A stretch of 41,770 bases of DNA from Pseudomonadales bacterium (lineage in GTDB: Bacteria; Pseudomonadota; Gammaproteobacteria; Pseudomonadales; Pseudohongiellaceae), in NCBI GenBank assembly GCA_022763285.1, contig JALEHB010000175.1, positions 1 through 41,770 of the forward strand, written 5' to 3'. Shown in pieces: positions 1 to 41,770 of this stretch (its first letter is position 1; the number at the start of each line of letters is the position of its first letter). The notes below the pieces were generated by a model. It was not told the origin of the DNA, made no database searches, and worked only from the letters and a program-made list of their open reading frames with translations. The translations under genes were made by a program, and so were the position numbers.

Positions 1-1739
1 AGATCGCTCCAGAATTCCTTGCCGGTTTCAAAATCACCCAGCATGAAGGCCAGCACGCCGTTACTGAAATTGTAATCAGGCCCCAGCGCATATTCTTGCT
101 GCAGGCGCTCTGACCCGGCAGTAATCTCGCCGGTGAGGACCGCCACCACAACCTGGGTCAGATGGGAGGAGATGCCTTCGGTATCGATTGCAGCCTGTCG
201 GTCAATGTATTCCCGGGCCTCATCAAGACGGCCTTCCAGCGCCAGATTGCGACCGACGGTTCCGAGAATTCCTACATGGTTGGGGCGCTCCTGAAGCTGG
301 CGCTTGCGAATCACCACTTCCTCAAAGGGTGTGACGATATCAGCCCGGTAACTCCAGATCTCGTCAGGGGAAATCTCAAAAGGGTCCACCTCTGAAGCCA
401 GGTTAAGATACTGGCCTGCCTCGTCAAACAGCCGTGCTCCGATCAGAAACAGGGCATAGTGGGCCAGGGCATAATCCGGCGGTGAGCCGGACAGGATTTC
501 TTCCCGCAGTGTCTGTTCCTGCTCCCGATGGTTAATGCCGGTCATGCGCGCTTCCATGGCCTGAATGGATTCCAGCACCGGGCTGTCGCGATTAAAACTG
601 GCAACCCGGCGGTGAACTTCAGACACCAGTCGCTGCAAATCGCGGATCTTGTCCATGCGGCTGTAGACCGCCAGATTATTGGCTGCCGTTGCCAATCCCA
701 GATAGGCATTCTCGAAATCGGGATCCAGTTCTATGGCCCGGGAATGGTTATCGATGGCCAGTTCGAAATCCCGGGGGTTGAACTGGTTATTGTAGAACTC
801 ACCCCGCATGAAATGGCGGTAGGCGGTGGCGTCGGTGGTTCCCCAGTCCAGCATATTGCTGCGTTCATCTTCATCCAGATGAATGGCCAGGGAATCCACC
901 ATACTGGAGGCAATGCTGTCCTGAATGGAAAATATATTCTGCTCGGACATGTCGAACTGCTCGGCATACAGTTGTACGCCATCTTCCAGGCGGGTCAGCC
1001 TGACACTGACCCTGGCCTGCTCATTGATCAGCATCAACTGGCCTTCCAGCAGGAAATCAATGCCCAGCTCCTGGCCAATCTCGGCGGCCGGCCGGGCATT
1101 GGTTGAATACTGGGAGTCATGGGGCAGGGACATGATGGCGAGCTGGTTGAGCTTGGCCATGCCGTTGAGCAGGGAATTGGTCAGTCCATCGGCCAGGAAC
1201 TGGTTCTCGGCGGCGGCATCGCTGTCAATCTGGAAAGGCAGCACGGCCACCCGCAGCTCATTACTGTCACGCCCGGGCAGGGAACCACCGGTCCAGGACA
1301 ACACGGCCACCACCAGCACTACGATAATCGCGGCCGCTACCGGCCTGGCCGGAGCCTTGCTGAGCCATTCACCCAGGCGAGATGCGCCGATTATCGGGGC
1401 AGACTCATCGCTGACAGCCTCAGGGGGGAGATTGAGTTTATAGCCCCGCTTGGGGACCGTGACAATAAAGGACTGACGGTTACCGCTGTCATCCACGGCG
1501 CTGCGCAACTCGGCGATGGCCTTGTGTACGGCATGATCCGAGGTGATATTGGTCCACAGCTCGTCCAGTAATTCCTGGCTGCTTACCACCCGCCCGTAAT
1601 TCCTGGCCAGGTACAACAGTACCTCCATACTGCGGGGAGTAATCTTGGCAGTATGAGCTTCGCGTGTGAGGGTGCAGGTTTCGGCCGAAACCGTCCAATC
1701 TCCCAGGCGAAATTCTGAACCAGGATCAATACCTGACAT
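1..1739 (-). CDS. CadC/ToxR-like membrane-anchored transcriptional regulator with TPRs (3' end outside window)
   Basis: Reading the minus strand from ATG at 1739 gives an open frame to the window edge (about 579 codons, no stop), so the C-terminus is missing. Residues about 8-105 form an OmpR/PhoB-type winged helix ending in the typical VPKRGYKL wing. One hydrophobic segment follows at about 132-150, then a TolB-N-like region (about 162-290, beginning LRVAVLPFQ) and a helical TPR-like region. This is the CadC architecture: cytoplasmic DNA-binding head, single membrane span, periplasmic sensor. AGAGG lies about 6 bases before the ATG. The signal and target genes are not visible. The oxidase operon is divergent, so it is a possible target, but this is inference only. 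Confidence 0.88.
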   Translation of the reverse strand, partial: MSGIDPGSEFRLGDWTVSAETCTLTREAHTAKITPRSMEVLLYLARNYGRVVSSQELLDELWTNITSDHAVHKAIAELRSAVDDSGNRQSFIVTVPKRGYKLNLPPEAVSDESAPIIGASRLGEWLSKAPARPVAAAIIVVLVVAVLSWTGGSLPGRDSNELRVAVLPFQIDSDAAAENQFLADGLTNSLLNGMAKLNQLAIMSLPHDSQYSTNARPAAEIGQELGIDFLLEGQLMLINEQARVSVRLTRLEDGVQLYAEQFDMSEQNIFSIQDSIASSMVDSLAIHLDEDERSNMLDWGTTDATAYRHFMRGEFYNNQFNPRDFELAIDNHSRAIELDPDFENAYLGLATAANNLAVYSRMDKIRDLQRLVSEVHRRVASFNRDSPVLESIQAMEARMTGINHREQEQTLREEILSGSPPDYALAHYALFLIGARLFDEAGQYLNLASEVDPFEISPDEIWSYRADIVTPFEEVVIRKRQLQERPNHVGILGTVGRNLALEGRLDEAREYIDRQAAIDTEGISSHLTQVVVAVLTGEITAGSERLQQEYALGPDYNFSNGVLAFMLGDFETGKEFWSD

Positions 1740-2247
1740 GGAATACCTCTAAAAGACCCCAGTTTGCCTGTACCGGGGCGAGCTCTGGTCGGCTGGCAGG
1801 TGGGGTCAGAATTCGAATTCCGGTCGATTATACCCGGCATTTCTCAAACTAAACCAGCGAGTTGCCGAATCAGCGCGGCTGTTGGCCGAAGGAGTGTTCG
1901 GGTAGAAAAATAGGAGGGCCTCAGGAGGACTTTTGCCAGACCCTGGGTGACTATGCCTACCCTACAGGTCGGCCCGGGGACAGACCCAGCCCCCCTCCAT
2001 GGCTCTGCGGTTTTACCGTTCTGGCCCCGGGCAGACCTGTATTAACTGGCAGCCTGAATTCCGGAAATGCTGGCGCATAGCTCACGTATATCGTGGGTAT
2101 CGACAAAACCTTTTCGGAATAGGTGTTAACAGGAATTTGCCGGTGACAGCAGCAGAATCTACCTACTCTGAACCGTGTCCTGCGGTATTGCTGCACTGGC
2201 GATAGTGTCTGCGCGCCCTGCTCTAATGGCGCCCCAGATACTGCTGG
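1740..2247. other. Non-coding region between divergent genes
   Basis: About 500 bases between the CadC-like gene and the hairpin at 2248. I find no ORF with a good ribosome-binding site, no tRNA and no known RNA. A short near-palindrome (CACGTATATCGTG, 2083-2095) could be an operator, but nothing else supports it. Confidence 0.5.
1827..1832 (-). promoter_or_regulatory. Possible -10 box (TATAAT) of the CadC-like regulator gene
   Basis: The minus strand carries a perfect TATAAT about 88 bases upstream of the regulator ATG. No good -35 hexamer is found 16-18 bases further upstream (GGTTTA is the nearest), so the promoter is weak or activator-dependent, if real. Confidence 0.35.
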
Positions 2248-2294
2248 AAGGATGCGGTCCATGCACGGTGCCCGGGCCGCATCCTTCATTTTTT
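2248..2294 (+). terminator. Intrinsic terminator upstream of the amine oxidase gene
   Basis: AAGGATGCGGTCC (2248-2260) pairs with GGGCCGCATCCTT (2274-2286): 13 pairs including one G-U, around a 13-base loop. T6 follows at 2289-2294. Orientation is plus strand. Both flanking genes are transcribed away from this interval, so it cannot end either of them. It must terminate an unannotated short RNA or attenuate the leader of the downstream oxidase operon. Confidence 0.7.
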
Positions 2295-2359
2295 GCTTGC
2301 CGGGCCCGTCAGCGAGTGTTGCTGGCCTGAATTGAAATAGCTGGAGATGGAGACGAATT

Positions 2360-3970
2360 GTGTCAAATGAAGTGAGTCGCCGTGATTTTCTGAATCTGAT
2401 TGCCGCTCTGGGTGGCAGCAGTGCTCTCATACAGGCGGGAACCGCATTGGGTCTGATGCCCGGTGCCGCCCAGGCCGCCGAATTCAACATGCCGGTGGGC
2501 AGTGGCAATGGCAAATCCGCCGTGATCCTCGGCGCCGGTATTTCCGGCCTTTGCGCCGCCTATGAGCTCATGAAAGCCGGCTACCAGGTGACCGTCCTGG
2601 AAGCCTCTCATCGTGCCGGTGGTCGCGTGATGACAGTCCGCCATGGTGATCTGATCGACGAAATCGGCAATCGCCAGTACTGCGAGTTCGATGATGAGCC
2701 GCATATGTATTTCAATGCCGGAGCGGCCCGTATTCCCAGTACTCACAAGCATGTACTGGACTATTGCGAAGAACTGGGTGTGGAACTGGAAGTGTTCATT
2801 AACGAGAACAAATCTGCCTATTTCCAGGATGACAATATGCTGGGTGGCAAACCCATCCGCAATGGCGAGTTCAGCACTCATGTTCGGGGCTTTCTGGCTG
2901 AGTTATTTGCCAAAAATTTCGATGAAGCAGAACTGTCCCAGTCTTTCTCCCGCAGTGAAATGGAAACCCTGATTGGGGTAGTGCGCAGTTTCGGCGATCT
3001 GGATGCCCAGATGAAATACAGCGGCAGCCTGCGTGCCGGTTATGCCAAGGGTGGTTTTCTGGAGCACGGCACTCCGAAAGAGGTTATCGCCCTGAAAGAG
3101 TTGGTGCAGGGGCGATTCATGCGTGAAGCCCTGACTGCCAACGAGGGTGAAACCGGTCCGATTCTGATGCAGCCCGTGGGTGGCATGGACATGATCATCA
3201 AGGGTTTTCTGCGGCCACTGGGCGATCGCGTGCAGTACCGGGCCATGGTGCGATCAGTACAGGTTGGCAATGACCGGGTGTCTGTGGCTTACGAGCAAAA
3301 CGGTGAGCGTCACAACATCGAAGCAGATTACTGTTTCAACTGTATCCCGTCCCATCTGATGACCGGTATACCCAATAACTTTCCCTCGGATTATCTGGAA
3401 GCCATGAGCTATATCCGTCGTGGCGAGGCCTACAAGGCGGCGTTCCAGGCCAAGACCCGTTTCTGGGAGAAAGAGGGCATCTATGGCGGCATTTCCTGGA
3501 TCAATGCCCCTATTCGCCAGGTCTGGTATCCGCCCCATGGCATCCACAAGGCCAAGGGTGTGGTGCTGGCAGCCTATGATTACGGTGGCGGCATGTACTT
3601 TACCAATATGAGTCAGGAAGAGCGTCTGGAAGCAGCTCTGGCCCAGGGCGAGAAGATTCACCCGAACTATCGTCAACAGGTAGAGAAGGGCATCACTATC
3701 GCCTGGCATCGCATGAATCACATGCTGGGTTGTTCGGCTCGCTGGCCGCGTGATTTCAGTACTGGCTGGACCCATCATGAAGAGAATCTCTATCACCGTC
3801 TGCAACAATCGGTGAACGGACGCCACTATTTTATTGGCGATCAGGTGAGCCAGCATTCTGCCTGGCAGGAAAGTGCAATCCTGTCGACCCATTGGGCCCT
3901 CCGGGACATGCTGGGTCAACAGCAGAACCAGGCGCTGAATAGTCAGGTATCCGGTACGGTTGCAGGATAG
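2360..3970 (+). CDS. Tat-exported flavin monoamine / L-amino-acid oxidase family protein
   Basis: The 536-residue protein starts at GTG 2360, with GGAG seven bases upstream. Residues 7-12 (SRRDFL) and the hydrophobic stretch ending in an AQA-type site near 39 form a Tat signal, so the enzyme should be folded with FAD before export. GAGISG (58-63), followed by a GGR motif near 87-89, is the dinucleotide-binding fold. The C-terminal FAD segment (YFIGDQVSQHSAWQESAI, about 490-507) matches the family. Such enzymes oxidise amines or L-amino acids to imines. The next genes are a diheme cytochrome c and an exported RidA, suggesting that electrons go to the cytochrome instead of oxygen and that the imine product is hydrolysed by RidA. 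The substrate cannot be told from sequence. Confidence 0.92.
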   Translation: MSNEVSRRDFLNLIAALGGSSALIQAGTALGLMPGAAQAAEFNMPVGSGNGKSAVILGAGISGLCAAYELMKAGYQVTVLEASHRAGGRVMTVRHGDLIDEIGNRQYCEFDDEPHMYFNAGAARIPSTHKHVLDYCEELGVELEVFINENKSAYFQDDNMLGGKPIRNGEFSTHVRGFLAELFAKNFDEAELSQSFSRSEMETLIGVVRSFGDLDAQMKYSGSLRAGYAKGGFLEHGTPKEVIALKELVQGRFMREALTANEGETGPILMQPVGGMDMIIKGFLRPLGDRVQYRAMVRSVQVGNDRVSVAYEQNGERHNIEADYCFNCIPSHLMTGIPNNFPSDYLEAMSYIRRGEAYKAAFQAKTRFWEKEGIYGGISWINAPIRQVWYPPHGIHKAKGVVLAAYDYGGGMYFTNMSQEERLEAALAQGEKIHPNYRQQVEKGITIAWHRMNHMLGCSARWPRDFSTGWTHHEENLYHRLQQSVNGRHYFIGDQVSQHSAWQESAILSTHWALRDMLGQQQNQALNSQVSGTVAG

Positions 3971-3983
3971 AGGAGTAGAGGCA

Positions 3984-4607
3984 ATGAACCGAGTGATGAA
4001 ATATTTTGTAATGGCCTTTGTTGTGTTTGCCAGCAGTATTACCAGCCAGGCCCAGGAAGGACGCGAGCCCTTTGATGATCGATACTGTCAGACCTGCCAT
4101 GGTATCGACGGTGTGGGTAATGTGGGTGTCCAGGCACCTCGCCTTGCCGGCATGGAAGACTGGTACCTGGAAAGACAATTGAAACTCTTTCGTGACGGCC
4201 TGCGCGGCATTCACCCGGAAGATGTTGAGGGTGTTGCCATGCGCCCCATGGCTGCCAAGCTCAGCGATGACAGCATTGACGATATCGTAGACTGGGTTGG
4301 CAGTTGGGAATATGTGCCGACACCTGTCACTATTGAAGGCAATGCCAGTCGGGGCGAGCAGCTATATTCCAGCTGCGCTACTTGTCATGGTGCCGATGGT
4401 ATGGGTAATGAAGCCATGGGAGCGCCACAGCTGGCGGGCCAGAATGACTGGTATATGGTCACCCAACTGAAAAATTTCAAAGCGAATCTGCGTGGCGATC
4501 AGAGTGCTGACAGCTATGGTCAACAAATGCGTGCCATGGCGGCATCGCTGAATGACGACCAGGCGATTCTGGATGTGGTCAGTTACATCAATACCCTGGG
4601 CCGCTAG
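3984..4607 (+). CDS. Diheme c-type cytochrome (cytochrome c4-like), periplasmic
   Basis: ATG 3984 is chosen because AGGAG (3971-3975) lies eight bases upstream and a signal peptide begins there (MNRVMKYFVMAF, cleavage after about residue 23). The frame is open upstream to a TTG, but that adds a non-signal extension. The 207-residue product has two CXXCH haem sites, C35-H39 (CQTCH) and C131-H135 (CATCH), in two homologous halves. Each half has a downstream Met-rich segment (AMRPMAAKL and QMRAMAASL) that can supply the sixth haem ligand. It starts 13 bases after the oxidase stop. It probably accepts electrons from the flavoenzyme and passes them towards a terminal oxidase; this partnership is inferred from gene order. 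Confidence 0.92.
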   Translation: MNRVMKYFVMAFVVFASSITSQAQEGREPFDDRYCQTCHGIDGVGNVGVQAPRLAGMEDWYLERQLKLFRDGLRGIHPEDVEGVAMRPMAAKLSDDSIDDIVDWVGSWEYVPTPVTIEGNASRGEQLYSSCATCHGADGMGNEAMGAPQLAGQNDWYMVTQLKNFKANLRGDQSADSYGQQMRAMAASLNDDQAILDVVSYINTLGR

Positions 4608-4660
4608 CTCAATAAGCAAACACTGAAAACGGGGAACACCAACCTGCAATGAGGAACACT

Positions 4661-5122
4661 ATGAAAACACTGAAAATCTCAACACTCGCCGCGCTGGTAC
4701 TGCTGTGTGGCACTGCATTTGCCCAGGAAATTACCCGCAATAACGAGGGCACCTATTTCTATACCAGCATTACCATTCCGCCTGGTGCCGAGACTATGTA
4801 TCTGAGCGGCTCCGGTGCCCGCCCGCTGGAAGATGGTAGTTGGGGTGATATGAAACAGCAGACCATCAATACCTTCGAGCGCTTCCAGCAGACTCTGGAA
4901 TCACAGGGCTGGAGCATGTCTGACATCGTTCAGGTGCGTGCCTTTGCCGTAGCAGGCGATAATGGCGAGCTGGATTTTGCCGGTTTCAACGAAGGCTATG
5001 CCCAGTTCTTCGGCACCGATGAAAATCCCCAGAAGCCGGTGCGCTCTTTCGTGGAAATTGCCGACCTGGTGGTAGATGGCTGGTTGATCGAGATCGAGAT
5101 TCGCGCTGCGCGCATGCCCTGA
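4661..5122 (+). CDS. Exported RidA/YjgF family protein (putative periplasmic imine deaminase)
   Basis: ATG 4661 is preferred over ATG 4649 because GAGGA (4651-4655) is correctly placed only for 4661, giving 153 residues. Unlike ordinary cytosolic RidA, it starts with a signal peptide (MKTLKISTLAALVLLCGTAFA, cleaved near 21). The mature part has the RidA core: an Arg at about 128 in VRSFVEIADL and a Glu at about 144 in LIEIEI, matching the conserved active-site Arg and Glu used to hydrolyse 2-imino acids. As third gene behind an exported amino-oxidase it is well placed to convert the released imine to ketone and ammonia. Cys16 is not in a convincing lipobox. Tandem terminators follow. Confidence 0.9.
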   Translation: MKTLKISTLAALVLLCGTAFAQEITRNNEGTYFYTSITIPPGAETMYLSGSGARPLEDGSWGDMKQQTINTFERFQQTLESQGWSMSDIVQVRAFAVAGDNGELDFAGFNEGYAQFFGTDENPQKPVRSFVEIADLVVDGWLIEIEIRAARMP

Positions 5123-5156
5123 TTGGCGGCAGCAAGCACAGCACGAAAACAAGAGA

Positions 5157-5186
5157 TAAAAAAAAGAGCCCAAAGCGGGCTCTTTT
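5157..5186. terminator. Bidirectional intrinsic terminator, first of a tandem pair
   Basis: AAAAGAGCCC (5162-5171) pairs perfectly with GGGCTCTTTT (5177-5186) around a five-base loop. An A-rich tract before it reads as a T-tract on the minus strand. It can therefore stop transcripts of the RidA operon (+) and of the PQQ dehydrogenase gene (-). Confidence 0.85.
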
Positions 5187-5196
5187 CTGATTCACT

Positions 5197-5223
5197 AAAG
5201 GCGCTCATTGAGCGCCTTTTTTA
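5197..5223. terminator. Intrinsic terminator, second of a tandem pair
   Basis: AAAGGCGCTC (5197-5206) pairs with GAGCGCCTTT (5210-5219) around a three-base loop and runs into T6. It touches the stop codon of the minus-strand PQQ dehydrogenase gene at 5221-5223. Confidence 0.85.
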
Positions 5224-7011
5224 TTGCAGCGAATAAACCATGATGGCCGGATTGACCGTGGGTGTTTTCAGGCTCTTGCCCTGTTCCGCCAGCAGGCCAT
5301 TGATGATGCCATAAAGGCTGCCAATAAAGCGGCTGGGTTGACCGCGAATCACGGCAATATACTGGGTGCCGTCTACCGCATAGCTGATCGGGAAGGAGGA
5401 AGGCAGATGTTCCAGGTCTGTTTGCCAGAGCACGTCACCACTGGCGGCATCGAAAGCCTTGAATGACTGATCCAGAAAGCCCGTAAACACCAGGCCGCCG
5501 TCAGTGGACAGGGTGGCGATGCCCGGTGGTGCCATTTCCCGGTGTCGCCAGGCCAGTTCCATGGTGTCCAGATTAACGGCCTGCAGTCGCCCATAATTGC
5601 CATCACTGTCGGGTCGAGGCCGGGGCGATACTTCCACGCCGGATGACAGCAGCCCGCCGTCACCGATGGGGCCACCCATCATGCACATCTCGGACAGGGG
5701 CAGGTAGAGCATGTTGTTGTCGCCATCCAGTGACGCCGATTGCCAGTTCCGACCGCCCAGCATATAGGGGCAGAGCAGATTACCCATTTCCGCGTTGGGG
5801 GTAGTGATAGCGGCCATGGTTTTGGCGCCGGTTACCGGATCGATGCTGGCGATCATGTTCTGGATGCCGAGATCCAGAGACATCAGGTAATCACCGCTGG
5901 CGGCATCGAGCACGTCATACAGCGCCATCTTGCCGGCAGTAAGCACCACCTTGCGCATTTGTCCGTCGATCTCAAGCTCGACAATCTGGCGCTCATAAAC
6001 CCAGTCCAGGTCCCACTGGTCGTTGGCCAAATGCTGGTAATACCAGACCAGCTCCCCGGTTTGCGGGCGCAGGGCCAGAGTGGTATTGGTGAACAGGGCG
6101 TCATTGTTATGCCCTTCAATGCCGGCATCCAGTCGCAGAGGCTCGGTGTCATAGGTTGGGGCAGAGCCAAAATAGAGCAGGTTCAATTCCGGATCGTAGC
6201 TGCCAGGAATCCACACGGAGCCGCCACTGCGCTCGGACAGGGGGATATCATTCCAGGTATTGCCGCCCGGGCCGTCAGGGCGGGCGACGGTGTGAAAACG
6301 CCATTTTTCCTGACCGGTCTGCAGATCCAGGCCAACAATAAAACCGCCTTCGGGCACGATGGTGGCGCCAACACCCTGAATGACCATGCCATCGGCAATG
6401 ACCGGTGCCGCCCGCAGGGAATAGTAGCCACCACGATTGGGTGCCACATCCGGTGTCTGGATGCTGTGTTCCCAGAGGACTTCGCCGCTGCGAACATTCA
6501 GTGCCACCACATCCAGATCGTTGTGGGGCACAATCACCAGATCATCCTGCAGCGCCACGCCAATGCGTCGGCCATCGAAATTGTCAGACTCATGGGTATA
6601 TTGCCAGAGCTCTTCGCCCGTACCGGCATCGAGAACCCGCAGAACATTGCCGGTGTCGGCGATGAACATGACCCCATCATGAACCAGCGGAGTGGTCATA
6701 TTGCCGCCCTGGCCCAGCTCGGCAGTCCAGGCCAGTTGCAGGTCGGTAACAGAAGCTCTGTTAATCTGATCGAGGGGGCTGTGACCACCGAGCTGGTAGT
6801 TCTGTCGCCACATCAACCAGTCCTGTTCCGGCGGTGCGGCCAGCAATTGTGCCGACACCGGCGTATAGTCGTCCAGCCTTGTGGCTGAGGATTGCGCCAT
6901 TGCTTGAGTGGGAAACAGCAGAACAATGGCCGGGGCCAGGATGGACGAGATCAAGGAAGGCAGAAAGGAAGGTAGAAAAGAAGGTAGAGAGTAAAGCGCG
7001 ATTCTGGGCAT
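5221..7011 (-). CDS. PQQ-type quinoprotein dehydrogenase, exported, no cytochrome domain
   Basis: This 596-residue protein has a signal peptide (cleavage near AMA-QS, residue 39-40) and the PQQ-dehydrogenase beginning DWLMWRQNYQLGGHSPL. Six or more Trp-docking-like blades follow (for example GEELWQYTH, GEVLWEHSI, GQEKWRFHT, GELVWYYQH, MELAWRHRE, GDVLWQTDL). NDQWDLDW lies where family members carry the catalytic Asp region. I see no vicinal CC disulfide and no CXXCH, so it needs an external electron acceptor; the diheme cytochrome across the shared terminators is a candidate. Substrate (alcohol, sugar or other) is unknown. The signal peptide contains a small LPSF repeat encoded by an imperfect 12-bp DNA repeat. 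The start at 7011 has only a weak upstream GCGAGA. Confidence 0.88.
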   Translation of the reverse strand: MPRIALYSLPSFLPSFLPSLISSILAPAIVLLFPTQAMAQSSATRLDDYTPVSAQLLAAPPEQDWLMWRQNYQLGGHSPLDQINRASVTDLQLAWTAELGQGGNMTTPLVHDGVMFIADTGNVLRVLDAGTGEELWQYTHESDNFDGRRIGVALQDDLVIVPHNDLDVVALNVRSGEVLWEHSIQTPDVAPNRGGYYSLRAAPVIADGMVIQGVGATIVPEGGFIVGLDLQTGQEKWRFHTVARPDGPGGNTWNDIPLSERSGGSVWIPGSYDPELNLLYFGSAPTYDTEPLRLDAGIEGHNNDALFTNTTLALRPQTGELVWYYQHLANDQWDLDWVYERQIVELEIDGQMRKVVLTAGKMALYDVLDAASGDYLMSLDLGIQNMIASIDPVTGAKTMAAITTPNAEMGNLLCPYMLGGRNWQSASLDGDNNMLYLPLSEMCMMGGPIGDGGLLSSGVEVSPRPRPDSDGNYGRLQAVNLDTMELAWRHREMAPPGIATLSTDGGLVFTGFLDQSFKAFDAASGDVLWQTDLEHLPSSFPISYAVDGTQYIAVIRGQPSRFIGSLYGIINGLLAEQGKSLKTPTVNPAIMVYSLQ

Positions 7012-7145
7012 GGCTGTCTCGCTTTTATTCTGGTTATTGTGATTATTGTTGCTGGCATTAAATCAGGGGTCCATGACTATGTCCATATCGAGCGGTCGCT
7101 TGCCGTTTTCACGGGATGAGACGGGCTGATTGATCTGGCCTGGCT

Positions 7146-7174
7146 TTGAGGGAATCCGCTATATAACGTACTAT
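7146..7174 (+). promoter_or_regulatory. Putative modA promoter overlapping the Mo-box
   Basis: TTGAGG (7146-7151) is separated by exactly 17 bases from TACTAT (7169-7174). The -10 hexamer lies inside the Mo-box palindrome, the expected arrangement for repression by a ModE-type regulator. Confidence 0.55.
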
Positions 7175-7180
7175 ATAGCG
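7157..7180. promoter_or_regulatory. ModE-type Mo-box operator
   Basis: A perfect inverted repeat, CGCTATATA, six-base spacer, TATATAGCG. This matches the Mo-box pattern bound by molybdate-loaded ModE/MopAB regulators (CGnTATATA-N6-TATATnnCG). It lies 23 bases before the modA-like ATG. The match was made by eye from known consensus. Confidence 0.85.
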
Positions 7181-7203
7181 CATTGATCAAGCTGCAGAGT
7201 TCC

Positions 7204-7944
7204 ATGAAAAACCACTGCCACAGACTGATGCTGTTGATCCTGCTGACTTTGCCCGGGCCGCTGCTGCATGGGGAAGAGGTGCTGGTGGCAGCGGCATCCA
7301 ATTTCACCCGGCCCTTGCAGGAGCTGGCCCGGATGTTCAGGGAGCAAAGCGGCCATGAGTTGCAGCTGGCTTTTGGCTCCTCCGGACGCCTCTATGCCCA
7401 GATACTGAATGGTGCACCCTACCAGGTTTTTCTGTCAGCCGATGAAGAGAAGCCGGACCGGCTTGAAAAGCAGGGGCTGACAGTCCCGGGCTCGCGCATT
7501 ACCTATGCCAGAGGCCGCCTGCTGTTGTGGAGTGCCAGCAGGGCGATCACGGGCCCCGATGTACTTCGGAAGCTGGAGGGCAAACTGGCGCTGGCCAATC
7601 CTGAGCTGGCCCCGTATGGGCGTGCCGCAGAACAGGTGCTGGAGAATCTTGAGCTAAAGCAAGCGACCCAAGCCAGCTGGGTGCTGGGTGAAAACATTGC
7701 CCAGACCTTCCAGTTTGTGGAGACTGGCAATGCCTTGATGGGTTTTGTGGCAGCCTCGCAATTGGCAGGCAGACAAGACCAGGCCAATGCCTGGCCAGTT
7801 GCCAGTAATCTGCACGAGCCAATACGGCAGGATGGGGTCTTGTTGAAACGGGCCGAGAGTTGTGCCGCCTGTGCGGCATTTATGGATTTCCTGCAATCAG
7901 ATCAGGCCCGAAATCTGATTCGGGCCATGGGATACGATCTGTAA
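7204..7944 (+). CDS. modA: Molybdate ABC transporter substrate-binding protein (orphan ModA)
   Basis: About 246 residues from ATG 7204; a TTG at 7183 is in frame, but the signal peptide (MKNHCHRLMLLILLTLPG) starts best at 7204. The mature protein begins VLVAAASNFTRPLQELARMF and continues with LAFGSSGRLYAQI and QVFLSADEEKPDRL, the ModA oxyanion-binding pattern with Ser and Asn ligands in the first loops. Length fits ModA. The upstream Mo-box supports molybdate rather than sulfate or phosphate. No modB or modC follows, because the next gene is convergent only 16 bases away. It must therefore work with a transporter encoded elsewhere, or as a scavenger. ATG 7204 has only a weak ribosome-binding site. 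Confidence 0.9.
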   Translation: MKNHCHRLMLLILLTLPGPLLHGEEVLVAAASNFTRPLQELARMFREQSGHELQLAFGSSGRLYAQILNGAPYQVFLSADEEKPDRLEKQGLTVPGSRITYARGRLLLWSASRAITGPDVLRKLEGKLALANPELAPYGRAAEQVLENLELKQATQASWVLGENIAQTFQFVETGNALMGFVAASQLAGRQDQANAWPVASNLHEPIRQDGVLLKRAESCAACAAFMDFLQSDQARNLIRAMGYDL

Positions 7945-7960
7945 CTTTGTGGTTGTCTGA

Positions 7961-8746
7961 TCAGTGCTGATGATTGCCATCATCGCCGCTGCCGTGACCA
8001 CCGCCACCATTGCCACCGCCATGACCTCCGCCACCATTACCGCCGCCGCGGCCTCCGCCACCACCATGGTTCATACCGGAATCAGTGGCAGGCTGACCAC
8101 CGGCCATCATCAAGTGATGGTCGTCATGGTGCTCACCCAGCACCATAAAGCCGAAAAAGCCCAGTGCCCGGATCATAGCTGCGTCATCACCTGCATTGAC
8201 CTGTAGTTCCATGCCATTTCGGGTTTCGGTGCTGGAGATTTCCCAGCCCAGTTCACGTTCGATCTGCAGGGCATGGCTTGGCACCATGCGCTTGATTGCC
8301 GCTACGGTGCGTTCATCCTCGCCGCTGACGGTGAATTCGCTGCCGCCTTCGATATCCCGGGCTTCGGCCTGGGCATAAAGTGCTACCCGATCCATATCCA
8401 CCAGATGCTGCCTGAGTGCATCGATATTGATGCGGCTCCAGTCGGTGTCAGGGCTGGCTTGCAGTTCGCTGATTACAGCGCTGATGACATCCAGGGCACT
8501 TTGGCCCGAGCTGCCGCTGTTATCGCCTCCCATGCCGCCCATATTGCCCGCCATTCTGCGCATGCGGCGCATCATGCCGGAGCCACCACCGCCATCTTCA
8601 TGCTGCATGGCGTCCTGACCTGCCTGGGAGGAATGATCGCTCTGCCCATGGCCGCTATGGTCTTGCTGCCCCATCACAGAAAGTGGGAGTGCCAGCAAGG
8701 CCAGGGCTGTCGCTCGCAGCAGTATGGATTTCGGTGCAATGTTCAT
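7961..8746 (-). CDS. Secreted His/Gly/Met-rich protein, probable metal-binding partner of the multicopper oxidase
   Basis: I do not recognise a named family. The 261-residue protein has a signal peptide (cleavage near residue 26). A His/Met-rich stretch follows (DHSGHGQSDHSS, then MMRRMRRMAGNMGGMGG), then a folded middle region of about 130 residues with HLVDMDRVALYAQ and MVPSHALQIERELGW. The tail alternates Gly repeats with His and ends DDGNHQH. HHDDHH occurs at about 204-209. Clustered His and Met are typical of periplasmic copper binding. AGGAG lies seven bases before ATG 8746. It is divergent from a CueO-like oxidase across about 200 bases, so both may answer to the same signal. The metal role is inferred from composition and context. 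Confidence 0.8.
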   Translation of the reverse strand: MNIAPKSILLRATALALLALPLSVMGQQDHSGHGQSDHSSQAGQDAMQHEDGGGGSGMMRRMRRMAGNMGGMGGDNSGSSGQSALDVISAVISELQASPDTDWSRINIDALRQHLVDMDRVALYAQAEARDIEGGSEFTVSGEDERTVAAIKRMVPSHALQIERELGWEISSTETRNGMELQVNAGDDAAMIRALGFFGFMVLGEHHDDHHLMMAGGQPATDSGMNHGGGGGRGGGNGGGGHGGGNGGGGHGSGDDGNHQH

Positions 8747-8890
8747 GGCGCACTCCTGTATGGCTAAACAATTGATACTCCCATGTTATAGCCGGTCAAA
8801 AGAGGCCACAATGCGGCAGATCAATAAAACCCCATGCTTGCCAGCATACTATCAGACCTAAAAGCGCTGGCTGTGGTAAATTGATGACCT

Positions 8891-8918
8891 GTCATAGCGG
8901 CTGTAGCGTGACTATGAC
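8891..8918. promoter_or_regulatory. Candidate operator: 7-bp inverted repeat between divergent copper-related genes
   Basis: GTCATAG (8891-8897) and CTATGAC (8912-8918) are perfect inverted copies. Their starts are 21 bases apart, about two helical turns, which would suit a dimeric regulator. The site lies 29 bases before the multicopper oxidase ATG. It does not look like a CueR operator. No regulator gene is adjacent. Confidence 0.4.
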
Positions 8919-8946
8919 GATCTGAAATTGTGCAGGAGTTCTGATA

Positions 8947-10449
8947 ATGCTTTCCCGTCGCCGCTTTATACAAAGTTCTGCGCTGGCCGCGCTGCCCGCG
9001 CTGCCCTTTGGCCTGTCCATGCCCCTGTTTGCCCAGTCGGCAGGCAGGCAGACTTTGCAGATCCCCCCCTTGATGGAAGGCAGCAGGCGGGAAGGGGTGG
9101 TCCATTACGATCTGACGGTGCAATCAGGCCAGAGCAATTTTCTGCCGGGCTTGAGTACCGACACAATCGGCTTCAATGGCAGTTTTCTGGGGCCAACCCT
9201 GCGTCTCAAGAATGGCGACGATGTCAGTATCAATATCGATAATCAACTCGATGAAGATACCACGGTGCACTGGCACGGCTTGCACTTGCCGGCTGCGGCC
9301 GACGGCGGTCCTCACCAGGTGATTGAGCCGGGGCGCCGCTGGCAGGCCCAGTTCCAGGTGATTCAGAGAGCCGGGCCATTTTGGTATCACTCCCATCGTA
9401 TCGACCGCACTGGCGAGCAGGTCTACCATGGCATGGCGGGCATGCTGCTGGTGGAAGATGAAGAGAGCCAGGGCCATGAACTTCCTTCTGACTATGGTGT
9501 GGACGATATTCCTCTCATCATCCAGGATCGTGAATTCAATGAGGATGGCAGCTTCAGCTATATCAACTCCCATCAGGACATCATGTTCGGCAAGCACGGC
9601 GATACCATTCTGGTGAATGGCACCGTTGATCCGGTCTTCGTGCCCCGTACCCGCAAGGTCCGGTTCCGGCTGATGAATGCTTCCAATGCTCGGACCTATA
9701 CCCTGGCCTTCAGTGACGGGAGAGCGTTTCAGCAATTGGGCTGTGATGGCGGCTTTCTGGCCCAGCCATTGACTATGACTGAGCTAACCCTGGCCTCTGC
9801 CGAGCGCTGCGAAATCGTTGTGGATTTCAGCGACGGGGCGCCTGTTAATCTGATCAGCAAGCCATTACCGGCCAATTCCCCCTACCGTATGCGCGGCATG
9901 ATGGGGCGTATGCACGGTGCCCTGAGTGACCAGGCATTCCATATCCTGGCCATTGAGCCGCAGTCAAGTCTGCAGACTTCCGCCGCCATTCCTCCGATTC
10001 TGACCGAGGTGCCGGATTATGAAGCAGTCGGTATTGACCGCCAGCGCCGCTTCGAACTGGGTATGGTGATGGGTATGGGCATGAGAGGTGGGCGTGGCGG
10101 TGGCAACGCCCAGCAATTCTCCATCAATGGTCAGAGCATGCATATGGTCAATATCAATGAGCGGGTACCCCTTGGCTCTACCGAAATCTGGGAGATTCAC
10201 AACGGCACGATGATGATGCATCCCTTTCATATTCATCATGGGCAGTTTCAGGTGAAGTCCCGCAATGGTCGGCCGCCCCATGCCCATGAGCGGGCATTCA
10301 AGGACACCGTGAAAGTAGCGCCGGGGGAGACGGTGCAGGTAGTCATGGAATTTCTCCACTATGCCGATCCGGAACATGCCTATATGTACCACTGCCATAT
10401 TCTCGAGCACGAGGATAATGGCATGATGGGACAGTTCGTGGTCGAATAG
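8947..10449 (+). CDS. CueO-like multicopper oxidase, Tat-exported
   Basis: The 500-residue protein has a Tat signal (SRRRFIQ, residues 3-9, cleavage near AQS). All four multicopper oxidase copper motifs are present: HWHGLH (108-113), WYHSH (146-150), HPFHIH (425-430) and YHCHILEHEDNGMM (481-494), giving T1, T2 and T3 ligands including Cys483. Met-rich segments (MRGMMGRMHG and MVMGMGMRGGRGGG) resemble the Met-rich insert over the CueO substrate site that favours Cu(I). The likely function is periplasmic oxidation of Cu(I) to Cu(II) and copper tolerance. AGGAG is eight bases before ATG 8947. It is divergent from the His-rich secreted protein and ends 21 bases from a convergent gene. Confidence 0.93.
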   Translation: MLSRRRFIQSSALAALPALPFGLSMPLFAQSAGRQTLQIPPLMEGSRREGVVHYDLTVQSGQSNFLPGLSTDTIGFNGSFLGPTLRLKNGDDVSINIDNQLDEDTTVHWHGLHLPAAADGGPHQVIEPGRRWQAQFQVIQRAGPFWYHSHRIDRTGEQVYHGMAGMLLVEDEESQGHELPSDYGVDDIPLIIQDREFNEDGSFSYINSHQDIMFGKHGDTILVNGTVDPVFVPRTRKVRFRLMNASNARTYTLAFSDGRAFQQLGCDGGFLAQPLTMTELTLASAERCEIVVDFSDGAPVNLISKPLPANSPYRMRGMMGRMHGALSDQAFHILAIEPQSSLQTSAAIPPILTEVPDYEAVGIDRQRRFELGMVMGMGMRGGRGGGNAQQFSINGQSMHMVNINERVPLGSTEIWEIHNGTMMMHPFHIHHGQFQVKSRNGRPPHAHERAFKDTVKVAPGETVQVVMEFLHYADPEHAYMYHCHILEHEDNGMMGQFVVE

Positions 10450-10470
10450 GCCAGCAACAATGCCGGGTAA

Positions 10471-10782
10471 TCAGCCGCCGGAGATGGCACCGATGATCAT
10501 CAGGGGCTGCTCGCCCAGGCGAATGACCTCGGGTAATGCACTGTCCAGTGCCTGCAGGGAAACATCTTCCCCGTCGGCGTAGAAACGCACTTTCGGCTGG
10601 CGCTTGCCGCTGTGGTGGTCGATGATCGTGCCCGCCAGCATCGGATAGCGTTTTTCCAGGGCACGCACGATGCTTAACACCGAAACCCTGCCCTGTACCT
10701 GCAATCCCACTTCCTTGTCACAGTGCGCCAGAGTTTGCAGATGAAAGGGAATCTGTACCCTGATCTGGTGGCTGTCAGTCAA
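10471..10782 (-). CDS. MoaD/ThiS-like ubiquitin-fold protein with C-terminal Gly-Gly
   Basis: A 103-residue product from TTG 10782. No ATG or GTG fits, and the TTG overlaps the upstream gene's TGA by eight bases, implying translational coupling; GGTGGAAG upstream may serve as ribosome-binding site. The sequence follows the beta-grasp pattern: a first strand ([13 protein letters not shown]), [17 protein letters not shown], and [10 protein letters not shown] at the end. The terminal SGG is what sulfur-carrier and ubiquitin-like proteins need for adenylation and thiocarboxylation or conjugation. The frame is open further upstream, but that part is a shadow of the neighbouring gene. Its E1-like enzyme and role are not in the window. 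A true molybdopterin-synthase subunit would be expected near moaE, which is absent. Confidence 0.8.
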
Positions 10783-11962
10783 TGGTTTGCACTTCCACCG
10801 AAAGCACCGGTGGCAGATCCCTGACAATGGCCTGCCAGTTGTCGCCACTGTCAGCAGAGCAGTACACCTGGCCGCCAGTGGTGCCAAAATAGATGCCACA
10901 GGATTCGAGCGAGTCCACGCACATGGCATCACGCAGCACGTTTACATAACAGTCTTTCTGCGGCAAACCTTTGCTCAGCGCTTCCCAGTCATTGCCACCG
11001 CCCCGGGAGCGGTAGACCCGCAGTTTGCCTTCCGGCGGATAATGCAATGAATCGCTGGTAATGGGAATGACATAGATGGTTTCCGGTTCATGGGCATGCA
11101 CGGCAATGGGGAAGCCGAAATCCGAGGGCAGGTCGCCACTGACTTCTGTCCAGCTTTCGCCGCCATTTTCGCTGCGCATGACATCCCAGTGCTTTTGCAT
11201 ATACAAGACATTGGGATTGGCCGGGTGCATGTCGATGCGATGCACGCAATGGCCAATCTCGGCTGTGGGGTCGGGAATATAATCCGACACCAGCCCATTA
11301 TTGATAGGGCGCCAGGTTTCGCCAGCATCATCGCTGCGGAAGGCGCCGGCGGCAGAGATCGCCACATATATGCGTTGTTTGTCCGTAGGGTCCAGCAAGA
11401 TGGTGTGCAGACACATGCCGCCGGCTCCCGGCGCCCAGTCCTTGCCGCTGCCATGACCACGCAGGCCTGGCATTTCCTGCCAGGTTTTGGCGCCATCGCT
11501 AGAGCGGAACAGGGCCGCGTCTTCAACTCCGGCATAGACAGTGTCCGGGTCATCCAGAGCAGGTTCCAGATGCCAGACCCGCTTGAACTCCCAGGGATGG
11601 GCGCTACCGTCATACCACTGGTGGGTGGTCAGGGGTTTGCCGGTCTCCTCGGAAGTGTCGTAGACAAACTTGTTGCTTTCCCCTTTGGGCATGCCCTGCT
11701 CGTCTGTGACGGGTTCGCCTTTGGGTGTGCCCGGTTGCTCCCAGGTCTTGCCGCCATCGCTGGAGCGTTGAATGATCTGGCCAAACCAGTCTGAAGTTTG
11801 TGAGGCATAGAGCCGGTCCGGATCCACCGGGGAGCCTTTCATATGATAGACCTCCCAGCCGGCAAAATGGGGGCCGTCCACTTCCCATCTCTTGCGGGTC
11901 GAGTCGGAGTGAAGAATAAAAGCGCCTTTGCGTGTGCCTACCAGTACGCGTACTTGTGTCAT
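10775..11962 (-). CDS. Asp-box (BNR) repeat beta-propeller protein, sialidase-like fold, cytoplasmic
   Basis: A 395-residue protein with no signal peptide, starting [17 protein letters not shown]. At least five Asp-box motifs are visible: [31 protein letters not shown] and SADSGDNW. They mark a BNR/sialidase-type propeller. Catalytic sialidase features (FRIP Arg, Tyr/Glu pair) are not evident, so a glycosidase activity should not be assumed. The 3' end overlaps the start of the MoaD-like gene by eight bases, so the two are co-translated. Function is unknown. Vps10-like or photosystem-assembly-like scaffolds share this fold, and a binding or scaffold role for the small ubiquitin-like protein is a reasonable guess. 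Confidence 0.85.
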
Positions 11963-12122
11963 TGTATCTGCTCCCAGGCGAGGCAGTGGCTCGCAGTTTA
12001 TTGGTGGTTTTTGACCGGGATAGCGGTAAAGTATGGGGCAGATGCTCTGTCAGGGCAATTGTCCTGTAACTTCCTGGCTTCGGCGGGCGTCCAATGAATA
12101 ACAACAAAAAACCGGAGGAATT

Positions 12123-12731
12123 ATGGCCCTGAGAACGACCTGGTGGCTGCTGGCAATTCTGGTCTGCGGCATCGCCGCCAATGCCCTGATACAGGCCTTC
12201 TCGCCGGCCAGTCGGGGTGATCTGGTGCTGGATATGCTGGCCTATTCTTCGGTGGGCAGTCTGCTGCATTTTCTGGCCGGTGCCACGGTCATCCTTGCTG
12301 GCATCCTGCAATTCAACCAGACCCTGAGAAAAAGGCATTTGCACTGGCATCGCCTGATCGGACGGGTGTATGTGTTCGGTGTTGCTCTGGGTGGGGTGGC
12401 AGGTTTGTATATGGCTTTTAACGCCAGTGGCGGTCTGGTGGCCCGGGTGGGCTTTGCCATGCTGGCGCTATGCTGGTTGTTTGCTACCGGCCGGGCATTT
12501 CTGGAGATTCGTGCCGGCAATGTCGCCGCCCACCGGGCCTGGATGATGCGCAGCTATGCCCTGACTCTGGCGGCTCTCACCTTGCGGCTGTATATCCCTT
12601 TGTTTCTGATTGCCGGAGTTTCCTTCGAGGCCGCCTATCCGGTGATAGCCTGGCTTTGCTGGGTGCCCAATATACTACTGGTGGAATGGTTGCTGCTGGC
12701 TTCTGCCCCCAAAACACTGGCTAGCCAATAG
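12123..12731 (+). CDS. DUF2306-like integral membrane protein
   Basis: The 202-residue protein has about six hydrophobic segments and the layout of DUF2306/YozB-like membrane proteins. HLHWHRLIGRVYVFG and AHRAWMMRSYALTLAALTLR carry conserved His and Arg residues. Excellent ribosome-binding site: GGAGGAATT directly before ATG 12123. Function of the family is unknown; the conserved membrane histidines could bind haem or metal, but I cannot show this. It is divergent from the Asp-box gene and convergent with the TonB receptor gene, 11 bases away. Confidence 0.8.
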   Translation: MALRTTWWLLAILVCGIAANALIQAFSPASRGDLVLDMLAYSSVGSLLHFLAGATVILAGILQFNQTLRKRHLHWHRLIGRVYVFGVALGGVAGLYMAFNASGGLVARVGFAMLALCWLFATGRAFLEIRAGNVAAHRAWMMRSYALTLAALTLRLYIPLFLIAGVSFEAAYPVIAWLCWVPNILLVEWLLLASAPKTLASQ

Positions 12732-12732
12732 G

Positions 12733-12758
12733 GCAGGGGCAACTAGAAGTTGCCCTGC
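12733..12758. terminator. Hairpin at the junction of two convergent genes
   Basis: GCAGGGGCAACT (12733-12744) pairs with AGTTGCCCTGC (12748-12758), with one bulged G. It covers the last codons and stop of the TonB receptor gene. There is no T-tract, so it may slow or protect transcripts rather than act as a classic terminator. Confidence 0.4.
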
Positions 12759-14869
12759 ACACTGATGGCGTACTCGGGGCCGGTTGAGGAACAGATATTC
12801 TCTACTTCCGACAGTGGCGCAATACGGCGATCACCGGCGTAGCGGAAACGGTTATAGCAACGACCGGCATCTTTCAGATTGCTGCCTTCGAGGCGGTAGG
12901 TCAGATCGAACCAGCCCACCATTTCCACAAAGGCGGTCAGATTATTTGGCACCGCCAGCTCGAATTTGTTGTCGATATCGAAACGAATACGATTGCCATC
13001 GATTCGTTCATTGAAATTGATGCCCCAGTTGATATTGCGGGACGGAAAATCCTGGCGAAAGCCCAGCCTGTAGCCGCCCCGGTCATAGGGGAAAAAGTGA
13101 GCGTCGCGATTAGTAAAAGGGTCCACCTCGATATCGGAATCCTGGACCGTGAGCGAGCCGGTCACCAGGGCATTGTCCAGCCCCAGCATTCCCAGTCGCA
13201 GACTGGCATTCACTTGCACACCATAGGCGTCAGCCCGACCAATATTGCCATTGGTGGTATCCAGGAAGTCTTCTGTAGAAATATCGATACCGCCGATTTT
13301 GTTGTCCCAGCGATAGTGAAAATAGCGGGTATTGAGGGCGCCACCATCATTGGGCAGGCGCCAGTCCAGGCCCAATTCAAAGCGGATGCTCTCTTCTGGC
13401 TCCAGTGTTGGATTACCGGCCTTGGTATTCTCCTCATCGTCTTCATCATTGCTGGAGCGGGAGAAATCGGCAAAGCTCAATTGCGAGACAAACTTCTCCA
13501 GCGTTGCCCGTACTTGCAGGGAATTGCTGAGGTCGAAGCGCCAGTCGAACTTGGGTTTGATGAAACTGAAGTCGCGTTTCACAGACAAGTCACCACTCTG
13601 TTCGATTTCAGAGTATTCCCCCACCAGAGAACTCTCCAGGGACATACGCGGATTGATCTGCCAGTTGTGAATGGCGAAGGGTTCGACGCGAAATTCCTCC
13701 ACCGAGGAATTGGCATTTCCAAAATTCACCGGTGTCAATCCGCCAAATTCCGGTGAGCCCGGGTTAGGTGTCAGCACTCCCAGTTTCAGGCTGTTGTCCT
13801 GAATAGTCTGGGCGACTTCAGCACCCAGCTCCAGCCCCTGTCCCTCATTGAGGTTCATGGTGTAGGACGAGCGGGCAATACGTTCCCGGTAGCGGCTGGT
13901 GGTGTCCAGATACAGGTCCTTGGTTTCTGTGCCACCGATACTGGCAGAGCGAAAACGCTCCCGGGTGCTTGCTGATTTCTCTTCATTAACAATCAACAAG
14001 GCCTTGAAGCGATTGCCATTGTTGAAGCCGTGTTCGTAATCGGCACCCAGTTCCCAGTCGCTGGCTGTGGCGGGCACAGATTCACGTTCATAGCGGGTCG
14101 AACTGCTTCCGGCATCGAAGCTGGTGAGGCTGCGCAGCAAATGGCTGGGTGGGTCGTTCTTGTTGTACAGGGCATTCAGTGCCAGACGGTCACCATTGCC
14201 CAGGGTCCAGGCAAGATTGGTGTTGAGAGAGTAGTCGGTCTGTTCGGTATAGCGGTCGAAGGCAATAACCTCCCTTGGCGAGAAGTCTCCATTGACGGCC
14301 TGTTCCAGCGAATAGCTGTGTTCATAGGCCGACTCAATCTGCCCGCTGAATAAATAGCTAAGGCCGCCGCTTTGACCATTCCAGGCCAGGGACAGGCCAG
14401 GCTCGATGGTGCCGTCTTCAAAGTGACGTGCACTGAGCTCCGAGGACAGGCTGGAGCGGGACTGTGCTTCCATCAGAACAATATTGACCAGTTGGCCGGT
14501 GTTCTGCACATCCAGTTCAGCCGAAGTACCGCGCACGATCTGGATATAGTCCACCTGGTCGGCACTGATGCGATCCAGTTGCGCGCGGGCCTCATTGGCC
14601 TTGCCGGCCAGGCGCTTGCCATCAATGAGAATATTGGCACTGGCACCCAGACCCCGGTCACCATCGGCATTGGCACCCCGGTTATTCAGGATGAGATCAA
14701 TGCCAGGCACGCGATCGAGCATGTCATTGACCGTGAGTGGAGTGAATTCCGCAAAATAGTTGGCCGGGTATCTGACCGAAGAGTCAGAATCAGAGCTTTC
14801 CTGGGCCAGACCTGCAACGGCTGGTGACAGGCAGAAAACAGCGATAAAGAGGCGGGCAGAAAGAGTCAT
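12743..14869 (-). CDS. TonB-dependent outer membrane receptor
   Basis: About 708 residues from ATG 14869 (an in-frame TTG at 14884 would add five residues). Signal peptide MTLSARLFIAVFCLSPAVAG is cleaved near AQE. The N-terminal plug is clear: PLTVNDMLDRVPGIDLIL, then a GANADGDRGLG..ILIDGKRL stretch and ISADQVDYIQIVRG. A long beta-barrel of alternating aromatic strands follows and ends in the outer-membrane C-terminal Phe (QGNF). It resembles TonB receptors with short N-termini lacking a signalling extension. The substrate is unknown. An HxlR regulator gene lies directly upstream on the same strand, and related CAAGT motifs occur upstream of both, so regulated expression is likely. A pair of Cys near the C-terminus may form a disulfide. 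Confidence 0.9.
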   Translation of the reverse strand: MTLSARLFIAVFCLSPAVAGLAQESSDSDSSVRYPANYFAEFTPLTVNDMLDRVPGIDLILNNRGANADGDRGLGASANILIDGKRLAGKANEARAQLDRISADQVDYIQIVRGTSAELDVQNTGQLVNIVLMEAQSRSSLSSELSARHFEDGTIEPGLSLAWNGQSGGLSYLFSGQIESAYEHSYSLEQAVNGDFSPREVIAFDRYTEQTDYSLNTNLAWTLGNGDRLALNALYNKNDPPSHLLRSLTSFDAGSSSTRYERESVPATASDWELGADYEHGFNNGNRFKALLIVNEEKSASTRERFRSASIGGTETKDLYLDTTSRYRERIARSSYTMNLNEGQGLELGAEVAQTIQDNSLKLGVLTPNPGSPEFGGLTPVNFGNANSSVEEFRVEPFAIHNWQINPRMSLESSLVGEYSEIEQSGDLSVKRDFSFIKPKFDWRFDLSNSLQVRATLEKFVSQLSFADFSRSSNDEDDEENTKAGNPTLEPEESIRFELGLDWRLPNDGGALNTRYFHYRWDNKIGGIDISTEDFLDTTNGNIGRADAYGVQVNASLRLGMLGLDNALVTGSLTVQDSDIEVDPFTNRDAHFFPYDRGGYRLGFRQDFPSRNINWGINFNERIDGNRIRFDIDNKFELAVPNNLTAFVEMVGWFDLTYRLEGSNLKDAGRCYNRFRYAGDRRIAPLSEVENICSSTGPEYAISVQGNF

Positions 14870-14918
14870 TATAATTATTCTCAAGCATGATTTTTATTTT
14901 GGGGAAGTGTAGAACGGG

Positions 14919-14944
14919 CAAGTCACTTGTTAAAGGCAAGTTAC
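14919..14944. promoter_or_regulatory. Candidate HxlR operator upstream of the TonB receptor gene
   Basis: CAAGTCACTTG (14919-14929) is a palindrome apart from its central base. A second half, CAAGTTAC, starts 18 bases later (14937). The same CAAGTCAC word occurs inverted upstream of the HxlR gene at 15369-15376, which makes a shared regulator plausible. Confidence 0.45.
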
Positions 14945-14987
14945 AATTTGTCGCAGATTCTTCGTCCTTCCGCTGGCTGGCTTCAGT

Positions 14988-15350
14988 CTATCGCGGCAGC
15001 TTGATGCCGGTGACGTGCTTGACGCTCCAGTTGGCCAATTCCCTGACCACCGGCAACAAGTCTTCACCGGCCGGGGTGAGGTGATATTCGTACCGGGGTG
15101 GTTTGTCCTGGTAGGAAACCTTTCTGATCAGACCATTCTCATGCAGGGATTTCAGACGTGCTGCCAGTACATTACTGGGTATGCCTTCTTTGGCCTGCTG
15201 GAAATCCTTGTTGCGATGACGATTGAAGATGCCAATATCGCGGATGATCAACAGACTCCATTTGTCGCCCACCAGATCCAGTGTGGTGGCAACCGGGCAG
15301 GGCGAGCGCTTTGCGGTGGAGCGGGGCAGTTTGCTGGCGGTCTTGTTCAT
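14988..15350 (-). CDS. HxlR family transcriptional regulator
   Basis: 120 residues from ATG 15350; the open frame continues upstream, but the family alignment begins just after this ATG. The diagnostic pattern is present: CPVATTLDLVGDKWSLLIIRDI, recognition-helix region IPSNVLAARLKSLHENGLI, and wing PPRYEYHLTPAGEDLLPVV. Cys18 corresponds to the conserved N-terminal Cys that acts as a redox or electrophile sensor in YodB and HypR, so quinone or aldehyde sensing is possible. It precedes the TonB receptor gene by 118 bases. The ribosome-binding site is weak. Confidence 0.9.
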   Translation of the reverse strand: MNKTASKLPRSTAKRSPCPVATTLDLVGDKWSLLIIRDIGIFNRHRNKDFQQAKEGIPSNVLAARLKSLHENGLIRKVSYQDKPPRYEYHLTPAGEDLLPVVRELANWSVKHVTGIKLPR

Positions 15351-15365
15351 GCAGGGCAGCTTAGA

Positions 15366-15398
15366 CCAGTGACTTGTCTGCTGCAAGTGATTCACTGG
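15366..15398. promoter_or_regulatory. Nested inverted repeats upstream of the HxlR gene
   Basis: CCAGTGA (15366-15372) and TCACTGG (15392-15398) form an outer inverted repeat. ACTTG (15372-15376) and CAAGT (15384-15388) form an inner one. The word GTGACTTG is the complement of CAAGTCAC at 14919. The site starts 16 bases beyond the HxlR ATG and fits autoregulation. It also lies 130 bases before the divergent fusion gene. Confidence 0.45.
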
Positions 15399-15527
15399 CA
15401 GTCGTTGCTTATTCCTGCTTGACGGTTTTTTACAGTGCTGCGTTTCGTTTCGTCGCAAGCCGGTGGTAGCGGTCTGGCAGTTGGCGCATAATGACCGGAT
15501 CGATATCGATAATGTGGGGGAATAATA

Positions 15528-17249
15528 ATGAAAACCAGACTATTACAAGTCCTTGTACTGGCCCTGTCGATCCCGGCAGTTAGCCTCATCCAGGCCCAGG
15601 AACGGGCCGGCGATTTCGCGCTTCTGGATGCTGAAGGCTATTTTCATCACATGAGCTGGTATGACAACCATGAGGCTTTGGTGTTCATGGTCCAGGCCAA
15701 TGCCGATGCGGCGGTTCATTCAGCTCTGCCTGCCTTCAGCGAACTGGCGGCGCGTTTCGAAGACCGTAATCTGCAATTTTTCCTGTTGAATCCCATGGGA
15801 GCCCATAATCGGGATGCCGTGCATGCGGAGATGCAGAGCCTGGGTATTGAACTGCCCGTTCTCATGGACGATACCCAACTGGTATCGGAAAACCTGGGGG
15901 TGCAGCGTAGTGCCGAAGTACTCATCTACGATCCGAAATCCTTTCAGGTAGTCTGGCGTGGTGAAAACGGGACTGTGCTGGAGGGTGCCCTTGAGGCGCT
16001 GCTCAATGGCGAATCATTGCCTGAGAGTCAGTCGGTAGCTACAGGCAGTCCGGTTGCTTACCCGGCCAGGCTCGCCCATGCCGCAGCGGTGCCATCCTAT
16101 GCCGAGGACGTTGCTCCCATCATTAGCGAGAACTGTGCGAGCTGCCATCGTCAAGGTGGTGTGGCGCCATTCGCCATGGACAGCTACACCATGCTCAAAG
16201 GCTGGTCGCCCATGATCAAGGAAGTGCTATTGACCAAGCGTATGCCCCCTGGCCAGATTGATCCCCATATAGGCGAATTCGAGAATGCCATGGTACTCAG
16301 TGATGCCGATGCCCAGACCCTGGTGCACTGGGTCGATGCCGGAGCGCCACAGGACGGCGACAGTGATCCGCTGGCAAATCTGAGCTGGCCGGAATCTGAA
16401 TGGGCTTTTGGTGAGCCGGATCTGGTCATCAATGTACCGCCCCAGGAAGTGCCGGCCACCGGTGTTCTGGATTATTACAATGTCATGGTAGATGTGGATC
16501 TGGATGAGGATCGCTGGGTACGTGCCAGCCAGTATATACCCGGTGATCGCAGCGTCCTGCACCACACCCTGCACAGTATTATCCAGCCCGGTGAAACCCG
16601 CGGTGGCTCGCTGCTTGGGGGAGACCCGGATCGACCGGGCATCGCACCCTATATTCCCGGTCAGGCGCCACGTGAGGAGCTACCCAATACCGGTGGTTTG
16701 CTGAAGGCCGGTTCCCGCATTGCCATGCAGATGCACTACACCACCAATGGCCGGGAAACAGTGGATGCCAGTCGCATCGGTGTGTGGTTCTATCCAAAGG
16801 GTTTCGTGCCTGAGGAGCGCATGAGTGGCGAATGTGCCTGTCACTTCACGCCGACCTGGGAGAATATTCCGCCTTACGATCCTGACTATGAAATGTCCCA
16901 GACCATCACGATCGAGGACGATGCTTACATCTACAGCTTTACTCCCCATATGCATTTTCGTGGCAAGCGTATGCGCTTCACTGCCACTTTCCCCGATGGT
17001 ACTGAGGAGGAAATGCTCAACATCGCCAACTATGACTACAACTGGCAATTGGCCTATACCTTGAAAGAGCCGCGCTTTGTACCGGGTGGTACCAGAATTA
17101 CTGCAGTCGGCGCTTTTGATAATTCCGGGCAGAATCCCATGAACCCCGACCCGGCCCGTTCAGTGCCTTGGGGTTTGCAGAGCTGGGATGAGATGTTCTT
17201 TGGTGCTGTGGACTGGAAATACACCGATCAGTCACGATTCCAGGACTGA
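15528..17249 (+). CDS. Fusion: redoxin-like domain, c-type haem site, copper type II ascorbate-dependent monooxygenase-like domain
   Basis: A 573-residue exported protein (signal cleaved near AQE, residue 24). Residues about 26-160 have a thioredoxin/peroxiredoxin-like fold, but the expected active-site Cys is missing: the strand LVFMVQANADAAVHSALPAF has no Cys. Residues 203-207 (CASCH) are a single haem c site in a short cytochrome-like segment with a possible Met ligand near 239. Residues about 290-573 resemble the PHM/DBM copper monooxygenase fold: HH at 345-346 with H349, QMH at 401-403, HMH at 474-476, and Met538 in NPMNPDP as potential copper ligands. The haem may feed electrons to the copper centre in place of ascorbate. 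Substrate unknown. ATG 15528 follows a GGGGGAATAATA stretch. Confidence 0.87.
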   Translation: MKTRLLQVLVLALSIPAVSLIQAQERAGDFALLDAEGYFHHMSWYDNHEALVFMVQANADAAVHSALPAFSELAARFEDRNLQFFLLNPMGAHNRDAVHAEMQSLGIELPVLMDDTQLVSENLGVQRSAEVLIYDPKSFQVVWRGENGTVLEGALEALLNGESLPESQSVATGSPVAYPARLAHAAAVPSYAEDVAPIISENCASCHRQGGVAPFAMDSYTMLKGWSPMIKEVLLTKRMPPGQIDPHIGEFENAMVLSDADAQTLVHWVDAGAPQDGDSDPLANLSWPESEWAFGEPDLVINVPPQEVPATGVLDYYNVMVDVDLDEDRWVRASQYIPGDRSVLHHTLHSIIQPGETRGGSLLGGDPDRPGIAPYIPGQAPREELPNTGGLLKAGSRIAMQMHYTTNGRETVDASRIGVWFYPKGFVPEERMSGECACHFTPTWENIPPYDPDYEMSQTITIEDDAYIYSFTPHMHFRGKRMRFTATFPDGTEEEMLNIANYDYNWQLAYTLKEPRFVPGGTRITAVGAFDNSGQNPMNPDPARSVPWGLQSWDEMFFGAVDWKYTDQSRFQD

Positions 17250-17259
17250 CAAGCCGAAA

Positions 17260-17315
17260 CCGAAGCGCCTGCAAGCTTGTTGCCGGCGCTTCGGGGCTCG
17301 CTCGCCCCTTTTTTT
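17260..17315 (+). terminator. Intrinsic terminator with two overlapping hairpins
   Basis: CCGAAGCGCC (17260-17269) pairs perfectly with GGCGCTTCGG (17285-17294). A second hairpin, GGGGC (17293-17297) with GCCCC (17304-17308), overlaps it by two bases and is followed directly by T7. It ends the fusion gene transcript. Confidence 0.85.
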
Positions 17316-17434
17316 CTGGCTTTTCTCCAGGCCTTTCTCCAGGCCTCTCTAACAGCGTCGTGCGACATTATGTCTCATGCCAGTCATCAGTCTTGAGTCT
17401 ATACTTTCCCAATATCAACATGTTGGGAAATGCT

Positions 17435-18553
17435 ATGCGCAAACTTTCTTCGTCCATACTGGCCTCAGCCATCTTTCCCTCGTCAGTCATACTGTTGTTG
17501 CTGCTCCTGTCGGGAGCCGCACAGGCACAGACCGGTAACCCGGACTGGCGTATGCCGCGCACCGAATACGGCGCTCCTGATCTTCAGGGCACCTGGTTTT
17601 TCGGGTCCCGCACGCCTTTCCAACGCCCGCCACAACTGGGAGCAAAGAAGAATTACAGCGAGCAAGAGGCCCGTGAGCTTGAGCAAATGATGCGTGGTCG
17701 TCTGGAGCAGTGGGATCAGGCGCTGGACCCTGACCGGGACGCGCCGGAACGTGGCGCCGTCATTCGCCAGGAAGCCGATGACAGTTTTCTTGGTCATTAT
17801 CTGGAACCGGTGCTGATTCCCGTCCATGGCGAGTACCGCACTTCGGTGATTTATCAGCCTGAGAATGGTCGCCTGCCATTGCGTGAAGGGTTTCAGGATT
17901 TTTACGCCCAGCGTCGTGCGTCGGGACTGATGGACACCGATGGACCTGAAGGTCAGCCCCTGTCTGGTCGTTGCCTGATGTTCGGGCCAGCCTTGCCGTC
18001 GCTGACTCCGGTCATGATGAATCCCAATATGATGATTGTGCAAAGCCGCGACTATGTGGTGATCACCACCGAGATGATTCATGACGCCCGCATTGTCCGC
18101 ATTGACGGCGAACACCGCGATGATGGCATCGCCCGCTGGATGGGTGATTCCATTGGGCATTGGCGGGGCGATACCCTGGTGGTCCACAGCAAAGGCTTCC
18201 GTCCGGAGCAGTCTCATCCCATGTTTCTGCGTCACTCTGAGGCGCTGGAAATCACCGAGTACTACACACTGGTGGGAGATGACCAACTGCATTATGAATT
18301 CATCGCCAGGGATGACATTGCTTTTACGGAAGAGGTGCGAGCCGAGCGCATTATCACCCGCAATGCGCCCCAGGAGCAGGTCTATGAATATGCCTGCCAT
18401 GAAGGCAATCATTCATTGGCGGGTATCTTGCGGGGAGCCAGGCGGCAGGAGGTGGATGCCGAGTTTGATCCTTCCATACAGATCGAAGCGCCGAGAGAGC
18501 ATAACCCCGAGGAAATGCTGCGTCATTCCCAACTGGCCGCACCGCCGCGGTAA
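17435..18553 (+). CDS. Secreted protein of unknown function (PDLQGTW-type family)
   Basis: About 372 residues from ATG 17435 (GGGA seven bases upstream; ATG 17420 is also possible). Signal peptide ends near AQAQ. The mature protein begins with the TEYGAPDLQGTWFF motif. Later come GRCLMFGPALPSL, NPNMMIVQSRDYVVITTEM, IHDARIVRIDGEH, MGDSIGHWRGDTLVV and YEYACHEGNHSLAGIL. I recognise these as a family common in environmental Proteobacteria and Acidobacteria without an established function. The GDS..W.GDTLVV part suggests a beta-rich binding fold. Two Cys (CLMFG and ACHEG) may pair. The stop codon is the first three bases of the 19-bp tandem array. Confidence 0.8.
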   Translation: MRKLSSSILASAIFPSSVILLLLLLSGAAQAQTGNPDWRMPRTEYGAPDLQGTWFFGSRTPFQRPPQLGAKKNYSEQEARELEQMMRGRLEQWDQALDPDRDAPERGAVIRQEADDSFLGHYLEPVLIPVHGEYRTSVIYQPENGRLPLREGFQDFYAQRRASGLMDTDGPEGQPLSGRCLMFGPALPSLTPVMMNPNMMIVQSRDYVVITTEMIHDARIVRIDGEHRDDGIARWMGDSIGHWRGDTLVVHSKGFRPEQSHPMFLRHSEALEITEYYTLVGDDQLHYEFIARDDIAFTEEVRAERIITRNAPQEQVYEYACHEGNHSLAGILRGARRQEVDAEFDPSIQIEAPREHNPEEMLRHSQLAAPPR

Positions 18554-18721
18554 AGAGCCTTCAGGGGAATAAGGAGCCCTCAGCGGAATAAGGAGCCTTC
18601 AGCGGGATAAAGAGTCTTCAGCGGGATAAAGAGTCTTCAGCGGGATAAAGAGCCTTCAGGGGAATAAGGAGCCTTCAGCGGGATAAAGAGCCTTCAGCGG
18701 AATAACGAACCTTCAGCCAGA
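18551..18721. repeat. Minisatellite: nine tandem copies of a 19-bp unit
   Basis: Nine contiguous units of exactly 19 bp, consensus TAAAGAGCCTTCAGCGGGA. Units 4 and 5 are identical, as are units 1 and 6, and 3 and 7; unit 9 is the most diverged. The array begins with the TAA stop of the secreted-protein gene and ends inside the last codons of the convergent histidine kinase gene, whose TGA (18713-18715, minus) is in unit 9. Every unit has TAA on the plus strand and eight of nine keep the TCA that reads TGA on the minus strand. No spacers occur, so it is not CRISPR. Confidence 0.97.
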
Positions 18722-19990
18722 CAAAGCGCCAGACCCGCTCTCCCCAAATATCACTCTGACTGTGGTTCCCATACCGCGAGTGCTGTTAATTTCAATCTGC
18801 CAATTCAGGCGGTCACAGATTTTTTTCACCAGAGTCAGCCCCAGTCCGGTGCCGTCGGACTTGGTGGTAAAGCTCTTTTCAAACACCCTGCCGAGATCAT
18901 CCTCGGCAATGCCTTCCCCACTGTCGCTGAAAACAATGGCATTATTTTCCAGCAGAATGTTTATCTGACTATGGCTGCTATGCTCAATGGCATTCTTGAG
19001 TATGTTGTTGATAACAATCTTGATGACACTGGCCTGTTGCCGAAGCAGCAGGGGAGCGGAGGGGGAAAACCGGACTTCAATATCCCTGGTCTCTAATTGC
19101 GCTTCATGTTCCAGCAATGCGTCTCTTACAATCTGTCTCACATCACAGTCGCTGGCTTGCTCATTGAACTGATAGTCCTCGCGGGACAGAAACAGGGTGG
19201 CTTCGATAAAGGCCAGCATTTCCAAACAAGCCCGGCGAATGCGCTGCAGCGCCTTGCTGCTGCCGGTGTCGGTCTGTCTGGCTTCGATAACATCCACGGC
19301 ACCGATTATCACTGACAGCGGTGTGCGCAACTCATGGCTTGCTGCGGCCGAGAAAAATTTTTCCCGCTCGACAAATTCATCGAGCCGTTTCAGATAGCGG
19401 TCAAATTCGCGGGCAATAGCACCCACTTCATGGCCTTCAAATTCCGCCGCAATCTGCAGCTTGCGTTTATCCGGATTGATGGCTGCCAGCCGGCTGGTCA
19501 AGGCATTGAGTGGGCGCAAACCGGCTCTGGTGGCGAGCCAGGCCAGTAGCAGGGCGATCAACAGCATCCCCGCAATACCGTAGCCGAGCCAGGCGAGTAA
19601 TGCATGTTCCTGTTCTTCCCAAGCGGTGATGTCATAGCTGAGAAAGACGGGCTGGCCGTCTGCTATTGCCGCTTCAACCTGATAATAACGATCATCCACC
19701 CGAATACTGTGATGGGAGCCGACCGGGAGGGAGCGAATCTCTTCGGGCAGCGCGGCAATCTCAGCCCCCTCATGAAACTCCCAGTCGCTGAGTAAATCCA
19801 CATCGCTATGGTCGTGTCCGGTGTCGAGAATAACAGCCAGCTGTTCGCTGACCATGTCACCAAAAGTGGCTTCTTCCAGGCGGTTTTTAATTGACACAAC
19901 GGACAAGGCAAACAGAAAGCTGCTGATGGTAACCGTGGTAACGATGGCGAGCATGAAGCGCGCCTTGAGGCTGTTGCTGAATACAGGCAT
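18713..19990 (-). CDS. Sensor histidine kinase, CzcS/OmpR-partner type
   Basis: A 425-residue membrane kinase. TM1 lies at about 12-30 and TM2 at about 132-154; the periplasmic loop between them is rich in His and acidic residues (DTGHDHSDVDLL, WEFHEGAE, SHHSIRVDD), which suits metal sensing. A HAMP-like linker follows, then the H-box (SHELRTPLSVI), N-box (NNILKNAIEHS), G1 (FSDSGEGIAEDD) and G2 (GTGLGLTLVKKI), all intact. Its ATG shares one base with the regulator stop (TGATG), indicating translational coupling. It is divergent from the efflux operon, so it probably senses the exported metal. The last codons lie in the 19-bp repeat array. Confidence 0.92.
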   Translation of the reverse strand: MPVFSNSLKARFMLAIVTTVTISSFLFALSVVSIKNRLEEATFGDMVSEQLAVILDTGHDHSDVDLLSDWEFHEGAEIAALPEEIRSLPVGSHHSIRVDDRYYQVEAAIADGQPVFLSYDITAWEEQEHALLAWLGYGIAGMLLIALLLAWLATRAGLRPLNALTSRLAAINPDKRKLQIAAEFEGHEVGAIAREFDRYLKRLDEFVEREKFFSAAASHELRTPLSVIIGAVDVIEARQTDTGSSKALQRIRRACLEMLAFIEATLFLSREDYQFNEQASDCDVRQIVRDALLEHEAQLETRDIEVRFSPSAPLLLRQQASVIKIVINNILKNAIEHSSHSQINILLENNAIVFSDSGEGIAEDDLGRVFEKSFTTKSDGTGLGLTLVKKICDRLNWQIEINSTRGMGTTVRVIFGESGSGALSG

Positions 19991-20694
19991 CAGTTTGTCT
20001 GTGTCGCCTCGTTGGTATTCGCACTGCTACAGAGCCGGTAGCCGATACCGTGAATGGTCTGCAGTAATTTGCTGTCGAAGGGTTTGTCGATAGTATTTCT
20101 CAGGCTGTAGATATGGGAGCGCAGGATATCCTTGTCGGGAGGATTATCCTCCCAGACAATTTGTTCCAGCTCGCTACGACTGACAACCCGATGCTGATTC
20201 CTGAGCAGATGGACCAGTAGCTTTCGCTGAATCGGATTCAATTGCAGTGCAATGCCTGCGCGATTGGCGCTCTGGGTATTGAGATCATAGTGCAGATCTG
20301 CCACTTCAAGTTGAGTAGCTTCCTGTTGGCCTGCCCCTCGTTTAACCAGAGCCTTGAGTCGTGCCTCAAGCTCCTTCACAGAAAAGGGTTTGACCACATA
20401 GTCATCTACACCCGCATCAAAGCCGCTTAGCTTGTCCGCCAGTTGATCGCGCGCTGTCAGCATCAAGACCGGGGTGCTGATGCCTCTGTCCTGTCTCAGT
20501 TTTCGGCAAACACTGAAGCCATCAAGGCCGGGAAGCATGACGTCGAGTACGATCGCATCGAAGGAAGTATCCAGCGCCAATTCCAGACCGGCCTTGCCGT
20601 CATAGGCAAAGTCCAGCACATAGCCCAGTGGTTCCAGGTATTCGGCAATGTTTTCAGCTATATCCCGATTGTCTTCGACGATGAGTATTTTCAT
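19990..20694 (-). CDS. OmpR-family response regulator, CzcR/CusR-like
   Basis: 234 residues. The receiver domain has the acidic pocket (VEDN near 6-9), phospho-acceptor Asp in VLDVMLPGLDG (about 51), Thr in MLTARD and Lys in VVKPFS. The C-terminal winged helix (about 130-225) ends in TIHGIGYRL. It pairs with the following kinase gene. Upstream lie 11-bp-phased TGTCAAAT repeats shared with the divergent efflux operon, which this regulator most likely binds. Confidence 0.93.
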   Translation of the reverse strand: MKILIVEDNRDIAENIAEYLEPLGYVLDFAYDGKAGLELALDTSFDAIVLDVMLPGLDGFSVCRKLRQDRGISTPVLMLTARDQLADKLSGFDAGVDDYVVKPFSVKELEARLKALVKRGAGQQEATQLEVADLHYDLNTQSANRAGIALQLNPIQRKLLVHLLRNQHRVVSRSELEQIVWEDNPPDKDILRSHIYSLRNTIDKPFDSKLLQTIHGIGYRLCSSANTNEATQTN

Positions 20695-20745
20695 CTCTGT
20701 TCTGTGCCCAGGCGTGAACGATGGCAGTCAGTGTGTCACAGACTT

Positions 20746-20786
20746 TGTCAAATTCATGTCAAATAAGGCTTTGATCCAGGTCAAAT
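20746..20786. promoter_or_regulatory. Candidate response-regulator box: 11-bp-phased TGTCAAAT repeats
   Basis: TGTCAAAT occurs at 20746-20753 and again at 20757-20764, an 11-base step. GGTCAAAT at 20779-20786 is a further 22 bases on, still in the same phase. Direct repeats spaced by one helical turn are the usual binding mode of OmpR/PhoB-type regulators. The site lies between the regulator gene and the efflux operon. Confidence 0.6.
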
Positions 20787-20867
20787 CAGTCCCGGAACAG
20801 CCAATTAATTTCATTCTGGCTGATCGATTCGACGAAGTTTTCACAATCTCCCGAGTAATATCAGCCC

Positions 20868-22151
20868 ATGGCAATCAAAGTAAGCGAAACTATGGGTTAC
20901 TTTAAGCGGTTTTACAAATTCAGTCTGGCCCCGGCCATGGCGTTGCTGTTGTTGCATCCAGGCAGTGTGTGGGCGGCACTCGATCATCAGGCTCTGCAAC
21001 GCAGCGACAGCCTGACCTTTCAGCAAGTATTTGACAGTGCTCTGGATAATGCACCAGAGGCTTTGTCCTCATCAGCGCGGCAAGAGCAACTTCGGCAATA
21101 CGACCAACTCTCCCGGCGTCTTTTTCCGGGACAGCCGGTGCTGGAAGCCAACTTCATCGACGATGGCCCGTTGGACGCCGTGGGTTTGCGTGAGCTGGAA
21201 GCTGGCCTGCGTTTCAATCTCTGGCGTCCTGGGGAGCGGCAGCAGTCAGAGAATGTGGCCAGCAATCTGTCAGATCTGTATCAGGCCTGGCAAGCCAACC
21301 TGACCCTGGAAGTAGCGGGGCGTGTCCGGGCTGCACTCTGGGCCTTGCAACAGGCAGATGAAGTACTGCAGCTGGAACTGGAAGCGCTGGCGGAAGCCGA
21401 GCAATTCGCCAACCTTGCTGCCTCCCAGCTGGCCGCTGGTAGTGTCCCTGAAAGTGATCTGTTAAGAGCCAGGAGTCTGGTCATGACTCAGCAGCAGGCG
21501 GTTTATGAAGCCGAAGCCGAACTGGTGGATGCCGAGCGTGAATACACCGTGCTGACCGGGCTTGCCGTGCGACCGGCTGCGCTGTTTCAGGAACAGCAAG
21601 ACAGTGCCACTGAAATCAGTATCAGTCATCCATTGCTGCAGTTCCTGCAGGCCAATGTGGAACTGGCAAGGTCAAAGGTTCAGCAGACCCGCTTGCAAGC
21701 CGGGGAAAGCCCGTCACTCAGTTTTGGCGTGCGGCGCGAGCGCGGTTCATCCCTGGATGACTCTATCGACAGTTTGGGAATTGGTCTGAGTTTTCCCTTG
21801 GGTCGCTCCGCTGCGGCAGCCGCTCAGGTCAGTGACGCCCGCCGGGATCAGGCAGATATGCAAGTGGCCTTGCAGCGCGGAAAAATACTGTTGGAACAAC
21901 AACTGCACGAGGCAGAGCATCAGCTCTATACCGCTCGGCTAAACCTTGAGCTTGTCGGGCAGCAGGCAGAGTTGAGTGAACAGCAGTGGGAGATGGCGAG
22001 CCTTGCCTATGAATTGGGTGAAACCGATGCGCTGGCAGTAAGCCTGGCGCTTCAGGATTTGTTGGCTGCACGCAAGAACCATCAGGGAGTACAGCTTCGC
22101 CTCAATCGACTAATCAGTGACTACAACCAAAGCCTGGGACTATTGCCATGA
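20868..22151 (+). CDS. czcC: Outer membrane efflux protein, CzcC/TolC-like
   Basis: A 427-residue outer membrane factor with a signal peptide (cleaved near VWA-AL, residue 36-37 from ATG 20868; ATG 20892 is an alternative start). Two long heptad-rich helical regions, LTLEVAGRVRAALWALQQADEVL and the C-terminal AEHQLYTARLNLELV, form the TolC-type periplasmic tunnel. Ala/Gln/Leu/Glu bias is high, as usual. It is the first gene of a four-gene set with ATGA or TAATG overlaps, and should form the outer membrane exit of the RND pump. The symbol is by position and family, not proof of Co/Zn/Cd specificity. Confidence 0.87.
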   Translation: MAIKVSETMGYFKRFYKFSLAPAMALLLLHPGSVWAALDHQALQRSDSLTFQQVFDSALDNAPEALSSSARQEQLRQYDQLSRRLFPGQPVLEANFIDDGPLDAVGLRELEAGLRFNLWRPGERQQSENVASNLSDLYQAWQANLTLEVAGRVRAALWALQQADEVLQLELEALAEAEQFANLAASQLAAGSVPESDLLRARSLVMTQQQAVYEAEAELVDAEREYTVLTGLAVRPAALFQEQQDSATEISISHPLLQFLQANVELARSKVQQTRLQAGESPSLSFGVRRERGSSLDDSIDSLGIGLSFPLGRSAAAAAQVSDARRDQADMQVALQRGKILLEQQLHEAEHQLYTARLNLELVGQQAELSEQQWEMASLAYELGETDALAVSLALQDLLAARKNHQGVQLRLNRLISDYNQSLGLLP

Positions 22152-23239
22152 GAGCCCTGACATTGAAACCAGTTTTATTGACTGCCACGTTGCTTTTTGG
22201 GCAAGTGCTATGGGCACAAAACCAGATTGCTCTGACTGACGCCGATATCCGCTTGCTGGAACTTGAATTTGCGCCGCTGCAAAGCACCGGCCAACAGGCA
22301 GGTACCGGATTGCCGGCTCGAGTGATTGCCTCGCCCGAGCAGGTATCCCAGGCTATCAGCCGTTATGAGGGAACCATTGAGCGCTGGTATCAGGCGACCG
22401 GAGCCATGCTTGACGAGGGTAGTGTGATTGCGAGTCTGTACAGTCCGCAGATTCTCGCCTTGCAACAGCAATTTCTGGAGCAGGACACGGTGACAGCCAG
22501 TCTGCGTCAACAACTGCAACGTGACCGTCAGTTATTGGCCAATGGTGTCATCTCCGAGCAGCGCTTGCAGATCAGTGAAGCGGGCCTGCGGCGCGCTGAG
22601 CTGGCACTTGAGGCTGGGCGTGCCCAGTTGCGCAGTGCAGGTCTTGAAGCGAGTGATATCACCGATTTATTAAATGGTGAGCACAGTCTGGGCATTGGTT
22701 ACATCCGCGCCCCGGTCGCTGGTGAACTCATTCACCGGCACTATCGAACTGGTGAGCATGTAATGGCCAACGCGGTGTTGGCCAGCCTCGGCAACGATGA
22801 AAGTCAGTGGCTTTCAGTGCAACTGCCGTCGCGTCTGTTGCCTCTGCTGACCGAGGCCAGCTATCTGAGTATCGCCGCAACAGGGGAGCGACTGAGCTTG
22901 CGTCAACGCGACTTCAGCATTGATGCAGAGTCGCAAACTGTGGAACTTCTTGCCGAGTTTGATCAGCCCGTCAATCGCCCTGTCGGTCAATTGCTAACAG
23001 TCATGCTTCATCCCGGCAGAGACACAATCTATCTGCCGTCCTCGGCGGTGGTGCATGAGGCCGGGGAAACACTTGTTTATGTGCGAACAGCGCAGGGAGT
23101 TGAAATTCGGGCGCTGGAGCTGTTGGCCATCGGTGATGGTTACCAGGCTACCAGCGGAGTGCGGGTCGGGGAACAGGTACTGGTTCGTGGCGCTGCACTG
23201 GTAAAAGGCATGCAACTCGGCCTGGGAAGTGACGAATAA
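22148..23239 (+). CDS. czcB: RND efflux periplasmic adaptor (membrane fusion) protein, CzcB/CusB-like
   Basis: 363 residues with a cleavable signal peptide (…VLWAQ, near residue 23). The MFP order is visible: a beta-barrel/lipoyl half (SRYEGTIERWYQATGAML, EGSVIASLYSPQI), a coiled-coil hairpin (LQQQFLEQDTVTASLRQQL, ISEAGLRRAELALEAGRAQL), the second lipoyl half (YIRAPVAGELIHRHYRTGEHV), then beta-barrel and membrane-proximal domains (GQLLTVMLHPGRD, GYQATSGVRVGEQVLVRGA). The YSPQI segment is typical of heavy-metal adaptors such as CusB. ATG 22148 overlaps the preceding TGA, so translation is coupled. I see no N-terminal His-rich metal-binding extension of the kind found in some CzcB. Confidence 0.9.
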   Translation: MRALTLKPVLLTATLLFGQVLWAQNQIALTDADIRLLELEFAPLQSTGQQAGTGLPARVIASPEQVSQAISRYEGTIERWYQATGAMLDEGSVIASLYSPQILALQQQFLEQDTVTASLRQQLQRDRQLLANGVISEQRLQISEAGLRRAELALEAGRAQLRSAGLEASDITDLLNGEHSLGIGYIRAPVAGELIHRHYRTGEHVMANAVLASLGNDESQWLSVQLPSRLLPLLTEASYLSIAATGERLSLRQRDFSIDAESQTVELLAEFDQPVNRPVGQLLTVMLHPGRDTIYLPSSAVVHEAGETLVYVRTAQGVEIRALELLAIGDGYQATSGVRVGEQVLVRGAALVKGMQLGLGSDE

Positions 23240-26200
23240 TGTTGAGCCAACTCATACAATTTGCGCTCAGCCAACGTCTGATGACGGCCTTGCTGGCGGT
23301 CCTGTTGATTGGCTTCGGCAGTAATGCCCTGATTAATTTGCCCATTGATGCCTTTCCGGATATCTCGCCGACCCAGGTCAAGATCATCATCAAGGCTCCG
23401 GGTATGACCCCGGAAGAAGTGGAGTCTTTGATCACCCAGCCCATTGAAGTGGAATTGCTGGGTATTCCCAATCAGGCCATTCTGCGCTCCATCTCCAAAT
23501 ATGCCCTGAGCTCCATCACTCTGGATTTTGATGAGGGCACGGATATTTACTGGGCCAGACAACAGGTCGCCGAGCGCATTGCCAATGTCTGGGATGATCT
23601 GCCGGGTGATATCAGTGGTGGCCTTGCTCCCATGAGTACGCCACTGGGCGATATGTTCATGTTTACGGTTGATAACGAGGGCCTGAGTCTCGAACAGAAG
23701 CGCTTTCTGGTGGATTGGACTATTCGCCCGGCGCTGCGCACTGTCCCCGGTGTGGCCGACGTCAATGCTCTGGGTGGTTTCGTCAAAACCTATCAGGTCA
23801 TTCCCGATCGTCAGGCCATGGTACAGCTTGGGGTCAGCAATGCCGCTCTGGTCGAAGCGCTGGCTGCCAATAACAAGAACGACGGTGCCGGCCGACTCGA
23901 CCAGGGTGAAGAAACCTTGCTGGTTCGGGTCTCCGGTGCCGTGCAGGACCTTGATGACCTGAGAAACACTCTGGTTAGTAGCAGTGATGGTCAGCAATTA
24001 CCACTGGCAGAGATTGCCAGGGTAAGCACCGGTTCGCTGGAGCGCTATGGCTCGGTGACTGCCGACGGGCAAAGCGAAGCAGTGCAGGGACTGGTGATTG
24101 GCTTGCGAGGCGCCAATGCCCGGGAAGTGGTAAATGGTGTGCAAAGCAAGCTGGACGATATTGAGGCGACGCTGCCGGCCGGAACTACGATCAATGTGTT
24201 CTATGATCGCAGCGTGCTGATTGAAGGCGCGGTAAGCACGGTAACCCGAGCCCTGCTGGAAGCCGTGGCACTGGTGGTGATTTTGCTGGGGCTGTTCCTT
24301 GGCAACTGGCGTGCGGCTCTGACCGCAGCCTTTGTCCTGCCACTGGCGGCGCTGTTCACCTTCCTGATGATGAATGCCATGAACATGAGTGCCAATCTGA
24401 TGAGTCTGGGTGGCCTCGTTATTGCCATCGGTATGTTGGTGGACTCGTCTATTGTCATTATTGAAAATATTGTCTCCTCCCTGTCACAGCAGAAGGCGGG
24501 CACACGGCAGTTGCCCCGTCTGCACATCATTTTCCGCGCAGTGAAAGATGTGGCGATCCCGGTTACCTCAGGCATTTTGATTATCATTATTGTGTTCCTG
24601 CCTTTGCTGACTCTTGAAGGGCTGGAAGGAAAATTGTTCCGGCCGGTGACCCTGACTATCGTATTCGCCCTGTTGGGATCATTGGTGCTGTCACTCACAG
24701 TGATACCGGTTTTGGCCAGCTATGTCCTGAAAGGAAAGGAACACGCCGATCCCTGGCTGTCCAGGAACCTGGCCAGCTTATATCGACCGCTGCTGGACGC
24801 TGCACTGAACAAGCCTCTGATTCCAGTGATTGTGGCTGGTGTTTTACTGGCGGTGACCGTGCTGTTGTTCCCGCTTGTTGGCAAGACGTTCATGCCAACC
24901 ATGGATGAGGGCGATATTATTATTCAGCTGGAAATGATTCCCTCTATCAATCTGGATACTTCGACTCATACCGTACAACTTGTTGAGCGAGAAATCATGC
25001 GACAAGTGCCGGAAGTGGTCAGGGTTGTCTCGCGCTCGGGTTCTGATGAAATTGGTATGGACCCCATGGGTTTGAATGAGACGGATATGTTTCTGCAACT
25101 CAAATCGCCTGAGCAATGGCGTATGGGCAGCAAGGCTGAACTGGAAGAAGCCTTGCGACAGGTCATGGAGCAATTCAAGGGACTTAACTTCGGTTTTACC
25201 CAGCCCATCGATATGCGTGTCTCGGAAATGCTCACGGGCTCGCGCGGAGATGTGGCGATCAAGCTGTTTGGCGATGATTTGCAAGCGCTAAATGAACTGG
25301 CACAGCAGATAGCCGCCGAAGTGGAAACCATAAACGGTGCCGTTGATACCACGGCCAGTGTCAACGAAGGGGCGCAGTATCTGCAGATCGGCTTTGACCG
25401 CTATCGGGCCGGGCAGCTTGGTCTCAATGCAGATGAGCTGCAACAGCGACTGCGCGCCGAAGTTGAAGGCCTGCGCGTTGGTACTGTCATAGAAGGCGCT
25501 GCCAGGGTGCCGCTGGTGCTACGCTATGATGCCCTGCAGGGTGATGGGGAAGAGGTGATGAGCAATAACTTCATTACCCTGAACGATGGCGGGCTAATGC
25601 CCCTGGCGGAGCTGGCGCAGGTTGAGCGGGTTGAAGGGCCGGTCAGTATTTCCCGTGAAGCCGGGCAGCGCTTCGCGGTGGTGCGGAGCAATGTCGAAGG
25701 CCGCGACCTGGTAGGTTTTGTGGATGGGGCGCAACAATTGTTGGCCAGTAATCTGACCTTACCGGAAGGTTATTTCCTGGAATGGGGTGGCGAATTCGAA
25801 AATCAGCAAAGGGCTGCCGCCCGCCTGGGCCTGGTAATTCCTATCGCCCTGCTGCTGATTGCGCTCATTCTCTTCCTGACTTTTCACTCCATCCGACAAA
25901 CGTTGCTGGTATTGTCCAATATTCCCTTCGCCATGACCGGCGGCCTGATTGCCCTGTGGGTAACCGGTGAGTTTTTATCGGTGCCGGCATCGGTAGGATT
26001 TATTGCCCTGCTGGGTATTGCGGTGCTCAACGGGGTGGTATTGATGTCACACTTTAACCATCTGCGGGCTCGCGGCCTTGCAATCACCGAGGTGGTCAGG
26101 GAAGGAGCCATGCGCCGCTTGCGTCCGGTGATGATGACGGCTTCTATCTGTGCCATAGGTCTCGTGCCATTGTTATTGGCGACGGGCCCGGGTTCAGAGA

Positions 26201-26325
26201 TTCAGAAGCCCCTGGCGATTGTCGTGATCGGTGGCTTGATCAGTTCCACCCTGCTGACCTTGTTCCTGTTCCCCATTTCCTACCGCCATTTTATTGGTGA
26301 CCGGCCAGATACGGAGTCGCTGTAA
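23239..26325 (+). CDS. czcA: Heavy-metal efflux RND inner membrane pump, CzcA/CusA-like
   Basis: A 1028-residue RND transporter, full length for the HME class: N-terminal TM (SQRLMTALLAVLLIGFGSNA), porter domain, TM cluster at about 335-540, second porter domain and C-terminal TM cluster (about 870-1020). TM4 reads AIGMLVDSSIVIIEN. The DFG…DG pattern of classical CzcA is replaced by AIG…DS with a single Asp, closer to the CusA form (AIGAMVDAAIVMIEN). This raises the possibility of a different metal, such as Cu/Ag, though the downstream DUF3240 gene is more usual next to Co/Zn/Cd pumps. Start and previous stop overlap (TAATG). Confidence 0.93.
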   Translation: MLSQLIQFALSQRLMTALLAVLLIGFGSNALINLPIDAFPDISPTQVKIIIKAPGMTPEEVESLITQPIEVELLGIPNQAILRSISKYALSSITLDFDEGTDIYWARQQVAERIANVWDDLPGDISGGLAPMSTPLGDMFMFTVDNEGLSLEQKRFLVDWTIRPALRTVPGVADVNALGGFVKTYQVIPDRQAMVQLGVSNAALVEALAANNKNDGAGRLDQGEETLLVRVSGAVQDLDDLRNTLVSSSDGQQLPLAEIARVSTGSLERYGSVTADGQSEAVQGLVIGLRGANAREVVNGVQSKLDDIEATLPAGTTINVFYDRSVLIEGAVSTVTRALLEAVALVVILLGLFLGNWRAALTAAFVLPLAALFTFLMMNAMNMSANLMSLGGLVIAIGMLVDSSIVIIENIVSSLSQQKAGTRQLPRLHIIFRAVKDVAIPVTSGILIIIIVFLPLLTLEGLEGKLFRPVTLTIVFALLGSLVLSLTVIPVLASYVLKGKEHADPWLSRNLASLYRPLLDAALNKPLIPVIVAGVLLAVTVLLFPLVGKTFMPTMDEGDIIIQLEMIPSINLDTSTHTVQLVEREIMRQVPEVVRVVSRSGSDEIGMDPMGLNETDMFLQLKSPEQWRMGSKAELEEALRQVMEQFKGLNFGFTQPIDMRVSEMLTGSRGDVAIKLFGDDLQALNELAQQIAAEVETINGAVDTTASVNEGAQYLQIGFDRYRAGQLGLNADELQQRLRAEVEGLRVGTVIEGAARVPLVLRYDALQGDGEEVMSNNFITLNDGGLMPLAELAQVERVEGPVSISREAGQRFAVVRSNVEGRDLVGFVDGAQQLLASNLTLPEGYFLEWGGEFENQQRAAARLGLVIPIALLLIALILFLTFHSIRQTLLVLSNIPFAMTGGLIALWVTGEFLSVPASVGFIALLGIAVLNGVVLMSHFNHLRARGLAITEVVREGAMRRLRPVMMTASICAIGLVPLLLATGPGSEIQKPLAIVVIGGLISSTLLTLFLFPISYRHFIGDRPDTESL

Positions 26326-26615
26326 TGCACACCCTGTTACTACTCAATATCCCTCCGGCACTGGAGGATGATCTTGTGGATTATCTGTTGGCGCTGGATT
26401 GTGTGGGCGGATTCACGTCCTACAAAGCCATGGGTCACGGTGAAGATACCGTGCTCAGCATTGCCGAGCAGGTCAGCGGTCGCAGGCAGCGTTTGCAGTT
26501 CGAGGTGATTGTGGATGTTGAGGTGGTAGACCAGGTTACTGCTGGTCTAACGGAGCAGGTAGGCAAGGATATTACCTACTGGCAACAAAGTATCTCAGGG
26601 CTGGGTCGAACCTGA
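26325..26615 (+). CDS. DUF3240 small PII/CutA-like protein of metal efflux operons
   Basis: 96 residues, overlapping the pump stop by one base (TAATG). The sequence has a ferredoxin-like layout: MHTLLLLNIPPALEDDLVDYLL, a central GFTSYKAMGHG loop and RQRLQFEVIVDVEVVDQVTAGL. This fits DUF3240, a small cytosolic family often found at the end of czcCBA operons. A regulatory or metal-sensing role for the pump, as PII-like proteins have, is inferred. It converges on soxR with only two bases between stops. Confidence 0.82.
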   Translation: MHTLLLLNIPPALEDDLVDYLLALDCVGGFTSYKAMGHGEDTVLSIAEQVSGRRQRLQFEVIVDVEVVDQVTAGLTEQVGKDITYWQQSISGLGRT

Positions 26616-26617
26616 TT

Positions 26618-27064
26618 TCAGTGCTGTTTCATAAGCTTGTCCAACAGTACCGGCCCCGGCCCTTCACTCACAAGCTTGTCCTCATGGTTGTAGATCGGGC
26701 AATTCTTCATGGACAGACAACCACAGCCAATGCAGCCAGTGAGCGAGTCCCGTAGTCGTTCCAGATAGGCAATTCGCGTATTGAGTTCCTGCTGCCATTT
26801 CGATGACAACCGCTGCCAGTCGCGCTGTGTGGGGGTACGTTGATCCAGCAGCGTGGCAAAGGCTTCGGCGATTGATGCCAGGCTGATACCCATCTTCTGG
26901 GCCGCCTTGATGACCGAGACGCGTCGGATCACATCCGCCTTGTAGCGGCGCTGGTTGCCACTATTTCGAAAACTGCTGATCAAGCCTTTCTCTTCATAGA
27001 AGTGCAGGGTGCTGACTCTTACCCCACAGCGTTTGGCGACCCGTCCCACCGACCACTCTGCCAT
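26618..27064 (-). CDS. soxR: SoxR redox-sensing MerR-family activator
   Basis: 148 residues from ATG 27064 (GTG 27073 adds three). The N-terminal MerR helix-turn-helix (WSVGRVAKRCGVRVSTLHFYEEKGLI) and the Arg-rich wing (RNSGNQRRYK) are followed by a dimerisation helix. The [2Fe-2S] ligands are C111, C114, C116 and C122 (CIGCGCLSMKNC, CX2CXCX5C), exactly the SoxR signature. Oxidised by redox-cycling compounds, SoxR activates promoters with 19-bp spacing. Such a promoter with a perfect operator lies 52 bases upstream and faces the other way. There is no soxS, consistent with non-enteric bacteria in which SoxR acts directly on its target genes. Confidence 0.96.
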   Translation of the reverse strand: MAEWSVGRVAKRCGVRVSTLHFYEEKGLISSFRNSGNQRRYKADVIRRVSVIKAAQKMGISLASIAEAFATLLDQRTPTQRDWQRLSSKWQQELNTRIAYLERLRDSLTGCIGCGCLSMKNCPIYNHEDKLVSEGPGPVLLDKLMKQH

Positions 27065-27111
27065 TGTTCTCACCCGTCAAAAAATTTTTCAGAGTTTAGG
27101 CAAAAAAACTC

Positions 27112-27142
27112 TTTACCTCAAGTTAACTTGAGGTATTAGCAT
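27112..27142 (+). promoter_or_regulatory. SoxR operator and 19-bp-spaced promoter
   Basis: The perfect palindrome CCTCAAGTTAACTTGAGG (27116-27133) is the E. coli soxS operator core. It sits between TTTACC (-35, 27112-27117) and TAGCAT (-10, 27137-27142) with 19 bases between hexamers, the overlong spacing that SoxR corrects by DNA distortion. Confidence 0.95.
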
Positions 27143-27179
27143 GCCTGGTAAATCAACAAAACACATCAGGGAGATGACT

Positions 27180-27599
27180 ATGGTTTATCTGGAGCACGTC
27201 AATATTGTAGTCAGAGAAATGCAATCGGCACTGGATTTTTACAGCACCGCTTTTCCTCACTGGAAGGTGCGAAGTCAGGGTAGTGGTGACTGGTATGGCA
27301 GCCCGCGCAACTGGCTGCATTTCGGGGACGACACTCAGTATCTGGCCATGAGTGATAACGGCCAGGGGGAAAACCGTGACCTGAAAAGTCTCAATCTGGG
27401 CCTGGCCCATTTCGCTTTTGTAGTGGAAAACGTGGAAGCCCTGATCAAGCGTATGCTCGATGCCGGGTATGAGATTGCCATTCCACTGAACGAGGAACCC
27501 TTCCGCAAGAACGTCTATTTCGTGGATCCTTCCGGCTTCGAAGTGGAGTTTGTGGAATACCTCAGTGACTTGCCGGAAGAGCGCAATCTCGATGCATGA
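27180..27599 (+). CDS. VOC (glyoxalase/bleomycin-resistance) family protein, SoxR target
   Basis: 139 residues. ATG 27180 is chosen because AGGGAG (27168-27173) is six bases upstream; ATG 27174 abuts it and ATG 27141 lies within the promoter -10 box. Two beta-alpha-beta-beta-beta modules are seen: MVYLEHVNIVVREMQSALDFY and LAHFAFVVENVEALIKRMLDAGY. Potential metal ligands are H6, the His of LAHFAF, and the Glu residues of FEVEFVEYL. First gene behind the SoxR promoter, so likely used against redox-cycling compounds or reactive aldehydes. The substrate is unknown. Confidence 0.9.
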   Translation: MVYLEHVNIVVREMQSALDFYSTAFPHWKVRSQGSGDWYGSPRNWLHFGDDTQYLAMSDNGQGENRDLKSLNLGLAHFAFVVENVEALIKRMLDAGYEIAIPLNEEPFRKNVYFVDPSGFEVEFVEYLSDLPEERNLDA

Positions 27600-27626
27600 A
27601 TGCATGGCCCAAAGCGGAGATCTGAT

Positions 27627-28199
27627 ATGAAAATACTAGCCATTGGAGCCAGCAATAACCGGCATTCCATCAATCGCCTGCTGGCCAGCCATGCGGCCAG
27701 TTTGTTGCCTGCGGCATCAGTGCAGACTCTTGATCTCAACGATTTTGAGATGCCCCTGTACAGCGATGAACGGGCAGAGCAACTGGGGATTCCGGTTCAG
27801 GCAAGGTGTTTTTTCCAATCTATCGGCGAGGCCGATGCTCTGGTGTTGTCCTTTGCCGAGCATAATGGCAGTTACACGGCTGCCTATAAAAACCTGTTTG
27901 ACTGGACCTCGCGTATCAACAAGGCGGTGTTTCAGGACAAGCCGGCAGTCTATCTGTCCACTTCGCCGGGACCCTCCGGGGCGGCCAGTGTGCTGGCCGG
28001 TGCTCTCGACTCGGCGGGCTATTCCGGCGCCAGGGTGATTGCCAGTTTGTCGGTGCCCAGCTTTGACAAGAATTTTGACGAGAACAAGGGCCAGCTGAGC
28101 AATTCCTCCATTCGACAGAATTTACTCAGCGCCATGCAGCTACTACATCGGGAGGTGGTCCGGTCAGGCCTGCACCGGGCCCAGCTGCGGGCCTTGTGA
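27627..28199 (+). CDS. NADPH-dependent FMN reductase family (putative quinone reductase), SoxR target
   Basis: 190 residues from ATG 27627, with GGAGA six bases upstream. A flavodoxin-like fold: MKILAIGASNNRHSINRLLASHAA (phosphate-binding loop), then LVLSFAEHNGSYTAAYKNLFDW, the family motif contacting FMN, and PAVYLSTSPGPSGAASVL. Related proteins reduce quinones or FMN with NADPH. Placed second in the SoxR-controlled operon, a two-electron quinone reductase that avoids semiquinone cycling is the most sensible role. It lies 27 bases after the VOC gene. Confidence 0.9.
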   Translation: MKILAIGASNNRHSINRLLASHAASLLPAASVQTLDLNDFEMPLYSDERAEQLGIPVQARCFFQSIGEADALVLSFAEHNGSYTAAYKNLFDWTSRINKAVFQDKPAVYLSTSPGPSGAASVLAGALDSAGYSGARVIASLSVPSFDKNFDENKGQLSNSSIRQNLLSAMQLLHREVVRSGLHRAQLRAL

Positions 28200-28218
28200 T
28201 GAGTCGCACTGGTCTGGT

Positions 28219-29799
28219 TCAGGGCGAAAAGATGCTGCTGTTGATGGTGGCAATGGCATGCTCTTGCTGCAGGCCAGCGACACTGTCCAGTGGCGCTGGC
28301 TTGCGCAGAGCAGTGAGATCGAAGCCGGCCAGGAAAGACAGATTGTGCTCCATTTCCAGCAGGCTGGGCAGCGTTGCGGCGATGTCCATATGGCTGACCT
28401 CATCCTGTTGCAGAATGGGCCGCTCATGATTCAGGGCCAGAAAGAACAGCTTGCGGGGATAGTCCGGTGGAAACAGTTCAAAGGCCGCATTGCGCATGCC
28501 CAGATGATCAGACATTAGCACCACGACAGTCTCTGCATAAGCAGGGTGACTCTGGATACTGTCCATGAACCTGCCAATGAGCTGGTCGCTGCAATGCACC
28601 GCATCGAGAATGCTGTTGTCGATCCTTGCATAGGGCGTGCAGGAGGGGGAGGGCTCGCCCACCGGATGGTGGGTATCGACGGTCAGTAAAGTCAGGGCAA
28701 ACGGCTGCCCTGATTGCGCCAGGCGATCGAACTCGCCCACGGCCAGGTCGAAAAGGTCCTCGTCATACAGGCCCCAGCCGCCCATTTTTTCCGGATCGGC
28801 CAGCAACGGGCCCAGTTCGTTGCGACCCAGCACCCGGTCATAACCGTGCATGGACAGAAACCTGCCCTTGTTGGCGAACGCAGTATCAGCACCCCCCATA
28901 TAGGTCTGTTGATATCCGGCTGCTTTCAACAAATCGCCGGTACATCGCACATCAGCCAGAAAACTGGAGAAATCCACTTCATTTCCGTCTACATCGGAAT
29001 TATAGATTAGCGGCGTGCCGCACTGGCTTGCGGCCATGCCGGCAATGGTCCAGCCCGTGCCCAGTGTCTGGGTGACATTGTTGAGCCCTTGCCCCTGTTC
29101 ACTGAGTCGGGTGAGATTGGGTGTAAGGCCGGGAAACAGTGATTCGTCGGTGTAAATATTTTCCAGTCCCTCGAGATAAATGAGGAGCAGATTCTTGCCG
29201 GCTGTGCCGGCGGGCTCGGCGTCATCCAGAGCCTCGGCCTTGAGGTTCAGTCCTTCCCAATCGGTATTCTCAAGTACGAACTCTTCCGTGGCCAGGCTAA
29301 AGGCGATGGCGTCGCGGGTGGAGCCAAACAGGCCGGGGTCGGTGATCAGGGCCAGCAACAGGGCGCAGCTGACGCTGCCGGTCGAGATGCGTTGGCATTG
29401 AAACGGGTAGCGCGCATAACGCCCCAGAAGAAGCCAGAGGCTCAGCATCCACAGCGCGAAAATGACAATCACCCGGGTGAAAGCCTGGCCGGCGGTAATG
29501 AGGGTATTGAGGTTGAAGTGAAAAAAGAAGCGCTGATTGAAATAACTTCCCTGAAGTTCATAGCTGAGAAGCTGGGCGAAGAGGTAGATGGCGACGGGGG
29601 TCAGCATCAGAAAACCCAGCCCGAATCGCAGCAGTCCGGCCGGAGTGCGGGCATAGATCTCGGTGACCACCAGGATTAGCAGCAAAACGGACAGGGCGCC
29701 TGGAATGGCAAACCAGACGGGACTGTCAATACTGGCGCTGTGGGACAAAAAAACTGAAGGCAGCAGCAGGCAAGCAAGTAATAAACGAAGCGACAGCAT
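28219..29799 (-). CDS. LTA-synthase/OpgB-like membrane sulfatase-fold transferase
   Basis: About 526 residues from ATG 29799; the frame is open for 23 more codons without better signals, and no clear ribosome-binding site is seen for either start. About five TM segments occupy residues 1-170, followed by a periplasmic alkaline-phosphatase-superfamily domain: LLLIYLEGLENIYTDESLFPG, TLGTGWTIAGMAASQCG (nucleophile Thr region), TVDTHHPVGEPS and VVLMSDHLGM (metal site). Such enzymes transfer phosphoglycerol or phosphoethanolamine to glycans or lipids at the cell surface; OpgB, which modifies periplasmic glucans, is the closest fit. It stands alone, convergent with the quinone reductase gene. Confidence 0.87.
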   Translation of the reverse strand: MLSLRLLLACLLLPSVFLSHSASIDSPVWFAIPGALSVLLLILVVTEIYARTPAGLLRFGLGFLMLTPVAIYLFAQLLSYELQGSYFNQRFFFHFNLNTLITAGQAFTRVIVIFALWMLSLWLLLGRYARYPFQCQRISTGSVSCALLLALITDPGLFGSTRDAIAFSLATEEFVLENTDWEGLNLKAEALDDAEPAGTAGKNLLLIYLEGLENIYTDESLFPGLTPNLTRLSEQGQGLNNVTQTLGTGWTIAGMAASQCGTPLIYNSDVDGNEVDFSSFLADVRCTGDLLKAAGYQQTYMGGADTAFANKGRFLSMHGYDRVLGRNELGPLLADPEKMGGWGLYDEDLFDLAVGEFDRLAQSGQPFALTLLTVDTHHPVGEPSPSCTPYARIDNSILDAVHCSDQLIGRFMDSIQSHPAYAETVVVLMSDHLGMRNAAFELFPPDYPRKLFFLALNHERPILQQDEVSHMDIAATLPSLLEMEHNLSFLAGFDLTALRKPAPLDSVAGLQQEHAIATINSSIFSP

Positions 29800-30166
29800 G
29801 TTATGGGACCGAGGATTGACTAAACGAAAGCCCGGGAAACAAGGGCTTCTGACTGTGACAGCCGTCAAATTCCTAGTGTAACCAAATTGTCACCAAAATG
29901 AAAAATACCGGAAAGCGCCGCAGACTATGGGAAAAGGGGTGTAAAGTCGATTTGGGGGCATTGACTTACCCCGAGTTTAGGTGGGATAGTTCGGGAGTGG
30001 TGATAAACAATTCGCCAGGGAATTCGTTTTTTCTCTCAAAAAGTTTATTGGAAACAGCAAGTTACAAGTAGAGGAAGCAAGCAGAAAAGAACAAGCAGAA
30101 ACAATGCGCTTGCGAAGCCGGTTAGCCGGGCCGTTAACAGCGCAAAACACACGGCACCTTACCACC
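29800..30166. other. Divergent intergenic region with hairpins, no gene seen
   Basis: About 370 bases between the transferase and HD-GYP genes. Possible hairpins are AAGCCC/GGGCTT (29828-29833 with 29843-29848), and GGGGT..AAGTC with GACTTACCCC (29936-29972, three-base bulge). No ORF has a convincing start. CACCTTAC is repeated directly at 30155 and 30163. Confidence 0.5.
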
Positions 30167-30189
30167 TTACCGGTACCTCACACCGGTAA
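30167..30189 (+). promoter_or_regulatory. Inverted repeat abutting the ribosome-binding site of the HD-GYP gene
   Basis: TTACCGGT (30167-30174) and ACCGGTAA (30182-30189) are perfect inverted copies around a seven-base loop. They end two bases before the AGGAGG at 30192. It could be an operator, or an RNA hairpin that affects translation. Confidence 0.5.
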
Positions 30190-30201
30190 TCAGGAGGACC
30201 G

Positions 30202-31599
30202 ATGGATCACAGGTTTGTCAATTCGGACGAGTCACTTTTCGACAAGGTGCCTGTGCCTGTGATCCGGGTCAGATCGGATGGTAATGGATTGCGCCTGATA
30301 GATGCGAATGCCGCCTGCCACCTGCTCACGGAGGGCAAGGTCAGTGACCTCTACAATCGTGATATCCACGAAATCTGGCAAACTCCTGAGAATCGCCACC
30401 TGGCAGAAAACATAGCCAGGGCCCATGCCAGCCATACCGCATTTCAGGAAACCGTTTGGCACACTTTTGTCTCTGATGGCCAACGCCGCTATGTAACCTT
30501 CCATTACGTGCCATTTCATGACAGCGAAGTGCTGGTGTTCGTCAGCGATCTCACCGAGACCTGGCAGAAGCTGGAACAGGTCAGCACTTTGAGCGAGCAT
30601 GTTACTGCCTTGTTCGAACGTGCCTCCACCGGGATGCTGGAAGGGCTCCCGGACAAGCTGGCAGATTGCAATGAAGCACTTTGTCGCATGACAGGCTTCG
30701 ACAAGCAGGAGTTGCTTGCCATGCCGCTAGAGCAGCTGATCCATCCGGAAGACTACCCTGTGCTGACCGATGTGCTGAAAGTCGTCATCGAAAATCCCTA
30801 TCAGGTTTATACCTGGCTGGGCCGGGCAAGGCGCAAGGATGGCAGCTACTATTGGGCTGACGGATCGATTACCGGCATTGTCAATGACAAGGGCGAGTTC
30901 AATTATTTCCTTGCTTCCATCAATGACGCCACGGAGCGAGAACAGGGTCAGCAGAAACTTCGCAAGTCCCTGATGGATACCGTCAGGGCAGTCTCCGCGA
31001 CGGCTGAAATCCATGACCGCTACACTGCCGGGCATATGGACAGGGTCGCCGGCATGAGCCGGGAGATGGGCAAGGAACTGGGTTTCTCCACTGAAGAACT
31101 GCTGGGCCTGAGCCTGGGGGCCACCATACACGATATCGGTAAAGTCGGTATTCCCGCCTCTATCCTCAGCAAGCCAGGCAAGCTGTCGAAGGCCGAATTC
31201 ACGCTGATCCAGGACCATCCCCTGCTCGGTAAAAGGATTATTGAAGATATCGACTTTCCCTGGCCCATCGACAAGATGATCGGCGATCACCATGAGCGTC
31301 TCGATGGCAGTGGCTATCCGGCTGGGCTGCGGGGGGATGACATCTCCATGGAAGCGAAAATCGTTGCGGTTACCGATGTTTTCGAAGCCCTGGTGTCGCA
31401 CCGTCCTTACCGGCCCGGATTCGAACTGGCGACGGCCATAGACATACTGGAATCAGAAAAAGGCAAACTGGACCCGCAACTGGTTGAGTGCCTGCTGGAC
31501 CTGGTAAATGATGGTCGCATTGATCCCACGGCAAGCCCTGGCAGTCACAAAAGGCTGCATGAAATTGGGGACAAGCTGTCGCGATTCAGCGAATTCTGA
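30202..31599 (+). CDS. PAS-PAS-HD-GYP cyclic-di-GMP phosphodiesterase
   Basis: 465 residues, no membrane segment. Two PAS-like sensor regions are seen: about 12-115 (VPVPVIRVRSDGNGLRLIDAN) and about 130-255 (FERASTGMLEGLPDKLADCNEAL, ending in FLASINDATERE). The HD-GYP domain follows at about 260-450, with HDIGKVGIP, HHERLDGSGYPAGL and DVFEALVSHRPYRPG intact, so the metal site and the GYP motif are complete and hydrolysis of c-di-GMP is expected. Strong AGGAGG at 30192-30197. Ligand of the PAS domains unknown. A GGDEF cyclase lies on the other side of katG, so both synthesis and breakdown enzymes flank a peroxide defence gene. Confidence 0.93.
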   Translation: MDHRFVNSDESLFDKVPVPVIRVRSDGNGLRLIDANAACHLLTEGKVSDLYNRDIHEIWQTPENRHLAENIARAHASHTAFQETVWHTFVSDGQRRYVTFHYVPFHDSEVLVFVSDLTETWQKLEQVSTLSEHVTALFERASTGMLEGLPDKLADCNEALCRMTGFDKQELLAMPLEQLIHPEDYPVLTDVLKVVIENPYQVYTWLGRARRKDGSYYWADGSITGIVNDKGEFNYFLASINDATEREQGQQKLRKSLMDTVRAVSATAEIHDRYTAGHMDRVAGMSREMGKELGFSTEELLGLSLGATIHDIGKVGIPASILSKPGKLSKAEFTLIQDHPLLGKRIIEDIDFPWPIDKMIGDHHERLDGSGYPAGLRGDDISMEAKIVAVTDVFEALVSHRPYRPGFELATAIDILESEKGKLDPQLVECLLDLVNDGRIDPTASPGSHKRLHEIGDKLSRFSEF

Positions 31600-31693
31600 T
31601 TGTCCTAAACCCTGCCTTAAATCGGATTTTCCGATTAACCCCATAAATATTATTCGTTTTACCTTTTAAAGCCTCACTCCTAGGATTTAATCA

Positions 31694-31767
31694 CCTGCCC
31701 GGACAAACCCGAATCTTCCGGGCAGGCGTAGATTCCAGAGAGGCCTGCCAGATGCCTGTGTGCAGGC
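31694..31767 (+). promoter_or_regulatory. Candidate structured leader upstream of the catalase-peroxidase gene
   Basis: Four complementary segments are present: A CCTGCCCGGA (31694-31703), B TCCGGGCAGG (31717-31726), C GCCTGCC (31743-31749) and D GCAGGC (31762-31767). A pairs with B (10 bp). GGCAGGC, which overlaps B (31721-31727), pairs with C (7 bp), and C also pairs with D (6 bp). A:B and C:D can coexist, but B:C excludes both. This is the layout of a switching leader, though no T-tract terminator follows. Confidence 0.4.
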
Positions 31768-31835
31768 TTCGTTTGCTCTGACTGCGGAAAACGCAAGCCC
31801 CATAACTTGCATCATTGACCCAATAGAGGTGACCA

Positions 31836-34091
31836 ATGCTAAAACGAACAATTTCTGTCATTACCATGGCCGCGATGGGACTGTCTCCACTCGCCGCTCT
31901 GCCGGTTCATGCCCAGGATGGCATGCCGAACAATAATTACTGGTGGCCCAATCGTCTTGATCTTGATCCCTTGCGTCAGGACTCGCCGGCCTCCAATCCA
32001 CTCGGCGCCGATTTCGATTATGCCGAGGCCTTCGAGAGTCTTGATCTGGAAGCTGTCAAAGCTGATCTGCGCGAGCTGATGACCACATCCCAGGACTGGT
32101 GGCCCGCCGACTTTGGTCACTATGGCCCGTTCTTCATTCGTATGGCCTGGCACAGCGCCGGCACCTATCGCACCATCGATGGCCGTGGTGGTGCCGACGG
32201 TGGCATGCAGCGTTTTGCGCCACTCAATAGCTGGCCCGATAACGCCAATCTCGACAAGGCCCGCTATTTGCTCCAGCCCATCAAGAATAAATACGGCGCA
32301 GCCTTGTCCTGGGCTGACCTGATGATTCTGGCCGGTACCGAGGCCATGGATTCCATGGGCTTTGACACCCTGGGTTTTGCCGGTGGCCGCATTGATGGCT
32401 GGCAACCGGAAGAAGTTAATTGGGGCCCGGAAGGGGAATGGCTTGGCGCGGATCGTCGAACTTCCGCTGGCGAGCTGCAGGCACCTTTCGGAGCTACCCA
32501 GATGGGTTTGATCTATGTAAACCCGGAAGGCCCGGGCGGTAATCCCGATCCGCAGGCAGCCGCCGATGCCATTCGGGAAGCCTTTGGCCGCATGGCCATG
32601 AATGACGAGGAAACCGCAGCCCTGATTGCCGGTGGTCACACCTTCGGCAAGGCTCACGGTGCGGCGGATCCTTCAGAATATGTGGGACCTGACCCCGAGG
32701 CCGAAAGCATCGAAGCCCAGGGGCTTGGTTGGCAGAGCAGCTATGGCAGCGGTAATGCCGGTGATACGATTACCAGCGGCCTGGAAGGCGCCTGGACCAT
32801 TGATCCTGCTTCCTGGACCCACAACTACCTGGAAAATCTGTATAACTTTGAATGGGTGCAGACCCGCAGCCCGGCTGGCGCAATTCAGTGGGAGCCTGCA
32901 GGCGGAGCCGGTGCCAATATGGTTCCCGATGCCCATGACCCCTCCCAGCGTCATGCGCCCATGATGTTTACCACTGACCTGGCCCTGAAAGTGGATCCGA
33001 TCTATCGTGAGATTACCACTCGTTGGCTGGAAAACCCGGCAGAGTTCGAAGACGCCTTTGCCCGCGCCTGGTTCAAACTGACCCATCGCGACATGGGACC
33101 ACCTTCGCGTTATCTGGGTGACGATGCGCCGGAACAAACCTTTGTCTGGCAGGATCCGGTACCCGAGGTAGATCATGCGCTGGTTAATGCCCAGGATGTT
33201 GCAGCACTGAAGAATGACATTCTCGATTCCGGCCTGACCACCGCGCAACTGGTGCGTACGGCCTGGGCTTCAGCTTCAAGCTACCGTGGCACCGACATGC
33301 GTGGTGGAGCCAACGGAGCTCGCGTTCGCCTTGAGCCGCAGATCAGCTGGGAAGCCAACAGTCCTGAAGAACTCGAGGGAGTGCTGGCAGTGCTGGAAGG
33401 CATTCAGGAAGACTTCAATGCTTCCGCCAGTGGCAACAAGCAGGTTTCCCTGGCCGATCTGATCGTATTGGGTGGTGCCGCCGCCATTGAACAGGCTGCC
33501 AATCGCGCTGGTATCGATGTGACGGTACCTTTCATTCCTGGCCGAAGCGATGCCAGTCAGGAAATGACTGATGTGGACTCTTTCAGTGTGCTTGAGCCAA
33601 GTGCTGATGGTTTCCGCAATTTCTTCGCCAGCAACAATGCCCGTAACCCGGCTGAAATGCTGGTGGAAAAAGCGGCTCTGCTGGGTCTGTCAATTCCGGA
33701 AATGACGGTGCTGGTTGGTGGCCTGCGTGTAATGGACGCCAATACCGATGGCGTTGAGCATGGTGTTTTTACCGACAACCCGGGCACGCTCAGTAACGAC
33801 TTCTTTGTCAATCTGATCGATATGTCCACGGTCTGGTCTCGCTCACCTTCAGACGAAGGCATCTATGTGGGCCGTGATCGGGGCAGCAATGCAATCAAAT
33901 GGACTGCCACTCCTGTGGATCTGATTTTTGGTTCCAACTCGGAGTTGCGTGCGGTGGCTGAATATTATGCAGCCGATGGTGCCGATGCAGTCTTTGTCAA
34001 TGACTTTGTCGATGCCTGGACCAAGGTAATGACCCTGGATCGCTTCGATCTGGAAGACAATGACAATGGTCAAATGATGGCAGGGCGTTAA
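31836..34091 (+). CDS. katG: Exported catalase-peroxidase (KatG/KatP type)
   Basis: 751 residues with a signal peptide ([20 protein letters not shown]…HAQ, about 27 residues), so it works in the periplasm like KatP/KatG2, not in the cytoplasm. The N-terminal haem domain has the distal [11 protein letters not shown], the [11 protein letters not shown]yr and the FGRMAMND Met. These supply the Trp-Tyr-Met adduct needed for catalase activity. The proximal His is in [11 protein letters not shown]. The haem-less C-terminal duplicate is complete. AGAGGTG lies before ATG 31836, and a strong terminator follows. Likely induced by peroxide, but I see no certain OxyR site. Confidence 0.95.
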
Positions 34092-34123
34092 GCGTCGATC
34101 TGCAAGGTTGATCTGCGAAAATG

Positions 34124-34157
34124 AAAACGGCGACACTTTGGTGTCGCCGTTTTTTTT
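34124..34157. terminator. Strong intrinsic terminator after katG
   Basis: AAAACGGCGACAC (34124-34136) pairs perfectly with GTGTCGCCGTTTT (34141-34153) around TTTG. Eight T residues follow (34150-34157). It may also serve the convergent GGDEF gene. Confidence 0.95.
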
Positions 34158-34182
34158 ATGCCCTGTGAGTCTGGAGTAACAG

Positions 34183-35316
34183 CTAGAAAAGATCGATATC
34201 GCCAACGTCCTGATGTGACTCGACCAACTCTCCACGCGCGATCAGGTCTTCATAGCTGGCGACCTGATTCCGCCCGTGTTCCTTGGCGTAGTACAGAGCC
34301 TGGTCGGCACAGTCGATAATCTTGGGGGGAAAGGCATTGGGGGTAAATGCGGCATAACCAATACTGACCGTAACCTGACCGACATTCTGCAATTGCTGGC
34401 GCGCCACCAGTGCGCGCAAGCGCTCGAGGGCGACCACCACGTTCTCTGCCGGGATCGGTTCCAGCACAACTACGAATTCCTCACCGCCAAAGCGAAACAG
34501 CAGATCGGATTTACGGAAACAGGAACGGATATGTTGCCCAATGGTCAGGATAACCTCATCACCAAACACATGGCCGAAGCGGTCGTTGACCCGTTTGAAA
34601 TGGTCGATATCAATGATGGCTAGCCAGGGCAGGTTTTGGCCCGACAAACGGCGGCGATCAGACTCAGACTCACTATAGGCCGCCGCCAGCTGTTGTTGCC
34701 TTTCCAGCATGCGATTCAGCTTGGAATCAAAAGTCTGGCGGTTTAACAGGCCGGTAAGTTTGTCTCTCTGTCCCTGATTCAGATTGCGATACAGGTTTTG
34801 GTAAATACGCAGGACAGTCGCCAGGCCGACTTCTTCGATATTCAGGGCTTGGGGACTGACCAGACAGAGTATGGCTCGATCGATGTCGTGATGGCCGGCC
34901 GGCACCAGCAACCGGTGTCCACTGCCTTTGCTGTTTTCCTGCACCTGACCGTTTTTCAGGCCATTGAATTGTTCGCCGGTCAAGGGAAAGGTTTGTGGGA
35001 TATGATTCCAGTTACAGTTGCCGGCTTCATCATCTTCGTTCGGATTGAGCTGTAGTAATTGTTCATAGCTGCAATTCTGGCTGTCTTCATTGAGCAGGCC
35101 CAGACTGACTGATGAGAGCTTCATCAGTCGGGCAAGCCCAAGCAACAGGGATTCGTTCAAGAGTTCGGGCTCTGAAGCCTGTGACAGCTCAACGAGCAAT
35201 TCCAGATAACGGCTATCAGGCGTGAAACTGGAATTTGCATCTGGTTTTATTGGCATAGGCTGATCACCCGGCTCGGGAGATTTTGCATTGCTTGCAAACG
35301 AAGTGTCCTGCTCCAT
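34183..35316 (-). CDS. GGDEF diguanylate cyclase with N-terminal GAF-like region
   Basis: About 377 residues from ATG 35316; ATG 35256 (GGTGA seven bases upstream) is an alternative. The N-terminal 170 residues have a GAF-like look (YLELLVELSQASEPELLNESLLLGL). The C-terminal GGDEF domain starts at DKLTGLLNRQTF and has the intact signature FGGEEF. An inhibitory I-site, RKSD, lies five residues before GGEEF. Active synthesis of c-di-GMP with product inhibition is expected. It is convergent with katG across a terminator. No membrane segment is seen. Confidence 0.92.
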   Translation of the reverse strand: MEQDTSFASNAKSPEPGDQPMPIKPDANSSFTPDSRYLELLVELSQASEPELLNESLLLGLARLMKLSSVSLGLLNEDSQNCSYEQLLQLNPNEDDEAGNCNWNHIPQTFPLTGEQFNGLKNGQVQENSKGSGHRLLVPAGHHDIDRAILCLVSPQALNIEEVGLATVLRIYQNLYRNLNQGQRDKLTGLLNRQTFDSKLNRMLERQQQLAAAYSESESDRRRLSGQNLPWLAIIDIDHFKRVNDRFGHVFGDEVILTIGQHIRSCFRKSDLLFRFGGEEFVVVLEPIPAENVVVALERLRALVARQQLQNVGQVTVSIGYAAFTPNAFPPKIIDCADQALYYAKEHGRNQVASYEDLIARGELVESHQDVGDIDLF

Positions 35317-35592
35317 AACCGGGTGACCGCATAGTGGCACAACTCTGAACCACCCAGATTGCGCTCTTTATTGGATTAAATGCTTGTTAGCTGCTTGTTT
35401 GTTATACGGCCATAAACTCGATTGTTTTAATCATATCCAAGCCTGAAGCCCTCTGCGACGGGTTTTCGGGGCCAATTGTGGGAATAATTCGCGCTTTGTG
35501 GGAGCCCTCCTACAGGCAAGCGATAAGAAATGGGCAGAATGGCGATATTTCAAGCGAACTCCAGCGCCAGGCCTCTATCGAACCCGTGGCAC
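35317..35592. other. Intergenic region with a REP-like hairpin
   Basis: About 275 bases with no convincing gene. Plus-strand ORFs here run antisense into the coiled-coil gene and look spurious. A promoter for the GGDEF gene should lie near 35340-35420, but no clear hexamers are seen. The hairpin at 35492-35522 is listed separately. Confidence 0.5.
35492..35522. repeat. REP-like palindrome
   Basis: CGCTT-TGTGGGAG-CC-CTCCTACA-ggc-AAGCG can fold with one G-U pair and a three-base bulge. The TGTGGGAG/CTCCTACAGG core resembles REP elements of Pseudomonas and relatives. Only one copy occurs in this window, so repeat status is not proven. Confidence 0.45.
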
Positions 35593-35618
35593 GAAAAAGG
35601 GGGCATGCTGCCCCCTTT
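35593..35618 (-). terminator. Intrinsic terminator of the coiled-coil protein gene
   Basis: AAAGGGGGCA (35596-35605) pairs perfectly with TGCCCCCTTT (35609-35618) around three bases. Five A residues before and into the stem give the minus-strand T-tract. It lies 57 bases beyond the stop. Confidence 0.85.
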
Positions 35619-35674
35619 ATCTGTACCGTTTGTCTTGTGCCTGACAATATCCGGGTATTGCCGGGCGAGGAAAA

Positions 35675-36235
35675 TCACTGCTGCTGCATTTGCATCAGTT
35701 GCATCCGCGCGTCATTGAAGCGGGCGATGATGGTTTCCACATTGGGATCGATCTCTTCCATCACCTGCATGGCAGACTGCTGGACTTCGGCCTGTTTGGT
35801 CTGGATGGCGCTATCCTGCAGGGCCTGTTGCTGGAGTTGCTGTAGTTCCTGCATGGTGGTCTGGTACTCGGCGCTGGCGTCCTGCACTGCCTGGCTCTGA
35901 TCGCCGGCTTCCACTGCCTGCAGGGTCTCAATCAGTTCATCGCGCCGGCTGATCAATCCTTCGGCCGCCGGATCGATTTCAATCATCCGGTCATCAATCA
36001 TGGCGATCAGGTCTTCACGCTGGGCAGAGAGTTCGTCGCTCTGGTCAAAGGCCTGCTGTTGCAACTGTTGAATCTGTTGACTGGCTTGCATCATCTGCGC
36101 ATAGAGTTGCTGTTGCTCCGGGTCGACCTGCTGTTGGGCAATCGCCGTTGTGGAAGCGCTGGCAGCGAGTGCCAGCAGCAGTACCAGTTGACCGGTGATT
36201 TTGTTAACGAGGGGAAAGCTGTTGAGAAAGGACAT
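35675..36235 (-). CDS. Secreted Gln-rich coiled-coil protein of unknown function
   Basis: 186 residues. Signal peptide (…LVLLLALAASASTTAIAQ, cleaved near residue 34). The whole mature part is predicted helical, rich in Gln, Glu, Met and Ala with heptads (QLYAQMMQASQQIQQLQQQA, TMQELQQLQQQALQDSAI) and ends in MQLMQMQQQ. No Cys and no known domain are visible. AGGAG six bases before ATG 36235. It looks like a small periplasmic chaperone-like or envelope-stabilising coiled coil, but I do not recognise a family. Confidence 0.78.
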   Translation of the reverse strand: MSFLNSFPLVNKITGQLVLLLALAASASTTAIAQQQVDPEQQQLYAQMMQASQQIQQLQQQAFDQSDELSAQREDLIAMIDDRMIEIDPAAEGLISRRDELIETLQAVEAGDQSQAVQDASAEYQTTMQELQQLQQQALQDSAIQTKQAEVQQSAMQVMEEIDPNVETIIARFNDARMQLMQMQQQ

Positions 36236-36294
36236 TGTCGCTCCTGTCTGGTGAGATGTTGGTCAGGCTCTTTATAGCTTGGCCTGGTAAGGGA

Positions 36295-36345
36295 TCACGA
36301 CCGATGGCGGTTCTGCCAGGTCAGCACGAAACGCAGTGGTCGTGA
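36295..36345. promoter_or_regulatory. Long-loop inverted repeat in an intergenic region
   Basis: TCACGACC (36295-36302) and GGTCGTGA (36338-36345) are perfect inverted copies 35 bases apart, with TGGC/GCCA nested inside. Role unknown; it lies about 60 bases upstream of the coiled-coil gene start. Confidence 0.3.
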
Positions 36346-36396
36346 ATTGTCAAAAGCGCCCATTCCGGGCGTAGCTTGAATTGTGAGAGGAAAAGA

Positions 36397-36504
36397 ATGG
36401 TGCAAGAAGCAGTGTGGATGTCAGTCAAACCTCGCCTGAACACAATATTGGGCCAACCCTATCATTTCGGCGCCTCGAATGCCAAACACGCCATGGCGGC
36501 TTGA
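36397..36504 (+). CDS. Possible small ORF (35 codons)
   Basis: ATG 36397 is preceded by GAGAGG with a six-base gap, a better ribosome-binding site than many genes here have. The frame reads MVQEAVWMSVKPRLNTI and closes at TGA 36502-36504, before the convergent regulator stop at 36532. No recognisable domain or promoter. It may be chance. Confidence 0.22.
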   Translation: MVQEAVWMSVKPRLNTILGQPYHFGASNAKHAMAA

Positions 36505-36531
36505 ACACGTGTAATCAGCGTCTGCTTCAGT

Positions 36532-37965
36532 TCAGGTCAGGTCAAAGTGTTTCATCTTGCGCCACAGTGTCATGCGGCTTATGCCGAAATGCCGGGCGAT
36601 GGAATCCCTGTGTCCCTGGTATTTGTCAATGGCTGCCTGTAACTCTTCTTTGGTGATCAGGCGCGAAGGGACGTTCTCTTCAACTGCTGGTGCGTTCTGC
36701 CTGGTCAGGGCGGCTGCCTCATCCGCAGGCGATGGCTCCGGCATGGTCATCCTGGCGGCCTGGTCGACACGCTGTATCACCGGCGGTAACAACAGTTTGT
36801 GAATCTCTGTGTCATTCTCGTCTGCCAAAGCAGCAATGTAGGTGCAAACATTAACCAGTTCGCGGATATTGCCGGGCCAATCGTAGTGTCGAATGCAGCG
36901 ATAGACTTCCTCGGCGATGGGTAGTGGTTCGCGCCCATGCTTTTGTAGTTGCTGGGCAGTAAATGCCTCGAACAGCATAACCACGTCATTGCCCCGGGAC
37001 CGCAATGGTGGCAAATTAATCGGCATGACTTCAAGCCGATAGCGAAGGTCTTCGCGAAATCTGCCGTCATCCACGGCTTTTTCCAGGCTCAGTGAGGAGG
37101 CTGAAACCAGTTTCACATCAAATTTGATGGGTTTGGTCTCGCCAAGAGGCGTGTATTCCCTTTCCTGCAGCACTCGTAGCAGCTTCGCCTGCAGGGCCAG
37201 GGGTATTTCGGTAACTTCATCAAGGAACAGGGTGCCGCCATCGGCTTCCGAAAGCAGGCCCTTCTGGTCTTTTTCTGCGCCAGTGAATGCGCCTTTACGA
37301 TGTCCGAACAGTTGGGACTCCAGAAGAGTCTCGGTCAGGTTGGCGCAATTCAATGCCACAAAGGCATTATCTGCACGGTCGCTTTCGGCATGGATAGCCC
37401 GGGCAATCATCTCCTTGCCGGTGCCGGTTTCACCATGGATAAAGAATGGCGCATCGCTGGATGCGGTTTTTTCGATGATGCGCAGTTGCGCCTGCATGGC
37501 GGCATCCTGGGTGAGAATGCCATGAAAACCGTCTTCGCGAATCTGGGTTTTGGGAGTGGCAGCGACGCCGGCAGATACGGATTCCTGACCAGCATCAAGC
37601 AGAGCCAGCTGTTCAGCCACCAGGGCTCGAAGTTTGTTATTGCTCCAGGGTTTGACTACAAATTTGTGAATAATCCCCTCGTTGAAGGCATCTGTCACAT
37701 CATTGAAATCGCTGTATCCACTGATAAGGATGCGTCGACTTTTGGGATAGAGTTGGCTAATCTGCTTGAAAAACTCTGTGCCCAGCATGCCGGGCATACG
37801 CTGGTCGCAGAGAATCAGGTCAAATGAACGAGCCACACATTGAATCATGGCCTCAACCGGGTCGCTGAAACAGCTGATGCCGTATTCCTGCCCCCGGAAT
37901 AATCTTTGAAAGGACTTCAGGACCAGTTCATCATCATCGATGATTAATATTGAATGTTGCTTCAT
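36532..37965 (-). CDS. NtrC-family sigma54-dependent response regulator
   Basis: 477 residues. The receiver domain (1-120) has phospho-acceptor Asp54 in ILCDQRMPG and Lys in VVKPWS. The AAA+ domain has Walker A GETGTGKE, the sigma54-contacting GAFTGA loop, Walker B GGTLFLDEV and an Arg-finger region (FREDLRYRLEVMPINLPPLRSR). A Fis-type helix-turn-helix (about 440-475, GHRDSIARHFGISRMTLWRKM) closes it. It is divergent from the H-NOX/kinase pair across 115 bases, which makes it the probable phospho-acceptor of that kinase and a nitric oxide-responsive activator. I did not find a convincing -24/-12 promoter in the intergenic region. Confidence 0.93.
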   Translation of the reverse strand: MKQHSILIIDDDELVLKSFQRLFRGQEYGISCFSDPVEAMIQCVARSFDLILCDQRMPGMLGTEFFKQISQLYPKSRRILISGYSDFNDVTDAFNEGIIHKFVVKPWSNNKLRALVAEQLALLDAGQESVSAGVAATPKTQIREDGFHGILTQDAAMQAQLRIIEKTASSDAPFFIHGETGTGKEMIARAIHAESDRADNAFVALNCANLTETLLESQLFGHRKGAFTGAEKDQKGLLSEADGGTLFLDEVTEIPLALQAKLLRVLQEREYTPLGETKPIKFDVKLVSASSLSLEKAVDDGRFREDLRYRLEVMPINLPPLRSRGNDVVMLFEAFTAQQLQKHGREPLPIAEEVYRCIRHYDWPGNIRELVNVCTYIAALADENDTEIHKLLLPPVIQRVDQAARMTMPEPSPADEAAALTRQNAPAVEENVPSRLITKEELQAAIDKYQGHRDSIARHFGISRMTLWRKMKHFDLT

Positions 37966-38080
37966 AGGCGTGGATCAGGCACCAATTCAGGCTTGAGCAA
38001 GAAATTTTCAACAGTGCATAAGTTAGCATAGACAGGGCGTCACAGGTAAAATTAAAGCGTCCAAATCCGGGGTAGAAAGT

Positions 38081-38623
38081 ATGAAAGGGGTTGTTTTTAC
38101 TGCCTTCAATGATCTTGTCGAGCAGGAATTTGGAATAACTGTGTGGGAGGAAATACTGGAGGCAGTGAATCCAGATTCTCATGGGATTTACACGGCTGTT
38201 CAGGACTTTCCGGATGACGAAATGGTGGCGCTGCTTGGTGAGCTATCAACAAGAACCGGAATACCTGCAGAGAAGTTGTTGCGGGTTTTCGGTAAATTTC
38301 TGTTTTCAGTGCTGGCCCGAAGGCATGCGGTGTTCGTAGATCAGCAACCGGACTTATTTGAGTTTCTGAGCAGTATCGATGGCGTTATTCACAAAGAGGT
38401 ACACAAGCTGTATGAAAACCCTCATTTGCCTGTTATGGACGCCAAAGCCCTGGATGAAAATACCTTGCAGGTCAGTTATCGGTCCCCCAGAAAACTGTGT
38501 CACCTGGCCGTCGGCCTGATTGAAGGGGCTGCGGATCATTATGCAACCACGGTTTCAGTGAGTCACAATCGCTGCATGCATGACGGCGCTGATTCCTGTG
38601 AGCTGGTGATTAGCAAGGTTTGA
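38081..38623 (+). CDS. H-NOX haem-based nitric oxide sensor
   Basis: 180 residues, the length of stand-alone H-NOX proteins. The start MKGVVFTAFNDLVEQEFG is typical. Proximal haem His is H104 (VIHKEVHKLY) and the haem-propionate motif YxSxR is Y133-S135-R137. The position of the distal Tyr that favours oxygen binding in other H-NOX is not Tyr here, so nitric oxide is the likely ligand. C140, H162, C165 and C173 match the zinc-thiol site described in gammaproteobacterial H-NOX. Four bases separate it from the kinase gene, whose activity it should control. Confidence 0.95.
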   Translation: MKGVVFTAFNDLVEQEFGITVWEEILEAVNPDSHGIYTAVQDFPDDEMVALLGELSTRTGIPAEKLLRVFGKFLFSVLARRHAVFVDQQPDLFEFLSSIDGVIHKEVHKLYENPHLPVMDAKALDENTLQVSYRSPRKLCHLAVGLIEGAADHYATTVSVSHNRCMHDGADSCELVISKV

Positions 38624-38626
38624 ATC

Positions 38627-39601
38627 ATGAGTGCAGAGCAGGACTACAAAAAAGCCTATGAGCGCCAGAAACTGGCGCGCGAGCGGGCCGAGGATATTCT
38701 TGAGGCTCGTTCCAGGGAACTCTATGAAGCTAATCAGACGCTTCAGGAAGCCTATAGGTCTCTGGATGCCAATAAGGAGCGGCTGGTTCAGCAGGAGAAG
38801 CTCGTCTCCATAGGCTTGTTGGCCGGAGGCATAGCTCATGAGATCAATAATCCCATTGCCTTCATCAAGAGCAATCTCGAGACCCTGACAGAATATATTC
38901 TTACTCTGAACAAGCTTTTTGTACCTTTCAAACAGGTCGGGGAGCTGACAGATCTGTCACCCGACAATGTCGATTACCGGGAGCAACTGTTGGGGCTGAT
39001 CAAGCTGGCCAGAGATAATGATCTGGATTACATCATTCGTGACAGTATGGAATCGATCAATGAATGCGTCAGAGGCACCCAGCGGGTCGAAGACATCATT
39101 CTCAATTTGCGGGATTTTACTACCGGCGAACAAGAGTCGAGAAAGTTACTGGACGTCAACACGCTGGTTCGCGAAACAGTCGATCTTGCCAATGCCGAGC
39201 TCAAACACAGTGTGAATTTCCACCTCGAGCTGGGAGAAGTTCCTGGTATCTACGGCTGCAAAGGGCAGCTTAAACAGGTGCTGATTAATCTTATTACCAA
39301 TGCCAGCCATGCCATGGATGGGGAAGGTGATATCTACATCAAGACCTGTGCAGAAGAAGAGGGCGCCGCGATAGAAGTGATTGACAGCGGGCCTGGTATC
39401 GAGCCTGAGAATATCAACAGATTATTCGATCCGTTTTTTACAACCCGAAATGTGGGTACCGGGACCGGACTCGGACTCTATATCTGCCACGGCATTGTAG
39501 CCAAGCATGATGGTGAGATCAGTGTAGAAAATACCCCCACTGAAGGCGCTTGCTTCAGAATCAGATTACCTGCCAGTATGCGTGGATCGGAAAGGGACTA
39601 A
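38627..39601 (+). CDS. Soluble histidine kinase, partner of H-NOX
   Basis: 324 residues, no membrane segment or own sensor domain. An N-terminal coiled coil (about 5-60, YERQKLARERAEDILEARS) leads into HisKA (SIGLLAGGIAHEINNPI), then the N-box (LINLITNASHAMDG), G1 (VIDSGPGIEPEN), F-box (FDPFFTT) and G2 (GTGTGLGLYICHGIV) in a complete ATPase domain. The lack of an input domain fits control by the separate H-NOX protein, as in HnoK/HahK systems. The divergent sigma54-type response regulator is the likely target. No receiver is fused. Followed by 120 bases without a clear terminator. Confidence 0.93.
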   Translation: MSAEQDYKKAYERQKLARERAEDILEARSRELYEANQTLQEAYRSLDANKERLVQQEKLVSIGLLAGGIAHEINNPIAFIKSNLETLTEYILTLNKLFVPFKQVGELTDLSPDNVDYREQLLGLIKLARDNDLDYIIRDSMESINECVRGTQRVEDIILNLRDFTTGEQESRKLLDVNTLVRETVDLANAELKHSVNFHLELGEVPGIYGCKGQLKQVLINLITNASHAMDGEGDIYIKTCAEEEGAAIEVIDSGPGIEPENINRLFDPFFTTRNVGTGTGLGLYICHGIVAKHDGEISVENTPTEGACFRIRLPASMRGSERD

Positions 39602-39723
39602 TGACGTGACTGGACCAGATATTGACGTGAAAAACCACCCAGTAAAATTTTAAATGGAATGCCTCACAAAAGTTCGATTATTGCATGAGGTTCGGATATC
39701 TCAGCCAAACCGGGGTCATCATC

Positions 39724-41001
39724 ATGACATCAAAACCGACAATCAACGCTGCATTGTTTAACCGTCGCCAATTTCTGCAGAATAGTCTTCTTGCCGCTGG
39801 CGCTCTGGCCAGTCAGCAAACTCTTCAGGCACAAACGGCAGACCACAATTCGTCATCCTTAAATGACGAAGACTATTGGGAGCAGGTGCGTGCACAGTTC
39901 ACCTTCTTCGAGTCCCGGGTCCCCATGAATGCGGCGAACCTGTGTCCCTCGTTCCGTGCAGTTGCCGAGACTGTCGAGCGCGTCACGTTTGATATTGACG
40001 CCGATTGTTCTTTTAATAACCGGGCCAAGTATTCCACTTTATTGGAGCGGGCGAGGGAAATGATTGCTGCGCAGCTCAAAGTCAGCGCCGATGAGGTCGC
40101 TTTGGTGCGCAATACCAGTGAAGCCAATAATATGATCAATAACGGCCTTGATCTGCAGGCCGGTGATGAAGTGCTCATCTGGGATCAAAACCATCCTACC
40201 AATAATGTTGCCTGGGATGTACGTGCGGCGCGCTTTGGGATTCAGACCCGGCGTCTGTCCACGCCCGCACAACCACAGTCCCAACAACAATTGATAGACG
40301 TTTTCACCCGTGAGTTTTCTTCACAAACCCGGGTGCTGGCGCTGACCCATGTCTCCAACGTCAGTGGCATCAAGCTGCCGGTCAAGGCCATCATTGAGGC
40401 AGCCCATGAGCGGGGTATTTATGTACATGTAGATGGTGCCCAGAGCTGGGGAGCGTTCAATCTGGATCTCAAGGATATGGGTGCCGACTCCTATTCGGCC
40501 AGTGCCCATAAATGGTTTATGGGACCCAAGGAAGTCGGGCTGCTCTATGTGGCTGAGGAAAATATTGAACGCGTCTGGCCCTCGGAAGTTGCTCCTGGCT
40601 GGGGTAGTGATGCCGTGGCCGACCCGGTCGGAGCACGCAAATTCGAATCACTCGGGCAGCGGGATGATGCGGCCCTGGCGGCCCTGGCAACGGCAGCACA
40701 ATTGCATAACCAGATCGGATTGCAGCGCATAGAGGACCGTATTGTGTCGCTATCCCTACGATTGAAAAGAGGAATTCTTGATGCCGGACTGGAACTGGTA
40801 ACGCCTTTCTCTGCGGAGCTGAGCCATGGCGTTTGCATTATCCCTGTGGCGGGCGGAGGTGGAGAGCTGGTAAATCGGCTTTACGCTGATTACGGTCTGG
40901 CGGCAGCGCCTACCGGCGGTTTGCGGCTCAGCCCGACTATCTATAATACTGAAGCCCATATCGACCGGGCCATCAATGCCCTGACGGAGCTGCTGGCCTG
41001 A
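39724..41001 (+). CDS. Tat-exported class V aminotransferase (isopenicillin N epimerase-like)
   Basis: 425 residues from ATG 39724 (ATG 39685 would add 13 residues ahead of the Tat signal). NRRQFLQNSLLAAGALA is a twin-arginine signal, so the PLP enzyme is folded and loaded in the cytoplasm, then exported. PLP features: VRNTSEANNMINNGL, the Asp/Gln of HVDGAQSWGAF, and the Schiff-base Lys in SASAHKWFMGPKEVG. These fit the class V/cysteine desulfurase-like fold. Known relatives include epimerases, lyases and ergothioneine-type C-S lyases; the actual reaction is unknown. Export of a PLP enzyme is uncommon. It stands alone between the kinase and a SIMPL-domain gene. Confidence 0.88.
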   Translation: MTSKPTINAALFNRRQFLQNSLLAAGALASQQTLQAQTADHNSSSLNDEDYWEQVRAQFTFFESRVPMNAANLCPSFRAVAETVERVTFDIDADCSFNNRAKYSTLLERAREMIAAQLKVSADEVALVRNTSEANNMINNGLDLQAGDEVLIWDQNHPTNNVAWDVRAARFGIQTRRLSTPAQPQSQQQLIDVFTREFSSQTRVLALTHVSNVSGIKLPVKAIIEAAHERGIYVHVDGAQSWGAFNLDLKDMGADSYSASAHKWFMGPKEVGLLYVAEENIERVWPSEVAPGWGSDAVADPVGARKFESLGQRDDAALAALATAAQLHNQIGLQRIEDRIVSLSLRLKRGILDAGLELVTPFSAELSHGVCIIPVAGGGGELVNRLYADYGLAAAPTGGLRLSPTIYNTEAHIDRAINALTELLA

Positions 41002-41095
41002 CAAGGGCTTGCACATTTCTGTCGATCTTAAGATTGTGTTCAGCAAGAATACGGAACAATCACGATGACTATTATCAGTTTGCAGGAGAGCTAAC

Positions 41096-41770
41096 ATGCA
41101 ATTCAACAGGGCATTCATCTTCGTTTTTCTCAGTGCTGTGGCAATGTCGGCCAGTGCCCAGAACAACTTCGATCTGGATATTCTGGATCAGGGTGAAATC
41201 ATGCTGAACCTCAGTGCCAATGAGCAGACAGAAGTGGAGCAGGATACCCTGCATGCCAACCTGACTTTCTCCAGCCAGAGCCGCGACCGGGTCTCGCTGC
41301 AGGATGAAGTCAATCGCAAGATGACAGAAGCGCTGGAAATACTTGCGGGAAGCGAAGTGGAATACTCCACCCAGCAGTATCGGGTCTACCAGCTGCAATC
41401 CGGCCGACCCACCCGGGGCGAAACTGAGAACCCGGTGTGGCGAGCCCAGCAAGGTGTGGAACTGCACAGCATGGACAGTGCCGCACTGCTGGATCTGGTG
41501 GCGCAGTTACAGGAGCTTGGACTGACCATGTCGGGGCTCAATTATTCCCTGTCACCGGAGCGGCATGAAGAAGTTTCCGACAGCCTCATGGAGTCCGCCC
41601 TGGCCAGGCTGCGCAGCCGCGCCGAAGCGGCAGCAGCGGCCATGGGCAAGCGTAGCGTCGAATTCGTGGAAATCACCATGAACAATAACTTCGGCGGCGC
41701 CATGTTCAGGTCCGTCAACGCCGCCATGGCCATGGAATCCATGGATGTGGCAACCCCCGTGGCAGAGCCC
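41096..41770 (+). CDS. SIMPL-domain (DUF541) periplasmic protein, 3' end outside window
   Basis: 225 codons are present and the frame is open at the right edge. Signal peptide MQFNRAFIFVFLSAVAMSASA, then the DUF541 pattern: INLSA-like start (IMLNLSANEQTEVEQDTLHANLTF), VNRKMTEALEIL, YRVYQLQ, LGLTMSGLNYSLSPERHEE and ALARLRSRAEAAAAAMGKRSVEFVEI. AGGAG is seven bases before the ATG. DUF541 proteins are periplasmic or outer-membrane associated and linked to oxidative stress in some bacteria; the molecular role is not established. Confidence 0.88.
   Translation, partial: MQFNRAFIFVFLSAVAMSASAQNNFDLDILDQGEIMLNLSANEQTEVEQDTLHANLTFSSQSRDRVSLQDEVNRKMTEALEILAGSEVEYSTQQYRVYQLQSGRPTRGETENPVWRAQQGVELHSMDSAALLDLVAQLQELGLTMSGLNYSLSPERHEEVSDSLMESALARLRSRAEAAAAAMGKRSVEFVEITMNNNFGGAMFRSVNAAMAMESMDVATPVAEP

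Follow-up and report, generated by a model that had tools for sequence, protein, structure and literature searches.

Adjacent genes for a ubiquitin-like protein and an Asp-box propeller in many bacteria suggest a sulfur-handling or protein-tagging partnership

The role of a sulfur carrier is usually worked out from the enzyme that accepts its sulfur. What, then, might a ubiquitin-like protein with a Gly-Gly tail be doing when the gene that accompanies it encodes an Asp-box propeller? Such a pair lies in a 41,770-nucleotide stretch of a Pseudomonadales genome, referred to here as the window. Inspection of the sequence bore out the description in the initial annotation, in which a 103-residue protein ending in SGG (UbL) starts at a TTG codon and overlaps the stop of the propeller gene by eight bases (Table 1). 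The two genes stand alone as a two-gene unit on the minus strand, between a divergent DUF2306 gene (12123-12731) upstream of the propeller and, downstream of UbL, a convergent gene for a multicopper oxidase (8947-10449). A promoter and terminator scan gave one match of each kind, no more than the number found in shuffled sequence.

Table 1. Positions of the UbL and propeller genes and of their sequence features in the window
Feature	Position	Strand	Remarks
UbL, 103 aa, TTG start, C-terminal GAISGG	10471-10782	minus	stop codon at 10471-10473
UbL terminal Gly-Gly codons	10474-10479	minus	
Eight-base overlap TTGACTGA, UbL start and propeller stop	10775-10782	minus	
Asp-box propeller, 395 aa	10775-11962	minus	closest solved structure 3b7f (seven-bladed)
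Asp-box SADSGDNW (propeller residues 369-376)	10835-10858	minus	strict
Stretch with invariant propeller residues	10931-11575	minus	W130, H186, H241, Q256, H258, F282-G283-F284, P300, R344
Asp-box-like SRGGGNDW (319-326)	10985-11008	minus	degenerate
Asp-box-like SENGGESW (264-271)	11150-11173	minus	degenerate
Asp-box SDDAGETW (210-217)	11312-11335	minus	strict
Asp-box-like SSDGAKTW (154-161)	11480-11503	minus	degenerate
Asp-box SSDGGKTW (67-74)	11741-11764	minus	strict

Three further genes of the window were noted. The one next to the multicopper oxidase gene (7961-8746, minus strand) encodes a protein that looks secreted, has a high content of His, Met, and Gly, and has no Pfam match; it is perhaps a metal binder. 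In addition, an HxlR-type regulator (14988-15458, minus strand; Pfam E 1e-20) lies ~3 kb from the pair. A periplasmic solute-binding protein of the SBP_bac_11 family (7183-7944, plus strand) is ModA-like by eye, and no link between it and UbL was found. We considered a molybdenum connection through this gene and dropped it, as two genes intervene and no such gene recurs.

Conservation of the gene pair

If the two genes belong together, as the initial annotation held, the pair and the Gly-Gly tail should recur in other genomes, and both do. A scan of GTDB genomes for UbL relatives found at least 565, of which the best 80, hence the loci closest to the window, were kept. At 79 of these 80 loci a propeller gene lies upstream on the same strand, with 64-86% identity (mean 73%) to the window propeller, and the UbLs are 46-65% identical; the exception (L083) has, by eye, the last 15 propeller codons directly before the UbL. 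The distance from the propeller end to UbL is ≤30 nt in 58 of the 79 and ≤200 nt in 74, with 459-1872 nt in five. Pair-bearing taxa among these best 80 of at least 565 include Acidobacteria, Bacteroidetes, Planctomycetes, Armatimonadetes, Chloroflexi, Nitrospirae, Verrucomicrobia, Actinoplanes, and Proteobacteria, besides others. Within its own phylum, Pseudomonadota, the pair is rare, being found in its own genome alone of 398 sampled, and it is present in 3 of 36 other genomes of the same genus, many of them incomplete.

The addition of 29 further loci gave a total of 109, or 108 distinct ones, as L052 and L175 are the same stretch. All 25 UbLs of a first homologue search end in ISGG or IAGG, and every one of the 108 distinct tails contains Gly-Gly, which ends the protein in 102. 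Six (L014, L018, L052 (= L175), L082, L179, and L186) carry 1-8 residues after Gly-Gly, so that a trimming protease would be needed there if the tail is activated. One locus (L080) has tandem UbL copies (7371-7670 and 8001-8300) behind a single propeller. Over 96 pairs, mean identity was 75% for the propeller versus 62% for UbL, and a Mantel test between the two proteins yielded r 0.54, with none of 2000 permutations as high. This correlation shows that the two proteins have a history in common, yet the descent of the species would by itself be enough to produce it, and we attach little weight to it.

As a sample chosen independently of the pair, we analyzed 199 genomes of Acidobacteriota, the phylum of locus L014, scoring 9 candidates per genome for the propeller profile and 24 for the UbL profile, so that some members may be missed. 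The UbL profile gave 30 matches in 28 genomes, with propeller sequence directly upstream of 27, although two of the loci (L134 and L138) show only the propeller end, at a contig edge or cut. In genome G545 the propeller lies 1.75 kb upstream of UbL with one open reading frame between, in G485 a decayed UbL with two stops was found and no propeller, and G527 has a weak UbL match only (E 9e-6). The propeller profile splits cleanly, with 26 genomes above 430 bits and the next score at 358 bits. UbL is present in all 26 genomes with such a close propeller. Two UbL genomes fall outside this set, G485 and G538, and in G538 only the last 32 residues of the propeller are present.

Lower-scoring propellers alone occur in 42 of the 199 genomes. 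The distant propellers at 20 such loci are 31-44% identical to the window propeller, and 12 of the 20 have a separate same-strand reading frame ending in SGG or in SGG plus 1-2 residues, located downstream of the propeller in six (two of them at 0.8-0.9 kb) and directly upstream in six. Four of 16 pattern matches beside distant propellers were excluded by eye as wrong-frame (L200, L205 twice, and L213). UbL was not found at seven of the 20 loci. At L200, on the minus strand downstream of the propeller, a UbL domain ending in VSGG continues, without an intervening stop, into the reading frame of a GTPase that by eye is TypA-like; this may be a real fusion or a lost stop. At L202 and L208 the distant propeller is followed by a protein of ~230 residues whose start resembles a signal peptide by eye; in L208 it separates the propeller from UbL.

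On plasmids, tblastn found no UbL of the window type. Distant propellers are present in 15 plasmid records, nine of which (eight Burkholderiales and one Pseudomonas) have a UbL gene directly upstream; two of the eight are near-identical Cupriavidus strains, and the Cupriavidus metallidurans loci L220 and L232 have an identical UbL. In the other six (three Rhodobacterales and three Actinomycetota) no UbL gene adjoins the propeller. One of these, L222 of Rhodobacter sp. CZR27, adjoins the ergothioneine genes egtB and egtD, possibly a sulfur link or possibly chance. The pair of the Pseudomonas record (L229) has genes of the YciI and VOC families next to it, as do many close pairs. UbL is not obligatory for every 3b7f-type propeller, yet the pairing has persisted through deep divergence and in reversed gene order, and such persistence speaks for a functional bond. 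The initial annotation went further and read the overlap as evidence that the two proteins act together in fixed ratio. Their genomic association is well supported; a fixed ratio is not, because an overlap does not fix stoichiometry, the spacing is commonly but not universally close, and distant relatives can have the reversed order.

The two proteins also occur joined. At L074 the propeller end and UbL lie in a single reading frame, and among the 120 matches listed for this query, 34 proteins cover at least 84% of it and thus parts of both. Among 16 fusions read, the junction is clean in eight, whereas in the other eight a frameshifted stretch precedes it. Nearly all are supported by one contig each, so that some or even all of them could stem from indels or single-base errors at the overlap.

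Propeller structure and invariant residues

By sequence, the closest solved structure to the window propeller is 3b7f (E 1.3e-71), an Asp-box propeller of Ralstonia eutropha whose Burkholderiales relatives have UbL directly upstream. The same structure ranks first by fold in a Foldseek search with a modelled relative (L041, 32% identical to 3b7f), and GH74 xyloglucanases come next. The function of 3b7f is given as 'Not known' in the accessible portion of PMC2716378. Public databases annotate the pair as a 'MoaD/ThiS family protein' with an 'exo-alpha-sialidase' or a 'hypothetical protein', and 'sialidase family protein' is also used. In Pfam the window propeller matches only Sortilin-Vps10, BNR, PSII_BNR, and BNR_6 repeats, with no sialidase (GH33) or GH74 family match, so the name 'exo-alpha-sialidase' is probably misleading. 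Against the Ycf48 model PRK13684 it scores 28.9 bits, under the curated cut-off of 326. A weak match to one PHROGs family without assigned function was read as a shared repeat only.

Within these divergent proteins a set of residues does not change. W130, H186, H241, Q256, H258, F282-G283-F284, P300, and R344 are present without exception in 32 propellers (7 close and 25 distant), whereas neighbors of the P279 type do vary. The invariant residues recur where successive repeats start, and in propellers the starts of repeats line the central face; judged by repeat position, they would lie on that face, and an active or binding site is their likely role. Three propellers without a nearby UbL gene (L221, L222, and L224) retain every one of them, so the residues do not track UbL and may serve something else.

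This retention is one reason to ask whether the propeller might be an enzyme or ligand-binding protein with a job of its own, which UbL regulates or merely accompanies. The sialidase names in public annotation and the rank of the GH74 xyloglucanases point the same way. The repeats-only Pfam result, the lack of a signal peptide in the propeller by eye, and the co-occurrence with UbL in every genome that has a close propeller make such an independent role very unlikely in our judgment.

Alternatively, the propeller could be non-catalytic, a platform for chaperoning, storing, or protecting UbL and its tail, which it would hold while the acceptor enzyme is encoded elsewhere. There is a precedent in Ycf48, a 7-bladed propeller that acts as an assembly factor and has the C-terminal tail of D1 wrapped around it, as stated in the available text of PMC10403576, and the fold matches of L041 in the PDB include complexes with bound peptides, namely Ycf48-D1 peptide, sortilin-peptide, and DAIP-thermolysin C-terminal fragment. 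The reversible gene order and the fusions would also suit a simple binding pair. In contrast, the propeller is better conserved than UbL, and the invariant His/Trp/Arg set looks like an active site; we therefore think it unlikely that the propeller is only a holder.

Activating enzymes and gene neighborhood

The predicted fold of UbL is a beta-grasp, with SAMP1 the closest structure and CysO also near in a search with the model. The last block of the model, which includes the Gly-Gly tail, has a pLDDT of 51, and the tail is predicted to be flexible. On its own the window UbL had no Pfam match, its best PDB match by sequence profile (2m19, E 0.27) was not significant, and it scored 21.9 bits against the SAMP1 equivalog NF041918, under the curated cut-off of 60. 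Its family aligns over nearly the whole length with the distant propeller-linked UbLs (hhalign 97.3%, E 2e-11), which in turn match Pfam ThiS in 11 of 12 cases and the SAMP1 model in 12 of 12 (E ≤ 0.001). On these profile comparisons we take the window UbL to be homologous to the MoaD/ThiS/CysO/SAMP1 superfamily.

MoeB/ThiF-like (E1) genes, which the initial annotation had singled out as neighbors to look for, do adjoin the pair, at a minority of loci only. Using tblastn, E1-like genes were found beside the pair at 18 of 108 distinct loci, 14 of them on the same strand, although related loci are not independent draws. Eleven of the same-strand E1s are of MoeB/ThiF type and lie directly upstream, all in Proteobacteria; three resemble the rhodanese-bearing E1 over the full length, that of L030 itself and that of L055 lying downstream and that of L184 upstream. 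At L020, L043, L057, and L189 the E1 is on the opposite strand. All adjacent E1s lie within ~1.5 kb of the pair, and none occurs in the other 954 kb of flank. The number depends on the method, as clustering of reading frames gave 12 loci and tblastn over the enlarged set 18 of 109; clustering missed the E1 at L019, L026, L055, and L073, probably through wrong-frame reading frames, and L184 and L189 were new loci. Domain scans of five E1s showed ThiF but no rhodanese in the two of MoeB/ThiF type, and both domains in the other three. The E1s retain the nucleotide-loop glycines, four zinc-type cysteines, and C194, whose roles we presume to be those of MoeB. A ThiF-family protein scored over the cut-off in 10 of 10 carrier genomes tested, and the genome of the window has one such protein, away from the window. 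At the 20 distant Acidobacteriota loci, no E1 gene adjoins the propeller.

Nearest neighbors were scanned at 88 upstream and 92 downstream positions, a scan that left out 3 of 91 and 1 of 93 neighbors because they were of at least 900 residues. ThiF was the commonest family upstream (10/88) and among the commonest downstream (3/92); HxlR came second upstream (5/88), and YCII and 3-dmu-9_3-mt were present at 4/88 each. Clustering of reading frames, with families checked on single examples, placed YCII near 13, 3-dmu-9_3-mt near 7, and ECF-sigma near 9 of 83 pairs; loci with such clusters include L009, L029, L032, L039, L061, L062, and others. These recurrent contexts (HxlR, YCII, VOC-type, and ECF sigma) look like stress or detoxification genes, and they fit sulfur-carrier and conjugation readings alike. 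No sulfur-pathway family occurred twice among these 88 upstream and 92 downstream neighbors, and no JAB, E2, or E3 family was present in two or more of them among the 25 families listed. No moaE was seen by eye among the reading frames of the window; a moaD-moaE pair lies elsewhere in the same genome (L001; moaE by eye).

SAMP1 is described as an archaeal modifier that forms conjugates in the available text of PMC4443979, and its place as the closest fold to UbL raises the possibility of a conjugation module, in which UbL would be covalently attached to proteins, with the propeller as main target or target-presenting receptor and E1 as the sole activating enzyme. The propeller is the constant partner of UbL, and the recurring upstream neighbors are stress-like, not biosynthetic. 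The fold does not decide the matter, since SAMP1-like proteins may do both jobs, and the neighbor scan, with its want of recurring E2, E3, or JAB families, speaks against conjugation, which we consider rather unlikely.

A tentative sulfur-transfer cycle and its significance

The reading we favor, tentatively and as something short of probable, is that UbL is an E1-activated sulfur carrier with the propeller as its acceptor. It is based on the coupled and conserved genes, the carrier-like modelled fold, the Gly-Gly tail, the occasional adjacent E1, and the conserved propeller residues. In the cycle we envisage, an E1-like enzyme (the MoeB of the genome here, the product of a neighboring gene in some relatives) would adenylate the C-terminal glycine of UbL and convert it into a thiocarboxylate. 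The charged UbL would then dock on the propeller, its flexible tail reaching a pocket on the face formed by W130, H186, H241, H258, and R344, where a small molecule or protein would receive the sulfur. In this scheme the propeller would take the place of MoaE, ThiG, CysM, or BexX and would not be a sialidase. Each step, from activation, thiocarboxylate, and docking to pocket position, sulfur transfer, and substrate, is inferred.

Several observations weigh against this sulfur-carrier reading. In 91 of the 109 loci the fetched flank contains no E1, and the window has none either. Most known sulfur carriers adjoin sulfur-pathway genes, unlike the pair, which has no such recurring neighbor among the nearest genes scanned. 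Six of the 15 distant plasmid propellers lack UbL, and the three checked keep all pocket residues. A tandem AlphaFold model was uninformative on docking (pTM 0.72, inter-domain error not given). A broader proposal, which we regard as doubtful, is that some 3b7f-type Asp-box propellers form a new class of sulfur-carrier-dependent enzymes in many bacterial phyla, with a His/Trp/Arg pocket that takes the thiocarboxylated UbL tail; to our knowledge such chemistry is known in no other propeller.

Known systems resemble the pair in part. As with MoaD-MoaE and ThiS-ThiG, the UbL gene adjoins that of a presumed acceptor and the E1 (MoeB/ThiF) is often elsewhere, but this genome has both of those systems separately, and the window UbL is paired with a propeller instead. 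In Mycobacterium and Amycolatopsis, the sulfur carrier CysO works with CysM or BexX, not with a propeller, and it is 24-27% identical to the window UbL over the structural alignment. The window UbL scores under the cut-off of the SAMP1 model, and we know of no propeller partner for SAMP1 of Haloferax. The ThiS/MoaD-JAB-E1 operons of Iyer et al. (2006; PMC1779556) are likewise sporadic combinations of UbL and E1, with or without rhodanese, and the available text of that paper mentions no propeller, sialidase, BNR, Asp-box, WD40, or glycosyl hydrolase. A search by title and start of abstract found no paper on the pair among the matches listed, with subscription papers outside its reach and a miss possible. 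The suggestion that the module is undescribed holds to that extent, although its genes already carry generic annotations. What is new is the propeller partner; the carrier type and its activation are already known.

Taken together, the pair is a widespread module that has been annotated piecemeal, and genes that lie side by side in so many bacteria suggest a sulfur-handling or protein-tagging partnership. It represents a large, widespread branch of carrier-like proteins with a near-constant propeller partner. The structure of one propeller relative is solved (3b7f), and strains that can be cultured and worked with, Cupriavidus metallidurans CH34 among them, carry a distant pair, so the question is directly testable, and the answer could correct many 'sialidase' annotations and could show how sulfur transfer relates to protein modification in bacteria.
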